A stretch of DNA of 64,000 nt, taken from assembly GCA_030431255.1 (NCBI GenBank), contig JAUIJL010000002.1, forward strand, positions 1 to 64,000, read 5' to 3'. Below, piece by piece: positions 1-64,000 of this stretch. Position 1 is the first letter of the stretch. Each line of letters begins with the position of its first letter. The notes beneath the pieces are model-generated. The model was not told the origin of the DNA and ran no database searches. It worked only from the letters and a program-made list of their open reading frames with translations. This stretch comes from Thermoanaerobaculia bacterium (GTDB taxonomy: Bacteria > Acidobacteriota > Thermoanaerobaculia > Multivoradales > J023). A program made the translations under genes and the position numbers.

Positions 1-719
1 TTGGTGGTGTTGCCCTGAGCGTCATATTCGAAGCCGGCGGTGATGCGCTCGCTGGTGCCGTCCATGCCGACGAGGGTAATTCGGGTCAGGTAACCCGGAT
101 GGCTCGGATCATCGTAGAGATAGGTCAACGCCGTGCCGTCGGGACGGTCGATGCGGGTGAGGTCGTCGCCGGTCCAGGTGTAGGTCCAGGTCCGAGAGGT
201 GACACTGTCGACGCCGACCTCAATGATGGTGCGGATCTTGCCGCCGAGGTAGGTGAAGTCTTCCCTTCGACCGTCGGGCATGGATACGGATTGGAGATCG
301 GGGCCGGAATAGGTAGCGGTTTTGGCGTTGCCATAACGATCAGTGGTGGAGAGCCACCGACCGGTGGTATCGAAAAGGGTCACGGTGCCGTCGAGATCGG
401 AAAGCGTCCAGCCTGCGGCAGTCTTTTCGAGGGACCGGTACTCCGAGGCCGGGTCCACCTCGTCGTAGAGGTCGTTGGAATTGGTGTCGGTGTAGGTGCG
501 GTAGACCGCCCGTTCGGTGATCAGATGCACGATGTCCGGATCCGCGTCTTGGATGACTCGCTGGCCGTAGGAGTGAGACCAGTATCGACCGTGATCCCAC
601 ACGTCGCTTCCCGGTTGGCTCGGTTGGCCAATACCGCCTGCTTTGTAAAACCAAACAGTACCCGGGCCGGTGGCGCCGCCGCCCGAGCTGGTGGAAGTGC
701 TGGCACGAGCGGCCGACAC
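1..719 (-). CDS. RHS/YD-repeat protein, partial (runs off left edge)
   Basis: Translating the minus strand from about position 719 down to the edge gives one continuous frame with typical RHS features: a stretch reading VWFYKAGGIGQPSQPG near the start, then WSHSYGQRVIQD, GWTLSDLDGTVTLFDTTGR, DRYGNAKTATYSG, MPDGRREDFTY, and DRPDGTALTYLYDDP at the window edge. The YD-type beta-strand repeats are visible. RHS proteins are large, usually secreted or toxin-carrying shells. The C-terminal part, where a toxin would sit, lies outside the window. The start is uncertain. A GTG at 717-719 is one option, without a clear ribosome site, and the frame stays open further upstream into low-complexity DNA, so the gene may be 5'-truncated. 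The coding frame is recognised from protein sense, not from a complete ORF. Confidence 0.72.
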   Translation of the reverse strand, partial: MSAARASTSTSSGGGATGPGTVWFYKAGGIGQPSQPGSDVWDHGRYWSHSYGQRVIQDADPDIVHLITERAVYRTYTDTNSNDLYDEVDPASEYRSLEKTAAGWTLSDLDGTVTLFDTTGRWLSTTDRYGNAKTATYSGPDLQSVSMPDGRREDFTYLGGKIRTIIEVGVDSVTSRTWTYTWTGDDLTRIDRPDGTALTYLYDDPSHPGYLTRITLVGMDGTSERITAGFEYDAQGNTT

Positions 720-1210
720 CTGCAGCCGGCCGGCTTTCGAGCAGCTTAGGACGGAGTGCGAAAGGCGGGTGCCGGCGGTGGGATATGCCCGGTTTGCCCC
801 TCGGGTGCGGCGTTGAGCGAATGCTAGGGCTCGGCTCTCTCTCGATTTCAAACTTTGGTGGACCAGGCTCGGCCGTAGGTTGATCGCGCGGCCTCGTCGA
901 GGTCCGACGAAGCCCGATAAAGCACGACGAAGCCCGCCGAAGCTCGATACGGCTCGACACGACCGAGGCAGCGGCGGGCGCCGGTTGCCGGAGCTCCCAG
1001 AGCCTCTCCGCACCCCTGAAAAACCCAAGAGACCGTTTTCGGCAAGACCTTCCGTCCACTTTTCATCAGCCGGCACGGCAGTTGCTCTTAGGGTTCGATG
1101 CGGCCCCCTTCGAGCTCTGATCCTTCATCCCGATCGGAGCCCCCAACCCGCTTGCGTCGACCTGTCCATCCTGTTGCCGATTCGGACAGGACTAGAAAGG
1201 AGGGCAACCG
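720..1210. other. Intergenic, no gene seen; local degenerate CGA-rich repeats
   Basis: No convincing coding frame. Around 890-960 there is a degenerate microrepeat built on variants of CGACGAAGCCCG. A ribosome site (AAAGGAGGGCAACCG) just before 1211 belongs to the next gene. Confidence 0.5.
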
Positions 1211-1888
1211 ATGAAGAAAACGACTCGCTTGGTCCTTGCGGATCCCTTGCGTCTTGTAGCAGAAGGCATCCGCGAGCTGCTCAAGGCTCACTACACCCAC
1301 GTGGACCTTGCAACCGATGGTCGAGCCCTGCTGGAGATCGCCACCTCCGGCGACTCTGCTTCCCAAATCCCGGACCTGATCCTGACCGCGGTCTCTATCC
1401 CCGAGATCGGCGGCCTTCAAGTGACCCGCCGGCTGCACCGGATCCGACCCACCGTTCCGGTTCTGATCTTGGCCGAAACCTCGGATCAGGATTGTGCTCG
1501 AGCCGCCTTCGAAGCCGGCGCCCGGGGTTTCCTCGCCAAAACCGTCGCACCGCAAGAGCTGCTTCGGGCGGTGGAAGAGGTGCTCGCCGGCCGACCCTAC
1601 ATGTCCCCGGCGATCGCCGGAAAAGTGCTGAGCTCTCTGTTCTCCACGGTGCCTAAGCCCAATAAGGGACCCATGACCCCTCGGGAGCGCGAAATCGCCG
1701 AGCTGGTGACCCAGGGCCTAGAAACCGCTGAAATCGCGTCCCGCCTATTCATTGCCGAAGTCACCGTACGCACCCATTTGAGGCGCATTCTGCGCAAGCT
1801 CGGGCTGCGCAATCGGGTAGAGCTGACTCGCCATGTGCTCGACGAAAGGAGCAGAGGACGATTCCAGCGGGCCCGGTTGGTGAGCTGA
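1211..1888 (+). CDS. NarL/FixJ-type regulator with degenerate receiver domain
   Basis: A 225-aa protein with an N-terminal receiver-like domain (about residues 5-125) and a C-terminal LuxR-type helix-turn-helix (about 153-215, starting MTPREREIAELVTQGLETAEIA). The start is fixed by the ribosome site AGGAGGGCAACCG before ATG. In the receiver the acidic pocket has only one Asp (LADPLRL, Asp11), and the position of the phospho-acceptor Asp is Ala60 (LILTAVSIPEIGG, where the family has L-x-D-x-x-M-P). The conserved Lys survives (FLAKTV). It is therefore probably a pseudo-receiver that works without phosphorylation. No histidine kinase lies nearby. Target genes are unknown. Confidence 0.9.
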   Translation: MKKTTRLVLADPLRLVAEGIRELLKAHYTHVDLATDGRALLEIATSGDSASQIPDLILTAVSIPEIGGLQVTRRLHRIRPTVPVLILAETSDQDCARAAFEAGARGFLAKTVAPQELLRAVEEVLAGRPYMSPAIAGKVLSSLFSTVPKPNKGPMTPREREIAELVTQGLETAEIASRLFIAEVTVRTHLRRILRKLGLRNRVELTRHVLDERSRGRFQRARLVS

Positions 1889-2178
1889 GCCAAGCCACCA
1901 ACCGGCGGGTCAACGCTGCGATGACGGGACCGACAAAATGCAACAATTCGAGAATTGTGCCGGCCCAAAGCTCTGGCTAGTCTTTTTTCACCGTCATATG
2001 CAGACGCGACTCGGCCTGTCGGCTTCCACCTTCGCCGACTCGAACGGATCCCCGCGCCCTAGAAAACGGCTGGAGGGCTCGCGAGCCCGCTGGGTCGGTT
2101 GGGCAGACCGCGCAGGCTTCATCCCCAAAACTGTCTCAGCCTCCCGAAAAGAGGCTTGAGGCCAAGGAGCATCACACA

Positions 2179-4185
2179 GTGGAAAGAAGCTCGAAAAAAA
2201 CATGCATCGGCGCCCTGGCGACGCTCACCTTGTTGGTGACCGCCATGGCGTTGCCGCCGAGTGCCGCGGCCCGCAAAGGCCAGGCAAAGAAAACTGCGAG
2301 ATCTCTGAATCAGCCCAACATCCTGGCCATTTGGGGCGACGATATCGGCTGGTTCAATCTGTCGATCCACAACTTCGGCATGATGGGTTATAAGACCCCG
2401 AATCTAGACCGCATCGGCAAGGAAGGCGTGGTGTTCACCGACGCCTACGCCGAGCAAAGCTGCACTGCCGGCCGCGCCGCATTCCTCACCGGACAGCACG
2501 GATTGCGCTCGGGCATGCTCAAAGTAGGCCTTCCGGGTGTTCCCTTCGGGCTCGACGAGCGGGATCCCACTATCGCCACCATGTTGAAAGAATACGGATA
2601 CCGCACCGGGCAGTTCGGCAAGAACCACCTGGGGGATACCAATCCTTTCCTGCCCACCAACCGGGGATTCGACGAGTTCTTCGGCAATCTCTATCACCTG
2701 AACGCCGAGGGCGAGCCTGAGCATCCGGACTATCCGGGAGAGCTGGTGGTCACGCCCGACGGCAAGACCTTCGAGGAGGTCTTCGGCCCCCGCGGTGTGA
2801 TCCACTCCTTCGCCGCCGGTGTCACCCCACCCTACGCCCCCACCGGAGAGGTGGTCGAGGATGACGACGGCTACGGTGACACCCTGGAACAGACCATTTG
2901 GGATACCGGCTCCTTGACCCGTCATCGCATGAAGACCATCGACGGCGCCACCGCCAAGGAGGCGATCCGTTTCATGAACGACGCCAACTCCGATGAGCAG
3001 CCGTTCTTCACCTGGTACGCCGCCAGTCGCATGCACGTCTGGACTTACCTCAAAGAGCCGGACCACTACCAGCTCAATCCGCCGGGCAAGGAGAACCAAA
3101 TTCCCGCGGTGGACTATGAATGCCGCACGCTTCACTTGAAGTTCGGCGGGCTCCACGACAATGGCACGGAGATCGACCCGGGTGGCACCCGCCAGGTCTG
3201 CAACCTGAGCCTCGGTCCCGACGCCCCGGGAAAAATCAACGACTACTACGCAGACGGTATCACCGGTCTCGGCACCCACCCGGACGGCATGGTGGAGCAC
3301 GACATGTACGCCGGCCAGCTGCTGGACTTCCTCGATAACACCTACGACGTTGACGGCAACCCGTTGGCGGACAACACCATCGTGATGTACACCTCCGACA
3401 ACGGCCCGGAGACGTTCACTTGGCCGGATGGTGGCACCACGCCGTTCCGCTCCGAGAAGGCGACCAATTGGGAGGGCGGCTATCGTGTGCCCTTGCTGGT
3501 TCGCTGGCCGGATGTCATCAAGCCGGGATCCGTCTCCAACGAGATCATCGCGCTCCAGGATTGGTTCCCGACCTTGGCCTCCGCCGTCACCGAGAGCACC
3601 GGCCGCGTGGACGTCAAAACCGATCTGGCAAGCACCGAAGGCCTGGACCTGAACGGCAAGAATTATCGGGTTCACCTCGATGGCTACGACTTCTTGGATT
3701 ACTTCAAGTGCCTACCCGATTGCAATGAAGAAGTGACCCCGGCGCCGCGCAATGAGTTCGTTTACGCCAACGACGACGGCCAGCTGGTGGGCATTCGCAT
3801 CAAAAATTGGAAGATCGCTTTCTACGAGCAGCGAGAGCACGCCTTCAGCGTGTGGCAAGAGCCTTTCACCCAGCTGCGCGTGCCGAAGATCTTCAACTTG
3901 CGCTCGGATCCGTTTGAGAAGGCCGATCACGACGCCACCCAATACGACATCTGGCGTTTTGATCACATCTTCTTGCTGACCCCGGCCCAGACCGCGGTCT
4001 ACAAATTCCTCAACACCTTCAACGACTTCCCACCGCGGCAGGTGCCGCCGAGCTTCAGCGTCAACATCGACGCCGCGGACATCGCCGAGAAGTGCGGCCT
4101 AGCGGGTGACAATTCCGACAAGACCTGTTTCATCCCGCCGTCGCCCGAGGAGCGCCATCACCTACCGGCCGCCGGCTCGCTCTAG
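2179..4185 (+). CDS. Secreted sulfatase (arylsulfatase family)
   Basis: A 668-aa alkaline-phosphatase-superfamily sulfatase. It starts at GTG, with AAGGAGC about 10 bases upstream, and has a signal peptide (hydrophobic about residues 10-31, Ala-rich end). The metal site IWGDDIGW (Asp54, Asp55) is followed by the maturation motif C95-T-A-G-R99 and later TSDNGPE. The cysteine should be converted to formylglycine by a maturase, but the motif has Ala where the canonical CxPxR has Pro. CxAxR is known among sulfatases. The substrate cannot be told from sequence. The next genes on the same strand are an octahaem cytochrome and a HAD phosphatase, with no maturase in the window. Confidence 0.93.
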   Translation: MERSSKKTCIGALATLTLLVTAMALPPSAAARKGQAKKTARSLNQPNILAIWGDDIGWFNLSIHNFGMMGYKTPNLDRIGKEGVVFTDAYAEQSCTAGRAAFLTGQHGLRSGMLKVGLPGVPFGLDERDPTIATMLKEYGYRTGQFGKNHLGDTNPFLPTNRGFDEFFGNLYHLNAEGEPEHPDYPGELVVTPDGKTFEEVFGPRGVIHSFAAGVTPPYAPTGEVVEDDDGYGDTLEQTIWDTGSLTRHRMKTIDGATAKEAIRFMNDANSDEQPFFTWYAASRMHVWTYLKEPDHYQLNPPGKENQIPAVDYECRTLHLKFGGLHDNGTEIDPGGTRQVCNLSLGPDAPGKINDYYADGITGLGTHPDGMVEHDMYAGQLLDFLDNTYDVDGNPLADNTIVMYTSDNGPETFTWPDGGTTPFRSEKATNWEGGYRVPLLVRWPDVIKPGSVSNEIIALQDWFPTLASAVTESTGRVDVKTDLASTEGLDLNGKNYRVHLDGYDFLDYFKCLPDCNEEVTPAPRNEFVYANDDGQLVGIRIKNWKIAFYEQREHAFSVWQEPFTQLRVPKIFNLRSDPFEKADHDATQYDIWRFDHIFLLTPAQTAVYKFLNTFNDFPPRQVPPSFSVNIDAADIAEKCGLAGDNSDKTCFIPPSPEERHHLPAAGSL

Positions 4186-4255
4186 GCCATCGGTCGCGGA
4201 CCTTTAGATCTCCATCGGGTGCGCGCCGTTCGGCGTGCCGGCGGCGCGCCCCTAT

Positions 4256-4320
4256 TTGTTCCTCCACTTGTTCCTCCACCTCGTGTCCTCCCTTGTCCTC
4301 CCTTGTCCTCTCTTGTCCTC
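4256..4320 (+). repeat. Short tandem repeat (TTGTCCTCCC-like units)
   Basis: About six degenerate 10-14 base units of the type TTGTTCCTCCAC / TTGTCCTCCC lie just before the cytochrome gene. Likely replication slippage. They code for Leu/Phe/Pro runs if the upstream ATG at 4235 is wrongly used as a start. Confidence 0.7.
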
Positions 4321-4360
4321 AAACCTGTCGTCGGAACCACTATCGAATCAGCCGCGGTGC

Positions 4361-6640
4361 ATGCTCATGAAACTTCGATCCAACGTTCGCCTTTGTCTGC
4401 TCGCCTTGGTGATCTGGGCTTCGACGGAGCCCCTGGCGGCCCGCGAGCCTGCCTTCGTCACCTCCGGGACCTGTGCCGGATGTCACGCCGATGCCTATGA
4501 GGCTTGGGCCGACTCCCATCACGGCTGGGCTTGGCGGCCGGCGGATCCAGAGAACGTCTTGGGAGATTTCAACGACGCCGAATTCGAGCATCGGGGCCGC
4601 ACCAGCCGCTTCGTCACTCGGAACGGCCGCTTCGCGGTGGAAACCGCCGGCCCCGATGGCCGCGTGGCCACTTGGGAGATCGTCGGCACGGTGGGCGTGG
4701 AGCCCCTGCAGCAATATCTGGTACGGCTCGAGGACGGTCGCCTCCAGGCCCTCGACATGGCCTGGGATACGGAAGGCCGTCGCTGGTATCACCTCTATCC
4801 GGAGCAAGAGCTGGACGACGATCCCGGCCTGCATTGGAGCGGTCCCTACAAGAATTGGAATTCCCGCTGCGTCAGCTGCCACGTCACTGATTTCAAAAAA
4901 CGCTACGAGCCCCAAACCAATACCTACCAAAGCACCTGGAGCGAGATGGGTGTGGGCTGTGAAGCTTGCCACGGCCCGGGTCAGGCCCACGTGGACTGGG
5001 CCCAACGCCGGCAAATCGAGGGGACCCGGTCCACTTGGACCCCCTCCGACTATCGCGGTGTCGACGAGCTCGGGCTCACCGTCAGTTTCGACGGGGATCG
5101 TCAAGCGGAGCTCAAAACCTGCGCCGGCTGCCACTCGCGGCGGGAGTCTCTGGGCGCCGACAGCCCACCACCGGGAGCGCCCTTCGACGATCATTTCCGC
5201 CTCACTCCCCTGCGCGAAGGGCTCTACCACGCGGACGGTCAAATCCAGGGCGAGGTCTACGTCTACGGCTCGTTCCTCCAAACCAAAAAACACGCTCAAG
5301 GCGTGTCGTGCAGCGATTGTCACGCGCCCCACAGCGCCCGCCTCGTGGTGGAAGGCAACGGTGTGTGCACCCAATGCCACAACCCGGCAGGGCGCCCGGA
5401 ATTTCCCACCCTCAAGAAATCTCTCTACGACTCGCCCGAGCACCACCGTCACGCCGTGGGCACCGAGGGGGCGAGCTGTGTTTCGTGCCATATGCCCGAG
5501 ACCACCTACATGGGGGTCGATCCACGCCGGGATCACAGCTTCCGAGTGCCCCGCCCGGATCTCACCGTGGAGCTCGGAACGCCCAACGCCTGCGGCGACT
5601 GCCATGCCGACGAAGGGGCCGAGTGGGCCCGGGATCAAGTCGCCCGTTGGAATCCCCAGGGCCGGCACACCGAGCCCCATTTTGCGCGGGTGATCGACGC
5701 CGGCCGTCGGCGGCTCGACACGGAATCCGCGAAAGACCTGCTGGCCCTGGCTTTGGATCCCGCCAAACCCGGCATCGTGCGAGCCACGGCGGTGGAGATG
5801 TTGGCGCCGGTGGTCACGCCGCAAATCGCAGGGACCGCCCTGCCGTTGCTCCAAGACCGGGATCCGTGGGTGCGTTCAGCCGCCACCGGTCTCTTCCATT
5901 CCGCCCCCGCCGCGGCCCGCACCCGTCACGTCGGCCCGTTGCTCGACGATCCCACCCGGGTGGTGCGCATCGCCGCCGCCCAGAGGGTTCTGGACGTCTC
6001 CACGGAAGCGTTGCCCGATGCCGATCGGGTCATCGTCGACGCCGCCTTGGACGAGTACCGCAGCTCCCTGGCGGCCCACACGGACTTCCCGGAGGTCCAG
6101 CTCAATTTGGCCAGGGTCGCGGAGCAGCTCGGCAAACGACAAACCGCCCGTCGCTCCTTGCGCTCCGCCTTGACCTTGGACCCCAAGCTGGCCGAAGCCT
6201 GGATGCGCCTGGCACAGCTCGACATCGGTGCCGGGCACTTCTCCGCCGCCCTCGACACCCTGCGACAGGCCATCGACGAGGTCCCGCGCTCGGGCGCCCT
6301 CTTCCAATGGCTCGGACGCGTCGAGGCCCAACAAGGCAACCTCACCGGTGCCGCGCGGGCCTTCGAGCAGGCCTTGCCCAACCTCACGGACGGTCACGAG
6401 GCCCGACTCGAATACGTGTCGTTGCTCACCGAGCTCGGACGACACGATGAGGCGCTCACCGCCCTAGGGGATTTGGACGAGCAGCACCGTATGGAACCCC
6501 GCGCTCTCTATCTGGCGGCGGTCAACCACAGCCGATCCGGCCATGCCCGAGAAGCCGCGGCGTTCTCTCGCCTGCTCACCGTCGGCCACCCGGATCATCC
6601 ACTGATCGAGCACCTTCCCGAGCCGTTGAACGTCCGTTGA
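4361..6640 (+). CDS. Secreted octahaem c-type cytochrome with HEAT/TPR C-terminus
   Basis: The chosen ATG (4361) gives a signal peptide (MLMKLRSNVRLCLLALVIW, cleavage near PLAA) and 759 aa. The upstream in-frame ATG at 4235 would add repeat-encoded residues. Eight CXXCH haem motifs are visible: CAGCH, CVSCH, CEACH, CAGCH, CSDCH, CTQCH, CVSCH and CGDCH, all in the N-terminal ~430 residues. The rest looks like HEAT repeats (VRATAVEMLAPVV, VRIAAAQRVLD) followed by TPRs (LAEAWMRLAQLDIGAGHFSAAL, GALFQWLGRVEAQQGNL). This matches a family of periplasmic multihaem-TPR proteins related in layout to cytochrome c554/nitrite-reductase relatives. Its electron partner is unknown. It lies between the sulfatase and a HAD gene on the same strand. 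Confidence 0.9.
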   Translation: MLMKLRSNVRLCLLALVIWASTEPLAAREPAFVTSGTCAGCHADAYEAWADSHHGWAWRPADPENVLGDFNDAEFEHRGRTSRFVTRNGRFAVETAGPDGRVATWEIVGTVGVEPLQQYLVRLEDGRLQALDMAWDTEGRRWYHLYPEQELDDDPGLHWSGPYKNWNSRCVSCHVTDFKKRYEPQTNTYQSTWSEMGVGCEACHGPGQAHVDWAQRRQIEGTRSTWTPSDYRGVDELGLTVSFDGDRQAELKTCAGCHSRRESLGADSPPPGAPFDDHFRLTPLREGLYHADGQIQGEVYVYGSFLQTKKHAQGVSCSDCHAPHSARLVVEGNGVCTQCHNPAGRPEFPTLKKSLYDSPEHHRHAVGTEGASCVSCHMPETTYMGVDPRRDHSFRVPRPDLTVELGTPNACGDCHADEGAEWARDQVARWNPQGRHTEPHFARVIDAGRRRLDTESAKDLLALALDPAKPGIVRATAVEMLAPVVTPQIAGTALPLLQDRDPWVRSAATGLFHSAPAAARTRHVGPLLDDPTRVVRIAAAQRVLDVSTEALPDADRVIVDAALDEYRSSLAAHTDFPEVQLNLARVAEQLGKRQTARRSLRSALTLDPKLAEAWMRLAQLDIGAGHFSAALDTLRQAIDEVPRSGALFQWLGRVEAQQGNLTGAARAFEQALPNLTDGHEARLEYVSLLTELGRHDEALTALGDLDEQHRMEPRALYLAAVNHSRSGHAREAAAFSRLLTVGHPDHPLIEHLPEPLNVR

Positions 6641-6671
6641 GCCCAGCTCAAGATCCAGACCGTGTCTCACA

Positions 6672-6707
6672 TCAAGACCGTGCCTAACCTCAAGACCGTG
6701 CCTAAGG
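6672..6707 (+). repeat. 18-bp tandem duplication upstream of HAD gene
   Basis: Two adjacent copies of TCAAGACCGTGCCTAA(C/G)(C/G), with a degraded third copy before them. The second copy ends in the ribosome site AAGGAGC of the following gene, so the duplication may change leader spacing. Confidence 0.8.
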
Positions 6708-6714
6708 AGCAGAT

Positions 6715-7608
6715 ATGAGCCAAAAGAGCAATGAAACACCCGCCCTGAATTCCTGGATTCCTTTCGACCAAGGGGGCTCCGGCGCCCGGGAGGCGATCGA
6801 GACCTTCGTCCAAGCGGTGACCAGCGGACCTGAATTTGTGGATCCCTCCGAGCGCATCGCAGTCTTCGACAACGACGGCACCTTGTGGAGCGAGAAGCCC
6901 TACTACTTTCAGAAACCCTTCATCGACTGGCGACGCGAGCGGCAGGTTCCGATTCAAGAGGAGCCCTTGACGTCGTTCCACCGAGACGTGCTCGAATGGA
7001 TCGGCACCGCGACCCATCCCGATGGTGGTCTGTACACGGATCTAGTGTTTCAGCCGATGCTCGAGCTGCTGCGCTATTTGCGATACCACCAATTCAAGAC
7101 TTACATCGTGTCCGGCGGTGGCATGGAATTCGTGCGTCCATGGGCGGAGGCGGTTTACGGAATTCCACCGGAACAGGTGATCGGCAGCAGTGTCGGCACG
7201 GCCTATCGTGACGACCCACCCGGCATCGTGCGCGTGCCCGTGCGCACCCCCGGCTCGCAGGAAGACGCGGGCAAGATGGAGTATCAAGAGCTGCTCTTCA
7301 TCGACGATAAATACGGCAAACCCGTGGGGATCTCGAATCACATCGGTCGGCAACCGATCGCCGCCTTCGGCAACTCCGACGGCGACAAGCAGATGCTCGA
7401 ATGGACCACTTCCGGCACCGGCCGGCGATTCGGGCTGCTCATCCACCACACCGACGCCGCGCGCGAGTGGCAATACGACAAGGACTCAGAGCAAGGGCGG
7501 CTGACCCAAGGGACCCTCGACGAAGCGGCCGAAAGGGGTTGGACCGTGGTCGACATGGCGCGGGATTGGTCCCACGTGTCGCCTCCGCTTCCGAGCGGTG
7601 AGGCCTGA
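6715..7608 (+). CDS. HAD-superfamily phosphatase
   Basis: A 297-aa protein with ribosome site AAGGAGCAG before ATG. HAD motif I is FDNDGT (Asp52, Asp54), where Asp52 would be the nucleophile. Motif II is IVSGGG, and the metal-binding motif IV is FGNSDGD. There is no signal peptide, so it is probably cytoplasmic, unlike the two secreted proteins before it. It resembles the phosphoserine-phosphatase-like 'haloacid dehalogenase-like hydrolase' group. The substrate is not known. The closing residues are WSHVSPPLPSGEA. Confidence 0.88.
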   Translation: MSQKSNETPALNSWIPFDQGGSGAREAIETFVQAVTSGPEFVDPSERIAVFDNDGTLWSEKPYYFQKPFIDWRRERQVPIQEEPLTSFHRDVLEWIGTATHPDGGLYTDLVFQPMLELLRYLRYHQFKTYIVSGGGMEFVRPWAEAVYGIPPEQVIGSSVGTAYRDDPPGIVRVPVRTPGSQEDAGKMEYQELLFIDDKYGKPVGISNHIGRQPIAAFGNSDGDKQMLEWTTSGTGRRFGLLIHHTDAAREWQYDKDSEQGRLTQGTLDEAAERGWTVVDMARDWSHVSPPLPSGEA

Positions 7609-7688
7609 TCGAGCCTCCGTCGATACCCGCCGACACATCAAAAGGCGTTTCATCGGAAGGAGCGCCTGGCGATCCGCCCAGCCAACAA

Positions 7689-7742
7689 TTGACTCAGTCT
7701 AATATTTTTCTCTTGCAATATTATTGACTGAGTCTAATATTT
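7689..7742. promoter_or_regulatory. Duplicated operator upstream of Fur/PerR-type gene
   Basis: Two near-identical 19-mers, TTGACTCAGTCTAATATTT (7689-7707) and TTGACTGAGTCTAATATTT (7724-7742), lie 35 bp apart, that is, between three and four helical turns. The core GACT(C/G)AGTC is palindromic. Around the second copy, AATATTA (7717-7723) and TAATATT (7735-7741) form a further inverted repeat. An AT-rich dyad just upstream of a Fur-family gene is what an autoregulatory box looks like. Assignment to this regulator, and to katG, is inference. Confidence 0.65.
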
Positions 7743-7759
7743 ATGATCTCATCCTTTCC

Positions 7760-8200
7760 ATGCAAGGCGATGCCGAACAACTTCTGCGTGAGCACGGTCT
7801 CCAGGTCACAGCCCAACGGCTGGCGATCCTGCGGGCCGTGTCGTCGCGTCCCCATGGAACGGCCGACGAGCTGATCGACGACGTCCGGGCGGTGATCGGA
7901 TCGATCTCCCGCCAAGCGGTCTTCGGAACGCTCAACGTCTTGGTGGAGAAGAACCTTCTCCGCCGGATTCAGCCTGCCGGCTCACCGGCCAGATACGAGG
8001 ATCGGGTGGGAGACAACCATCATCACCTGATCTGCCGGAGCTGCGGATTGACGTTCGACATCGATTGCATCGTCGGGGCAGCCCCCTGCCTCGTCGCCGA
8101 GGAGGACCACGGATTCGAAATCGACGAAGCCGAGGTGCTCTTCTGGGGACGTTGCCCGTCGTGCAAACGGACCGGCGAGACCGACACGCCGGTCGGCTGA
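7760..8200 (+). CDS. Fur-family regulator, PerR-like
   Basis: 146 aa from the ATG at 7760. A TTG at 7724 would extend it but would swallow the second operator copy. The winged helix (about 10-75, [33 protein letters not shown]) is followed by the metal-binding segment [11 protein letters not shown] and two structural zinc CXXC pairs (CRSC 92-95, CPSC 132-135). Family knowledge: PerR/Fur proteins sense peroxide or iron and repress oxidative-defence genes. The catalase-peroxidase gene is 255 bp downstream on the same strand, which supports a PerR-type role, though Fur proper is not excluded. No clear ribosome site precedes the ATG. Confidence 0.9.
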
Positions 8201-8320
8201 CCCTCGAAGCAGGCCTTGAGCAGAGACGTAGCAAGATCCTGAGCCGTATCTGGAATCGAGGAGCTCGCGAGCCCGTCACGAACGACGATCTCGACCCGAC
8301 GCACTTTCACAGCGCACTGA

Positions 8321-10663
<2,343 letters not shown>

Positions 10664-10686
10664 TCCCGGGTCATCTGGTTTGCAAA

Positions 10687-10717
10687 GGGCGACGTTCACA
10701 GGAACGTCGCCCTTTTT
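10687..10717 (+). terminator. Rho-independent terminator after katG
   Basis: A perfect 10-bp stem GGGCGACGTT/AACGTCGCCC with a 6-base loop (CACAGG), followed by five T, 24 bases after the katG stop codon. Confidence 0.95.
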
Positions 10718-10823
10718 GTGCCCGTCGAAAAGCAATAGATCCCCTCCCGGGTCGACGGTCGGCCCGCACTCGGTGGCATCAAACGTCGCAAAGGCGGTGT
10801 GCTCCAGCTATGATTGCCCTGCA

Positions 10824-11852
10824 ATGAATCGTTTTACTATCGAGCTTCACCATCAGGACGGCCAACCAGGACCACAAGCGGGACGTCAGCCGGGACGTCC
10901 ACAGAGATCAGGCCTCGAAGACGCGATTTCGCGATCCGGCGGCGCGCTGGCTCAGCTGGCTTCGGAGCTGGAGATTTCGAATAAGGAGCGGGACGAGCTG
11001 CTGGCGGCTCACCTGCCCCTCTGCCGCTTGATCGGGGCTCGACGTCGTGCCCTCGGGCGCCCCCTGGTGGTTGGGGTCAGCGGCTCCCAGGGATCGGGCA
11101 AGACGACTTTTTGCCGTTTCGCCCAGATCTTGTTGGAGCGCCTTTTCGGCTATCGGGTCTGCGGTCTATCGATCGACGACCTCTATTTGGGCATCGAAGA
11201 CCGGCGCCGCCTGGCGTCCGAGGTCCACCCTCTCTTTGCCACCCGCGGGGTGCCCGGCACCCATGACGTGCCCCTCGCTCTCGATCTCCTGCGCCGATTG
11301 CGAGACCCCGAAACAACGGGCGAGATTTGCATACCGGCCTTCGACAAGGCGATCGACGATCGCTTGCCCGAGAATCGCTGGCCCGTCTGCTCCACGCCGG
11401 TGGACGTGATCATCTTCGAAGGCTGGTGTGTTGCCGCTCAGGCCCAAACCGAAGACGCGTTGAAATCACCGTTAAACGGCCTGGAAGCCGAGGAGGATCC
11501 CGATGCTTCCTGGCGAAGGCGGGTGAACGACGCCCTGCGCGGCCCCTATGCCGAGCTCTTTGCGGAAATCGACCTCCTGGTCTTCTTGGCGGTCCCGGGA
11601 TGGGACGCGGCTCGTCAATGGCGCGGCTTGCAAGAAGCGAAGCTCGCCCGCAGCCGCCCCGACTCCCCCGCCCTGATGGACGAGCAAGCCCTCGAGCGAT
11701 TTCTCATGTTTTACGAGCGCATCACCCGGCACGCCCTCGAAACCCTATCGGAGCAGGCCGACGTCGTCTGCCGAATCGACGATTCCCACCGCATCACCCA
11801 CCTACTATCGAAAGCACCTTGGCCGAAGGAACCTTGGCCGAAGGAATCTTGA
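10824..11852 (+). CDS. P-loop kinase of the D-glycerate 3-kinase type
   Basis: 342 aa from the ATG at 10824. An earlier in-frame start at 10680 would overlap the katG terminator and is rejected. Walker A is GSQGSGKT (87-94), followed by LSIDDLYLG, a segment DVIIFEGWCV typical of uridine-kinase-like folds, and EIDLLVFLAVP. The overall order matches the YggC/plant-type glycerate 3-kinase family, which phosphorylates D-glycerate to 3-phosphoglycerate. The substrate has not been proven for this protein. The C-terminus ends in a duplicated 5-residue unit (PWPKE twice), coming from a 15-bp tandem duplication. No photorespiratory or glyoxylate genes are adjacent. Confidence 0.8.
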   Translation: MNRFTIELHHQDGQPGPQAGRQPGRPQRSGLEDAISRSGGALAQLASELEISNKERDELLAAHLPLCRLIGARRRALGRPLVVGVSGSQGSGKTTFCRFAQILLERLFGYRVCGLSIDDLYLGIEDRRRLASEVHPLFATRGVPGTHDVPLALDLLRRLRDPETTGEICIPAFDKAIDDRLPENRWPVCSTPVDVIIFEGWCVAAQAQTEDALKSPLNGLEAEEDPDASWRRRVNDALRGPYAELFAEIDLLVFLAVPGWDAARQWRGLQEAKLARSRPDSPALMDEQALERFLMFYERITRHALETLSEQADVVCRIDDSHRITHLLSKAPWPKEPWPKES

Positions 11853-11880
11853 TCGAAAAGTGCCATCGACTGATCGTGCC

Positions 11881-14800
11881 CTACGGCACGGTGGTCCAAG
11901 CGCTCACATCGCCGGCCTCGAAGCCGTCGGAGAACACCAGCCCCGCGGCGGTGGCGAATCGTTGATCGATCCTGGTGATGTTGCCTTGGACATCGGCGAC
12001 CTCGACCCGCACATGGGCTTCGGCCAAGGGGCCGAGGGCCCCACCGAGGCCGATCTCGTAGATGCCGTCGCCCACGGCGACCGCCAAGTCGTTGAGCTCT
12101 GAGCCCGGAGCACGACCCGCCACCGGGAAATCTGCGGTCACTGAAAGGGTGGCGAGCTCGATGCCGGAATTGGCGTCGGCCAAACCGAAACGGATCGCGG
12201 TCACCGGATCCTCCACCAGACCCGGACGGGGGCTGCTGACGGTCACGGTGGGTTTCAGATCGTCGAGAAACCAACCATAAACATCCGCGGCTGTGCCCTC
12301 GGCGGTGTCGATGGGATACCCCAAATCGATCCAGCGGGCGAAGGTGATTTTCTCGTCCTCGGTCAAGGCCGGGACCCCGCTGCCGGGGGGCGGCATGACG
12401 GTACCCGTGTAGTCGAGATCGGCGTCGTTGGGGTTGGCTCCCGCGGGCAAGGTGGAGGCATCCCCGGGCACCGACTCCGTGGGATGGTCGGCGTTGGACC
12501 AACCGTCGAGCCGCTCACCGAAAATCTTCCACATCAACAGGCTGCGACGGCTTTGGAATCTCCGCACGTAGCGGCTGGCGTTGGTCTGACGCCACACCGG
12601 CCCGAAGGTGATCACCGGTTTGTAGCCGAAGTCGGCGTCTTGGTCGTCGGCCAATCTCTTGTAGTCGCCGGGGAATCCGTCGTAGGTGGCGTAGTCGTCG
12701 AAGACCAGGTTGCCATCGGGCTGAGGATTCCCTTGGGTGTGGCACGAAGCAATGCAGCTACGGCTGAGAATCGGCCGAATATCCCGGTAGAACTCCACGT
12801 CTACCACCGGCTCGGAGACCACGTTGACGGCGGGATTGCCGTCCCCATCCCGCGAGATCAACGGTGTGACCTTGGACAGGTCATAGACCGAGTAGTCGGG
12901 CTGCGACGCGGCGGTCACCGCGAAGTCCAGGGGCTGTTGGCTGTGGGCATGACACCCCCCGCAATTGGTCCGCACCTCCCCGGGTCGGACCTGATGCCAG
13001 GTCTGCGCCATATTCAACACCATGCCGTTGCGGTCCAGGGTTTGGAAGGTGAACGGCGTGTCGGCCGGGATCTTGGCCAGGAAGCTGGTGTCCGGATTGC
13101 CCTCCGGATCCAAGATCGGCTGCCCCTGATCGTCGGTTTTGCGCAGGGGAATCTCACCCAAGATGCGATGACGCTCGTTCGCCGCATTGTGGAAGTGGCG
13201 TCCGTTCTCGGGGCCGTAGCTGCGGTGGGTATTGGGCTCCAAGGCCACGATGCGCACCGCCCAAATATCCGAGTCGTCGTATTTGCCGGCGTCGGCACCT
13301 TGGCTGCCCCAATTGCTCGACGCACCGTTTTCGGAAGTGTTGAAGGGATCCAGGCCGTCGAAGGAGGCGTCCCCTCGCCCGGGAAAGCTCTCCCGCTTAT
13401 AAAAGCTGCTGGTGCCGATCAGGCCGTAGGGCGTGCCGGCCGGCAACAGCGGGTGCTCGGAGCCGTCGTTGGGCAGCCAGGGCATCTCCGCCGGCTCGGA
13501 CACCCCGTGGACCGCGGCATAGGGAACCACCGCGCGGGGCCACGCCTCGTTGTAGGCCGGATCGTTTTTGAGCAACACCAAATCGTCGGGTGACCACACG
13601 GGTGCGGCGTCCGGAATCACATAAATGCCGCCGTCGTAGTAGGGCAAAGGCGTCGGACGGTTGAGATCGTTGGCCGGACCCGGCGTCCAGACCACCAGGA
13701 GGTCACCGTCCGGAGCGGCGGAGGGATGGGTGAATTTGCCTACGCGGGTCTCGCCGTCTGCGCCGATCGGGGCCGCGTGGTCCTCGGCGTGGGTCATGGG
13801 AGACAGGCTGTACATGCCGTAGGGCGTGAAGGACATGCGGAAGGGATAGAGGGTGTCGGCGCTGATGGTTTGATCGATCGGTGGGTTCAGGCTCGGAAAC
13901 GGGCTGCCGAAGGCCGGGGTGCCGGCGGGCGGTGCCACCGGGAATCGATAGAGGGCTCCGAAACCGTTGTTATTCAAGTTGTAGTAGTCCACCACCACCA
14001 AATCCCCACCTGTCAGCTGGGTCATGAAATGGAAGGCTGACGGGCTCTTGAAGGCGCTGACCAACGGCGCCCAAGCGCGTCCGTCCGGGTAGATGGTCCA
14101 GATGCCCCACAGCCGACGATCGCGGATGCCTTGGCTCTCGTAGGTGGAGAACATGATGCGACCATCCCGCAGCGGGGTCGGATGCAAGCTGCTGTTGATC
14201 GACATGGGCGCGATCGGCGTGACGTTCGAGCCGTCCTCGTCCATCACGTAGAGCTGCAAGGTGGGGTTGGTAAAGGTTTTGGGCGGAGCCAGCCCATTGC
14301 GATTGCTGGTAAAGGCAATCTTTCCACCGGCCAAGGGACAGGGTCCGAGATTCAGAATGCCGTAACCCAAGCGATTGAAATTCGACGGCGGGTCGAGGGG
14401 ATTGGATTCGTCCCACACCCCGGCTCCCGTATTGGGAGTGAATTCCCCATGGGTCAGCTGCTCGATGTGACGGTCCGACAAGCGGATGCGAAAGATGTCG
14501 GCACCGTCCAGGGGCAGATCTCCCCGCTGCCCATTAAGCCGCGTCAGGTCATGGAACAAGCTGTAGTAGACCCACTCGGCGTCGAACGACATAAACGGAT
14601 CCGTCACCGAGCACACGTCGCAATCGACCAAGGTCTCTTCACTGCCGTCCGGGTGCAACAACATGAGATCGGCCCCCGGCTCGGCCCGCGCCGGATGGAA
14701 GACCTCGGGCCACACCGTGTTGGTGGTGTCGCCGTAGCGGGGTTGACGCACATAAACCACGTCGTAGGAGATGGAGCCCTCCCCCACTTGCTGGGCGGGC

Positions 14801-14901
14801 AAGGTGGCGCCTTCGGCTGCGGCTCCTGTGGCTGCGGCTCCTGCGGCTGCGGCTCCGAGGAAGAGGGTCAAGACCAAGAACCTTCCGAGGGTGGTGATCA
14901 T
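11881..14901 (-). CDS. Secreted haem protein, hydrazine-synthase-alpha-like, with DGFEAG C-terminal tag
   Basis: 1006 aa from ATG at 14901 (ribosome site GGAG 9 bases before). A start at 14955 is possible but has no ribosome site. The signal peptide is followed by an Ala/Gly-rich stretch. The first half has PD40/propeller-like sequence (GKIAFTSNRNG, LYVMDEDGSNVTPI, GRIMFSTYESQG). The middle contains WAVRIVALEPNTHRSYGPE, as in hydrazine-synthase-alpha-like proteins that are common far beyond anammox bacteria. Haem sites are CGGCH (12943-12963) and an atypical CIASCH (CX3CH, 12739-12756). It ends GLVFSDGFEAGDVSAW-TTVP, a tag shared with two other proteins in the window. Enzymatic role unknown. 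Hydrazine synthesis is not implied. Confidence 0.8.
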   Translation of the reverse strand: MITTLGRFLVLTLFLGAAAAGAAATGAAAEGATLPAQQVGEGSISYDVVYVRQPRYGDTTNTVWPEVFHPARAEPGADLMLLHPDGSEETLVDCDVCSVTDPFMSFDAEWVYYSLFHDLTRLNGQRGDLPLDGADIFRIRLSDRHIEQLTHGEFTPNTGAGVWDESNPLDPPSNFNRLGYGILNLGPCPLAGGKIAFTSNRNGLAPPKTFTNPTLQLYVMDEDGSNVTPIAPMSINSSLHPTPLRDGRIMFSTYESQGIRDRRLWGIWTIYPDGRAWAPLVSAFKSPSAFHFMTQLTGGDLVVVDYYNLNNNGFGALYRFPVAPPAGTPAFGSPFPSLNPPIDQTISADTLYPFRMSFTPYGMYSLSPMTHAEDHAAPIGADGETRVGKFTHPSAAPDGDLLVVWTPGPANDLNRPTPLPYYDGGIYVIPDAAPVWSPDDLVLLKNDPAYNEAWPRAVVPYAAVHGVSEPAEMPWLPNDGSEHPLLPAGTPYGLIGTSSFYKRESFPGRGDASFDGLDPFNTSENGASSNWGSQGADAGKYDDSDIWAVRIVALEPNTHRSYGPENGRHFHNAANERHRILGEIPLRKTDDQGQPILDPEGNPDTSFLAKIPADTPFTFQTLDRNGMVLNMAQTWHQVRPGEVRTNCGGCHAHSQQPLDFAVTAASQPDYSVYDLSKVTPLISRDGDGNPAVNVVSEPVVDVEFYRDIRPILSRSCIASCHTQGNPQPDGNLVFDDYATYDGFPGDYKRLADDQDADFGYKPVITFGPVWRQTNASRYVRRFQSRRSLLMWKIFGERLDGWSNADHPTESVPGDASTLPAGANPNDADLDYTGTVMPPPGSGVPALTEDEKITFARWIDLGYPIDTAEGTAADVYGWFLDDLKPTVTVSSPRPGLVEDPVTAIRFGLADANSGIELATLSVTADFPVAGRAPGSELNDLAVAVGDGIYEIGLGGALGPLAEAHVRVEVADVQGNITRIDQRFATAAGLVFSDGFEAGDVSAWTTVP

Positions 14902-15292
14902 GAGGGGGATCTCCGATGTTGGTGGGGATTTGCCGTCGTTCCCGCTCGCCGACACGCAAGCCCGTCTCCGCGAGGCTCAGCAAGCAGTCTTTGATGCCGC
15001 TTCAATGTTCAAACTTGCATATCTCAATGAAGCTAACACCACTGCTCACCCCAGGGCAACTACCTGCTGGGCCTCCGATTTACCTCGGTAAGCTATTTCA
15101 CTGCGGCAAATAAATAAGTCTTAACAAAATAGACACAAGGTGCCGCTCTACAGCGATCTCAAACGTCACGATTTGGGCTCATACCCGGCCCAGAGCGTCG
15201 AGCCGGGCTTCCGTTGGGAGCCCGGCTTTTTCGTGCCGAGATCTTCGAGGCTTCTCGTTGACGCTCAAGGTATTACCGAATAGGGTATTACC
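14902..15292. other. Intergenic, AT-richer, holds an orphan terminator
   Basis: 391 bp between the divergent haem-protein gene and vapB. No protein gene is visible. A plus-strand intrinsic terminator at 15201-15230 has no gene in front of it, so a small RNA or leader transcript is possible. Confidence 0.5.
15201..15230 (+). terminator. Orphan rho-independent terminator
   Basis: A perfect 9-bp stem AGCCGGGCT/AGCCCGGCT around a 9-base loop, followed by TTTTT. The nearest upstream gene points the other way. Confidence 0.85.
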
Positions 15293-15523
15293 ATGAAAGT
15301 CACCACCAAAGGGCAGGTCACCATCCCAGTCCACATCCGCAAATTTCTTGGAATCACCCCCCAAAGTGAGGTCGATTTCCGCATCGACGACGATCAGGTC
15401 ATCCTGATCAAGCACGAGCCGGGTGCCGATGAGCAGCCCAGTCGGTTTGCCAAGCTGCGGGGCGTGCTGAAGGGCACTCTGACGACCGACGAGTGGATGC
15501 GAGCCACCCGGGGTGACGGATGA
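15293..15523 (+). CDS. vapB: AbrB/MazE-fold antitoxin
   Basis: A 76-aa swapped-hairpin DNA-binding protein (MKVTTKGQVTIPVHIRKFLG at the N-terminus, a classic AbrB signature) with an acidic, probably toxin-binding C-terminus. Its stop overlaps the toxin start by ATGA, so the pair is translationally coupled. Antitoxins of this type neutralise the PIN toxin and autorepress the promoter. A locus-specific name beyond the family is not justified. Confidence 0.93.
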   Translation: MKVTTKGQVTIPVHIRKFLGITPQSEVDFRIDDDQVILIKHEPGADEQPSRFAKLRGVLKGTLTTDEWMRATRGDG

Positions 15524-15921
15524 GTGTGTTGGTGGACACCAACGTCATCCTCGACATCTTGACCGACGACCCACACTGGTCGGAGTGGTCTTTGGGCCGG
15601 CTCGAGCGCCACGACGGCGAAGGGCTAACCATCAACTCGATGATCTACGCCGAGCTTTGCTTCGGTTTCAGGACCCCGACAGCGGTCGACGATCTGGTTC
15701 GGCAGTTTCACTTGGTCTGGCAGGAGGTGCCGCGCCTCGGTCTCTTCAAAGCGGCGAAGGCCTTCGAGGCTTACAAAAAGCGAGGCGGCGATCGCAAATT
15801 TGTGCTTCCTGATTTTTTCATCGGGGGTCACGCCGAAGCCACCGGCCTACCGATTCTTACCCGTGACACCCGACGTTTTCGCACCTACTTTCCGAGCGTA
15901 CGCCTCATCTCTCCGGACTGA
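15520..15921 (+). CDS. vapC: PIN-domain toxin, VapC family
   Basis: 133 aa beginning MSVLVDTNVILDIL (Asp6, first PIN acidic residue), then INSMIYAELCFGF (conserved Glu) and LPDFFIGGHAEATGLPILTRD (further acidic residues). These form the Mg-dependent ribonuclease site. VapC proteins cut tRNA or rRNA when released from the antitoxin. It looks complete and intact. It overlaps vapB by 4 bp and is the only toxin-antitoxin pair seen in the window. Confidence 0.93.
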   Translation: MSVLVDTNVILDILTDDPHWSEWSLGRLERHDGEGLTINSMIYAELCFGFRTPTAVDDLVRQFHLVWQEVPRLGLFKAAKAFEAYKKRGGDRKFVLPDFFIGGHAEATGLPILTRDTRRFRTYFPSVRLISPD

Positions 15922-16052
15922 GCTCCAGCAGATTGAGCTCCTCCGCGACCGAATCAAGCAGTCGGTCAGAAGTAGCGGGAAGCCGGCGAACTCCAGGGAA
16001 ACCCCTCGACGACCCGTAGGTCGTTCGAACACTTTCCTAGAAGGAGCTTCCC

Positions 16053-17036
16053 ATGGACCCCAATTGCCGATTCCGCCCCACTTTCTTGTTCTTCATGTTG
16101 ACTCTGTTGGTGCTCGCCATGTGGACAGGCCCCGCCTCAGCCGAGATCTTCATCGTCGATTGTGACGAAGGCCCCGATGTGGACCCGTGGACCCACACGA
16201 CTATTTCCGCGGCAGTGAATGCGGCAGCTACAAACGATCTATTGCCCGACACCATCGTGGTCCGACCCTGCGTCTACGCCGAGAACGTCTACATTCCGGC
16301 CGAGGCCGCCGGGCTGCACATTCTCGCCGCCGAGGAGGTAGGCCCAGAGGAGGTCTTGGGTGCAGAGCAAGCGGGGGTGGGCATGACGCCCTCGGATCCT
16401 CGACCCTTGGTCGACGGCAGTGGCGGCTTTCCCTTCCCTTCTTGCTTTACGGTCGACGCCGAGCGGGTGTCGATCCAGGGCCTGGAGCTGGCGAATTGTG
16501 GCAACGAGGTCGGCGGTGGCTCGGGCGTGCTCGCGCTCAACAACTCCAAGCTGCTCCGGTTGCACGACATGGAGATTCGAAGCTTGAACGGCAACGGCGT
16601 CGAGGTACAAGGGGCGGACGCGCCGACCTTGACCTCCAATTGGATCTACCAAGTGCAGCAGCACGGCATTTTTCTGCACGGCGTGACCGATGCTTACGTG
16701 GCGGACAACGTGATCAACGGCACGTCCGCCCTCGGCTCGGCGGGTATCTTGATCAACGGCGGCAGCGAGGACGTGCACATCCTCAACAACGAGGTCCACT
16801 ATGCCTGGGGCCCCGGGATCCACGACCGAAACGCAGTGCGGACCCGCATCGAGCGCAACACCGCTCTCGACAATTGCAACGGCATGCTCAGCCCGACCTG
16901 CGAGTGCGATGAAATTCTGGTAGGCCCCGCGACCCTCCTGACGGACGTGGCTGGCAACGATGCCGACACCCTGCCGAACGACGGCATCACCCTGTGCTCG
17001 TCCAGCGCCGAGGAAAAGGAGAATCCCGGCATGTAA
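16053..17036 (+). CDS. Secreted right-handed beta-helix protein
   Basis: 327 aa, with ribosome site AGAAGGAGC before ATG. The signal peptide (FLFFMLTLLVLAMWTGPASA) is followed by an N-terminal cap typical of pectate-lyase-like folds (TISAAVNAAA, DTIVVRPCVYAENVYIP). Parallel beta-helix rungs follow: GVLALNNSKLLRLHDMEIR, GVEVQGADAPTLTSNWIY, GIFLHGVTDAYVADNVING, GILINGGSEDVHILNNEV. No lyase catalytic residues could be assigned. It may be a carbohydrate-active or adhesive surface protein. It stands alone. Confidence 0.82.
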   Translation: MDPNCRFRPTFLFFMLTLLVLAMWTGPASAEIFIVDCDEGPDVDPWTHTTISAAVNAAATNDLLPDTIVVRPCVYAENVYIPAEAAGLHILAAEEVGPEEVLGAEQAGVGMTPSDPRPLVDGSGGFPFPSCFTVDAERVSIQGLELANCGNEVGGGSGVLALNNSKLLRLHDMEIRSLNGNGVEVQGADAPTLTSNWIYQVQQHGIFLHGVTDAYVADNVINGTSALGSAGILINGGSEDVHILNNEVHYAWGPGIHDRNAVRTRIERNTALDNCNGMLSPTCECDEILVGPATLLTDVAGNDADTLPNDGITLCSSSAEEKENPGM

Positions 17037-17082
17037 AACGCGCCTTCCACCCGGAAACCCATGGCCCGACCGAGAGCATCGC

Positions 17083-17120
17083 CCGGGCCTTGTTCCACCG
17101 TCCGGGCCTTGTCCCACCGT
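17083..17120 (+). repeat. 19-bp tandem duplication
   Basis: Two adjacent copies of CCGGGCCTTGT(T/C)CCACCGT between the beta-helix gene and the sigma factor gene, one mismatch. Confidence 0.85.
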
Positions 17121-17186
17121 CGGGGGTTCTTTAACATCGTCAATTCACCCAATTTAGGGCTTCTTACATGAGCTTCGGGGGGAAAA

Positions 17187-17828
17187 TTGGACGAGGAACG
17201 GGGGCGGCTGACGCCCCGCGATGTAGAGCTGGCCCTGGCGGGGGATGCCCGCGCCGTCGACCGCTTGGTGGACGCGCTTGCACCCGTGATCCAAGACCGG
17301 GTCGCCCGTGTCCTGTTGCGCAGCTCCCCGGGTCGTCCCAACCTGCGCGCGGTGGTGGAGGATCTGACCCAGGAGATCTTCCTCGAGCTCTTCGACGATC
17401 GCGGCAAGGTGTTGCGCGATTGGCGGCCCGACCGGGGTCTTCCGTTGGAGTCCTTCGTCGCCATGGTCGCCGAGCGGCGGGTGATCTCCCGCCTGCGGCG
17501 CAAGCGACGCAATCCGTGGACCGAGGAGCCCACGGAAATCGACGAGCTGGATCGGCGAGCCCCCGAGCCGGCCGCGGACGAGCGAGCCATCCAGCGCGAC
17601 GGCCTGGGACGCCTGCTGCACCGGCTCTACGCTGAGCTGGAGCCCCGGGGACGCCAACTCTTCGAGCTTCTCTTCGTCAAAGAATGCTCCGTCGCCGAGG
17701 TCCAAGCGGCGACCCACCTGGAGCCCGGCGCCATCTACGCTTGGCGTAGCCGTCTGCGAAAATTGGCCCGTCGGCTGCGGGAGGAGGAGCGACCTCGCCT
17801 GCCACCCCCTGATGAGGAGGGAGCGTAA
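17187..17828 (+). CDS. ECF-type sigma factor of the CHAT/subtilase unit
   Basis: 213 aa starting at TTG 17187 behind the purine-rich GGGGGGAAAA. Region 2 is visible in VVEDLTQEIFLELFDD, DWRPDRGLPLESFVAMVA and RRVISRLRRKRRNP. The C-terminal region 4 helix-turn-helix is in LFELLFVKECSVAEVQAATHLE and AIYAWRSRLRKLARRL. The stop codon overlaps the next start (TAATG), so it is translationally coupled to the TPR-CHAT membrane protein, a normal place for an anti-sigma factor. It probably directs RNA polymerase to a small regulon. Target promoters are not visible from sequence alone. Confidence 0.88.
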   Translation: MDEERGRLTPRDVELALAGDARAVDRLVDALAPVIQDRVARVLLRSSPGRPNLRAVVEDLTQEIFLELFDDRGKVLRDWRPDRGLPLESFVAMVAERRVISRLRRKRRNPWTEEPTEIDELDRRAPEPAADERAIQRDGLGRLLHRLYAELEPRGRQLFELLFVKECSVAEVQAATHLEPGAIYAWRSRLRKLARRLREEERPRLPPPDEEGA

Positions 17829-20800
17829 TGTCCGATTCCCGCGAAGACCTGGATTCCCGCGAAGACCGGGACCCCCGCGATGACCTCTTGCGCGACCTCG
17901 GAGCCCGCGCCCGCGAGGAGGCGGAAAGCGAAGCCCGGGAGCTCGACGAGCGCTGGACCCGTCTCGCCGCCGGCACGGCCACGGAGTCGGAAATCGACGA
18001 GCTGCGGGCCCTGGCCGAGCAGGATCCGCGAGCGGCCCAAAAGTGGCAGGCCTTCCGCCCCCTCGATACCGACTTCCGTCGGCGCCTCGCCGGTGCGGCC
18101 CTACAACACATCGCTTCGGAGAAGTCTGCGCAAGTGCCTGGCACCCAGTCTGCGCAAGTGCCTGGCACCCGGAGCGCGGCGTCTCCAGAAGTGCCTGACA
18201 CCCCTAGCGAATCGTCCTCAAAAGTGCCGATACCTTTCCGCCGAACCGTGGCCGTTCGCCTCTTGGCCGTTGCCGCCACCCTCGTGCTCATGATCGGCTT
18301 GCTGCTTCAAACCCGCGGCCCACGCTCGGAGGGGCTCTTCACCGACCTCTCCGTGAGCGGCAACCGATCCCGCTCCTTGCGCCCGCCGGACGGTCTGCCC
18401 GATCTCCCCGATACACCCGCGACATCGCCCCTGCCCGGTCTGGAATCGGGGCGAGACGTCTTCCTCACCCTCCGGATCGGCGAGAAGGATCCGGCGGCGT
18501 CGGTTCCGCTCCATCGGGTGAGCCTTTTCATGCGGGATGACGAAGGGACCTTGCACCCCTTGACCCTCGAGCACGAGACCCGCGCTGCCGGAAAGATCGA
18601 TCTACGAGCGACGATCCCGGCGGTCCCTTCAGGACAAGCCGACCTGATCGTCGCCATTCACCCCGGCCGGACAGTGACCACCGAGCAAGTCCGGGGCAGC
18701 TGGAAGGGGCGGCTCACCGACGTCCTCTACGGCTCGTGGCAACGGATGCGACGTGAGGTTCGGGTGACGGTGCATGATCCAGACCTGACGGTGGAATTTG
18801 CCGGTTGCTCGGCGGTGCGCGCACCGCCTACCGACACCGGAGCCACCGAGCCCATTTGCGAGCTCGGCGAGTCCCTACGCCTCTGGGTCTCTTCGAATCC
18901 GTTGGACGCCATCGACATCACCCTGAACGGGCGGCCCGTGCCGCCGGCAGACGGCGAGCCCACCGCGGGAGGGCTCGCTTTTCTTTTTCAGAGCCCTGTT
19001 CCGGGTCGGCTCACCGTCCGCGCAGGCACGGGACCGTCGACCGCCGTCCAACACATCCGCTTGGTACCCCCACGCACCGACGAGCTCCGTCGACAAGCCG
19101 CGGAAGTCCGCAAGCGAGGGCGGATCGCTTTTGCTAGGGGACGAACCGTCGAGGCCGTGGGGCTGCTGCGGGAGTCGGCGGAGCTTCATCGCCGGCTCGG
19201 ATTGATCTCCACCCAAATCGACGACCTCAACCTGGTCTTCTACGCCCTCCTCGAACGCATGGGCAAGCTCGAAGAAGCCCGCGCCCTTTTGGACGCGCTG
19301 CCCGAGCCGGCCGGCGGCGACGGCACCTCGGCATTTCTCGCAAGCTTCTCCCGGGGCACCCTGGCCCTGGAGACGGGACGCCTGGCCGACGCCCTACGAC
19401 ACCTGGCCGACGCCGCCCGCCACAGTGAGCGCATCGGCTGGTCGGCCCATCGCAACATGGCCGAGCAGCAGCTCATGCGCATCCTGCGTCGACTTGGCCG
19501 AGGCTCCCAGGCCGACGATCTGCGCACCCGCCTCGCCGGCGAGCTCCACCTTTTTCACGATTGTCAAAAGCCGACTCTGGTCAACAACTTGGCTTGGGAT
19601 CATCTACGATCCTTCAACCCCGAAACCCCCGAGCCGGCCCAGCACTTAGCTCCCACTCTCGAGCTTCTACGCACAGGCTTGAATCACCTCGACCGCTGTC
19701 GTCAACCCGTCAACGAGGAGAAGGCCAACCTCCACCTCAACACAGCCATGGCGTCTCTCTACGCGGGAAAGGCGAGCGATGCCGAAAAGCATCTTCGCCT
19801 AGCCTCTTCGATCGAAGGGGGCCTGCCCCCTCGCCTGAAGGCCTGGCAGCTCGATTTGCAGGCCCGATTGTCGCTGCATCGGGGGCGAGCGCATGAAGCG
19901 CTGGCTACGGCCCAGACCTTGGCCGTCCTGGCCGAACAAGGCCAAGACCCCGAAGCCGGATGGCGAGCGGCACGCCTAGAAGCTGAGGCGTCGGAAGCTT
20001 TGGGAGACTTCGAAGGTGCCCTGCGGGCCTATGCTGTGGCCGAGCGGCGGTTGGACAAAGAAAGCGGACAGGTGCCCCTCGACGCCGACCGAGCCTCCTC
20101 CCTCACGGCTCGAAGCCGTGCCACGGGAGCCCATTTGGACCTCCTCCTGCGCCAGGGGGAGGTAGACACCGCCTTTGAGGTCGCCCGCCATGCGCGGGTG
20201 CGTCTTTACCGTGGTGAGCTCTCTGGCGCAGCGCCTCGGCTGATGAGCCGCAGCGAGCTCGAGGCGTGGGTGGCGGCGCGGCGACGATTCCGCTCAGAGA
20301 TCGGCGAATCGGCTTCTCTCGCCGGCTCCACTGCCGACGCCGCCCGCCGGCTCGAGGAGCTGGCCGCCGCCGTGGCTCCCCTGGATCGGCGCCTCGAAGC
20401 CTTGGGTCTCGGATCGGATCAGCCTCTGCCGGAGCCGGCTCCGGAAGAGCTGATCCTGCTTTTCCATCCCCTTGTGGACGGCGCGTGGGTGGGTTTCGGA
20501 GCCATCGACGGGCAGGTGCAAGCCCATCGGTTTCCCTCGATCAAGCTGGCCGATTCACCACATTTGCTCACGCCGTTCGCGGATTTGATCGCTGAGGCTG
20601 CCACGATCCGGATCCTGCCCATGGGTCCTCTCGTGGCGACGGATTTCCACGCCTTGCCCGTTCACGGCGGACCGCTGGTGGAGTCCGTGCCGGTGGTTTA
20701 CGGCCTCGACTTGCCCGTCGTCGGCCCAAACACCGGGGCCGACACCCACCCAACAGCGCTGTTGATCGCCGATCCAGGGGGTGATTTGCCCGCTGCCCGG

Positions 20801-21307
20801 GCAGAGCTCGAGATCGTGCGCTCGGCCCTGAGAAAATGGCGTCACCTCTCCGTCGAGCCGCATTCCGCCCAGAGCGTGCTCGGCGCCCTGCACCATGCCG
20901 ATCTCCTGCACTTCGCCGGTCACGCCGACTTCGCCGGTCGCGACGGGCTCGACAGCCATTTGCGCTTGGCCGGCGCGGACCGTCTTTCCGCCGCGGATCT
21001 GCTGTCGAGCGAGGCCACGGTGCCCCAGCTAGTGGTGCTTTCCGCCTGCGCCTCGGCCCGCTCCACCGTCGACCCCTTCTCACCCGGCCTGGGTCTGGCC
21101 CACGCGTTCTTGTTGCGTGGCAGCCACATGGTCTTAGGCGCCACCGAGCCCGTGGACGATCGGCTCACCCGTCGGCTTATGGAGCTTTTCTACCGCACCT
21201 GGAACGGCGACGCCGTCGATGCTCCCCGAGCTTTGCAGCGGGCCCAGCTGGCCTTGCGCGCGGAGGATCCTCGGGCCTGGAAAGCCTTCCGGCTGCTGAC
21301 CCGGTGA
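17828..21307 (+). CDS. One-TM TPR-CHAT (caspase-like) protein with anti-sigma-like N-terminus
   Basis: 1159 aa. The cytoplasmic, acidic N-terminus (1-140) contains a helical segment LDERWTRLAAGTATESEIDELRAL of the kind at the front of ECF anti-sigma proteins, without a zinc motif. One TM helix spans about 141-162. Beyond it lie a beta-rich segment (about 200-440, DVFLTLRIGEKDP), TPR repeats (about 440-760) and a C-terminal CHAT domain. CHAT catalytic residues are present: His1032 in LHFAGHADF and Cys1074 in VVLSACAS. CHAT domains are caspase/separase-like cysteine peptidases. Topology would place TPR and CHAT outside the cytoplasm, if the single TM is real. An 8-residue repeat (SAQVPGT) lies at 100-114. 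It may hold the sigma factor until a signal is sensed; this is inference. Confidence 0.85.
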   Translation: MSDSREDLDSREDRDPRDDLLRDLGARAREEAESEARELDERWTRLAAGTATESEIDELRALAEQDPRAAQKWQAFRPLDTDFRRRLAGAALQHIASEKSAQVPGTQSAQVPGTRSAASPEVPDTPSESSSKVPIPFRRTVAVRLLAVAATLVLMIGLLLQTRGPRSEGLFTDLSVSGNRSRSLRPPDGLPDLPDTPATSPLPGLESGRDVFLTLRIGEKDPAASVPLHRVSLFMRDDEGTLHPLTLEHETRAAGKIDLRATIPAVPSGQADLIVAIHPGRTVTTEQVRGSWKGRLTDVLYGSWQRMRREVRVTVHDPDLTVEFAGCSAVRAPPTDTGATEPICELGESLRLWVSSNPLDAIDITLNGRPVPPADGEPTAGGLAFLFQSPVPGRLTVRAGTGPSTAVQHIRLVPPRTDELRRQAAEVRKRGRIAFARGRTVEAVGLLRESAELHRRLGLISTQIDDLNLVFYALLERMGKLEEARALLDALPEPAGGDGTSAFLASFSRGTLALETGRLADALRHLADAARHSERIGWSAHRNMAEQQLMRILRRLGRGSQADDLRTRLAGELHLFHDCQKPTLVNNLAWDHLRSFNPETPEPAQHLAPTLELLRTGLNHLDRCRQPVNEEKANLHLNTAMASLYAGKASDAEKHLRLASSIEGGLPPRLKAWQLDLQARLSLHRGRAHEALATAQTLAVLAEQGQDPEAGWRAARLEAEASEALGDFEGALRAYAVAERRLDKESGQVPLDADRASSLTARSRATGAHLDLLLRQGEVDTAFEVARHARVRLYRGELSGAAPRLMSRSELEAWVAARRRFRSEIGESASLAGSTADAARRLEELAAAVAPLDRRLEALGLGSDQPLPEPAPEELILLFHPLVDGAWVGFGAIDGQVQAHRFPSIKLADSPHLLTPFADLIAEAATIRILPMGPLVATDFHALPVHGGPLVESVPVVYGLDLPVVGPNTGADTHPTALLIADPGGDLPAARAELEIVRSALRKWRHLSVEPHSAQSVLGALHHADLLHFAGHADFAGRDGLDSHLRLAGADRLSAADLLSSEATVPQLVVLSACASARSTVDPFSPGLGLAHAFLLRGSHMVLGATEPVDDRLTRRLMELFYRTWNGDAVDAPRALQRAQLALRAEDPRAWKAFRLLTR
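18124..18203 (+). repeat. In-frame 24-bp tandem duplication carrying a palindromic GTGCCTGGCAC motif
   Basis: Two copies of a 24-bp unit (18124-18147, 18148-18171), then a degraded third motif GAAGTGCCTGACACCC at 18188. The core GTGCC-T-GGCAC is a perfect small palindrome. It codes SAQVPGT in the CHAT protein juxtamembrane linker. Confidence 0.8.
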
Positions 21308-21431
21308 ATGCTCCGGCATCGTCTTTTTTCGCTCCCGATTTTTTCGCTCGAGGCGTCAGAAATCACCAACTGCCGGCGAAGGATCCGACGTAGACCTTCG
21401 TCCGTCCAAACTTTCCGACCCGGAGCCGCCC

Positions 21432-23363
21432 ATGTCCATACGAGCCTACTCATCCTCCCTCACCCACACCCACCTGCCGATGCTCGTCGGCCTGCTCTTC
21501 TCAGCGTCCGCAGCACTTGCCCTTCAATCCTCCCCTCCCTTGGATCCCACGGCCTCGGAGGTCCATTGGCGGCAAGTGGGGTCGATGTCCCATCCCGGCA
21601 TTCCGTGCCCGGCACCGAGCGCCGGTTGGAAGGCGCCGATTCAGCTGGATGCCGGCGGTGAGCGCTTTTGCATCTATGAATCTTCGGGAACCGTGAGCTC
21701 GACCGACGTCACCGCCCTGCGGACCACCACCGGCCTGCCGGAGCTGGAGCCGGATCGCATGGCCGTGCGTCCCTCCGGGGCGATCATCAACGCGCTACGC
21801 TCCGAGCAATCCGAGCGCTTTCTGGAGCAAGCAGGAGATGTGTGGCTGCCGCCCCCTCCTCCCTTCGCCGGTGGACAAGCACATCTCGGCTTGCTCGACA
21901 CCCAGCCGACCAGCGATCCCGGCGTGATGCTCGGAGCGGCCGACAATTCCCCCCACGGACGCACCCTGCGTCGATTCGCCCAATTCCTGCTGTGCAAAAC
22001 CCAGCCCTGCCCGGTGCAAAGCCACGCCCGGCTGAGCTTACCCCACACCGACTTCCACCCCACGGACCCGGAGCTTTCACCGCGAGACGAGGTCCAAGGC
22101 GGGCTCTTCGGCACCATCTCCGAGCTCGGTGAGCAATTGGTGGCGGAAGTGGCCGCGTGGACCGCCGGAGCGCCCCCCGGAGACCGCTTGGTGCTCAATT
22201 TATCGGTGGCTTGGGACGGCGCCCTCTTCGGCGGGCTGGAAACCGACGCCGGCGGCGCTCCCAATCCCGCCGACATGCCCGTGGACGTACGGCTGGTCTA
22301 TCGCGCCCTGGAGGACGCCGCGGACGCCGGTATTTTAGTCATCGCGGCCGCGGGCAATCGGGTGGACCATCGGCAGGCCCAGGGCGCCTTATTGCCGGCC
22401 GCATGGGAACGGGCTGCTTCCCCGTCCGCTTCAGGCGCGTATCGACCCCTGGTTTACGCCGTGGGTGGGGTCGATTCCCTGGGCCGCGAGCTCGCTCTCT
22501 CCCAGCCCCTCAGCCGACCGCCCCGGGTGGCCTACGCCGACCACGCGCTGCTCGAAAACGACGGCGCCGGCCCCACCGCCTTGCTCACCGGTAGCTCCGT
22601 AGCCGCTCTGGTGGTGTCGGTTGCGGCGGCGGCCGCTTGGTCCTACGATCTGAGCTTGAGCCCCGGCCAGCTCATGGATTTCCTCTACCTTTCCGGCGAT
22701 TCCCTCGCCGAGCCGGTAGAGCTCTGCCTGCCCGACGTCGACTCCGAGCCCTGTGCCTCCCAACGACCAGGAGTGCGACGTCTATCGATCTGCCGCGCGG
22801 TGGAAGCGGTGTGCTCGGCGGCCGGAGAATGCCCTGCTCCCTTCGACCTCGGCTCCCCTTCACCGTGTACGCCCTGGGCACCGTCACCCCCTGATCTCAG
22901 CGCCTTGGAAGAGGCTGCCTTCGAACCGGACGGATCCGCGACCTACGGCAGCTTCCTGATCGGCGATCCCGGAGCCCCCTGCATCGCGCCCAGCCTCACC
23001 GCCACGGCCGCGTTACCCAACCCCGATCCCTGCCCCAGCCGTCAATACAACGGCCTCGGTGCCACCCCTTGGGTGCGCCCCCAGCCGGGATCCAACCCTT
23101 GCCCCAACTGCCCAATCCTCGACCACAGCCTGCACGTCGAGATCTCCGACGACTTCGAGGGAACCCTCAGCAGCCCATCGCTCCTGGCGTGCGGCACATC
23201 CATCACCCTGCCGATGCCACCCCTCGCAGCGGCCGGCACCTTCCGGGTCGACGATCTCCCGCCACTCGGCGACTGCACAGAGGGCCTGCTCACCTTCGTC
23301 ACCACGGACGATGACGGCGAAAGCTCCACCTCCACCGTCAGCTCCGTGCGCATTTCGCCGTGA
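21432..23363 (+). CDS. Secreted subtilisin-like serine protease (S8 fold)
   Basis: 643 aa with an N-terminal signal peptide (about 15-31) after ribosome site GGAG. No family name is obvious at first sight, but the subtilase order is clear: Asp156 in HLGLLDTQ, His175 in NSPHGRTLRRF, the oxyanion Asn309 in ILVIAAAGN, and the nucleophile Ser389 in TGSSVAA. The spacing is normal. The C-terminal ~180 residues are Cys-rich and end in an immunoglobulin-like stretch (TFVTTDDDGESSTSTVSS). It follows the TPR-CHAT gene by 124 bp on the same strand and probably belongs to the same operon. The substrate is unknown. A prodomain is not evident. Confidence 0.82.
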   Translation: MSIRAYSSSLTHTHLPMLVGLLFSASAALALQSSPPLDPTASEVHWRQVGSMSHPGIPCPAPSAGWKAPIQLDAGGERFCIYESSGTVSSTDVTALRTTTGLPELEPDRMAVRPSGAIINALRSEQSERFLEQAGDVWLPPPPPFAGGQAHLGLLDTQPTSDPGVMLGAADNSPHGRTLRRFAQFLLCKTQPCPVQSHARLSLPHTDFHPTDPELSPRDEVQGGLFGTISELGEQLVAEVAAWTAGAPPGDRLVLNLSVAWDGALFGGLETDAGGAPNPADMPVDVRLVYRALEDAADAGILVIAAAGNRVDHRQAQGALLPAAWERAASPSASGAYRPLVYAVGGVDSLGRELALSQPLSRPPRVAYADHALLENDGAGPTALLTGSSVAALVVSVAAAAAWSYDLSLSPGQLMDFLYLSGDSLAEPVELCLPDVDSEPCASQRPGVRRLSICRAVEAVCSAAGECPAPFDLGSPSPCTPWAPSPPDLSALEEAAFEPDGSATYGSFLIGDPGAPCIAPSLTATAALPNPDPCPSRQYNGLGATPWVRPQPGSNPCPNCPILDHSLHVEISDDFEGTLSSPSLLACGTSITLPMPPLAAAGTFRVDDLPPLGDCTEGLLTFVTTDDDGESSTSTVSSVRISP

Positions 23364-23919
23364 GCGGCGCCGAGCTAGCGAAGCGTTGCCTCAAAAGATG
23401 AGATTGACTCCTCCGGGCGGGGCTTGCCCCGGGCTTGTCCTCGCCCTTTAGCGCGGGAAATCTTTTGCAAGAAGACTTGCCGGACTATCATAAAATGATT
23501 AGAGTTATTGCAAAATACATGTCAGGAGTTGGTCTGCAAGGAGAATAACGGCCGCTTTCCTCGTGGCTTTGTGGCCGAGCCTCATACTGGCCGAAGACCC
23601 TTCGGGTGCTGGTTTTCTCGTGATCAAGCCATTCGCGGCAGAGGGGTGGATGCCGAGCAGCTGCCGCAGGAGTGGGCTCTTCATGAGGAGCTGCAGGACA
23701 GCGGGGAGCTGGAGAAAAACGCTTCGTTTGTGAGATCCCCCCTCGGAGCTCACGATCACCGTTTTTGGGCGGAGGGCTTAGCCCTTGGGAGCCGTCGGCC
23801 CCGCATCCTGCACAAATGGACTCTTGACGTCCGGAGGACGGCTGAGCCTGCGTCTCGAATCCGAGGGATGAACACATCACCGAGCTCAGCTCACCATCAC
23901 CATAAGAGGAGGATCTGGA
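23364..23919. other. Intergenic, no gene recognised
   Basis: 556 bp. A GC hairpin (CGGGG-CTTG-CCCCG) lies shortly after the subtilase stop. Open frames cross the region on both strands, but none gives a recognisable protein or a ribosome site. Just before 23920 a ribosome site AGAGGAGGATC serves the next gene. Confidence 0.45.
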
Positions 23920-25731
23920 ATGGACCCGAGCACTTTGCTTTTGTTGGCCTTGCTGACACCGTGGGGCCCGATCGAAGGAGATCGAGATCTCGTACGCCCG
24001 ACCTATGATCCGGAGTGGTTCAAGTGGGCCATCCACGGCAACATGCTCTGTCTCGACTTCGAAGGCCGCGCCACCACCGGTGGACAGGCCGGGGCGGTGC
24101 AGCTCACGGGCTCCGAATTTCCCGGCGTCACCCTTTCCGCCCAATCCGGAGACGACGGGCTTTTTGTCGGCATTCCGGACCCGAGCCTCGGCAACAACAA
24201 CAACGTGACCTTCTTCGGCCGTGATTTCTTTGCCGTCTCCGGTCAGGCGGTCTTTTCACCCCAACTGAGCGGCACACCCCACGGTCGGTTGGTGGTCGAT
24301 TTCGAAAATCCTGTGCTCGGCGTGGCGGCACACTTTCTCGATGTCGAAGCGACCGGCACCTCGATCGAGGTCTTCGACGGCCCCTCGGGCACCGGCAGCT
24401 CTCGGGGACGGCTGGACCTAGAGCCAGGAGACTCCTTCGCCGGCTTGACCACCTGGTACATCCACAGCGCTGTGATCACCCTCGGCACCGCCTCGGACGG
24501 GGTCGGTCTCGACGATCTGTGTTTCGAAAATCCTTTCCAAGTGAAATCTCAAGAGCTCTTCATGCAGAATCTGGCGGATGTCACCTGCATCGATTTCGAG
24601 GGCATCGCCCATCAAAGCGGATCCGCCGGCATCACGACGATCAGCGGCGACGCATTTCCAGGCCTAACATTGATCCCGGGGCAGGGTGCGTCGGGCCTTT
24701 TCGCCTACATCCCCGATGCCTTGAGCCACGGAATTTTCGCCTCGTCCGGTGAGGCTGTTTTGGTCACCGACCCCCTGCCCGAAACCCCCAACGGTGTGCT
24801 CACGGTCAATCTCGATGAGCCCGTGGACGGTTTCGGCTCCTTTTTCACCGATGTGGAAGATCAGATCACGCAAATCGAGGCGTTCGATGCCCCGAACGCC
24901 GGCGGTAGGTCCCTCGGCAAGGTGCGCTGGACCAATAACGAGGATGAGTTTGTCGGCATCCTGGGAGCCGGCATCCGAAGCGTCAAATTTTGGCTCGGAG
25001 GATACGGCGACGGCGTGGCTCTCGACGACATGTGCTACGGCCACTCGGGCCTTGAAACCTGCCGAGCCGAACGCTTTGGTGACGGCCCTCCGGCTACCCA
25101 CTGGACCTTGGACGCCCTGGGAGACGCGACCGTGGCGGACGCTTGGGAGTTGGACGGCGCGCTCACGCTCACCGGCAACGGCTCCGAGCTCTACCACGGT
25201 ATCGACCATGGAGCTTTCTTGCATCAGAGCCAAAGCGGAGACTTTCGCGTCGAGCTGGACATCCTCGCCGTCGACCCGGCCCCGGGTCACGTCTACCGCA
25301 AAGGAGGCCTGATGGTCCGAGAGTCCACCGACCCCTCGGCACCGCGGGTGATGATCAACTACCTACCGGATTTTCCCGATCCGCGCCGGCCCGGACCGGC
25401 CCTGCAATTCGACGCCCGCTTGGCCCACGGCGGGCCCGCGAAAGAGTTGGCCTCCACGGTCAAAGGCATTTCCCTGCCGGTTCGGGTGGCCGTCGAACGC
25501 ACGGGCCATCGATTCACCATCTCCTACTCCACCGACAACGGCGGCACCTGGATCCATCCTCGAGGTGGTTTGGGAGGCGAGGTGTTGATTCCCATGACGA
25601 ATGCGGTGCGGGTCGGCCCGATGGTGGCGTCCTACGACCCCGCCCATCCCTTCACGGTTTCATTCGATCGAGTCGAGCTCTGCCCAGCGGACGGTCTAGC
25701 TCAGGTCTGTGATCCCGACTGCGGCGATTGA
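23920..25731 (+). CDS. Secreted protein: two DFEG repeats plus concanavalin-like domain
   Basis: 603 aa behind a strong ribosome site (AGAGGAGGATCTGG). The N-terminus is hydrophobic (LLLLALLTPWG) but short for a signal peptide. There are two tandem ~170-residue repeats, the first from CLDFEGRATTGG to DGVGLDDLCFE, the second from CIDFEGIAHQSG to DGVALDDMCYG. From about residue 390 follows a ~200-residue domain (ELYHGIDHGAFL, VYRKGGLMVRES, APRVMINYLP, DNGGTWIHP, VRVGPMVASYD) resembling laminin-G/concanavalin or DUF1349-type binding domains. The same domain occurs twice in the protein at 30714-35543. Probably a cell-surface or secreted binding protein. Confidence 0.8.
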   Translation: MDPSTLLLLALLTPWGPIEGDRDLVRPTYDPEWFKWAIHGNMLCLDFEGRATTGGQAGAVQLTGSEFPGVTLSAQSGDDGLFVGIPDPSLGNNNNVTFFGRDFFAVSGQAVFSPQLSGTPHGRLVVDFENPVLGVAAHFLDVEATGTSIEVFDGPSGTGSSRGRLDLEPGDSFAGLTTWYIHSAVITLGTASDGVGLDDLCFENPFQVKSQELFMQNLADVTCIDFEGIAHQSGSAGITTISGDAFPGLTLIPGQGASGLFAYIPDALSHGIFASSGEAVLVTDPLPETPNGVLTVNLDEPVDGFGSFFTDVEDQITQIEAFDAPNAGGRSLGKVRWTNNEDEFVGILGAGIRSVKFWLGGYGDGVALDDMCYGHSGLETCRAERFGDGPPATHWTLDALGDATVADAWELDGALTLTGNGSELYHGIDHGAFLHQSQSGDFRVELDILAVDPAPGHVYRKGGLMVRESTDPSAPRVMINYLPDFPDPRRPGPALQFDARLAHGGPAKELASTVKGISLPVRVAVERTGHRFTISYSTDNGGTWIHPRGGLGGEVLIPMTNAVRVGPMVASYDPAHPFTVSFDRVELCPADGLAQVCDPDCGD

Positions 25732-25775
25732 GCCGGCAGCCCTTTGTGGGAAATCGAAAGCGGTCTCCCACCCGG

Positions 25776-25880
25776 TACCGGGTTGATGTGCAGGCTCCGC
25801 AAGAAGCTGGTGCAGATGTTGGTGCCAGATGTTGGTGCCAGGTTGATGTTCCAGATGATGCTGGTGCCAGGTTGATGTTC
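25776..25880. repeat. REP-like array 1 (GGTGCCAGGTTGATGT family)
   Basis: Several partial copies of the motif: GGTACCGGGTTGATGTGCAG, GGTGCCAGATGTTGGTGCCA, and GGTGCCAGGTTGATGTT twice. It lies between the previous gene and the RAYT gene. Confidence 0.8.
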
Positions 25881-26116
25881 AGGTGTAGAGGTGATGCTCG
25901 TACCCACGCACTACGCGCCTACAATCTTGATCATTTTCACTGGCCTTCAGAATTCACAAAGGTTTTTCCGTCCATCCTCAAATAGAGGCGTTGTGCCTTC
26001 CGAACAACAACTTCTATGAGGTCATGAACATGAAAAGCCGTATCCACTCACCAAATCCATCGCGGTTATCGCTGAGCCGAAACTCGTTTGTCGAATTTCA
26101 TGGAGAGGGGTGAGCC

Positions 26117-27082
26117 ATGTCCAGATTTCCCCGTCTCTGGACCCGACCCAACGCCGGCGTCGCCATCACGAATCGCTGCATCCAAGGGAGACATCTGCTC
26201 AAACCCAGCCCGCGCCTCAACAAAATCATTATCGGGGCGCTTGCCAAAGCCCAAGAAAAATACCCTGTCGAGATCTACAGCGGTGCTTTCATGAGCAGCC
26301 ATTTCCACCTCCACATACAGGCTCCAACCGTGAAAATCCAGGCCGATTTCATGGCCCACTTTACTCGCAAGCTATCGTTCGAAACCGGCGTCCTCTACGA
26401 CTGGAAGACCCGCACATTTCCCGATCGATACCACTCTTCGGAAGTCTCCCAAGAACCCGAGGCCCAAATTCGGCGGCTCGTCTATCACCTCCAACACGGT
26501 GCAAAAGAAGGGCTTGTATCCAGCCCATTGGACTGGTCCGGCGTCAACTTTCTCGACGCCTTGATCACAGGTGAGCCCCTCAAGGGCATCTGGATCGACC
26601 GTTCCGGGTACTACCGTGCAAGCCGGCGAGACGAAAACGTCACCCTCGAGGATTTCACCGAGCACCTGGAGCTGCCCATCGCCCCGTTGCCTTGCTGGGC
26701 CCATCTGAGCCAGGAGTCTCGCCGTGATCTAGTGCTGGAGATCATCCGAGAGATCGAAGAAGAAACCGCGGCACATCACGCCGCTAACGGCACTACTCCA
26801 CTGGGCGTGAAAGCGGTGCTCGCCGGCGATCCCCACGACTACCCCAAAAAGCTCAAGAAGTCGCCACAGCCGCAATTTCACGCCTTTCGCAAGAAGATCC
26901 GCCAAGAGATGAAAGAGGCGTATTCGCTGATCTTGGCGGCCTACTGCGAGGCGTCGAAGCGTCTGCGAGCCGGAGAACGAAATGTAGAGTTTCCCGAAAA
27001 CTCCTTTCCACCCGGGTTGCCGTTCGTCGAGCCGACTTGGGCGATGGCGGGACATCTGATGAGGTCGCCTGAGCCCGGCTAG
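26117..27082 (+). CDS. REP-associated tyrosine transposase (RAYT, Y1 HUH family)
   Basis: 321 aa. The start ATG at 26117 follows GAGAGGGGTGAGCC. The N-terminus SRFPRLW...AVAITNRCIQGRHLL matches Y1 transposase openings. The HUH metal site is H62-F-H64 in MSSHFHLHI. A candidate catalytic Tyr123 lies in RRLVYHLQHGAKEGLVSSP, which matches the family pattern Y-x-x-x-NP-x-x-x-GL. RAYTs are domesticated single-copy relatives of IS200/IS605 transposases that process REP hairpins. It is not bounded by inverted ends here, but four arrays of a shared 16-mer surround it (25.8, 27.4, 30.5 and 35.7 kb). It looks full-length and intact. Confidence 0.88.
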   Translation: MSRFPRLWTRPNAGVAITNRCIQGRHLLKPSPRLNKIIIGALAKAQEKYPVEIYSGAFMSSHFHLHIQAPTVKIQADFMAHFTRKLSFETGVLYDWKTRTFPDRYHSSEVSQEPEAQIRRLVYHLQHGAKEGLVSSPLDWSGVNFLDALITGEPLKGIWIDRSGYYRASRRDENVTLEDFTEHLELPIAPLPCWAHLSQESRRDLVLEIIREIEEETAAHHAANGTTPLGVKAVLAGDPHDYPKKLKKSPQPQFHAFRKKIRQEMKEAYSLILAAYCEASKRLRAGERNVEFPENSFPPGLPFVEPTWAMAGHLMRSPEPG

Positions 27083-27345
27083 AGCTCTCTTTCCCGTTGG
27101 TGGTTGTTTCACACCGTTGGCACGGATTTGCCCCAGTCTCGGGGAGGGGGAAGGTGTGTCTTTGGTGAGCCAAATCTACAGCCATGCCATTGATTTCAAA
27201 TCGCTTTGTTTACCCTCCTGGTCCAGAACTTGGGTACCGTATTGATGTGTTCAGATTAAAAAAGGGCGTGAACTGAACAGGGATGGTTTGGCCAAACAGC
27301 TGGGGCTTGACAAGCCTGTGCTCATAAAGGAATAAGGTTGATTTT

Positions 27346-27477
27346 CGCACCCGCACCAGGTTGACGGCCGCACCAGCACAGAATTGGCACCAGGTTGACG
27401 GTCGCACCAGCACAGAATTGGCACCAGGTTGATGTTCGCACCAGTTTCCTGGTGCCCCAGGCAACTGGTTCCAGGTT
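27346..27477. repeat. REP-like array 2, tandem 34-bp units
   Basis: Unit 27353-27386 is repeated at 27387-27420 (one mismatch) and in part at 27421-27444. Each begins GCACCAGGTTGA and contains a second GCACCAG. A CTGGTGCCCCAGG stretch and TTCCAGGTTAGTGTTTAGG follow. The rest of 27083-27673 shows no gene and is relatively AT-rich. Confidence 0.85.
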
Positions 27478-27673
27478 AGTGTTTAGGTGGGTCCCAATTT
27501 ATTCAGCCTCATTTGTTCTACTGGCCCAATGTGCACCACATGGTCTTCCACCAAACACAGGCTTGTGATCGAATAAAATGCAGTGTCGAACGTAGGTCAT
27601 TCGTTCCTACTATGGGTCTTGCGCTCCAGTCTCTGCTGGGTTGCTCGTCGTATCGTTTTTTAGGAGGAAAAAC

Positions 27674-29623
27674 ATGAATACTCGCTCCATGTCGCAAGAA
27701 ATGGAAGAAGTGCGCCGATTTGCCAGGGCCGAACGATTATTTTCGATCGGCGTAGACGCGCTTCGGGCCCACCTAGAAAAGGCCGGATCCGAAATCGACA
27801 AGAACAGCCAAGTGGTGCAAGCTCTGCTGCTTGCAAAGAGCCGAGGGATAAACAACAAGAACTGGGAAATTGTTGCGGACGATCAACAGATTCCGCTGCC
27901 GGGCAGCACCCAACAAGGCAACCAGGCCTGGTTGGAGCAACTCCTCCCAAAACTCAAGAATCTAACCTATCCGGAAGTTCGTCGGTTCGGTGTGGGCGAC
28001 TACAGCCCACTGAACGAGAGCTGCGACAGGATCTTCATGATTCCCTTCGTATCTGATCCGTCCTTCGTGATGGTTGTCGAGTCGAATTTCGATGCTCTGG
28101 AACGACAAGTCGACTCGATCGAGACGCTAAGCTGGGGTCTTGAATTGGCTCAAAGCTACGTGATCGAGCACATCGACAAGATGGATGCGATCTTTCACCT
28201 GTCCGAGGCCCTTTCACTAAACGACAGTAAGGTGGCTCTCGATACAGCGACAAAGGTCATAGCTGGAGCGTTCTCTGCAGATGTCTGCACTATCTTGATT
28301 CAAAGGCCTATCGAGGACGGAGACGTGGAGCAAGACAGCCCGAGTCACGAGCTCGTTTTGCAGGGTGCCTTTGGCCCCAGCTTGAAAGTTGAAAGACATA
28401 TTGAAAAGATTCGCTACCCGATCAGAACCCTAGAAGACGTTGCAGCCGCTGCCGATATGCCCGCAGGCGACGTGCTTCCACAGGACAGACCCGGTTTGAC
28501 GGTATGGACGTTTCTATCCGAAAAGGGCTGGCTGATGTCCAACTCCCCCGAGCAGATCTCCAGCCACCCCTGGCACTCCAGCCGTTCGAGCGGGGTCTAC
28601 ATCGACCCCGGAAGCTGTATGAATCAGCTCGCAGTCACGCTCCGGGTCCAAGACAAGAAGCTCGGCCTTATGAAGGTCGAGAATAAACGCGACAAGGAGA
28701 ACAACGTCGTTCCATTCAACCGGCTCGACGTTCTCCAGCTCCTCCATGTTGCTTCTGTCGTCTCTATCGCAATTGAGAAAGAACAAAGCGAAGGCCGCGC
28801 GAGCAGCGCGGAGTCGTTGTCGATTCGCGATACGTTGACGGATCTACGAAACCTGATGTTTATCGAAGGCTGGGCTGCAAGCCACTCGGAATTTGCGGTG
28901 ATCTTTTTCGACATCGATCGGTTCAAAACCTACAACGACCGGTTCGACTATGAGGGCGGAGACGCGATCCTCAAGCTCGTCGCTAAAGCCATGCGAGACG
29001 TCGAGAAACGTTTCAAGGACCGGCAAACCGATGTAGTGCTGGAGTCTTGCCGGCAGCATGGCGATGAATTCGTGTTCTTGTTGCACGGCGCGCCGAGCGC
29101 ACTTGCCGAATGGGCCCAGCAAATCGCCGAGGGCATTCGGTCGGCTTTGGGCGTAAGAACCGAGCTGCCCGACTCCGCCGACGGGCATCCGGTCCCGCTA
29201 CATGGAATACCGATCAGCATTGGCGTCTATTGCCCGGATGCAACCGCCGAGACCGCTCCCGAAGCCAACTCCCCAAAGCCCCCCAATCCTCTGCAGCTAG
29301 CGGGAAAAGCATCAAGAGTCGCCAAGGAGGCTGGAGGCGACCGCATTGTTTTCTGGAGGGACATCAAGAAGCTCCAAAGCCGGAAGATCAGTGTGAGGAG
29401 AGTCTGGGACAACAAAGTCGTGATCGATGTCGGCTACTCCCAGGGAGTCCGTGAAGGGTTCGTATTCAACGTGCTGCACAAGCCTCTACAAGATGATGAC
29501 TCATTTCAACGCGTCAACGCGTGGATACGCACCGAAGAGATTTTCGCCAAGTCAACCGTTTGCGAGGTGACGAGCCAAGAGACCACTATTTCGGATAGGG
29601 ACAAAGCTCGGCTCCGCCTCTGA
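27674..29623 (+). CDS. GAF-GGDEF-type protein with HGDEF motif and extra C-terminal domain
   Basis: 649 aa from ATG at 27674, chosen because TAGGAGGAAAAAC is an excellent ribosome site. An N-terminal helical region (1-150) of unknown type is followed by a GAF-like domain (about 175-375) and a nucleotide-cyclase domain (about 400-560) with FFDIDRFKTYNDRF and GGDAILKL. The signature is RQHGDEFVFLL, that is HGDEF instead of GGDEF, and no RxxD inhibitory site is seen. A/SGDEF variants can be active, so activity is open. The last ~80 residues (KVVIDVGYSQGVREGFVFNV) look like a small beta-barrel seen at the end of some envelope proteins. Base use is more AT-rich than in the neighbours, and the gene sits between repeat arrays, so acquisition is possible. 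Confidence 0.82.
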   Translation: MNTRSMSQEMEEVRRFARAERLFSIGVDALRAHLEKAGSEIDKNSQVVQALLLAKSRGINNKNWEIVADDQQIPLPGSTQQGNQAWLEQLLPKLKNLTYPEVRRFGVGDYSPLNESCDRIFMIPFVSDPSFVMVVESNFDALERQVDSIETLSWGLELAQSYVIEHIDKMDAIFHLSEALSLNDSKVALDTATKVIAGAFSADVCTILIQRPIEDGDVEQDSPSHELVLQGAFGPSLKVERHIEKIRYPIRTLEDVAAAADMPAGDVLPQDRPGLTVWTFLSEKGWLMSNSPEQISSHPWHSSRSSGVYIDPGSCMNQLAVTLRVQDKKLGLMKVENKRDKENNVVPFNRLDVLQLLHVASVVSIAIEKEQSEGRASSAESLSIRDTLTDLRNLMFIEGWAASHSEFAVIFFDIDRFKTYNDRFDYEGGDAILKLVAKAMRDVEKRFKDRQTDVVLESCRQHGDEFVFLLHGAPSALAEWAQQIAEGIRSALGVRTELPDSADGHPVPLHGIPISIGVYCPDATAETAPEANSPKPPNPLQLAGKASRVAKEAGGDRIVFWRDIKKLQSRKISVRRVWDNKVVIDVGYSQGVREGFVFNVLHKPLQDDDSFQRVNAWIRTEEIFAKSTVCEVTSQETTISDRDKARLRL

Positions 29624-29920
29624 GCCCTGTACCGAGCCGTACTCGATCTGTTGGGGCCTCGTGTCGGATCAGGAAAACCGCGGAGGCGATATGAGCAGAC
29701 AAGCTTGGCTCCACGAGATGATGGTTCTTGGGGGCGGACTCAGGAGTAGTAAGAGCCGGCTGTGGCTCAGGTGGACGACGCGGATTTCTTCAGCTTTATT
29801 TTATTCTGCGGCCCAGAAACAAACAAACATCCGCTTTCGAGCCGTCTCAAGGGTGGAGCCGTCGCGAAATTTTGCTCATGGGACGCTCGGTCCCCGGCTG
29901 TTTGCCGAGAGGCTCGACTC

Positions 29921-30337
29921 CTACACGCCGTGCCGCGCGGCATAGGCCGACGGCCGCTCGCCGTATTGATCGGCGAAGGCGTTGGAGAAATGCGACAGGC
30001 TCTTGAAGCCCACCAAGTAGGCGATCTCGGTGACGAGAAGCCCCCGGCTCGGCGCCGCAATCCGGTCAAGCAGACGCCGACGCGAGCTCAGGAGTTTCTG
30101 GCTGCGGGCCCGCAGCTCCCGCGGATCGAACGGTTTCACGAGGTAGTCGTCGACCCCCTCGCGCAATCCCTCCAATCGGCGATCGGCCGAGGCGATGGCG
30201 GTCACCAGGATCACCGGCACCAGCTCGAGCTCGAGATCCCGCCGCAGTCTGCGGAAGAGGACGCGGCCGTCGAGCCCGGGCATCATGATGTCGCTCAGCG
30301 ACACCTCCCGCTGGAGCTCCACGGAGCCTTTAGCCAT
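29921..30337 (-). pseudogene. Remnant of a receiver/AraC-type two-component regulator
   Basis: Minus-strand frame reads a receiver missing its first strands (SDIMMPGLDGRVLFRRLRRD, VPVILVTAIA, DYLVKPFDPREL), then immediately the end of an AraC helix-turn-helix (VTEIAYLVGFKSLSHFSNAF, YGERPSAYA) and a normal stop. Full AraC domains need ~60 residues more, so there is an internal deletion as well as loss of the N-terminal half. The upstream continuation runs into a hairpin and the repeat array. The layout suggests the tail of a hybrid histidine kinase of the Reg_prop type. Confidence 0.85.
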
Positions 30338-30366
30338 ACGGCTAGCCTCGTTCCCGGCACCGCAGA

Positions 30367-30416
30367 GGCTCCGAGCCAGGGATCGCGAGTATTTTTCGCG
30401 ATCCGGGCTCGGAGCC
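30367..30416. repeat. Long imperfect hairpin
   Basis: Outer arms GGCTCCGAGCC and GGCTCGGAGCC and inner arms GGATCGCGA and TCGCGATCC surround a short loop GTATTTT, for a ~20-bp stem. It lies just upstream (minus strand) of the regulator remnant. Confidence 0.85.
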
Positions 30417-30454
30417 TTCACTGATTTCAACTGCCGGATCTGCTCGGGGATTAT

Positions 30455-30695
30455 CAACATGGCACCGATTATCAACATGGCACCTAGAGGTGATGTGTGG
30501 GTGCCACGTTGATGTTTCGCCCAAGGATTATCAACATGGCACCGATTATCAACATGACACCTAGAGATGCCACGTTGATGTCTCGCTCAAGGATTATCAA
30601 CATGGCGCCTAGAGATTATGTGTGGGGTGCCACGGTGATGTTTCCGGTCGGGATTGGGATCTGGAATGGGTACCTAAAATGGGTGCCATGTTGAT
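30455..30695. repeat. REP-like array 3, paired hairpins
   Basis: Three units, each beginning with one or two copies of ATTATCAACATGGCACC and ending with the opposite arm GGTGCCACGTTGATGT, so each unit can fold as a hairpin with ~14-bp arms. A further isolated arm GGTGCCATGTTGATGTT lies at the end, next to the gene ending at 30714. Confidence 0.88.
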
Positions 30696-30713
30696 GTTCC
30701 TGAGCTCAAACCC

Positions 30714-33700
30714 TCACGGCACGGCGTCCGGTGCGCAGACTCGAAAATCGTCGAGCGCCGCGGTGGTGGCGACGTCGGCGTGGTAGGAGACCGTGCTCAG
30801 CCCCAGGAGCAGGGTGTCCGGCCAGTGGAGCTGCACCGAGCCCAGGCTGCCGCCGGTGGGCGTTTGCCAGGTGGTGCCGCCGTCGTAGGAGAAGGCGACG
30901 CGGAAAACGTCTCCTTCTCGCGACACGCGCAGGCGGCTGGGCAAGGCGGCTCCGAAGAGGTTGGACCCCAGGGCTCCGTCGCCCGGCCCGCTTTCGGACG
31001 CTCGATAGCGGAATTGCAGGGCTTTCTGGGAGCCGCCGTTCCAGTGTGGAATGAGCTGCACCAGGATCCTCGGTGCTTCGCTGCCGAGACCGGCGCGCAG
31101 CATGAGGCCCGCTTTGCGGTAGGGACCGCCTTCGTCGACTGGGAAACCCGTGACGTCGACCTCGGCCACGAAATCTCCGGCGATCGGCCGATAAAGGAAG
31201 GCACCGTGATCCGGGCCGGCGTAGAGGCTCATGCCGTCGCCGGCGAGGTGCAGGGCGCCGTCCACGACCTGAGCGGCGACCTGGTCCGCGGCTCCCAGAC
31301 CCACCAGCGACCAGCCTTGCGCCAGACTGCCGTCGAAATCGTCGACGAAGCAGCCCGCGATCGGCCCGGACGCCCCTCGATAGCCGAAGTCGAGCGCTGG
31401 TTCCACGGACCAGTGATCCACCGAGACCGTAACGACGTGGGGCGTCCCCACCCCGTCGGCGTCGAAGGTCGGCTGATCCAGGTCCGCCGGCAGAGTGCCG
31501 GGCAGGACCGTGAGGGTGTAGGTTCCCGGTTCCAGGTCCGAGAAGCCGTACCGACCGTCCACGATGTCCGCGAAGACGGTCCCGGTGGTCGTCGACCCGT
31601 CGGTGAGCTCACCGTCGAGCTCCAGACGCGCGCCGTCAATCACGGGCTCCCCGGCGTCCACCGCGCCGTTGCCGTCCACGTCATGCCACAGCAAACCACC
31701 GACACTCGCACCGGCAGTCTCCCCGCAGTGGACCGCGTCGAGCAGCTCGACCGTGGCCGCGCCAACCTGGTCCAACGTTTCGAGGCCCACGAACGCGCCG
31801 CTCGTGAGCTCCGCGGCGTAGCCCATGAGCTCGGGATAGCCGGGATCCGCGACCGTGCCCGTGTGCAGGGCCAGGATCCGCAGATCCGGGAAGTCCGCTT
31901 GCAGACCCTCGATCTCCGCCATCACATCGGCCGTGGCCTCGCCGTCGAAGGTGTCTAGGGTCGGATGGTAGGCGCCGGACCACGCCACCTGGCCACGGCT
32001 GAGGTAGGAGCCGTCGGGCCGGCGCAAAGGGATCGCCCGCACCTCTTCCTCGGTGTAGAACGCCGGACCGTTGCCGTCGCCGTCGACGGTGCTCAGACCG
32101 TCGGTCACCCAGACGATCACCGATCGCCGCCCGGCGTCGTCTCGATCCTGGAGCAGCTGCCGCGCCCGACGCAGGCCGTGGGTCAACGGCGTGGGCGATT
32201 CCGGATCAGGGTCGGGCAGGCTTCCGAGCGCGGCGCGGGCGGCTGAGCCGTCGGTGGTGAAGTCCAAGGGAACCCACGTGCTCACCACCGGACGCTCGAA
32301 GGACACCGGATCCGCCGAAGCGGTCACCAAGGCCACGCGATGATCGCCGTCACCGTCGATGGCCGTGATCGCGTCTTCCAGAATCCAGCGAGTGGCCTCT
32401 CCTTGGGTGATGCCGTCGCTCAGCTCCCGGGCCAGGCTGCCGCTTTGATCGAGCAGGAAGAGCACGTCCCGCTCAGTGTCGTCGCAGGTTCCCGTGGGCT
32501 CGGCCACATGAGGATTGGGCTTGCAGAGCTGGAAGCGCTCGAAGTCGAAAGTCACAGGCACGGCGCCGTCGTAGGACGTGACCATGGGCCCCACCCGCGG
32601 ACGCTCGCCGAGCTCGAGCTCGATCGAGCCGCCGAGGGCGCCGGCCGGGCGGATCCAGGTCGAGCCGTCGCGGGAGAGATAGACCGTCCACCGGCTGCCC
32701 CGCCGCTCCACGGCCAAATGTACCGGCAGGTCGACGGCGGGCACGGTGCTGCCCAGCTCCCGGGCCGTGCCGTCCGCGCCGCGAACGTCGAACATCACCG
32801 CCGCTCCGCCGGGAAATCCGGGCACATAGCTGACCGCGATGCGCGGCGCGTCGGCCTCGGAGCCGGCGCGGACCATGAGCGTGGCCTTGCGATACACGCC
32901 GCCCGACGCCTGGGCCGCGGGATCCGAGGGCTCGGCGATCTCCAGCTCCGCCCGGAAGTCCCCGGCCTCGGCCGACCGCCACAGGAAGGCGCCGTGATCC
33001 TGCGGATCGTGGTAGAGCGACGAGCCCGTGCCGGTCAAGCGCAGCGTACCGCCCGCCTGCTCCAACGCCAGCAATTCGGCGGCCGTGCCCGCGTCGCCCA
33101 TGGCGTCGAGCTGCCAGGCGTCCGAAAGCTCGGGATTTTCAAAGGGGTCTTCTGAACAGACGGTATTCTCCGGAGCCACCTCGCCGTCGAGGGGCAGCAC
33201 CGTCACGCGGAACGAGCACGCGTCCGCAAAGCCGCAGGCGTCGAAGGCCTGGCAGGCGACCGCGGTCTCCCCCACCGGGAAGAAGCTGCCCGACGGACGG
33301 TCGCAGATCACCGGCACGTTGCCGTCGCAGGCGTCCGTAGCACCGAGGCCGAAGTCCACGAAAGCGCCGTCCGGATCGCCCTCGGGAAGGTCTGGCGAGG
33401 CGGTCACCCGCACGTCGGGACAGGCGGTGAGGGTCGGCGGCGCCGTGTCCACGCTCGACGTGGTGGCCGCGGAAGCGACCCCGCCCTCGGAGTCCACGGC
33501 CGTGACGGAAAGGCTGTTGGTACACGGGTTGAGCAGCACTGGAACGGCGTAGTCCGGATTCTCGCCGCAGCTCTCGGCGCAACCCGCGACCGGTGCGCCG
33601 TCCACCTCGGCGACGATGGAGTCGATGCCGAAGGTGCCCCGGATCGAGCCGGTCAAGGTCAGGCTCGGATCCGGCACACAGCGGGGCACAGGGTCGAGGG

Positions 33701-35543
33701 TCACTTGCAAGTCGGAGCGGAAGTCGAGCACCTGGCGGCATCCCACTTCCAGCACGACGTCCTCAAGCCGCTGGCTCGAGGTGGTGCCGTCGGGATTGAT
33801 CGCTTGAATCGTGGGAATCAGCTCGTAGGAACCCTGGGGTAGGCACATGCGCACCAAGCCCTCGGAGGCCGCGGTGTCCTGGGTGGTGGGCGTGCCGTAG
33901 GCGGAAACGTCCGTGATCTCGTAAGCGGCGGGCCGGGCGCCGAAGTCCGGACCGTCGAAGTCGCCCGAGCCCCTCAGCCGCGGGTCGAAAAAGGTGCTCG
34001 CCAGCGACCGGAAGTGCATGCGCACCTCGCTGAAGCAGAGCCGCTGATCGCGTAGCTCGCTGATCTCCCCGGCGCGGGTCAAGGTCTCGCCCTGCAAGTC
34101 GTCTCGCCAAACCAGGTAGGAATCGAGATGCCCCTCCGCTTCGGACGGCGTGTCCACGTCCTCGAAATTGAAGCGCACCCATGGACGCTGCCAAAGGGCG
34201 TCCTCGTTGCTCAAATGGGTCAAGGCCAGATCCACCTCTCCGCGATGCTCCGCCAGGCTGGGCTCATACTCGCCGGAAAAAGTGCGGAGGTTCTGAGCGC
34301 CGAACGCCGGATGCGTCGCTCCCGGCGCGATCGTCGAGCTGCCGGAGACCGAGAAGACGGTGCCGAATCTCAAATCCAATCGATTGGGAACGCCGTCGCC
34401 GTCGTCATCGTCGTCGACGTCGCGATAAAGGTCCGCCAGGCACGAGAGCTCGCCGCCGCTGATGGCGTCGGGTGGACCCACGAAATGCGCGTCCGCTTGC
34501 AAACGGCCTGGAATCATCACGAAGGTGTCGCCCACATCCGTGGTTTCGTTGCCGAAAATCGGCACCTCGAAACGGGTCCGAGTGCGGCTGCTCTGGTATT
34601 CATAGCCTCGGCCGGAATAGATGTTCCTGAAGTGAAGACGAAGATCCCCCACGGGCACGTCCGGATCCTCGAAAGTGGTGGGAAAGGGCCCGAAGAGGTT
34701 CTGGTTGCGATCGGTGACCAGCTGTGCCCGATGCACCTCTTCCCCCACGAGGTCGAATCGCCCCCTTACCCCGCCGCTCTCGGCCGGCGGCCGCGTGTCT
34801 TCGGGCACCGGCATGGTCAGCTCGAAGGTCCGATCGCAATAGGGTCCCGCGAGGGGGAAGGTCTGCTCCAGGGTCAGGTAGCTGAGGCTCGGATGAGCCC
34901 GATACTGAACCATCACCTCGATCTCGACGGGCAGGCCGTCGTCGGGAAAGAGCAGCAAGGCGGTCCCCTGGTTGCGCTCCGAGACCAAGGATCTTCGAAC
35001 CGGATTGCCCGTCGCCGGCTGCGCATAGGCCTGAGGGTCGATGCGGTAGACGTCCACGGGCTCGCCGCTGTCCTGGTCCACGGTCGCTACGTTCACCCGG
35101 CCGAGGCATTCCTGAACGAGGATCTCCGCCGACTGCCACGGCGCGGGCTCCACCGGCTCGGTGATCGGCTTCGGGCCGTTGGTCAAGCTGCTACCCACTT
35201 GGACGCTGGTAAAACGCAGCTCGTAGACGATGCCCGGATCCCCGGCCTCCACGGTCAGCTCGAAGCTCCGGGCCGTGGGGCTCACGGCCACACCGTTTTG
35301 CAGGGTCGAGACCAGAACCGGATCGTGATCGAGGCTGGTCGCCCGCACCGACAGCCGGGTGAAGTCGATCTCTTGCAGAATCTCAGGATTCGTATTGGTG
35401 AATTCGTAGAGCCCGCGGATCTGATTCGGATCGGAAATCACCTGAGCCCAAATCACCTGAGCCCAACCAGGCCCGATGAAAAAGTTCCAGATAGCCGCCG
35501 TCAAAGCGACGAAACAAACCAACCTTCGATGCTTCTGTTTCAC
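30714..35543 (-). CDS. Very large secreted protein with vWA, HYR and two concanavalin-like domains
   Basis: 1609 aa. Ribosome site AGGAGG lies before ATG, and the signal peptide carries a duplicated pentapeptide (WAQVI twice). Visible parts, in order, are an N-terminal beta-rich region; a calcium-type acidic stretch (DVDDDDDGDGVPN); HYR-like Cys-containing modules near the middle (VICDRPSGSFFPVGETAVACQAFDACG); concanavalin-like domain copy 1 (LYHDPQDHGAFLW); a von Willebrand A domain with an intact MIDAS-like start (DVLFLLDQSGSLA, later VIVWVTDGLS); an SdrD-B-like module (GLLWHDVDGNGAVDAGEPVIDGA); and concanavalin-like copy 2 (SLYAGPDHGAFLYRP). Probably an adhesin or matrix protein. It ends VCAPDAVP, without an anchor signal. 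Confidence 0.88.
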   Translation of the reverse strand: MKQKHRRLVCFVALTAAIWNFFIGPGWAQVIWAQVISDPNQIRGLYEFTNTNPEILQEIDFTRLSVRATSLDHDPVLVSTLQNGVAVSPTARSFELTVEAGDPGIVYELRFTSVQVGSSLTNGPKPITEPVEPAPWQSAEILVQECLGRVNVATVDQDSGEPVDVYRIDPQAYAQPATGNPVRRSLVSERNQGTALLLFPDDGLPVEIEVMVQYRAHPSLSYLTLEQTFPLAGPYCDRTFELTMPVPEDTRPPAESGGVRGRFDLVGEEVHRAQLVTDRNQNLFGPFPTTFEDPDVPVGDLRLHFRNIYSGRGYEYQSSRTRTRFEVPIFGNETTDVGDTFVMIPGRLQADAHFVGPPDAISGGELSCLADLYRDVDDDDDGDGVPNRLDLRFGTVFSVSGSSTIAPGATHPAFGAQNLRTFSGEYEPSLAEHRGEVDLALTHLSNEDALWQRPWVRFNFEDVDTPSEAEGHLDSYLVWRDDLQGETLTRAGEISELRDQRLCFSEVRMHFRSLASTFFDPRLRGSGDFDGPDFGARPAAYEITDVSAYGTPTTQDTAASEGLVRMCLPQGSYELIPTIQAINPDGTTSSQRLEDVVLEVGCRQVLDFRSDLQVTLDPVPRCVPDPSLTLTGSIRGTFGIDSIVAEVDGAPVAGCAESCGENPDYAVPVLLNPCTNSLSVTAVDSEGGVASAATTSSVDTAPPTLTACPDVRVTASPDLPEGDPDGAFVDFGLGATDACDGNVPVICDRPSGSFFPVGETAVACQAFDACGFADACSFRVTVLPLDGEVAPENTVCSEDPFENPELSDAWQLDAMGDAGTAAELLALEQAGGTLRLTGTGSSLYHDPQDHGAFLWRSAEAGDFRAELEIAEPSDPAAQASGGVYRKATLMVRAGSEADAPRIAVSYVPGFPGGAAVMFDVRGADGTARELGSTVPAVDLPVHLAVERRGSRWTVYLSRDGSTWIRPAGALGGSIELELGERPRVGPMVTSYDGAVPVTFDFERFQLCKPNPHVAEPTGTCDDTERDVLFLLDQSGSLARELSDGITQGEATRWILEDAITAIDGDGDHRVALVTASADPVSFERPVVSTWVPLDFTTDGSAARAALGSLPDPDPESPTPLTHGLRRARQLLQDRDDAGRRSVIVWVTDGLSTVDGDGNGPAFYTEEEVRAIPLRRPDGSYLSRGQVAWSGAYHPTLDTFDGEATADVMAEIEGLQADFPDLRILALHTGTVADPGYPELMGYAAELTSGAFVGLETLDQVGAATVELLDAVHCGETAGASVGGLLWHDVDGNGAVDAGEPVIDGARLELDGELTDGSTTTGTVFADIVDGRYGFSDLEPGTYTLTVLPGTLPADLDQPTFDADGVGTPHVVTVSVDHWSVEPALDFGYRGASGPIAGCFVDDFDGSLAQGWSLVGLGAADQVAAQVVDGALHLAGDGMSLYAGPDHGAFLYRPIAGDFVAEVDVTGFPVDEGGPYRKAGLMLRAGLGSEAPRILVQLIPHWNGGSQKALQFRYRASESGPGDGALGSNLFGAALPSRLRVSREGDVFRVAFSYDGGTTWQTPTGGSLGSVQLHWPDTLLLGLSTVSYHADVATTAALDDFRVCAPDAVP

Positions 35544-35693
35544 GGGTCACCCTCCTAGAAAATGGAATTTCCGAGCCGTCTTCAGGGTGGAAACCGTTCG
35601 CGGAATTTTGTTCATGCTGGGTGGGAATCGCCGAGCTCGATTCACCACCACCTGAAGCGGAGGATGCAAAACGGACTCGAGCACATTGCTGCT

Positions 35694-35793
35694 CCGGTGC
35701 CAGGTTGATGTGCAGGCACCGGTGCCAGGTTGATGTGCAGGCACCGGTGCCAGATTGATGTGCAGGCACCGGTGCCAGGTTGATGTGCAGGCT
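35694..35793. repeat. REP-like array 4: four tandem 25-bp units
   Basis: Units at 35694-35718, 35719-35743, 35744-35768 and 35769-35793, each starting CCGGTGCCAG(G/A)TTGATGT followed by GCAGGC(A/T). Junctions create the palindrome GGCACCGGTGCC. There are no spacers, so this is not CRISPR. Confidence 0.95.
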
Positions 35794-35933
35794 CCGCCGG
35801 TCACCGGCAAAGCGGCTCGGATTCTTCAAGAATCTTTTTCGAGAGATATCCACCGGTCGCGCGTCTCGTGGGGTGAAGAACCCAGCTTTGAAGGACCAGG
35901 TCCCGACGGACCGACCTCGAAAGGAACCCCAAG

Positions 35934-38363
35934 ATGTGGACCTCGAAAATACAGTGGACCCAAGATATCCGTTTTGCCCTCCGCTCCATCGTCCGACGAC
36001 CGCGCCCCCATCTGCTGATGATCGCTGTGTTGGGCATCGGCCTGGGGGCGAGCATCGCCGTGGTGGATTTGATCAATCTATTCGCTTGGCGTCCCTTGCC
36101 GGTTCCCGAGCCCGACGGTGTGGTCCGGATCTTCACCGCCCAGGACCAGGGATTCGCGGGACCCTACGGTCTGACCTCCTATCCCGACTTCAGGGATTAT
36201 CAACGTGGCACCCACTCGGTCTCGGAGCTCGCCGCTTACATGGACCTGGACTTGCGGGTCGATACGGGCGAGTCCACCGAGCTGCGTCGCAGCATGGTGG
36301 TTTCCGGCGGCTACTTTCCGATGCTGGGGCTCGGTGCTCACCTCGGGCGGACCCTCAGCCCCGATGACGACGCGGAGAACCTGCTGATGATCAGTCACAG
36401 CTTCTGGCAAGAGCTGGGGGCGGATGCCGGCGTCTTCGATCGTCGGTTGCAGATTGAGGGGCAATCATTCGCCATCGTCGGGGTGCTGCCCGCCGGCTTT
36501 TCCCCGGGCTTTCCCATCGACGTCTACCTGCCCGCGGAACGATTGCCCATCTTGCTCTCCGACTCCCGCCCTCGGGTGTTGGAGGAGCGTGCGGATCGAG
36601 CCTTTGACTTGATCGGTCGTCTCGGTCCGGGTTTCTCCAAGGAGCAAGCCGGAGCGGAGCTTTCCGCCATCGCAGCGCGCTTGGACTCGGACACCCCTCT
36701 GCCCCACGACCAAAAGCGCCGATTGACCCTCAGAGACGCCTTGATCACCCATCCCATAGACCTCCAACGCATGCGACCGTCCCTGGGTTTGTTGATCGTC
36801 GCCGTGATCGTGCTGCTGCTGATCACTTGCGCCAACGTCACCCATCTGCTCACCGCCGAGGCTCTATCCCGACAACGAGAAATCGCAGTGCGGCGGGCCA
36901 TGGGCGCCGGTCCTTGGCGCCTTTGGCGGCAACAGCTCATGGAATGCTCATTGCTGACCCTCGCCGGAGGCGGGCTCGGTCTGCTCTTCGCCCGTGCTGC
37001 CCGTGTCTACTTGACCCTCTTCGGAGCCAGTGAGCTGGCGGCCGAGATGCGATTCGATGCCCGCGTTCTCGGTGCCGGCTTTATGATTTGCCTCGGCGTG
37101 TCGGTGTTCTTCGGCTCGGCGGCCGTGTGGTCCGTGCGCCGGCTGCAACCCGCCGCCGTGCTCAAGGGTAGCGAGGGCGTCCAAGGTCACCGGCGGGGCA
37201 TTGCCGAAGGGCTCGCCGGTCTGCAGATCGCCCTCTGTGTGGTGCTTTTGGCGGCCACCGCGCTGCTCACCCAAAGCTTGCGACACCGCCTCAACGCCGA
37301 CCTGGGCTTCGAGGATGGAAACCTGTGCATCGCGGCCCTCGATCTCAGCCGTGGTGACTATCCCAAAGCGCAAGCGGTGGCCTTCTTCGAGCAGCTCAGT
37401 CGACGGGCCGAGGCGCTGCCCGGTGTCGAGCGGGTGGGCAGCGCCCTCTTCGTGCCGCCCCTGCTTTTCGACATCAGCCTCACTTACCATTTGCCCGACG
37501 AGCCGCCAAAAACGCGAAAAGCGCGCATCAACTACGTCGATGAGGGCTATTTCGAGACCATGGGCATCAACCTGGAACAAGGACGCAATTTCAATTCCGG
37601 CGACACCTCCGACGGCCGCGCCGTGGTGGTGCTCAGCCGGCGAGCCGCCCAAGAGCTCTGGCCCGGGCAAGATCCCCTCGGTCGGACCTTGGAGGTGGAT
37701 TCCCGGCGCGACGGCGATCCCGAATCGAGCTACACCGTGATCGGCGTGGTGGAGCATGTTTCCCAGCATCGTGCCGGCATCGGCGGTGAGCCCGTGCTCT
37801 ACTTTTCCGCCGCCCAGCGCCATCGGCCGCGACGACAATTCGTGTTGGCATCTACCGCTCCCGCCGCCACCTTCGACGGTCTTCGCGCTTTGGTTCGGGA
37901 AATGGACCCCGGCCTAGCCCTCACCGACCCGCGCACGGGCACGGAAAACCGCCGCCGCGCCTTCACCTTCGAGGGCATGCAAGCCACCGCCGTGGGTCTC
38001 TTCGCCGCCATGGGTTTTTTGTTGGCGGTGGTCGGTGTCTTCGCCGCCATGAGCTACGCCGTCGGCCTGCGGATCCGTGAGATCGGCATCCGCATGGCCA
38101 TCGGGGCGCAACCGCCTGAGGTGCTGCGGCAGATCTTGAGCCGAAGCCTGAAGATCGCCGGCTTCGGCACCGTGATCGGCCTGATCGCCTTCGCCCTCGC
38201 CTTCAACCCACTGAAAGGCCTGCTCTTCGGCATCGGTACGACGGATTTAGCCCTCTTGGTGGCAGTGCCGCTATTGGTGCTCATGGCCGCGATCGCCGCG
38301 GGTTATCTACCTGCACGCCGAGCCGCCAGGGTAGATCCGTTGACTTCCCTGAGATGCGAATAG
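35934..38363 (+). CDS. ADOP-type ABC transporter permease (MacB/FtsX family)
   Basis: 809 aa with ribosome site AAGGAACCCC before ATG. N-terminal helix (RPHLLMIAVLGIGLGASIAVVDLI), a MacB-like periplasmic domain (PYGLTSYPDFRDYQRGTHS, VSGGYFPMLGLGAHLGRTL), three TM helices (LLIVAVIVLLLITCANVTHLL and two more), then a second periplasmic domain and a second FtsX set (FFGSAAVW, VVGVFAAMSYAVGLRIREIG, IGAQPPEVL). This duplicated layout is the acidobacterial duplicated orphan permease. No ABC ATPase gene lies next to it, as usual for this family. The DNA at 36191-36212 that codes for DYQRGTH closely matches the repeat ATTATCAACATGGCACC found in array 3. Confidence 0.93.
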   Translation: MWTSKIQWTQDIRFALRSIVRRPRPHLLMIAVLGIGLGASIAVVDLINLFAWRPLPVPEPDGVVRIFTAQDQGFAGPYGLTSYPDFRDYQRGTHSVSELAAYMDLDLRVDTGESTELRRSMVVSGGYFPMLGLGAHLGRTLSPDDDAENLLMISHSFWQELGADAGVFDRRLQIEGQSFAIVGVLPAGFSPGFPIDVYLPAERLPILLSDSRPRVLEERADRAFDLIGRLGPGFSKEQAGAELSAIAARLDSDTPLPHDQKRRLTLRDALITHPIDLQRMRPSLGLLIVAVIVLLLITCANVTHLLTAEALSRQREIAVRRAMGAGPWRLWRQQLMECSLLTLAGGGLGLLFARAARVYLTLFGASELAAEMRFDARVLGAGFMICLGVSVFFGSAAVWSVRRLQPAAVLKGSEGVQGHRRGIAEGLAGLQIALCVVLLAATALLTQSLRHRLNADLGFEDGNLCIAALDLSRGDYPKAQAVAFFEQLSRRAEALPGVERVGSALFVPPLLFDISLTYHLPDEPPKTRKARINYVDEGYFETMGINLEQGRNFNSGDTSDGRAVVVLSRRAAQELWPGQDPLGRTLEVDSRRDGDPESSYTVIGVVEHVSQHRAGIGGEPVLYFSAAQRHRPRRQFVLASTAPAATFDGLRALVREMDPGLALTDPRTGTENRRRAFTFEGMQATAVGLFAAMGFLLAVVGVFAAMSYAVGLRIREIGIRMAIGAQPPEVLRQILSRSLKIAGFGTVIGLIAFALAFNPLKGLLFGIGTTDLALLVAVPLLVLMAAIAAGYLPARRAARVDPLTSLRCE

Positions 38364-38436
38364 CCCAAACGGGAGGTCGATCTCGCTCAAGGGCCGCTGC
38401 ACTAGGCTCAGCGCCACGCCCAGATATGATCCCGAC

Positions 38437-39261
38437 ATGAGCAGCGACGCCACATCTGAGTCTCCTGAGCCCAACCAAGCCACCGATCTGCCGTCTACTG
38501 CCTTCTACCTACCCGAAGGCGACGGTTTCGTATCGACCGTGCTCACCCGCGGACCGTGGGATCGCGACTTCCAACACGGTGGCCCGCCATCGGCCCTGCT
38601 GACGACGGTCCTGCTCGACGGGGTCGAGCGCATGTCCCTCGCCCGCGTGACTCTGGAATTCTTACGACCCGTGCCGATCGCGACCCTGCGGGTGAAGGTC
38701 GAGGAAGTCACCGAGGGGCGCACCGTCCGTCGGCGCAAAGCGACGCTGCTCGCCGGCGATCGTCCCGTGCTGGAAGCCCGCGCCCTCTTCATTCGCGATC
38801 TGCCCAACCCGGCCGAGACCTTCGGCGATCCCTGGCCGGCCCCCGACTCCCAATCCCCGTTCACCTTTCCGTTCTTTCCCTGGAAGCGGGGCTACCACCA
38901 AGCCGTCGATGTCCGGGTCTTGGATCCTCCCTGGGGAAAGACCCCCGTACGGTGCTGGGCCCGCGCCCGAGTGCCACTGATCCACGGCCGGCCCACCCGC
39001 CCCGAAGCCCACACCCTCATCCTCGCCGACGCCGAAAGCGGCATGGGTCCGCCGGTCGACCCCATGCAGTGGACCTACCTCAACCCCGATCTGACGGTCT
39101 ACTTCGGCCGTCTCCCGGCGGCGGGCTGGCTGGGTCTCGACATCCGCTCCTTCGCGGGAGATCTCGGCGGTGGTCTGTCGGAAGCCCGGCTGCGGGACGA
39201 GCGCGGCGTCTTCGGCCGAAGCGCCCAAAGCCTCGTGGTCCAGCAGCGCGACCCGGAGTAA
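38437..39261 (+). CDS. Thioesterase-family protein (hotdog fold, TesB-like)
   Basis: 274 aa. Double-hotdog acyl-CoA-thioesterase-like layout with the motif FQHGGPPSALL in the first half and YLNPDLTVYFGR, GWLGLDI in the second. The first hotdog has SLARVTLEFLRPVPIATLRV, typical of the 4HBT_3 group. Probably hydrolyses or binds acyl-CoA in the cytoplasm. The substrate is unknown. The start at 38437 is the first ATG; no clear ribosome site. It is an isolated gene between ADOP and the secreted vWD protein. Confidence 0.82.
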   Translation: MSSDATSESPEPNQATDLPSTAFYLPEGDGFVSTVLTRGPWDRDFQHGGPPSALLTTVLLDGVERMSLARVTLEFLRPVPIATLRVKVEEVTEGRTVRRRKATLLAGDRPVLEARALFIRDLPNPAETFGDPWPAPDSQSPFTFPFFPWKRGYHQAVDVRVLDPPWGKTPVRCWARARVPLIHGRPTRPEAHTLILADAESGMGPPVDPMQWTYLNPDLTVYFGRLPAAGWLGLDIRSFAGDLGGGLSEARLRDERGVFGRSAQSLVVQQRDPE

Positions 39262-39524
39262 CCCTTCCACAACCCAAGCCGGGAAAAGCGACCGCTCGGC
39301 AGGAGCGGCTGATCAGCCCTGCTCACATGGGATCGAAGCGCCGCCGATCTGAAGACCCGCTTTCGATTCGGAATCCATAGCTTCTCGTCCGTTAGTCCTC
39401 ACGAGCACTTTCGTGTACAATGAAGTTGTATCTTATCAACAATTTATTCTAAATGACTGGCCCATATTGGCGCTGAGCCGAAACCAGCACCGCGTCACAC
39501 GACGCGGCCTCCATGGAGATTCCT

Positions 39525-42500
39525 ATGTTGAGCCTAGCCCTCAGAGCAACAAGATCTATCCACAAAAAGCTCTCCCGAGGCGCCGTGTGCCGGCTTGTCG
39601 TGCCTGTCATCGCGATCTTTTGGATGGCCGGAGCGGCGGAAGCAGCGGACCTGCGGGTCCTTCTCACCGGCCTCGGCTCCGGTAGCGTCACATCCAATAT
39701 CACCGGCATCAGCTGTCCTACGGACTGCACCGAGACCTATGGCGCGTTCCAAACGGTCACCTTGACCGCCACACCCGCGACCGGATCCACCTTCGCGGGC
39801 TGGGACGGCGACTGCACCGGCACCGCCACGTGTGTCCTATCGATGGCCACGGAACGGGCGGTGCGGGCGAAATTCCAACTCTCGTCCCCCATCCCGACCC
39901 TGACCAGCTTCACGCCGGCCGGCATTCAATCCTTCCTGACCGCCAATCCCAGCGTGAATTCCGCGGCGCGGCTCGTCGCCGCCCTGCCCGTGGAATTCAA
40001 ACGAAATTGGGTGCTCATGTCCCGCTCGGAGAGCCTGCAAACCGGAACCGCAAAATACCCGCGAATTCTCTTGCCCAAAGCCGACGCCACCGCCGTCTTC
40101 ACCATCGGCCCCTCGACCGACCTTTCGTATCCGGGGGCCCATCCCGATGCGGTCGAGTACATGCAGTGGGATCCGGCGGAAAAGAACTTCCGCTTCCATG
40201 AAATCGTCTTGACCTCCATCCCGGCCATGGGCACCGTGCCCGCCCGCACGCGGGGCATCAAGGCCGACGACCTCAAATGCTCCAAATGCCATTCCACCCG
40301 CAACATAGAGAACTCGAGCCCTTTTCCGGGCACGTCCGGCATTCCCGCCGGCTTGGTAAAGGTGAAGAACAAACCCAATTGGGATACCTACGACAGCTGG
40401 ACCGGCATGCTGCCCCTCAACCGGGATCGCATCTACCAAGGCACCGTGGAAGCGGCGGCGTTCCGTAGAATCCTCAACCCGTGGACCTGGAGCTCGGAGC
40501 CCGCGGTTCGGGCGGTCATCGAGCAGCTGGAGCTGCAACCTCCCGGGATCCCCCCCGGCGACGCCATCACCCGCATCGTGGGTGGAGCCAACGACGGACA
40601 CGTCAATTTCGCCTTCGACGCCTCACCACCTGTGTTGATCGAGCCGCCACCGCCCACGGGCACCAGCGGCGCCATCTTTACCAACTACGCCTTCGACGGC
40701 ATGGCCGGCACCGGCACGGCCTCTGTGGTCGAGCGAGACAACGCCTTCATCACCCTACGCCACACCAACGTTCCCACCAGCATCGACGAAGGGCGCGGCG
40801 TCCGCTTATTCGATGCGCTCGGCGGTCTCGCGGGAACCCTGAATCAACAACGCGTGGCCGACGAGGTGGCGAGCCACCGTTTCGCCACGGGCAGCGTGCC
40901 GATCGACGTCCGACCGGTGGCCCTCGCCATCACCAAGAATTGTCTGACCATCAACACCACCTTGGACCAGGTGGATTCATTCTCTGGACCGGCTTTGACC
41001 GTGCCGAAGGCATTTTTCGACGCGCGCAACGGCATGACTATCAACGGTGTGTTCACCGATACGGAAACCCGGTCGGAGGACACGGTGCTGCGCAAAGCCG
41101 ATCTCCAGCTATTCAACCTGAACCGTTCCAGCGACTTCTACCTGGACTCGGCCGCCACCACCAACGGCTTGATCCAGGAATACGGCGCCTTCACCGACCC
41201 TAGCCAAGGGACCTCCACCGCTTTAGACAGGATTCGGCAGGAAGTCTTCCGTCGGGCCCTGGGGGGCTTCCCGGGCGACAGCACCGTCATGGGCGGGATC
41301 TACGTGGATCGCGAGCTCTATTCCGCCAATACGGCCAAGGTGGCCATGTATCGCTACTTCCTGGAGCCCTTGGGGGTCTCGGTGGACAAATGGTCCATGG
41401 GCGTGCGCGGCCGATCCCGCACTTATTCTTTTGCCGACATCTTCAATACCTACACGACCCAGCTACGGCTGGCCCTGGAAGCGGACCTCACCGCCGATCC
41501 GATCACGGGTCTCTCGAGCCCCTATTCCTGCAACGACCTGGTAACGGCCACCAACAATACTCTGTCGTCCGCCAACCTACCGGCCGCCGCCGATGTTCCC
41601 ACGTTCACCGACGTCCAGCGTATCTTCAACAAGAGCTGCATCGAATGTCACGGTGGCTTGGACTACCCGCCCTACTCCAACTACGGCACGTCCTTGGACC
41701 TATCCGAAGACGAGTCACCGCCCACCGGCGACACGCGCTTCACCCGGTCGTATACCAAGGCCGTCGCCCGCGCCGGCAGCCTCTCCGGACCGCTCTACAG
41801 CAAAATCACCAATACCAGCGAGAATTGCCCGTTCGGCATGATGCCCTGCGACGGACCGCCCCTGAGCAAAACGGATATCGAGACGATTCGCCGATGGATT
41901 GTCGGCAGCACACCGAGCACCGTGGGCGATCCCCACCTACGAACAGTCGACAACGTCTTCTACGACTTCCAGGCGGCCGGTGAATTCGTGCTCCTGCGCG
42001 ACGTGGGCTTCGAGCTACAGACCCGACAAACCGCGGTGGAGACCGCCGGACCTTTGGGGCCGGACGCCCACACAGGCCTGACCTCGTGCGTCAGCGTCAA
42101 CACCGCCGTGGCCACACGCCTCGGAACCCACAGGGTCACCTACCAGCCGGGGCTGAGCGGCGGATTTCCGGATCCCGCCGGCATGGAGCTCAGGATCGAC
42201 GGCAATCTCGTGCCCTTCGGATCGTGGACGACTCAGAACCTGTCGGGCGGTGGCCGAGTCCGCCTCCTAGGCAACGACGGATCCCTGCAAATGGAATCCC
42301 CGGGCGGCACGGTGGTGGTGGTCCATCCCCGCTGGTGGCATCACCACCAGATCTGGTTCCTGCAAATCAGCCTCCGGCAGGCCCGCGGCCATCAAGGCAT
42401 GATCGGCTCGATCGCCCCCGGCGGCTGGCTGCCGGCCCTACCCGACGGCACCGACGTGGGACCGCGTCCCGTACCCCTCAACGATCGATACGACGTGCTC

Positions 42501-43160
42501 TACCACCAGGTGGGAGACGCTTGGCGCGTCACCAATAGCACCTCCCTCTTCGACTACGGGTCGGGCACCTCGACGGCAACGTTCACCCTCCCCGAATGGC
42601 CGCTGGGTGAATCTCCACCGTCCTGCAAGATCCCCGAGCCCGTGCTCGGCTCACCGGTCACCGAAGCGCCGGCCCCCATCGCCATGGCCGATGCCCAACA
42701 GATCTGCCAACAGCTGGTGCTCGACATCAACCGGATCCACTGTGCCCAAGACTTGGCCATCACCGGCGCCGAGGAATTTGTCGAGGCCTATGCGTGGATC
42801 GAGAAGATCATGCTCAACGAGCCGCCGGCCATTCCGGTGCTGCTCTTCCCCCTCGAGGTCGAGAATCAGCTGCAGGAGCTGCCCGTTGAGTTGGCGTGGC
42901 AGCTCGGCCAGGAAGAGCCGCAGGAAGGGGAGGAGCTCACCCACCGTCTGTGCGTGTGGAACGAGCAGGAAGACCTCACCTTCAACCATTGCATCGAGGT
43001 GTGGGACACCGTCGCGCTCTGGCCGGATATGTTCGAGGACGCCCAGTATCCCGAAACCGACGAGACAGAGCTCGGCAAAGCCTATTTCTGGAAGGTCATC
43101 ACCGAAGACGAGCTGGGTGCCGTCGCCGAGAGCGAAACCCGGCGATTCGAGATCCACTGA
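39525..43160 (+). CDS. Secreted protein with InlB-type repeat, two haem motifs and von Willebrand D domain
   Basis: The ATG at 39525, rather than 39513, is preceded by GGAG, giving 1211 aa with a signal peptide (VVPVIAIFWMAGAAEAA). Next comes a divergent InlB/bacterial-repeat-like module (GSGSVTSNITGISCPTDC, FAGWDGDCTGTATC). Single haem motifs are CSKCH (near residue 250) and CIECH (near residue 705, FNKSCIECHGG). A vWD domain starts near DPHLRTVDNVFYDFQAAGEFVLLRD. The C-terminal region is acidic and ends RRFEIH. It has no known enzymatic signature. Haem plus vWD in one chain is uncommon, and a role in extracellular redox or surface adhesion is only a guess. Confidence 0.82.
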   Translation: MLSLALRATRSIHKKLSRGAVCRLVVPVIAIFWMAGAAEAADLRVLLTGLGSGSVTSNITGISCPTDCTETYGAFQTVTLTATPATGSTFAGWDGDCTGTATCVLSMATERAVRAKFQLSSPIPTLTSFTPAGIQSFLTANPSVNSAARLVAALPVEFKRNWVLMSRSESLQTGTAKYPRILLPKADATAVFTIGPSTDLSYPGAHPDAVEYMQWDPAEKNFRFHEIVLTSIPAMGTVPARTRGIKADDLKCSKCHSTRNIENSSPFPGTSGIPAGLVKVKNKPNWDTYDSWTGMLPLNRDRIYQGTVEAAAFRRILNPWTWSSEPAVRAVIEQLELQPPGIPPGDAITRIVGGANDGHVNFAFDASPPVLIEPPPPTGTSGAIFTNYAFDGMAGTGTASVVERDNAFITLRHTNVPTSIDEGRGVRLFDALGGLAGTLNQQRVADEVASHRFATGSVPIDVRPVALAITKNCLTINTTLDQVDSFSGPALTVPKAFFDARNGMTINGVFTDTETRSEDTVLRKADLQLFNLNRSSDFYLDSAATTNGLIQEYGAFTDPSQGTSTALDRIRQEVFRRALGGFPGDSTVMGGIYVDRELYSANTAKVAMYRYFLEPLGVSVDKWSMGVRGRSRTYSFADIFNTYTTQLRLALEADLTADPITGLSSPYSCNDLVTATNNTLSSANLPAAADVPTFTDVQRIFNKSCIECHGGLDYPPYSNYGTSLDLSEDESPPTGDTRFTRSYTKAVARAGSLSGPLYSKITNTSENCPFGMMPCDGPPLSKTDIETIRRWIVGSTPSTVGDPHLRTVDNVFYDFQAAGEFVLLRDVGFELQTRQTAVETAGPLGPDAHTGLTSCVSVNTAVATRLGTHRVTYQPGLSGGFPDPAGMELRIDGNLVPFGSWTTQNLSGGGRVRLLGNDGSLQMESPGGTVVVVHPRWWHHHQIWFLQISLRQARGHQGMIGSIAPGGWLPALPDGTDVGPRPVPLNDRYDVLYHQVGDAWRVTNSTSLFDYGSGTSTATFTLPEWPLGESPPSCKIPEPVLGSPVTEAPAPIAMADAQQICQQLVLDINRIHCAQDLAITGAEEFVEAYAWIEKIMLNEPPAIPVLLFPLEVENQLQELPVELAWQLGQEEPQEGEELTHRLCVWNEQEDLTFNHCIEVWDTVALWPDMFEDAQYPETDETELGKAYFWKVITEDELGAVAESETRRFEIH

Positions 43161-43180
43161 GGACCGATAGCCTAAAAAGC

Positions 43181-43217
43181 GAGGGTAGGGCGGGGTTAGA
43201 TCCTCCGCCCTACCCTC
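43181..43217. terminator. Perfect 13-bp hairpin downstream of the vWD gene
   Basis: Arms GAGGGTAGGGCGG and CCGCCCTACCCTC around 11 bases. No T-run follows, so it may be a factor-dependent or mRNA-stabilising structure or a relic of the GTAGGGGCGA repeat family seen at 58712. Confidence 0.7.
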
Positions 43218-43251
43218 CGGGGACCATGACTGGAGTGGATCGAGCCCCTGT

Positions 43252-43388
43252 CCATCAATTACCCATCAATCAAAAAATTAGCATACCAGGAAGCTTCCAA
43301 ACCGCTGAAAGCTAGACACTTACGAATTCACCCAAGTCCTGAGCTGAGCGAATTTTGGCCTCGCCATCAAGTACCCATCAACTAAAAA
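43252..43388 (+). repeat. Direct repeat pair near the restriction island boundary
   Basis: CCATCAATTACCCATCAA (from 43252) and CCATCAAGTACCCATCAA (from 43364), each followed by an A-run (22 of 25 positions match over the whole unit). They are separated by 112 bp and lie between the vWD gene and the Mrr-like remnant. Confidence 0.6.
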
Positions 43389-43444
43389 CCGGCCAGGGTG
43401 GCCATTGGCCGACCAACCATCAAGGCCCAATGGTCGACAACAGC

Positions 43445-43603
43445 TCACCCTGGAGGCTCAGGAGATTCCACAAAATCCCCGGGACGGATGGACCACAGCT
43501 CCAGGTTGCGCTTCTCCACGCCGATGCCATGCTCGATGAGCAGCTTCACGAGAGTTCTGCCGTATATGAGGGCAATGGGAGCGGCTCCGCGGCCGAAGGC
43601 CAT
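43445..43603 (-). pseudogene. Remnant of an Mrr-type restriction endonuclease C-terminus
   Basis: A 52-codon minus-strand frame, just beyond the hsdS stop codon, reads APIALIYGRTLVKLLIEHGI, then GVEKRNLELWSIRPGDF. This matches the C-terminal end of Mrr catalytic domains (pattern I-x-LIDG-x-x-L-x-x-LMI-x-x-x-x-GV). The nuclease active site lies further N-terminal and is absent. The open frame begins inside or just before the end of hsdS, so only a fragment of the original gene remains. It is too short to be a working enzyme. Confidence 0.7.
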
Positions 43604-43610
43604 TCCCGCA

Positions 43611-45176
43611 TCAAGACGCCACGGCTTTCTTCTTGCGACGGCGGGCCGGTTTCTTGGGGGACGCGGCCTCGCGCTCGCGGCGGATGCGCTCGATGAGGTC
43701 GGCGGCGGGCTCGTCGTTGGGGTCTTGGGGGACTAGCTTGCCTTGGAAGGCTTTTTGGAGGATGGCGTTGTTCAAGTCGGAGCCTTTGCGGGTTACCCTC
43801 TTTGCCAGAGTCTCTAGGATCCGCGCTTGACCTAAGTTGGCGCTGCATTTTCGGGCTATTTCAACCTGCTCAGGAAGTGACGGTATAGGTAAGATAATGC
43901 TCCGGATATCCCCCTGACTGATCTTGTAAATGCCTGCAGTTGTTTTGGCCCTGCTTTCAATCTGCAGTCTGATCACATCAGAGTTCCAAAGTGTTGCGAC
44001 AAAACTAAGATCTAGTTGAGCGGGTGGGAATCTCAAACGGATCATCGTATCGGGAAACGCAGCTTCCTTCAAAGGAGCCTGAACCAACCCTCCTATTCCC
44101 ACTAGTTTCCTGGACCCGTTTCCCCTCGACACTAGAAAATCCCCTGACTTCACGAGGTATCTCTGCGCCTCGTCCTCAGTCCATGCACCTGGTTTCCATT
44201 CCTCGAGGTCGATTGACGCATTCTTAATCGCGGTTAGACGGAGAACTGGGAATCCATCTTCGCGAGTCCTCACGGATCGGCCGTTCAGCAATGGCTCCAC
44301 AACTCCCTGATCAACGGTGGCCCACACCCAACCAGACGGAAGCTCTGGAAGCTCGGACGTGTCCGGTGGGGCGGGTTCCTTGTATTTCGCCTTCCACTTG
44401 TCGTTCTTGGGGACCTTGCCCTTGGCCTCCATCTTGGCCAGCTCGGCCTCTTCCCAACGGCGCCGACGCTCAACGCGGATCCGTTCGAGCAGCTCGGAGG
44501 CGGGCTCTACGTCGGGATTCTGGGCTCGCCAGTCGGCGGTCAGGTCGCCGCGGAAGGCGGCGGCGAGCACGGATTGGCGGAACTTCTCGAGCAGGGGTGG
44601 GACGGCTTCCAGGGCTTCTCGGGCGCGTCGGCTGCGGTCTTGGAGCGCTTCGATCTTGGCGACGATGCGTCGTTGCTCGTTCTGAGGAGCTAAAGGGACA
44701 GGCAACGCTTTCAGCGTCTTACCGTTGATCTTCGGCATGTTGCCAGCGATACCAGTTGCCTTAAGACGAAAAAATGCCCGCGCATATCTAGAGTTTAGGA
44801 AACGCCAGATAAAGACTCGGGCGGTTGGGTCTTTGATTCGGATTCGCATCATCAGATCCGGATAGATAAAAGGTCTCGTCTCTCCGGTGAAGATCGCAGC
44901 AGCACCGAGATATTCAAGGGTATTCGCTCTTTGGACAAGCAGATCTCCGTCTTGAAGCCAGTACTTTGAGTCGCTTGCGACAGACTCATAGAGCCGCTTT
45001 GTCGAGTGCGGAGCAATTATCAGATGTCCCGAGGTTGTAGCAGTTAGCTTGAGACTCCAAGTTCCCTTGGCATCGGGTCCGGACCTTGGCGAATATCCGT
45101 TGGTGGGTCCCTCGTCGATCAATTCACCTAGCGTGGTCAAGGCCCAGTCCTCTGGGAGTGATTCCGGAAAGCTCAA
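43611..45176 (-). CDS. hsdS: Type I restriction-modification specificity subunit HsdS
   Basis: 521 aa from a TTG that overlaps the hsdM stop (TTGA). The frame extends further upstream only as a shadow of hsdM. Two target-recognition domains are each followed by a helical spacer: PLAPQNEQRRIVAKIEALQDRSRRA after the first, and PIPSLPEQVEIARKCSANL after the second. The central conserved part carries LPELPSGWVWATVDQ. The subunit tells the complex which split DNA sequence to bind. The recognition sequence cannot be read from the protein. The recognition domains look more AT-rich than the conserved parts. The C-terminus is Lys/Arg-rich (PKKPARRRKKKAVAS). Confidence 0.93.
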   Translation of the reverse strand: MSFPESLPEDWALTTLGELIDEGPTNGYSPRSGPDAKGTWSLKLTATTSGHLIIAPHSTKRLYESVASDSKYWLQDGDLLVQRANTLEYLGAAAIFTGETRPFIYPDLMMRIRIKDPTARVFIWRFLNSRYARAFFRLKATGIAGNMPKINGKTLKALPVPLAPQNEQRRIVAKIEALQDRSRRAREALEAVPPLLEKFRQSVLAAAFRGDLTADWRAQNPDVEPASELLERIRVERRRRWEEAELAKMEAKGKVPKNDKWKAKYKEPAPPDTSELPELPSGWVWATVDQGVVEPLLNGRSVRTREDGFPVLRLTAIKNASIDLEEWKPGAWTEDEAQRYLVKSGDFLVSRGNGSRKLVGIGGLVQAPLKEAAFPDTMIRLRFPPAQLDLSFVATLWNSDVIRLQIESRAKTTAGIYKISQGDIRSIILPIPSLPEQVEIARKCSANLGQARILETLAKRVTRKGSDLNNAILQKAFQGKLVPQDPNDEPAADLIERIRREREAASPKKPARRRKKKAVAS

Positions 45177-46621
45177 CCCACCGCCTCCGACGCATCCGGC
45201 TCGGAAAGCACCGCCTGCAATGCTTCCATCTCCGTCATGGCGATCCGCAGATGCTCCAGGATCTCCGCGGCGATCTCTTCGGGCTCTGGAAGGTCGTCCC
45301 CGCGCTCGATGCTTTCGTCTTGAAGCCAGGAGATATCGAGATTGTCGTCCCGCTTGGCGATGTCGGCCCGGCTGTAGGCGCGGAACCGCCCGTCTTCGCC
45401 TGGGTCCTGCCGGGGGCTTCCACCGTTGGGATCGGTGCCGTAGGCCGCTTCGAACTCGGCGAAGTGCTCTCGCGTGAGCGGATTCCGCTTGCCGAAGCTC
45501 GGCATGTTGGTGCGCAGGTCGTAAATCCACACGGTTTCCGTGTTGCCCTTGTCCCGATCCGCCGGCCCCCGCTGGAAAAAGAGCACATTGGTCTTCACGC
45601 CCTGGGCGTAGAAGATGCCCGTGGGCAGGCGCAAGATCGTGTGCAGGTTGCATTTATCCATCAGGTCGGCGCGAATCTCCCGACCCACGCCGTCCTCGAA
45701 GAGCACGTTATCCGGCAACACCACGGCCGCCCGACCGCCCGGTTTCAAACCGCGATACACGTGCTGCAAAAACGCCAGCTGCTTGTTGCTGGTGGCAAAG
45801 GTGAAATCGTCGCGCGTGGGCCGCCCGCCCCCCTTTTTGGTGCCGAAGGGCGGATTGGTCAGGATCAAGTCCACCGGCGGCAGGCGCGCGCCCAAAGGCG
45901 ACAGGCTGTCGCCGAGCAGGATGTCACCCTCGATGTTGTGCAAAAGCGTATTCATCAAGCACAGGCGATGGGCGCTCGGCACCAGCTCCACGCCACAGAA
46001 CGCCTCTTTGCGCTGGAAAACCTGCTTTTCCGTTTTGAGCTCGAAGAGGTCCGTGGTGCGCTCCTTGATGTAGCGATCCGCCGAAATCAAGAAACCACCC
46101 ATACCGCACGCCGGATCCTGCACCAGCTCGCCGGCTCGGGGCTGCATCAACGCCACCATGCAATCGATCAACACCCGCGGCGTGAAGTATTGCCCGGCAC
46201 CGCTCTTCTTCTCCGCCGCGTTTTTCTCCAGGAGCCCCTCGTACATGTCACCCAGATCTTCTTTGTCGGTGCTGTACCAATCGAGCCCGTGGATATCGTC
46301 GACCAATTTCTTCAGGTTGCGCGGCTGCCGTAACGAGGTGGAGGCGTCGGCAAAAACCGCTTGCACCCGTCCTTCAGTTTCGGTGCCGAGGTGCAGCAAA
46401 AGCTGCCGATAAAAGGTCAGCTGCTCAATTCCGTCCTTCGACTCCAGGTCCGCCCAGCGGTAGCCCTCGGGCAGCTGGGATTCTCTGCCGGTCTCCGCTG
46501 CCATCTTGAGAAAGAGCAGCCAGGTCAGCTCAGTGACGTAATCCTGGTAGGTGATGCCGTCGTCCCGCAGGACGTGGCAGAGGGCCCAGAGCTTCTGGAC
46601 GATGTCGTGGGTCGTGGACAT
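45173..46621 (-). CDS. hsdM: Type I restriction-modification N6-adenine methyltransferase HsdM
   Basis: 482 aa, ATG with AGGATC upstream. The N-terminal helical domain (HDIVQKLWALCHVLRDDG) is followed by the SAM-binding motif I DPACGMGGFLIS and catalytic motif IV NPPFGT. The segment GQYFTPRVLIDCM is typical. The protein methylates adenine in the HsdS target and is needed for both modification and cleavage. It ends SEPDASEAVG and overlaps hsdS by 4 bp, so the two are coupled. It is 71 bp behind hsdR. Confidence 0.97.
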   Translation of the reverse strand: MSTTHDIVQKLWALCHVLRDDGITYQDYVTELTWLLFLKMAAETGRESQLPEGYRWADLESKDGIEQLTFYRQLLLHLGTETEGRVQAVFADASTSLRQPRNLKKLVDDIHGLDWYSTDKEDLGDMYEGLLEKNAAEKKSGAGQYFTPRVLIDCMVALMQPRAGELVQDPACGMGGFLISADRYIKERTTDLFELKTEKQVFQRKEAFCGVELVPSAHRLCLMNTLLHNIEGDILLGDSLSPLGARLPPVDLILTNPPFGTKKGGGRPTRDDFTFATSNKQLAFLQHVYRGLKPGGRAAVVLPDNVLFEDGVGREIRADLMDKCNLHTILRLPTGIFYAQGVKTNVLFFQRGPADRDKGNTETVWIYDLRTNMPSFGKRNPLTREHFAEFEAAYGTDPNGGSPRQDPGEDGRFRAYSRADIAKRDDNLDISWLQDESIERGDDLPEPEEIAAEILEHLRIAMTEMEALQAVLSEPDASEAVG

Positions 46622-46692
46622 GTTGAGATCCTATGAGAAACAGAAAAAAACGGGCGACGGCGGGGCTACCCCCTTCCCGCTTCCCGGCCGGC

Positions 46693-49600
46693 CTACGCTG
46701 AGTCGTGCCAGATCTCCTCGTGGAGATCGCCGAGCACCTCGTCGATTCGGCCGCCGAAGATGTGGTTCAGTCGATCGTAGCCGCCGCCCATGGCACGGAA
46801 CTGCCCCTGGTCGAGCGCTTCGCGATCTACCACCGTCTCCTGGACGAGCTGCTTGCCGATGCGCTCCAGCCACTGACGCTGAGCCGGTTTCCAGGAATCC
46901 CGGGCGAGAATCGCTCGCACGGCGCGGTCGACCCGCCGGTCGTAGGGTTCTAGGGGCGTGCCCAGGGCGCGCTGGCGAATATACCCGATGATCGAGGCGG
47001 CAATATCCTGGTTCGTCGATTCGCGATAGGCGGTGCGCAGGGCGGCCTCGTTGAAGCCTTTTCGGTCGAGGGCCAGCTTGAGCTCTTTGAGCTGATGCCG
47101 AGTCAGCTCCCTGGGTCGAGTCATGACGATTTTGAGAGCCTCGATCTCGTTCACGTGCTCGTCGAGGAAGCGGCCGAACGAATCGAGGTAGTCCTCGGGA
47201 CGACCCGCTCCTTCCCCATAACCCCTTTGGATCGCGCGGACCTTATCGGGGTGATGCGAGATGAGCTGCTTGCGCGTGAGCGAGGGGACTTTGGTGTCGA
47301 GCAGCTCGACCAGGGGTTTGTGCATGGAGAAATAGATCACCGCTGCTTTGGCGTCTCCACCCTTGAGCTTCTCGATCAGCTCCGAAGGCGTGCACCCGGC
47401 CACGGTTTCGAAGGCCTCGGGCCACGAGCGTTCCAAGACTTTGCGTTTGCGTTGGAGCTTGGCCACCAATTGATCCTTCACCAAGCTCAGGGAAACCGGA
47501 TCCTCCAAGCTGAGCAGCTCGCCCACCAATTGCTCGAACGTGAAGCTCGGATCCTGCACCACGGGTTTCATGTCGGTGTGGTCTTTGAGGGTTTGGTAGA
47601 GACCCACGGCATCGTAGATGTAGAAATACTCTTTGTCGCGATCGCCGTAGAGCCCCTCGCAAAGGCGGGTGGCGCGTCCCATCATTTGCTCGTAAAGAAT
47701 GCGACTCTTGACCCGGCGCAGGAACACGATGTGGACGATCTCGGGCACGTCGATACCCGTGGTCAGATAGTCGACGGTGACCGCCACAGAGGGTAGGCGC
47801 TCGTTCTTAAAACGCCGGAAGGCTTGGGACGGCTTGTCGGTGTAGCCGGTGATCTTGCGGACGGCGTCGTCTTCCACCGAGCCGTAGAGGTCGGCAAAGG
47901 CTTCTTTGAGCAGCCGCACCACCATGTCCGCGTGGCTGTCGGTGACGCAGAAAATGAGGGTTTTGCCCGGAAGGCTCGGATCGATGTGCTCCGCCAAAGC
48001 ACTGCAAATCGCTCGATTGAAGGGCTCGGTGATCACCCGCTTGTTGAAGGACTCGATCTCCAGGTGGAGCTCGTCCGGGGTTTCGAAAAGCTCGATCTGG
48101 TTCTCCACCGGGTCGAAGGTCTCGACTGTGTCGCCGGCTTTCCACAGGATGCCGTCGATAGCGAGGCCCGTGCGCAGCTGGATCGGCGGCTCGTGGTCCA
48201 CCAAGTAGCCGTCGACCACAGCGCGGCGATAGCTGTAGTTGACGATCGGCTTGCCGAAAATCTCGCTGGTGTGCAGAGCCGGCGTGGCGGTGAGCCCGAT
48301 TTTCACCGCGTCGAAATAGTCCAGGACCCGACGATATTTCGAAATGTAGTCGGCTTCGTCGCGGAAGGTCAGCTCTTGCTCACCCAGCTCCCGGTCGAGG
48401 GTATAACCACGGTGGCATTCGTCCACCACCAGGCAGTCGAAGGAATCCACTGTAAACACGCCGTCATCGGAGTAGAGGATGCGCTGAACCATGCTCTGGA
48501 TGGTGGCGATTTGCAGCTTGGTGCCGGTCTCAGGCACGAGATCGGCGAGGGCTTTGATGTCGTAGATCTCGTGAAAACTCTTTTGGTTCTCCAGGCGCAC
48601 ATCTTGGAGCGCTTCGGACGCCTGATCCCCCAACGTACGACGATCCACCAGGAAGAGCACCCGACGGAAGCGCTTGGCTTTGATCAAGCGGTAGATCAAT
48701 CCGATGCAGGTTCGGGTTTTGCCCGTGCCGGTAGCCATGGCCAGCAAGATTTCGCGCTTTCCCTCGGCGATAGCCTGCTCGACGCTACGCACGGCATCGT
48801 GCTGGTAGCTGCGCAAGGGCAGGTAGTCCGAGGGAGACTGTGCCAAGAGCTGATCGGCGGCGGCCACATCTTGTCGCAGCATGGCGAGCAAGTCGTCGGG
48901 ACTAGCCCAACCGTCGCGAGCACGAGCGTGGTGAGTGGGTCGACGTGCGTCTAAAAACCACACACCGCTGTATTCTTTGAGCTGCCGCAAAAAGGGCCGG
49001 CCATTGGTGGAAAAGAGAAATGGAATGTTGTAACCCTGCCATGGGCCACCGGCAGGCGGCTCCTCATCGTCGCCGAACGCGTACCCGCGGCTGTAGCGTT
49101 TGGATTGCTCGATGGCGCCGGCCACGTTACGACGCTCCCGCTTGGCTTCCACCACGGCGATCGGGGTCAGGCCGTAGAAGAGCACGTAATCTGCCGGACC
49201 GGCTGCGGTGGGCCACTCGGCGATGGCCCGGGCGCGCCCTTTGACCGGACGCGCGCCTTTACCGTGGCGCAGCTCTTGGGAGTCCACCTCCCAGCCCGCG
49301 GCACGCAGCTGCTCGTCGATCAGGTGGCGAGTTTCGTCTTCGCTCGGATCGTATTTCGCGGTGGCCGCGATGGCTCGCTTGACGACAGCTTCCCGGGTAT
49401 CGGCATCCGCGAGCTCGGCGGCGTCGGCCTGGGCAGAGAGCTCGGCCTGGAAGCGATCACTCTCGTCGGTGAAGCGATGCTCCACCTCGGTCGCAAGCTC
49501 CAAGGCGATGGCTGCTTCCTCCTCGGCGGCAGCAGCCCGCGCTTCGGCCAACCGCCGCAGCTCGGTCTCCAGCTGCGCTCGCTCTGCGTCAACTTTCGCC

Positions 49601-50097
49601 CGAGCTTTCAACGCTTCGAGATCGGCTTGAAGGGCGTCGAGCTGTCGACGAAGGGCATCGGATGGGTCGATCGGCGGGGCCGGCCGTACGAAGGGCCCCG
49701 GGGTGAAATCCAGGTCTCCGAAAGTGCGATGAAACCAGATAGCCAGCTGACGGGCATGTTTCAGCTGGTGGACGGCCTCGCCTTGGGAGCCCGAGAAAGC
49801 GTGATTGGCTTCGTTGCCGGAACGCCGGACGGCGTGGAATACCTGCGCCACCTGCCGATCGATCATCCCACGAGCCTCCAGCTCGCGGATCCGCCCGAGT
49901 TGATCTATGTCGGCCGAGCCGAGGCCGACACGGGCCGCCACTTGCCGGGCCAGCAGCTCGGCGAATTGGCGTAGCTTGAGCATCGCCGTATTCGGGTCGT
50001 CGTGCAGGTACCGCTCTGCCAAGGCCGGAAGACGGGCCAGCAGAGGAGCATATCCCTCTAAAAAATAGAAATTAGAGACGTTGGGCGGTGTCGCCAT
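46693..50097 (-). CDS. hsdR: Type I restriction enzyme ATPase/nuclease subunit HsdR
   Basis: 1134 aa from the ATG at 50097 (MATPPNVSNFYFLEGY); a GTG further up lacks support. It begins with a DUF4145-like helical region (LKLRQFAELLARQVAARV), then a coiled coil of Ala/Glu repeats, then the HsdR_N nuclease: DYVLFYGLTPIAVVEAKRE carries the PD-(D/E)xK residues. The translocase has Walker A ATGTGKTRT, a DEAH-like motif DECHRGY and helicase motifs (GRATRLCEG). The C-terminal part resembles the EcoEI R subunit. The layout is EcoEI-like (type IB), and all parts look intact. The operon runs hsdR, hsdM, hsdS. Confidence 0.96.
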   Translation of the reverse strand: MATPPNVSNFYFLEGYAPLLARLPALAERYLHDDPNTAMLKLRQFAELLARQVAARVGLGSADIDQLGRIRELEARGMIDRQVAQVFHAVRRSGNEANHAFSGSQGEAVHQLKHARQLAIWFHRTFGDLDFTPGPFVRPAPPIDPSDALRRQLDALQADLEALKARAKVDAERAQLETELRRLAEARAAAAEEEAAIALELATEVEHRFTDESDRFQAELSAQADAAELADADTREAVVKRAIAATAKYDPSEDETRHLIDEQLRAAGWEVDSQELRHGKGARPVKGRARAIAEWPTAAGPADYVLFYGLTPIAVVEAKRERRNVAGAIEQSKRYSRGYAFGDDEEPPAGGPWQGYNIPFLFSTNGRPFLRQLKEYSGVWFLDARRPTHHARARDGWASPDDLLAMLRQDVAAADQLLAQSPSDYLPLRSYQHDAVRSVEQAIAEGKREILLAMATGTGKTRTCIGLIYRLIKAKRFRRVLFLVDRRTLGDQASEALQDVRLENQKSFHEIYDIKALADLVPETGTKLQIATIQSMVQRILYSDDGVFTVDSFDCLVVDECHRGYTLDRELGEQELTFRDEADYISKYRRVLDYFDAVKIGLTATPALHTSEIFGKPIVNYSYRRAVVDGYLVDHEPPIQLRTGLAIDGILWKAGDTVETFDPVENQIELFETPDELHLEIESFNKRVITEPFNRAICSALAEHIDPSLPGKTLIFCVTDSHADMVVRLLKEAFADLYGSVEDDAVRKITGYTDKPSQAFRRFKNERLPSVAVTVDYLTTGIDVPEIVHIVFLRRVKSRILYEQMMGRATRLCEGLYGDRDKEYFYIYDAVGLYQTLKDHTDMKPVVQDPSFTFEQLVGELLSLEDPVSLSLVKDQLVAKLQRKRKVLERSWPEAFETVAGCTPSELIEKLKGGDAKAAVIYFSMHKPLVELLDTKVPSLTRKQLISHHPDKVRAIQRGYGEGAGRPEDYLDSFGRFLDEHVNEIEALKIVMTRPRELTRHQLKELKLALDRKGFNEAALRTAYRESTNQDIAASIIGYIRQRALGTPLEPYDRRVDRAVRAILARDSWKPAQRQWLERIGKQLVQETVVDREALDQGQFRAMGGGYDRLNHIFGGRIDEVLGDLHEEIWHDSA

Positions 50098-50157
50098 TTT
50101 GCACAGGATCCCCAGATCAGCACACATCGGAAGTCGCGACTAAATCGCTCAGTGATT

Positions 50158-51258
50158 TTACACGGCCGAATCCGACGCCTCGTGCAATGACGCGATCTTG
50201 CCGACCCGAGGCGAGATCTTGCCTTCGAGCAGCCGACGGTAGATGGATTCCACCGCCGGAGCACCGGTTTCCCGCTCGATGCTCAGCCAGCTGCCGCTGC
50301 CCTCCACGAAACGAGCCAGGGCCGTGGCCACGCGCTGGGCGTAGACGGCCGGTCCCCATTCCTTCATCCGCAGGCCCGCCTGGGTCGGCGCGAAGAAGAA
50401 GGTCGGCTTAGGGCCCGGCACGTCGGCGGATGCGCGATCGGCTTGCCAATGGCTGGCGCCGATCAACATGGTGTATTTGAGCTTGGATTCGAGATGCTCA
50501 TGCACACGACGGACGATCTCACCGTTACCGGACATGTCGACCAATAGGGCGTCTCCCTCGGGAGCAAGCTCTTCGAGCTGCTCGTAGGAAACGACCTGAT
50601 GGTAGAGGCCGAGCCCCTCGACGAAACCGACATTGCCGGCGGAGGTGACGCCGACCACGGGTCCGTTGCCGCGGGCGTGGGCTTGGGCGGCAAAGCCGAT
50701 GGCCGTTTTGCTCGACGCCGAGAGCACGATGCTGGTCCGCGCGCCGAAAAAATCGTGGCTGAAAAAAAAGTCCTCAGCCAGATAGGCGGTAAGGAAAAGG
50801 CCACGGAGCAAGGCGTGCTCGTCCTCGTATTTGCGGTCGTAGAGGGGATCGCGATCGGTGGCGGTGAACGTGCGATAGATCGGCGCGTGCTCAGCTCGAT
50901 GCTCGGCTTGATCGACGAAACCGCTCGTGCTGGGCTTGGCATCGACGGTCAGGTATTGGGACATGGGAAACCATCCGAAGTAGCGACCGCCGACCTCGAC
51001 CTCGCCATGGCGCGACTCGACCACATCGGCCCATCCCATGGCCGGCACCCTGCCCCACCCGGCCTCGGTGGGAAAGAATCCCCAATAGTCGAGTAGATCG
51101 CCGGCCACCACGTAAGACACGTTATTGGCGGTGAGGGCAAAACGGTCGACTCGAAACCGCACCTGCCCGTCGACGAGGGGCGCCAACGGCTCAGCATGGG
51201 TGCGGGTGACGGCGAAATCATCGCGGCCGACCTCGAAAGACAGATTGGATTCGGTCAC
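50158..51258 (-). CDS. DUF2855 family protein (medium-chain reductase-like)
   Basis: 366 aa. The start is near RBS-like AAAGGAACTACC. The N-terminus reads LVDGQVRFRVDRFALTANNVSYVVAGDLLDYW and the middle DDFFGARTSIVLSASSKTAIG, both matching DUF2855 proteins, which are distant, probably non-zinc relatives of quinone oxidoreductases. No known substrate. It ends 60 bp before hsdR and is separated from the methyltransferase-like gene upstream by 37 bp, so a joint transcript of these two is likely. Confidence 0.85.
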   Translation of the reverse strand: MTESNLSFEVGRDDFAVTRTHAEPLAPLVDGQVRFRVDRFALTANNVSYVVAGDLLDYWGFFPTEAGWGRVPAMGWADVVESRHGEVEVGGRYFGWFPMSQYLTVDAKPSTSGFVDQAEHRAEHAPIYRTFTATDRDPLYDRKYEDEHALLRGLFLTAYLAEDFFFSHDFFGARTSIVLSASSKTAIGFAAQAHARGNGPVVGVTSAGNVGFVEGLGLYHQVVSYEQLEELAPEGDALLVDMSGNGEIVRRVHEHLESKLKYTMLIGASHWQADRASADVPGPKPTFFFAPTQAGLRMKEWGPAVYAQRVATALARFVEGSGSWLSIERETGAPAVESIYRRLLEGKISPRVGKIASLHEASDSAV

Positions 51259-51295
51259 GGTAGTTCCTTTTCGCTCACGGAACAGGAGCCGACAC

Positions 51296-51826
51296 TCAGC
51301 TCGATCGACGGCCGAGCCAACGATTGACCGACGACTTATATCGCCGATAATCCTCGCCGAATTTCGATTCCAAATAGGTCTCCTCCGGGCGAATCGCGAT
51401 GATGAAGACGCCGATCATCGAGAGCGGAATGCCGAGGATGACCCAAGCATTGCCGAGGACGATGCCCACGCTCAGCTGGATCCACGCCATGCCTAAATAC
51501 ATGGGGTTGCGGGTCCAGCGGTAAATGCCTTCCGCGATCAGCTCTGGAGAGGGTTTCCAAGGCTCCGGATTCTGCCCGGTTCGCAAGAACCATCCCAAGC
51601 TGGCCGCCAAAAAATAGACCCCGAGCACGAACGGCAGGGCCGCTACGGCAAACGCTAGCGGGCCTCGGTCGATAGGAAACGGCAAGGGCATCATTTTTTG
51701 CAAACCGACCCCGAGCAGGATGCTCAGCAGGTACACCAGGGGCGGCGGGAATCGAACAGCTGCCCCTTTTTCCTTCTGCTCAGGTTCCGCCGGTCTCTCA
51801 TCAGCCCTGCCCATTGAATTTGCCAT
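51296..51826 (-). CDS. Isoprenylcysteine/phospholipid methyltransferase-like membrane protein
   Basis: 176 aa with a cytoplasmic, charged N-terminus and about four TM helices (LVYLLSILLGVGL, ALPFVLGVYFLAASLGW, WIQLSVGIVLGNAWVILGI). The methyltransferase signature YRWTRNPMYLGMAW and the C-terminal RPEETYLESKFGEDYRRYKSSV match the ICMT/PEMT family. Bacterial members methylate small lipids or other substrates. The real one is unknown. Confidence 0.85.
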   Translation of the reverse strand: MANSMGRADERPAEPEQKEKGAAVRFPPPLVYLLSILLGVGLQKMMPLPFPIDRGPLAFAVAALPFVLGVYFLAASLGWFLRTGQNPEPWKPSPELIAEGIYRWTRNPMYLGMAWIQLSVGIVLGNAWVILGIPLSMIGVFIIAIRPEETYLESKFGEDYRRYKSSVNRWLGRRSS

Positions 51827-52022
51827 AGCGCGATCTTATCCGCCCCGTCGCGGCCGGTAAATCCGGAACGGCGCGGTTGCCGCCCGTGATTGGAATTGAC
51901 TCATGCAGAAATGATCAAATATCCGAAACTAGGCCCATTCCGAGAAATTAGGCTTTCAGACGAACGCCTCGGACCGGAATCGTTGGGCGGGTGAATCTGA
52001 GAGACTCGGAGAACAGTCACAC

Positions 52023-53711
52023 GTGAAAACACTTATCGCACAGCTCACTTCCGTCACCAGCAGCCGACGGGGCGAGCACAACCTCCGTTCGCTCGCCCGT
52101 TTTTTCATGGTCCTCGGGGTCATGATCACCATCTATTCCGTGTTGTTCCACGTTCTGATGTTGCGGGAGGGCCAAGAGCACTCTTGGCTGACCGGCTTCT
52201 ATTGGACTCTCACGGTGATGTCGACCCTGGGATTCGGCGACATCACCTTCCACACGGATATCGGCCGTCTGTTTTCCATTGTGGTTCTGCTGTCCGGAAC
52301 GATCTTCCTGCTGATCCTGCTGCCGTTCACCTTCATCGAGTTCTTCTACACGCCGTGGATCGAGGCCCAAGCCTCGGCGCGGGCTCCTCGGGCCTTGTCC
52401 AAAAAGCTCCGTGGGCATGTCTTGGTCACCCATCTCGACCCCATCACCCAAGCTTTGATCAGGCGGCTCGAGCAATACAAATACCAATACGCCCTGGTGG
52501 TGCCGGAGGTCGAAGAAGCCCTGCGGCTCTATGACCAAGGCATCAATGTGGTGGTCGGCGATTTGGACGATCCCGAGGCTTGGTCCCAGATGCAGGTCCA
52601 TCAGGCGGCGCTGGTGGCGACCACGGCGTCCGACATCACCAATACGAATGTGGTGTTCACGGTTCGCGGGTTATGCCAGGAGCTGCCGATCATCGCTTCT
52701 GCCTCCCACGAAGACTCGGTGGACATCCTCAACCTGGCCGGCACCAGCCATGTGATGCGCCTGGAGGAGACGATCGGCCGCAGCTTTGCCCGGCGATCCG
52801 TGGGCGGTGACGCCGTATCCCATGTGATCGGCGAGTTCGGCGAGCTGTTGATCGCGGAAGCCGGCACCCACCGCACGCCGATCGTGGGCAAAACCCTCCG
52901 GGAGAGCAAGCTTCGGGAGCATCTCGACGTTACCGTGGTCGGCATTTGGGAGCGCGGTAAATTCGAGGCCGCCCACGCCGATACGGAGATCCACGACCGA
53001 TCGATTCTGCTCTTGGCCGGCACCAAGGAGAGCTTGTACCGATACGACGAGCTCTTTTGCATCTACAACGTGTCCACCGCTCCGGTGCTGATTCTGGGCG
53101 GTGGGCGGGTGGGCAGATCCACAGCGCGAGCTTTGGCCGATAGAGATGTGGATTATCGAATTGTCGAGCAGCTGGAGGAACGGGTGCGGGATCCGGAGAA
53201 ATACGTCATCGGCAATGCCGCGGACCTTTCAGTGCTCGAACGAGCCGGTATCCGCGAGACGTCGACCGTGATCATCACCCCACGGGACGACGAGCTCAAC
53301 GTTTACCTCACCATCTACTGCCGTCAGCTGCGGCCGGATGCTCAAATCCTCAGCCGGGCGACCCAAGAGCGTCACGTGTCGACCCTTCATCGGGCCGGTG
53401 CCGACACCGTGCTCTCTTATGCTTCCATGGGCGCCAACGAGGTCATGAATCTGCTGCACCACACGAAAATCCTGATGGTCGCGGAAGGCCTCTACCTCTT
53501 CGAGCAGCGGGTTCCCGCCGAGCTGGCGGGACGCACGATTTACGAATGCGCCATCCGCGAGCGGACGGGTTGCAGCATCGTCGCCGTGCGCCGGGAGCAC
53601 GGCCTGCAATCGATCTCGGATCCCCATGAGGCCCTCGAGAAGGACACCGAGATGGTGTTGGTGGGAACCTCCGAGGCCCAGAAGAATTTTCTCGCCGCGT
53701 TTGGCGCCTAA
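52023..53711 (+). CDS. Potassium channel with two RCK (TrkA-N/TrkA-C) units
   Basis: 562 aa starting at GTG 52023. TM1 (FFMVLGVMITIYSVLFHVLM), a pore loop with selectivity filter STLGFGDITF, and TM2 (FSIVVLLSGTIFLLILLPF). The first RCK follows (HVLVTHLDPITQALIRRLEQ, where the usual Gly-rich loop is degenerate), with a TrkA-C segment (TPIVGKTLRESKLRE). The second has an intact nucleotide loop (LILGGGRVGRSTARALA) and a second TrkA-C part (AELAGRTIYECAIRERT). It should form a ligand-gated K+ channel in the inner membrane. The AT-rich region upstream (51900-52020) may hold its promoter. Confidence 0.92.
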   Translation: MKTLIAQLTSVTSSRRGEHNLRSLARFFMVLGVMITIYSVLFHVLMLREGQEHSWLTGFYWTLTVMSTLGFGDITFHTDIGRLFSIVVLLSGTIFLLILLPFTFIEFFYTPWIEAQASARAPRALSKKLRGHVLVTHLDPITQALIRRLEQYKYQYALVVPEVEEALRLYDQGINVVVGDLDDPEAWSQMQVHQAALVATTASDITNTNVVFTVRGLCQELPIIASASHEDSVDILNLAGTSHVMRLEETIGRSFARRSVGGDAVSHVIGEFGELLIAEAGTHRTPIVGKTLRESKLREHLDVTVVGIWERGKFEAAHADTEIHDRSILLLAGTKESLYRYDELFCIYNVSTAPVLILGGGRVGRSTARALADRDVDYRIVEQLEERVRDPEKYVIGNAADLSVLERAGIRETSTVIITPRDDELNVYLTIYCRQLRPDAQILSRATQERHVSTLHRAGADTVLSYASMGANEVMNLLHHTKILMVAEGLYLFEQRVPAELAGRTIYECAIRERTGCSIVAVRREHGLQSISDPHEALEKDTEMVLVGTSEAQKNFLAAFGA

Positions 53712-53780
53712 GCCCCAGCTCGAGCCGGTTGCCCATGACGAGCGTAAAACTTTTTCCCTTTCTTTGAGGTCTGTTGAGCC

Positions 53781-54680
53781 ATGAGAGACTCTCGACCGGC
53801 TCTCGCCCTAGCCATTCTCGGCGCTTTGGGTGGCACTCTGATCGTGCTCTCCTCGGGGATCTTCGGTCGCTCCTCTGGACCTCCTAAGGTCGCGATTGAA
53901 AACACGGAGGTCCATCACCTCAGCTCATCTTTCGTGGATCAGGATTACCGGCTCTTGGTCGCCTTGCCTCGAGGGTATGCCGAGTCGGAGCGGCGCTATC
54001 CCGTGCTCTACGTGCTCGATGCCGACGCCTTCTTCGGCACCATCACGGAAACGGCGCGCCTATTACCTCTTGAGAGCTTTTTCCTCGGGCACCGATGGGT
54101 GCCGGACCTCATCGTCGTCGGCGTGGCCTATCCCGGTGGGCTCGCCGAGATGACCGAGAAGCGTGGCCGCGATTTCACGCCGACCGCAGAATACCCAGCG
54201 CCTCCCCAGAGCGAGCCGGACAGCGCGGAGCTTTTCTTCCGATTTCTCAAAGATCAGGCGATCCCCTTCATCGACCAGACCTACCGGACCCGACCCGGGG
54301 AACGCGGGCTGATCGGCACATCCGCCGGCGGCCTCTTTGTGCTCGATACCCTGCTCCGGCATCCCGGCACCTTTCACCGCTACATCGCCACCAGCCCACG
54401 CATGGACGAGATCATTTTTCGCCATGAAGCGGCCTACGCCGAGGATCATCGAGATCTTCCGGCGGTCCTCTATTTATCGGCCGGCACTGAGGGCGAGATC
54501 GAGCAGCACATCGCCGCCGGGGTGGAGCGGTTTCACACCCAGCTCAAGACCAGGCAGCACACCCCTCTGCAGGTGGTCTTCGAATCCTTCGACGGGGAAA
54601 GCCACGTTTCTGCCCAGCCCGGTGCGTTCACCCGCGGGCTCAAGGCAGCCTACGGCCTTCCCAAGGCTCCCGCACAGTAG
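53781..54680 (+). CDS. Putative esterase (alpha/beta hydrolase, esterase-D/Fes-like)
   Basis: 299 aa. A non-cleaved or lipid-type N-terminal membrane segment (LALAILGALGGTLIVLSSGIF) is followed by the hydrolase core: YPVLYVLDADAFFGTITETA, LIVVGVAYPGG, the nucleophile motif LIGTSAGGLF, and a late His in DGESHVSAQ. This is the putative-esterase family. All catalytic parts appear present, in contrast to the related domain at 56298-58694. The substrate is unknown. Confidence 0.85.
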   Translation: MRDSRPALALAILGALGGTLIVLSSGIFGRSSGPPKVAIENTEVHHLSSSFVDQDYRLLVALPRGYAESERRYPVLYVLDADAFFGTITETARLLPLESFFLGHRWVPDLIVVGVAYPGGLAEMTEKRGRDFTPTAEYPAPPQSEPDSAELFFRFLKDQAIPFIDQTYRTRPGERGLIGTSAGGLFVLDTLLRHPGTFHRYIATSPRMDEIIFRHEAAYAEDHRDLPAVLYLSAGTEGEIEQHIAAGVERFHTQLKTRQHTPLQVVFESFDGESHVSAQPGAFTRGLKAAYGLPKAPAQ

Positions 54681-54726
54681 AGCCGGCCCGAGACCAAATC
54701 TCACCCAATACCGGTGAGCGCGCGGC

Positions 54727-55941
54727 TCAAGGATCCGTGGACCAAGCCTCGGTGGAGCCGGATTCGAAGCCGTCGGCAAAGACCGCCGCCAAGTCGAGCA
54801 AGACGGCACGGGATTGGCCGTTTCGAATCCCGGAGCCAACGATTTGACCGTGGTCGTTGATGCCTTCCGCGGTCCTGAGCTGCCAGCCTGAGTCGGCGGC
54901 GATTAGGTCGTCGAGAAGGGTCATGGCACCCTCGCGCCAGAGCACGGCTCGGATGCTCGATTGGCCGACAATCCACCCCGTCTCGTTGAGGTCGCTGGGC
55001 AGGAAGGGCAAGGAGCTGCGGACGCCGTTCTGCCAGACGAATCCACCGCTACCCTTGGGCTCAAGGACAGTGCCCACGACCATGCCTGAATCATTGATGG
55101 CGACGGACGAGGCATCCCAGTCTTGGGGCAGATCGGAGGTTAGAGAGTGGATCCCGGCCGGCAGCCCATAGGCCGGAGCGGGCAGCCATAGAAAGGCGGC
55201 GCTCACGCCACCCAGCACGTCGCAGGCCTCAAGATTCTGGCCGACGACCTGTCCATGGGAGTTGATATCTGCCACCCAGCCCTCGCCCAACCCCGGCAAG
55301 GTGGGCAAGAAATGCGCACCTGCATCCATCCCGTACGCAGCTTCCGGCAACCAAATAAATGGTTTGCAACTGAATCCGTATCCGGCTGTGGCGGCGACCT
55401 GTCCAACATCATTGACTGCTTCTCCGCCGAAATAGGGCGGCCGCTCGTCGGGAAAAGGAAATGGGGTCATCGATCCGTTGCGCCACGAAAAGCCGGACCA
55501 CAGCGGATCGTCGATTTCGTTGAGATCGTCGGTCTCGGACGCACCGACGATCTGACCTTGGTCTGATATCGCCAGACCCCGGCTCGAGCCCAATGCCTCA
55601 TCGCGCAGGCTGCCCAGGTCGTTCATCCCAGCCGGTAGGCCATAGGCGGGGCTCGGTAGCCAGAGGAAGGCGCGGGATACGGGAAAGAGCTCCGGCGACA
55701 CCTCACCGGTGTCGGAAGAGCCCACCACTTCTCCGGCTTCATTGATGTCCATGGCCCGTGAGGATCCGTCGCCGAGCACCCCCAAATCTCGGACTACGAA
55801 TTCCGGCTCTCCGGCATGCACCGGCCCTAATGCCACCAAAAGTAACAGGATCCCAAAGGTTCCCAGGGTGATGGGCTCCCACAGTCTGCGTTGAGCAAGG
55901 GACGAGCAGACCTCGGCTGGATAAGAATTCCGTCGTTTCAT
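54727..55941 (-). CDS. Secreted HAF-repeat protein with DGFESG C-terminal tag
   Basis: 404 aa from ATG at 55941, with GGGAG before it. An upstream in-frame ATG lies at 56049. The signal peptide is FGILLLLVALGPVHA. The HAF repeats (TIGR02913 type) are clear: DINEAGEVVGSSDTG, ISDQGQIVGASETDD, VNDVGQVAATAG, INSHGQVVGQNLEACD, INDSGMVVGTVLE, INDHGQIVGSGIRNG, alternating with PSPAYGLPAG and similar. It ends AAVFADGFESGSTEAWSTDP. Extracellular, function unknown. Confidence 0.88.
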   Translation of the reverse strand: MKRRNSYPAEVCSSLAQRRLWEPITLGTFGILLLLVALGPVHAGEPEFVVRDLGVLGDGSSRAMDINEAGEVVGSSDTGEVSPELFPVSRAFLWLPSPAYGLPAGMNDLGSLRDEALGSSRGLAISDQGQIVGASETDDLNEIDDPLWSGFSWRNGSMTPFPFPDERPPYFGGEAVNDVGQVAATAGYGFSCKPFIWLPEAAYGMDAGAHFLPTLPGLGEGWVADINSHGQVVGQNLEACDVLGGVSAAFLWLPAPAYGLPAGIHSLTSDLPQDWDASSVAINDSGMVVGTVLEPKGSGGFVWQNGVRSSLPFLPSDLNETGWIVGQSSIRAVLWREGAMTLLDDLIAADSGWQLRTAEGINDHGQIVGSGIRNGQSRAVLLDLAAVFADGFESGSTEAWSTDP

Positions 55942-56297
55942 GGCAAATCTCCCTTCGACCGTTTTGCCCACCGGTGACTGAGCGGTGGGCCCGGACGACT
56001 GGAAAACCTCCGGATGGCAAGATCTTCCGTGCGAACCACGGCTCAACACCTACAGCTAGGGCGCGATCTATAGATTTCTTCGCAATTTAACGCGACAATA
56101 ACACCCCAGATCCGCAATTTGTCCACCGTCAAGATTTCAATCTATGGCCGAGCATCGTCGACGCGGCTCGTTTTACAGGTCTTTTACTGCCATTTAAGCA
56201 TCTTTTGCCTGCTGATTACGTCTATGAGGGCTCAACCCTTCTGGCCGATACCCTGTGATCGATACCCGCGGGTGTCCTAAAACTTCTGGAGCTGACC
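55942..56297. promoter_or_regulatory. Divergent intergenic region, AT-rich
   Basis: 356 bp between the HAF-repeat gene (minus) and the PQQ-propeller gene (plus). It is clearly more AT-rich than the flanks and must carry promoters for both genes. No specific operator was identified. Confidence 0.5.
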
Positions 56298-58694
56298 TTG
56301 AGTTATCGTAAGAGCATCTACACGACCGTTCTAGCGGGGCTTTTGCTCTCGCTTTCGCCCCATTTAGCAGCCGCTGAGGATGCGGTCTGGCAGGGCTTTA
56401 GGGGTCTGGCCCCGGACGCCGATCTGCCCGAGACATTCGGTTTGACCACGGTTTGGCAGCGGGAGCTCGGGGCCGGATACTCCAGCATCGCGGTGAGCGG
56501 CAATCAGCTGATCACCCTCTTCACCTCCGGTGAGGACGACGTCTTGGCCGCTTTTGACAAGACCACCGGCGATGAGCTGTGGCGCCTGAAGCTAGCGGAT
56601 AAATATGCCGGCCACGACGGGTCCGACGACGGACCCTTGGCCTCCCCGACAGTGGATGGCGATCGGGTCTACGCCCTGGGTGCCAAAGGCCAGCTGGTGG
56701 CCGCGAGCCTCAAGGACGGCAGCGAGCTCTGGCGGGTGCAGCTCGACGAGTCGAATTCCACGGTGCCGTTCTACGGTTACACCGCGACGCCCCTGGTGGT
56801 CGACGATCTGGTGATTGTGCTCGCGGGCGGCCCCGGCCGGACCGTCGCCGCCTACCACAGAGCCGACGGCAAGCTCGTCTGGCAGACCGGTGACGACTCC
56901 ATCACCTACCAGAGCCCGATCGTCGCCGAATTGGGCGGCAAGCGGCAAATCGTCGCGGTCAGCGACTTCGAGGTGCGCGGCCTCAACCCCAGCGACGGCG
57001 TCCAGCTGTGGAGCTATCGCCATACCGAGGAAGCCGCCCGGGCCCAGGGGTCCGTCCATCCGACGGCTATCGACGGCGGACGGGTGCTGATCAATCTCTC
57101 CGATGGTGCTCAGATGCTGAAGGTCCAAGCAGACGGCACCGGCTGGACGGTGGAAGAGCTGTGGCGCGGACGCCCCTTCGGCAACGCGTTGGTGCTTCCC
57201 GTGCTCCACGACGGCGCCCTCTACGGCTTCACCGGACGGATTCTCACCGCGGTCGACCCCGACACCGGTGACTTCCACTGGCGCACGCGGGATGCCCAGG
57301 GAGTCAACCTCAGCCTGGTGGGATCCCACCTCGCCACGGTCACTTTCGACGGCCACCTGTCGGTCGCCCAAGCGTCTCCGGATGCCTTCATCGAGGTGGC
57401 GCGGGCCAAAGTCTTCGACCGTGGTGACTACGCCGACCCGGCCTTCTCCGACGGCGTGTTCTACGTTCGCAACCAGAGTCATTTGGCCGCTCTCAGGGTC
57501 GATTCCAACGCCGACAGCGGCGTCACCGCTCCGGAGCAAGATGCCCATCAATATCTGGGGGATTTCGGTGCTTGGGTGAAAGGTGTCGAGGGTAAAGCGG
57601 AAGGGCAACGCCAGGCGGCGGTCGACGCCTACTTCGCCGACGTGGAGCACACGCCCATCGTGGAGGCGGACGGCTCCGCGCACATCATCTACCGCGGTGA
57701 CGCAGAAGAGGTGGTGGTCCAGGGCACGGTCTTCGGATGGACCGGCGAAGAGGCGGTGATGCACCGGGTGGCGGGCACCAACCTCCACTATCGCAGCCTC
57801 AAGCTCGACCCCAAGGGCAACTATTCCTATCAGCTCGCCATCGGCTTCGACCGGGCCGGGCCGGATGCCGCCAACCCCCTCGAAGAGGATGCCGGCTTCA
57901 CCCGCAGGTCTGAGCTGCGCGGGGCCGAGTTCCGCGCCAATCCCCACATTGTGGAGCCGGCCGAGGGCGTGCAGAAGGGCACCCTCGACTCCTTCCGTTT
58001 CTACTCCGAGATCCTCGAAAACAGCCGTGAGATCAATGTCTGGATTCCGGCGGATTATTCTGCGGAAAACACCTATCCCCTGCTGGTGGTGAACCACGGT
58101 CTGGACGCCATTCGCAACGGCGGCATGGGCAATACCTTGGACCACGTGGTCGGCAATAGCGTCGAGCCGCTGGTGGCGGTCTTCGTGCCTCGTCTTCAGG
58201 GATCGGAATACAACGGCGACTCCGCCGCCGACTTCGCTCGATTCTTGGTCGAAGAGTTGGTGCCCCACGTACAGCGCCACTACCGCACCGGCGATCGGCG
58301 GGCGATCATGGGTCCGGCCTCGGCGTCGATCATCTCCCTGCGCACAGCCATGGAGCATCCCGGTGTCTTCCAACAGGTCGCCCTGCAAAGTCTCTATTTG
58401 CAGGACGCCTATCGCGACGACTACCTCAAGATGTTGGACGATTCGACGTCCAAACCGCGGGTGCGCATGGAAACCGGTCCCAACGACTACGTCATTCCCA
58501 GCGCCGGCATCGAGGCCCTAAAGGCCAACGAGCAGGTGTCCGAGCGACTGAAAGCGAAGGGGCTGGACGTCGACATGCACACCGTGCACGGCATCGCCGG
58601 CTGGGTGGGCTGGCGCGCTCAATTCGACCTCATCTTGGAAGACCTCTTCCCCTCGAAGAGCTCTGACGAGCAGGACGCTGCGGAAGGTCCGTAA
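56298..58694 (+). CDS. Secreted PQQ-like propeller fused to an esterase-like domain lacking the nucleophile
   Basis: 798 aa with signal peptide (TVLAGLLLSLSPHLAAA). The start codon is TTG (56298). Residues 25-415 form an eight-bladed-like pyrrolo-quinoline-quinone/WD propeller (VLAAFDKTTGDELWRL, VVAYHRADGKLVWQ-type repeats). From about 455 come a carbohydrate-module-like beta-sandwich (RGDAEEVVVQGTVFGW, DPKGNYSYQLAIG) and then an esterase-D-type domain (INVWIPADYSAENTYPLLVVNHG). In place of the nucleophile motif GxSxG there is MGPASAS (671-677): aligned with the neighbour's IGTSAGG, the Ser is Ala674. It is therefore likely a binding rather than hydrolysing protein. Confidence 0.82.
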   Translation: MSYRKSIYTTVLAGLLLSLSPHLAAAEDAVWQGFRGLAPDADLPETFGLTTVWQRELGAGYSSIAVSGNQLITLFTSGEDDVLAAFDKTTGDELWRLKLADKYAGHDGSDDGPLASPTVDGDRVYALGAKGQLVAASLKDGSELWRVQLDESNSTVPFYGYTATPLVVDDLVIVLAGGPGRTVAAYHRADGKLVWQTGDDSITYQSPIVAELGGKRQIVAVSDFEVRGLNPSDGVQLWSYRHTEEAARAQGSVHPTAIDGGRVLINLSDGAQMLKVQADGTGWTVEELWRGRPFGNALVLPVLHDGALYGFTGRILTAVDPDTGDFHWRTRDAQGVNLSLVGSHLATVTFDGHLSVAQASPDAFIEVARAKVFDRGDYADPAFSDGVFYVRNQSHLAALRVDSNADSGVTAPEQDAHQYLGDFGAWVKGVEGKAEGQRQAAVDAYFADVEHTPIVEADGSAHIIYRGDAEEVVVQGTVFGWTGEEAVMHRVAGTNLHYRSLKLDPKGNYSYQLAIGFDRAGPDAANPLEEDAGFTRRSELRGAEFRANPHIVEPAEGVQKGTLDSFRFYSEILENSREINVWIPADYSAENTYPLLVVNHGLDAIRNGGMGNTLDHVVGNSVEPLVAVFVPRLQGSEYNGDSAADFARFLVEELVPHVQRHYRTGDRRAIMGPASASIISLRTAMEHPGVFQQVALQSLYLQDAYRDDYLKMLDDSTSKPRVRMETGPNDYVIPSAGIEALKANEQVSERLKAKGLDVDMHTVHGIAGWVGWRAQFDLILEDLFPSKSSDEQDAAEGP

Positions 58695-58711
58695 GAATCG
58701 GAACCGGATGC

Positions 58712-58792
58712 GTAGGGGCGAATCTTGTATTCGCCCATTCGACGCCCCGACGATCACAAGGCAAGGGGGGCGATCACAAGGATCGCCCCTAC
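58712..58792. repeat. GTAGGGGCGA interspersed repeat, two hairpins, bidirectional terminator candidate
   Basis: Outer inverted repeat GTAGGGGCGA (58712-58721) and TCGCCCCTAC (58783-58792). Inside are two further hairpins: GGGCGAAT/ATTCGCCC (58716-58736) and GGGGCGATC/GATCGCCCC (58767-58789). It sits between two convergent genes, and the mbnH-like stop codon TAG lies inside the right arm. This motif class is widely scattered in unrelated bacterial genomes. Confidence 0.85.
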
Positions 58793-60588
58793 CTTCCCGT
58801 TTTCAAGTCGCCGGCTTGGACCGGGAAGGGATCCGCGAATCGGGGATCCTTGAGGAATTCTTCGTCCGTGAGGGCGTGTAGGAAAGCCAGAAGATCCTCT
58901 TTCTCTTGCTGTGTGATCGGAAATCCGGGCACGAACCCGCTCTTGAACCGATTGCGTCGACCGTCTCCCGCAAAGGGCCCTTGGCCGATGTGACGACCGC
59001 CGGCGGCGTAGGTATCCAGCACCTCTTCCAAAGTGGCGATGGAGCCGTCGTGCATGTAGGGGGCGGTCACCGCGATGTTGCGCAGGGTCGGCGGACGGAA
59101 TTTGCCCATGTCCTCGGGCCGATGGGTGATCTCGAAAGCCCCCTGATTGTCGTCGGGATAGGCGCCCTCGCCGAGATCGTAGAGGCCGGTGTTGTGGAAG
59201 ACCTTTTCCGGGAACGCCGTGGCAGAGTGTTTCGACGCCACGCTGAAGTTGAACCCGCCGTGGCAATGGTGACACTCGAAGTCTTCGGAAAGGAAAAGAT
59301 CGAGGCCACGCCGAGCCGACTCCGACAGGGCCTCGGGATCGTCTTGATAAGCAAAGCGATCGTAGGCCGAATTGACGGAGATCAAGGCGCGGGTGAAGCT
59401 CGCCAAGGCCTTGACGATGTGCTCCCAATCGACGGGTTCCATCTCGCCTGGAAATGCGGCCCGGAATAGCGGCTCGTAGAGCTCGTCGGCCCGCAGCCGT
59501 TCCAAGACCTCCTCTTCATGCCCAGTGATCCCGAGCTCCACCGGGTGCAGCCCGAACATGGGGGTCGGGATCTGATCCTCGAGCGTTTCCAGCTGCGGAT
59601 GGGCCCAGGTCAAGGTGGCGTTGTAGGCCACGTTGACCAACGCCATGGAGCCTCGCGGATGGACCTCCCCGGTGGAGCCCACCGCCCGCGCCAAGCCGTC
59701 GGTGAAGGCCAGCTCTTGTCGATGGCAGGAGGCGCACGACTGCTCGCCGTTGCCGGAAAGGCGCGGATCGTAGAAAAGGTATCGCCCCAGCTCCACCTTC
59801 TCCGCCGTCATGGGATTGTCTTCGGGCACCAGGGGACGGGGAAATCCCCCGGGCAAACCCCAATCGTAGTCCGAGGTGGTGACCAAGGAGATCACGAGCC
59901 GACCTGCTGCGGTCACATACTCCGTGAAGCTCGGCAAGGGCAACGGCTCGCCGTCGGGTCCTAGCCCGTGGGTGTGCTCACCGGGCTCCGAGGCCAGCCC
60001 CGGCAGCCGCTCCTCCGCCGCCAGACCGACGCTCCACACGGCCAGACCTACCCCCAAAGCAGTGGCGACCCGCAGGGCTTGGGATCGCACCCACCAGGCT
60101 CCCCGGACTGGAGCCAGCAGAGCGATGACCACCGCCAGCTCGGCGAGCTTGGAGAGAATGGTGGGTCCGTCGATGGACTCCGGCTCGGTGGCAAAGGGCG
60201 CGCTGAGCCATTGGGTCAACAGCCACAGCACCACGGCGCCGCCCCCGAGGGCCAGACCACTGTGGCGCAGCCGCCATGGGAGATCTCGGTTCCCGGATCC
60301 GGACGCGGGTCTTAGGAGGGCCAAGGCCAGCCAGACGGCGGCCAGGACCACCCAAAGCACCTGGAACATGCCCAGCAGGCCGAAGAAGATGCCGTGGGCA
60401 GGGGCGTGCTCGAAGTGGCTCGGTGCGATGCCGAGATGGATCCAACCCGCCAACAGCATCGCCACCATGGCGAATCCCAGCCGCTCCGCCACCGAGCTCG
60501 GCAGCCGATTCCCCTCGGGATCTGCAACGGCTGACGATTCCGCAGACGCTTCCGAAGTCGGCGCCTCCGTCTCGGGAGATCCGCTCAT
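58789..60588 (-). CDS. mbnH: MbnH-type dihaem MauG-like enzyme fused to an N-terminal membrane domain
   Basis: 599 aa starting at an ATG that overlaps the mbnP-like stop (ATGA), so translation is coupled. Residues 35-190 form about five TM helices with a His-rich loop (His51, 58, 61, 65; SHFEHAPAHG). The catalytic part begins near 225 and carries two haem motifs, CASCH (285-289) and CHHCH (439-443), with MauG/cytochrome-c-peroxidase features (LFYDPRLSGNGEQSC, ALASFTRALISVNSAYDRF, TLRNIAVTAPYMHDGS). MbnH proteins oxidise a Trp of their partner MbnP to kynurenine, creating a copper site. The fused membrane domain is not part of typical MbnH. Confidence 0.85.
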   Translation of the reverse strand: MSGSPETEAPTSEASAESSAVADPEGNRLPSSVAERLGFAMVAMLLAGWIHLGIAPSHFEHAPAHGIFFGLLGMFQVLWVVLAAVWLALALLRPASGSGNRDLPWRLRHSGLALGGGAVVLWLLTQWLSAPFATEPESIDGPTILSKLAELAVVIALLAPVRGAWWVRSQALRVATALGVGLAVWSVGLAAEERLPGLASEPGEHTHGLGPDGEPLPLPSFTEYVTAAGRLVISLVTTSDYDWGLPGGFPRPLVPEDNPMTAEKVELGRYLFYDPRLSGNGEQSCASCHRQELAFTDGLARAVGSTGEVHPRGSMALVNVAYNATLTWAHPQLETLEDQIPTPMFGLHPVELGITGHEEEVLERLRADELYEPLFRAAFPGEMEPVDWEHIVKALASFTRALISVNSAYDRFAYQDDPEALSESARRGLDLFLSEDFECHHCHGGFNFSVASKHSATAFPEKVFHNTGLYDLGEGAYPDDNQGAFEITHRPEDMGKFRPPTLRNIAVTAPYMHDGSIATLEEVLDTYAAGGRHIGQGPFAGDGRRNRFKSGFVPGFPITQQEKEDLLAFLHALTDEEFLKDPRFADPFPVQAGDLKTGR

Positions 60589-61658
60589 TCGTCTCCCCCT
60601 GAGCGTCGAATCGAGGCGAGCTTTTGATCCGAGCAATCGGTTCGGCAACGTCCGGTGGCCAAATCCAGCCCGAGATTTGCGAAGACTGGAACACAATCGG
60701 GATCCGTGGGCGCCGCCATGCAGCCCGGCGGCCGTAGCACGGATCGGGTGATGTCGATGCCGTCCACCAGCCCGGCGAGGTTCAATCGCACCTCGTCGGT
60801 TTTCGGATTGAATCCTTGGAGAAAGATTCGAGCACGGTTGGGTCGCGAGCAGGCCTCCGTGGGCGGCGTGGTGGGGGCTGGGGACTCACAACCCGTGCTT
60901 CCCACGTGAGCGAGGTAGGTGACCGTGGGGGCTGTGGGTACGGCCGCAGCCTCAGGCGCAGGAGGCTCGGACGGCTCTTTGTCGGCCGGGGCTTCATCGG
61001 TGGCTTCATCGGTGGCGGCATTCGCGGCGGCATCGGAGGCACCTCCGTCTGCTTCGCCGCCGAGGTCCGCCGCGTTCCAAAACTCGATCTTGGTGAAGAT
61101 ATAACCGAGCCGCCAGTTCCAATACATGGCGTTGAGGTTCAGGGGCGACGGAGCCGATAAGGCGTCCAGATGATTGAGCTCCCAGGGCACACCGACCTCG
61201 AAGCTCAGGCCGGAATAGTCGCCCGACGGAATCGATCCGCGGACCGACCCGTTGGTCTGCGCCGTGCCGCTGTCCGAGCAACGACCGCTTCCGTCCTCGA
61301 AGTCGAGCAAAGCCACGGCGCCGTGCTGCCAGGGGGACTCCTGCTCCAGCTCCATCGGCACTTGAGAGCCGTCGGCTCGGTGCAATACGAAATTCGACAC
61401 GTAGAGACGGGCGTCCGCCAGCTCGGTCTCGGCACCCAGCGTACCGACCCCTCGGTATCGGGTCCCACACTGGGCGGGTACGTCGCCGACCTCTGCCACG
61501 AATCGGATCTCGAGCGGCTCGTTCCCCGAGCCCGCGCATCCCGACAATCCCCCCGAAAGCAGCGCAACGATGGCCAAAAGGCTAGGCCGCGACCTCCACC
61601 GCCGCGAGCAGGGGTCCCCGTTGTGGGTGCGTTCTGTCGGATTCAGTCTATGAAACAT
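60585..61658 (-). CDS. mbnP: MbnP-type copper-binding lipoprotein
   Basis: 357 aa from ATG at 61658 (GAGGAC upstream; a GTG six bases earlier is also in frame). Lipobox LLSGGLSGC with Cys41 as the lipid anchor. The body has the MbnP core: ELADARLYVSNFVLHRADGS, GVPWELNHLDALSAPSPLN, MYWNWRLGYIFTKIEFW and NPKTDEVRLNLAGLVDG. Several Trp are candidates for conversion to kynurenine. A ~45-residue acidic Ala/Glu/Pro-rich insert (DEATDEAPADKEPSEPPAP) interrupts the second half. Nothing else from methanobactin synthesis is in the window, so the pair likely serves copper homeostasis in general. Confidence 0.85.
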   Translation of the reverse strand: MFHRLNPTERTHNGDPCSRRWRSRPSLLAIVALLSGGLSGCAGSGNEPLEIRFVAEVGDVPAQCGTRYRGVGTLGAETELADARLYVSNFVLHRADGSQVPMELEQESPWQHGAVALLDFEDGSGRCSDSGTAQTNGSVRGSIPSGDYSGLSFEVGVPWELNHLDALSAPSPLNLNAMYWNWRLGYIFTKIEFWNAADLGGEADGGASDAAANAATDEATDEAPADKEPSEPPAPEAAAVPTAPTVTYLAHVGSTGCESPAPTTPPTEACSRPNRARIFLQGFNPKTDEVRLNLAGLVDGIDITRSVLRPPGCMAAPTDPDCVPVFANLGLDLATGRCRTDCSDQKLASIRRSGGDE

Positions 61659-61796
61659 CGCCACGTCCTCGGCTGGATAGGTGATCGAATTTCAGGCCTG
61701 CGCTCGTCACAGGCTGTTGGAATAAACCTACCAAAGACTCGGCGAAGGGAGATCGGAACCGGTGAGATTTCCTAGCGCAAATCGATCACTCCAGCA

Positions 61797-63230
61797 TCAT
61801 TCCAGGGACCAGCTCGTCGTGTCTCCCGACTCGAATCCATCGGCGAAAATCGCCCCGGCGCTGACCCGAAAATTGGCGACCACCCAGGCGGTGGCGTTGA
61901 GGGTCTTGCGATTGTCCGCGGCTTCGGGCTGCCCTTCGGGAATGCCCATGGGCTCACCGGTCTCGGCGTCGTTGACGTCCGGATTGGACCAGGCGAGACG
62001 ACGGGGACATCCGTCGGGACATTCCGAGGAGCCGGCCGCCATGATGGTGCGGAATTGATGCACCGGGTCGGTATAACCATGGTTGAAGGTGAACGGGGAA
62101 TTTTCCACCGGCCCCGTCCACTGATGCAGACCCGCCTGAATATGACCCAGCTCATGCTGGAACGTATAGCCGGGTGACACACAAAATTGATTGACGTAGC
62201 AGAAGGCAAAGGCCGCGTGGGCTGTGGATACCTCTTCCATGATGAAAGCCCGCCCACAACCGCCGCCGTTCTCATTGCTGACGATGAGCATGACCAAGTC
62301 CGCCGCCACGAGATCACGGATCCCGTGCACCTCGTCCATGAATCCGTCGTCTTGGCCTTGGAGCAAATCCCTGGGGTCGCCGGCGCCGGACGTCTCGTCG
62401 AAATCGGTCTGCCCGCTGTGGACCAAGCGCAAGCGGTGATCGATCCCGCTGGTTTCATAGCTGAGATTGGTCTCGGTCACACCCAGGTCCAACAAATTCT
62501 CCATGGCCACCACCCCGCCCACCTCGGCGAGAGAGTCAGGAGTGTAGACCACCATCAGATCTTGAATCGAGCCGTCGTCCTCGGCTCCGAGCGACGCTTC
62601 GGCATCCGCCCGCCGTTGGGCTCGCGCCCAATCCGGATGGTCCAGAGGAATGGGAGCAGTGGGAAGCTCCGCGAGATTCGGGGAGCTCTCATCGACCTGG
62701 TAGAGGGTGTGGACACCGTTTGCCGAGGGTCCGGCAAACGCGAGCATGAAGAGCTCACCGGCGGTACGAATCGAGCCGACCGTCACGCCGTCGCGGCTGA
62801 CCAGGACCACTAGACCGATCGCGTCTCCCCGTACCCTGCCCACCCACGACAGGCTGCCCGACGGATTCTCGAAGACTTTCCAGGGCTCGGCGACGATGGT
62901 TTTTCCGTCCAACAGCTCGAGCTCGATCGGTTTGCTCTGGATCAGCGCGTCGAGCCCGAGCGGATCCAATCGGACGGCCCGCCATGGGGTGCTTCCCCAA
63001 GGAGCCTCGGTGAGATAGGTCGGTGGAGCCGCGGCCTCCGCGACCGGAGCAAGAAGAGACCTAGGGCCCGTCGAGCTCGCCGCGGACACAAGGGCCGGCA
63101 CCAAGAGGGCGGACCACACGATCCACCGCAATCGACCGGCTGTGATTCTGGGGCCCCGTGATGGTCTCGTCCGTGATCCGGTCTCCGGGGACAATCCGGT
63201 CTCTAGCGAAAGCCGAGATACCCGTTTCAT
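61797..63230 (-). CDS. Secreted metzincin-like zinc protease with DGFESG C-terminal tag
   Basis: 477 aa. The start at 63230 has a strong ribosome site (GGAGGAG). About 30 polar residues precede the signal peptide (WIVWSALLVPALVSAASS). Then comes a propeptide-like region and the reprolysin-like domain: DLMVVYTPDSLAEVGG, FQHELGHIQAGLHQW (HExxHxxxxxH with the third His in place) and IMAAGSS as a candidate Met-turn. The layout matches Reprolysin_4-type proteins. It ends GAIFADGFESGDTTSWSLE. Likely secreted by the same route as the other tagged proteins. Zinc ligands look complete, so it is probably active. Confidence 0.86.
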   Translation of the reverse strand: MKRVSRLSLETGLSPETGSRTRPSRGPRITAGRLRWIVWSALLVPALVSAASSTGPRSLLAPVAEAAAPPTYLTEAPWGSTPWRAVRLDPLGLDALIQSKPIELELLDGKTIVAEPWKVFENPSGSLSWVGRVRGDAIGLVVLVSRDGVTVGSIRTAGELFMLAFAGPSANGVHTLYQVDESSPNLAELPTAPIPLDHPDWARAQRRADAEASLGAEDDGSIQDLMVVYTPDSLAEVGGVVAMENLLDLGVTETNLSYETSGIDHRLRLVHSGQTDFDETSGAGDPRDLLQGQDDGFMDEVHGIRDLVAADLVMLIVSNENGGGCGRAFIMEEVSTAHAAFAFCYVNQFCVSPGYTFQHELGHIQAGLHQWTGPVENSPFTFNHGYTDPVHQFRTIMAAGSSECPDGCPRRLAWSNPDVNDAETGEPMGIPEGQPEAADNRKTLNATAWVVANFRVSAGAIFADGFESGDTTSWSLE

Positions 63231-63244
63231 GACAAGCTCCTCCT

Positions 63245-64000
63245 ATGATTTTCACCAGTGTACTGCAATCCCCCCTGCTCATCTTGCTCCTAGCCCTGCC
63301 TTCGGCTGCCGAGCCCAGCGCCGGTCCAGCTCCAGGAGCCGGCGCCCCGAGCTTGCCGACTTCCAACCCACAGGTCCGTCAAGTTGAGAGCGATGCCGAA
63401 GAGCGCCCGGACGATCCCTATGTCGCCGTTCCGCGATCGAGCATGGAGGTCAGCTCCGGCCGGCGGATCGACTTTCGAGGACGGGTGAGCGTGCAAGTCA
63501 ATGTGGATGACATGGGCAACAACATCGTGGGTGACGCCGCAAACGAGCCGTCCATCGCGGTGGATCCCGCAAATCCCCTACGCATGACCGCGGGCTGGCG
63601 ACAATTCGACACCATCGCTAGTAATTTCCGTCAAGCCGGCTACGCCTACACCACCGACGGAGGTCAATCCTGGACCTTTCCCGGCGTCATCGAGCCCGGC
63701 GTCTTTCGCTCGGACCCGGTGCTCGACTTCGACGCGGACGGGCAGTTTTATTACAACAGCCTCACCGGTGACCTCAGCTGCGACGTCTTTCGATCCGCGG
63801 ATGCGGGAACCAGCTGGGACTCCGGCGTCGACTCCTTCGGCGGCGACAAGCAGTGGATGAGCATCGACCGCACCTCGGGTATCGGCCGAGGCAATATCTA
63901 CCAAGTCTGGTACAACGGGGCCGGGTGCTGCTTCCCCAACAGCTTTACCCGCTCCTCCGACGGCGGAGCCTCCTTCGAGTCGCCGATTGAAATCGGCGAC
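63245..64000 (+). CDS. BNR/Asp-box repeat protein, partial (runs off right edge)
   Basis: 252 codons are visible, starting at ATG 63245 only 14 bp from the start of the divergent protease gene. Signal peptide (LLILLLALPSAA) followed by a Pro/Gly-rich stretch, then a mature region with Asp-box motifs (TTDGGQSWTF, SADAGTSWDSG, SSDGGASFESP) typical of sialidase/BNR propeller proteins. Secreted, function unknown. Its C-terminus, and any tag, is outside the window. There is no good ribosome site, so the true start could differ. Confidence 0.85.
   Translation, partial: MIFTSVLQSPLLILLLALPSAAEPSAGPAPGAGAPSLPTSNPQVRQVESDAEERPDDPYVAVPRSSMEVSSGRRIDFRGRVSVQVNVDDMGNNIVGDAANEPSIAVDPANPLRMTAGWRQFDTIASNFRQAGYAYTTDGGQSWTFPGVIEPGVFRSDPVLDFDADGQFYYNSLTGDLSCDVFRSADAGTSWDSGVDSFGGDKQWMSIDRTSGIGRGNIYQVWYNGAGCCFPNSFTRSSDGGASFESPIEIGD

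Follow-up and report, generated by a model that had tools for sequence, protein, structure and literature searches.

An ECF sigma unit of a Thermoanaerobaculia bacterium with a fused anti-sigma-like TPR-CHAT protein and a linked subtilase

What would hold an ECF sigma factor in check, and what would set it free, where the next gene encodes a predicted membrane anti-sigma module and a caspase-like protease domain in one chain and a secreted subtilase gene follows? This question is raised by three genes in the 64,000-nucleotide stretch of DNA analysed here (the window). Related bacteria have the same switch parts as separate adjoining genes, whereas in the window the protein that would keep the switch off is fused to the protease domain. 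We consider it somewhat probable that the unit is an ECF sigma/anti-sigma switch whose anti-sigma factor bears its own extracytoplasmic caspase-like sensor-protease.

Parts of the unit

A sequence-only reading of the locus had described an ECF sigma factor, a TPR-CHAT protein and a subtilase, and a check of the open reading frames in the window returned the same three (Table 1). The sigma stop codon TAA (17826-17828) and the CHAT start codon ATG (17828) have a single base in common, and 124 bp separate the CHAT stop from the subtilase start; the ORF coordinates thus bear out the TAATG overlap and the gap that had been reported. The sigma protein consists of sigma2 and sigma4 domains only, the composition of an ECF sigma factor. 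It scores 51.7 bits against TIGR02937 (cut-off 42.9), 26.6 bits against Sigma70_r2 (cut-off 24) and, slightly under the cut-off of 25.7, 23.4 bits against r4_2.

Table 1. Features of the unit, with positions in the window
Feature	Position	Strand	Remarks
ECF sigma factor, 213 aa, TTG start	17187..17828	+	TIGR02937, Sigma70_r2
Fused anti-sigma / TM / beta domain / TPR / CHAT protein, 1159 aa	17828..21307	+	
N-terminal helical anti-sigma domain (putative), residues 16-101	17873..18130	+	five predicted helices; homologous to relatives' separate anti-sigma genes
Dispersed repeat AAGTGCCTGGCACC	18132..18202	+	three in-frame copies (one mismatched); predicted cytoplasmic linker
Single predicted TM helix, residues 141-159	18248..18304	+	
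Predicted beta-sandwich after TM, residues 171-314	18338..18769	+	model
Arg185, candidate cleavage position	18380..18382	+	Arg column invariant in 17/17 aligned anti-sigmas; Pro next in window copy
Second beta domain, residues 321-413	18788..19066	+	relatives' mature CHAT protein begins here
TPR-like helical region, residues 419-858	19082..20401	+	full model
CHAT domain	20567..21289	+	His1032 (20921-20923), Cys1074 (21047-21049)
Secreted divergent subtilase, 643 aa	21432..23363	+	Asp156, His175, Asn309, Ser389

A helical N-terminal domain, a single predicted TM helix and a gene adjoining that of the sigma factor give the middle protein the make-up of a membrane anti-sigma factor. The hydrophobic helix at 141-159 is the only one in the protein (mean KD 2.51), and an AlphaFold model of residues 1-320 (mean pLDDT 75.2) places it at 140-162, between helices at 16-101 and a beta-sandwich at 171-314, so that the single TM helix proposed earlier is predicted in both ways. 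Fold searches with this model returned mostly matches to the beta domain (Z 9.0 over 113 residues for the beta-sandwich) and have little bearing on residues 1-101. Among 17 aligned anti-sigma modules, P136, R185 and G255 are invariant. The HxxxCxxC (ZAS) motif is absent from the window copy and, within 32 anti-sigmas, occurs only in L076 and L101. The sequence comparison supports the N-terminus as an anti-sigma module on two grounds: in relatives this membrane protein has a gene of its own, placed between sigma and CHAT, and zf-HC2 is matched by one of the 17 modules. The anti-sigma-like N-terminus of the sequence-only reading thereby acquires a free-standing counterpart; this part of the protein would be the one that holds the sigma factor.

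For the CHAT domain, residues 914-1154 score 109.2 bits against PF12770 (cut-off 24). A model of the full protein (mean pLDDT 75.2, pTM 0.65) has its best fold matches in the Craspase TPR-CHAT protein Csx29 (Z 28.4 for 7y83_D, 28.1 for 8eey_B), and others in separase (Z 26.3), in DdvA (see below) and in gingipain (Z 19.7); the rmsd of most matches is large, and the superposition is therefore good for parts only. His1032 and Cys1074, reported earlier as intact, are so, and are invariant in all 17 aligned CHAT domains, the window's included. With the Pfam match, the His/Cys dyad and the separase/Csx29-like fold of the model, peptidase activity is predicted.

In the same way, the subtilase residues D156, H175, N309 and S389, also described as intact, are invariant in the 15 aligned subtilases, again counting that of the window. 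Taken alone, the window protein is the weak point of the label subtilase: it scores 15.9 bits against Pfam S8 PF00082, under the cut-off of 21.8, and its match to a mycosin model is weak (35.5 bits against a cut-off of 278.75). An S8 match at E≤0.01 was obtained for twelve of the 15 family members, and a PDB search with the family profile recovers subtilisins and mycosins (best E 5.8e-9).

Gene order in relatives and in the host genome

The sequence-only reading had called for a comparison of gene order. Of the 72 genomes of the order, 13, the unit's own among them, were matched at E≤1e-20 by a profile built from the two fused CHAT proteins, and strong matches in 11 other genomes supplied 20 loci for comparison (L054-L056, L065-L081). 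The same parts follow in the same order on one strand, sigma, membrane anti-sigma, TPR-CHAT and subtilase, in 14 of the 20; the L077 anti-sigma was recovered by BLAST alone, and the subtilase of L070, L071, L074 and L080 continues up to the limit of its contig or of the sequence examined. Contig ends cut five others (L056, L072, L073, L078, L081), and L079 has CHAT and subtilase with no sigma or anti-sigma match. Phylum-wide searches, in which two candidates were scored per listed genome, gave at least 3 of 396 for CHAT and at least 3 of 396 for the subtilase.

The order of the genes could in principle be an accident of a CHAT- and ECF-rich genome. The host genome (10.19 Mb, 54 contigs) does contain 45 CHAT matches, 44 of them above cut-off, and at least 144 sigma matches (150 of 190 candidates scored), besides 19 S8 matches at E≤0.01. 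However, 18 of the 45 CHAT genes have a co-directional sigma gene no more than 6 kb upstream against about 1.9 expected at random positions (two of the 18 counted sigmas, C15:175206 and C15:105491, are under the family cut-off). By this count and by the 14 of 20 related loci, chance neighbourhood was rejected, and we regard it as scarcely credible. Architecture and conservation of the unit are well supported.

The host genome has a complete second copy of the unit elsewhere, on C15 (L043), with sigma, fused anti-sigma-CHAT and subtilase (phmmer E 2.3e-21, 1.4e-59 and 3.4e-37, respectively). Sigma, CHAT and subtilase also meet at L017 and L041. We read L041 as a related unit reordered to sigma, lipobox-like CHAT, anti-sigma and subtilase; its anti-sigma fits the family (97% probability) and its subtilase does not (13%). 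At L035 a CHAT gene and a subtilase gene occur with an ORF of 319 aa, and no sigma was matched. An ORF with a TM-like stretch lies between sigma and CHAT in 12 of the 18 sigma-linked loci. Of the 18 CHAT proteins at these loci, 15 were judged by eye to have a signal-peptide-like start, two are TM fusions and one, the cytoplasmic-looking L017 protein, is neither. The general statement of the sequence-only reading that CHAT domains are usually cytoplasmic thus sits poorly with this genome, in which exported-looking, sigma-linked CHAT proteins are apparently a common theme.

A scan of genome_contigs (84,980 species) with the subtilase alignment returned 36 loci, in taxa that include Sorangium, Polyangium, Nannocystis, Minicystis and Paraliomyxa. 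All four parts were matched in 13 of the 27 more distant loci (L094-L120), the CHAT being broken in L101 and split in L104. Six of the 27 have CHAT and subtilase with no convincing sigma match alongside; four of these (L095, L096, L097, L120) sit at a contig or fetch edge and two (L103, L117) do not, and the L095 sigma is a weak match (0.0016) downstream. The remaining eight gave no strong match to the CHAT family of the window unit, L102 having a weak, distant CHAT match (8e-7) and L106 being a 3.6 kb contig. In three of these eight an ECF sigma gene stands beside the subtilase or one gene off: immediately before it in Plesiocystis (L109, L110), with no CHAT, and separated from it by a kinase-WD40 gene in Enhygromyxa (L105). 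Besides the unit, at least two recurrent clusters were found, in 3 of 28 loci each.

Judged by gene content, the Plesiocystis and Enhygromyxa loci count against a tight link between CHAT and subtilase. The subtilase may equally be an output, because these three Myxococcota loci pair it with an ECF sigma factor that lacks a CHAT partner. If the CHAT protein were an output too, the sigma factor would drive an exported protease pair serving nutrition or antagonism, and the operon would merely be autoregulated. We hold this to be improbable. It leaves unexplained the repeated fusion of CHAT to anti-sigma, and also the retention of all four parts in L112, L113, L116 and L119, where the genes are reordered or inverted.

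Fused and split forms and an Arg motif outside the membrane

In relatives, anti-sigma and CHAT are separate genes. The anti-sigma ORFs of the 14 complete loci are 245-384 aa long, and 12 of them have a single hydrophobic stretch; L070 and L071 have a second, weak one. Of 31 rows of separate CHAT proteins, 26, including all 14 complete loci, show a hydrophobic stretch and then a lipobox-like Cys, the rows being those in which the profile match begins near the N-terminus and the count resting on a simple pattern and assumed start codons. As for the other five, L056 and L097 (one contig) have the hydrophobic stretch and no Cys, L073 starts at the contig end, the N-terminal end of L072 is out of frame in its record and L113 is ambiguous. 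Relatives' CHAT proteins being separate and lipobox-like at the N-terminus, the window gene therefore unites an anti-sigma with a CHAT of the exported kind. In it and in L043, the anti-sigma continues directly into the mature CHAT, so that the earlier proposal of membrane anchor and peptidase in one protein holds for the window ORF.

The fusion is not a sequencing error, because the same genome has the second intact fusion, also a single ORF and only 32% identical to the first; we rejected an artefact on this ground. Further fusions occur in three Polyangium species and one Minicystis, where the CHAT part lacks the initial 93-100 positions of its profile, and the junction is thus a different one. 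In a tree of 37 rows, six of them fused, well supported branches force at least three changes of the fused label, gains or losses alike. This suggests more than one fusion event between CHAT and a membrane anti-sigma. A cytoplasmic CHAT is unlikely, because the N-termini of relatives are signal-peptide-like, and from the topology that we infer the CHAT domain of the window protein probably lies outside the inner membrane.

Just beyond the membrane helix, 31 of 32 anti-sigmas have an Arg 19-33 residues past the TM that is followed by a small residue (G in 14, S in 13, A, N, T and P in one each) and that stands at a spacing of 10-13 from an aromatic residue; the spacing is 12 or 13 in 29. The fused Minicystis protein, the sole exception among the 32, has no such motif. 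At the window's aligned Arg185 the following Pro is a poor P1' residue, and a nearby alternative is Arg182-Ser, which is the motif that the script scored for the window in the count of 31. The L041 anti-sigma aligns VR-S at the same place. The loop is a candidate cut site only, because the motif, which might be structural, was spotted post hoc in sequences that share ancestry.

Known systems and the proposed release step

The unit has precedents in DdvA (8rot) and in ECF54 loci with CHAT and subtilase. DdvS/DdvA of Myxococcus xanthus (8rot, 8rw5) likewise combines a transmembrane anti-sigma and CHAT in one chain with an ECF sigma partner; DdvA is a transmembrane anti-sigma factor in the PDB titles and a 'CHAT domain-containing protein' of 991 aa by molecule name. 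The window protein has the same one-chain make-up, transmembrane anti-sigma plus TPR-CHAT. A profile match reaches the CHAT end of DdvA (E 7.8e-12), and the fold match of the full model (Z 24.1, 615 residues, rmsd 7.1) spans TPR and CHAT. The anti-sigma profile matched no PDB chain at E≤1, so that the kinship indicated with DdvA is that of the TPR-CHAT part. DdvS governs an antiphage defence island, as PMC12288465 states. The DdvA type goes with control of CBASS and CRISPR genes. PADLOC, run on the unit's three proteins and on seven encoded nearby, matched none of the ten, and a defence-island role was set aside within that range. The linked subtilase gene is a feature of the window unit and says nothing of the neighbours of ddvA. 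By sequence, then, the unit would be a DdvA-type variant to which a subtilase is linked and which exists in split as well as fused form. Apparently new are the split lipoprotein form, the linked subtilase, the repeated fusion and the Arg-Gly/Ser-type motif outside the membrane; no published description of the four-gene unit was found in the literature searched (titles and abstract openings), and one may exist. The signal that inactivates DdvA was called unknown in 2015 (PMC4374960), and the linked secreted subtilase and the defined Arg loop give handles on that question for the type.

Other systems share single traits. For ECF54, with a Geodermatophilus example, CHAT and subtilase genes are reported in the context (PMC8999054, section 3.3); compared by gene context, that group is listed without an anti-sigma, whereas the window unit has an anti-sigma module. 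In Craspase (Csx29, Csx30, CASP-sigma), the best fold match of the window model, the TPR-CHAT protease Csx29 relieves an ECF sigma inhibitor (PMC10028731); there Csx29 with the Cas7-11 effector acts on Csx30, whereas here an exported-looking CHAT is part of the same chain as a membrane anti-sigma. In CalpL/CalpT/CalpS a protease cleaves an anti-sigma and frees an ECF sigma (PMC11417357), but that protease is Lon-type and triggered by cyclic tetra-adenylate, a protease and a signal other than those of the window unit. RseA is a membrane anti-sigma cleaved stepwise by proteases (PMC10028731), with DegS as a separate site-1 protease; the window's protease domain, in contrast, is part of the anti-sigma itself. 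DegS is trypsin-like.

For the switch that we favour, we propose the following course. The helical N-terminus (1-101) would keep the sigma factor bound in the cytoplasm, the TM helix at 141-159 would span the membrane, and the roughly 1000 residues of beta domains, TPR superhelix and CHAT would be periplasmic. The TPR-CHAT part may sense an extracytoplasmic signal, whereupon CHAT would cleave the anti-sigma on the outer side of the membrane and close to it, the loop that bears the invariant Arg being the likeliest place. General proteases, first within the membrane and then in the cytoplasm, would complete the degradation and free the sigma factor. In most relatives a separate lipoprotein CHAT would do this in trans. 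The linked subtilase may be the trigger, processing the signal or CHAT, or else a product of the sigma factor.

A further-reaching version is a two-protease cascade that feeds transcription, in which CHAT, whether fused (in cis) or a lipoprotein (in trans), is a periplasmic site-1 protease that is activated by the subtilase and cuts at the invariant Arg some 20-30 residues beyond the membrane; this we advance only tentatively. The TPR-CHAT part might instead sense without cutting, a change of shape on binding a ligand or peptide freeing the sigma factor and general site-1 proteases, if any, doing the cleavage. Any trypsin-like site-1 protease might use an Arg-Gly/Ser loop. The fold matches of the TPR region also include binders of signal peptides, in NprR-NprX (4gpk, Z 16.7) and a Rap-Phr complex (6t46, Z 14.7). 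Yet His and Cys stay invariant in 17 of 17 CHAT domains despite large divergence, residues that a mere sensor would not need, and we think sensing alone doubtful.

Elsewhere in the same genome, 12 other anti-sigmas with no subtilase match near their CHAT gene were inspected by eye, and three of them (L026, L029, L032) have a similar Arg-Gly/Ser stretch. These stretches are a weak hint that CHAT, rather than the subtilase, may be the reader of the motif.

A dispersed 14-mer repeat

The 14-mer AAGTGCCTGGCACC occurs 87 times in a whole-genome count, as against 0 occurrences of its reversed control, and several of its genomic arrays have spacing in multiples of 3. The repeat may be a REP-like element that spreads in frame within coding genes, and we take the Y1 transposase encoded in the window to be possibly a REP-associated transposase tied to it.

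Positions of the repeat and of the transposase gene
Feature	Position	Remark
14-mer copies in the window	18132-18202	
14-mer array	C42:144301-144557	within another CHAT gene of the same genome
IS200-like Y1 transposase gene	window 26117-27082	PF01797 21.4 bits, below the cut-off of 23

Tandem CHAT genes

Elsewhere in the same genome (C15:998155-1003204), two CHAT genes lie in tandem with an equal domain score of 110.5 bits. Because they are adjacent and equal in score and the 14-mer immediately precedes each of them, the pair is probably a recent duplication.

Other loci with a sigma factor and a subtilase

A further locus of this genome (C53:9000-21000) encodes, in order, an ECF sigma factor, an apparently cytoplasmic TPR-CHAT protein, a 215 aa ORF and a strong subtilase (120.8 bits); its sigma-CHAT-subtilase arrangement is of another kind than that of the window unit. 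In Enhygromyxa (L105:1685-8410), the ECF sigma gene is followed by a Ser/Thr kinase-WD40 protein, a different sensor that holds the CHAT position, and then by a subtilase of the window unit's family.
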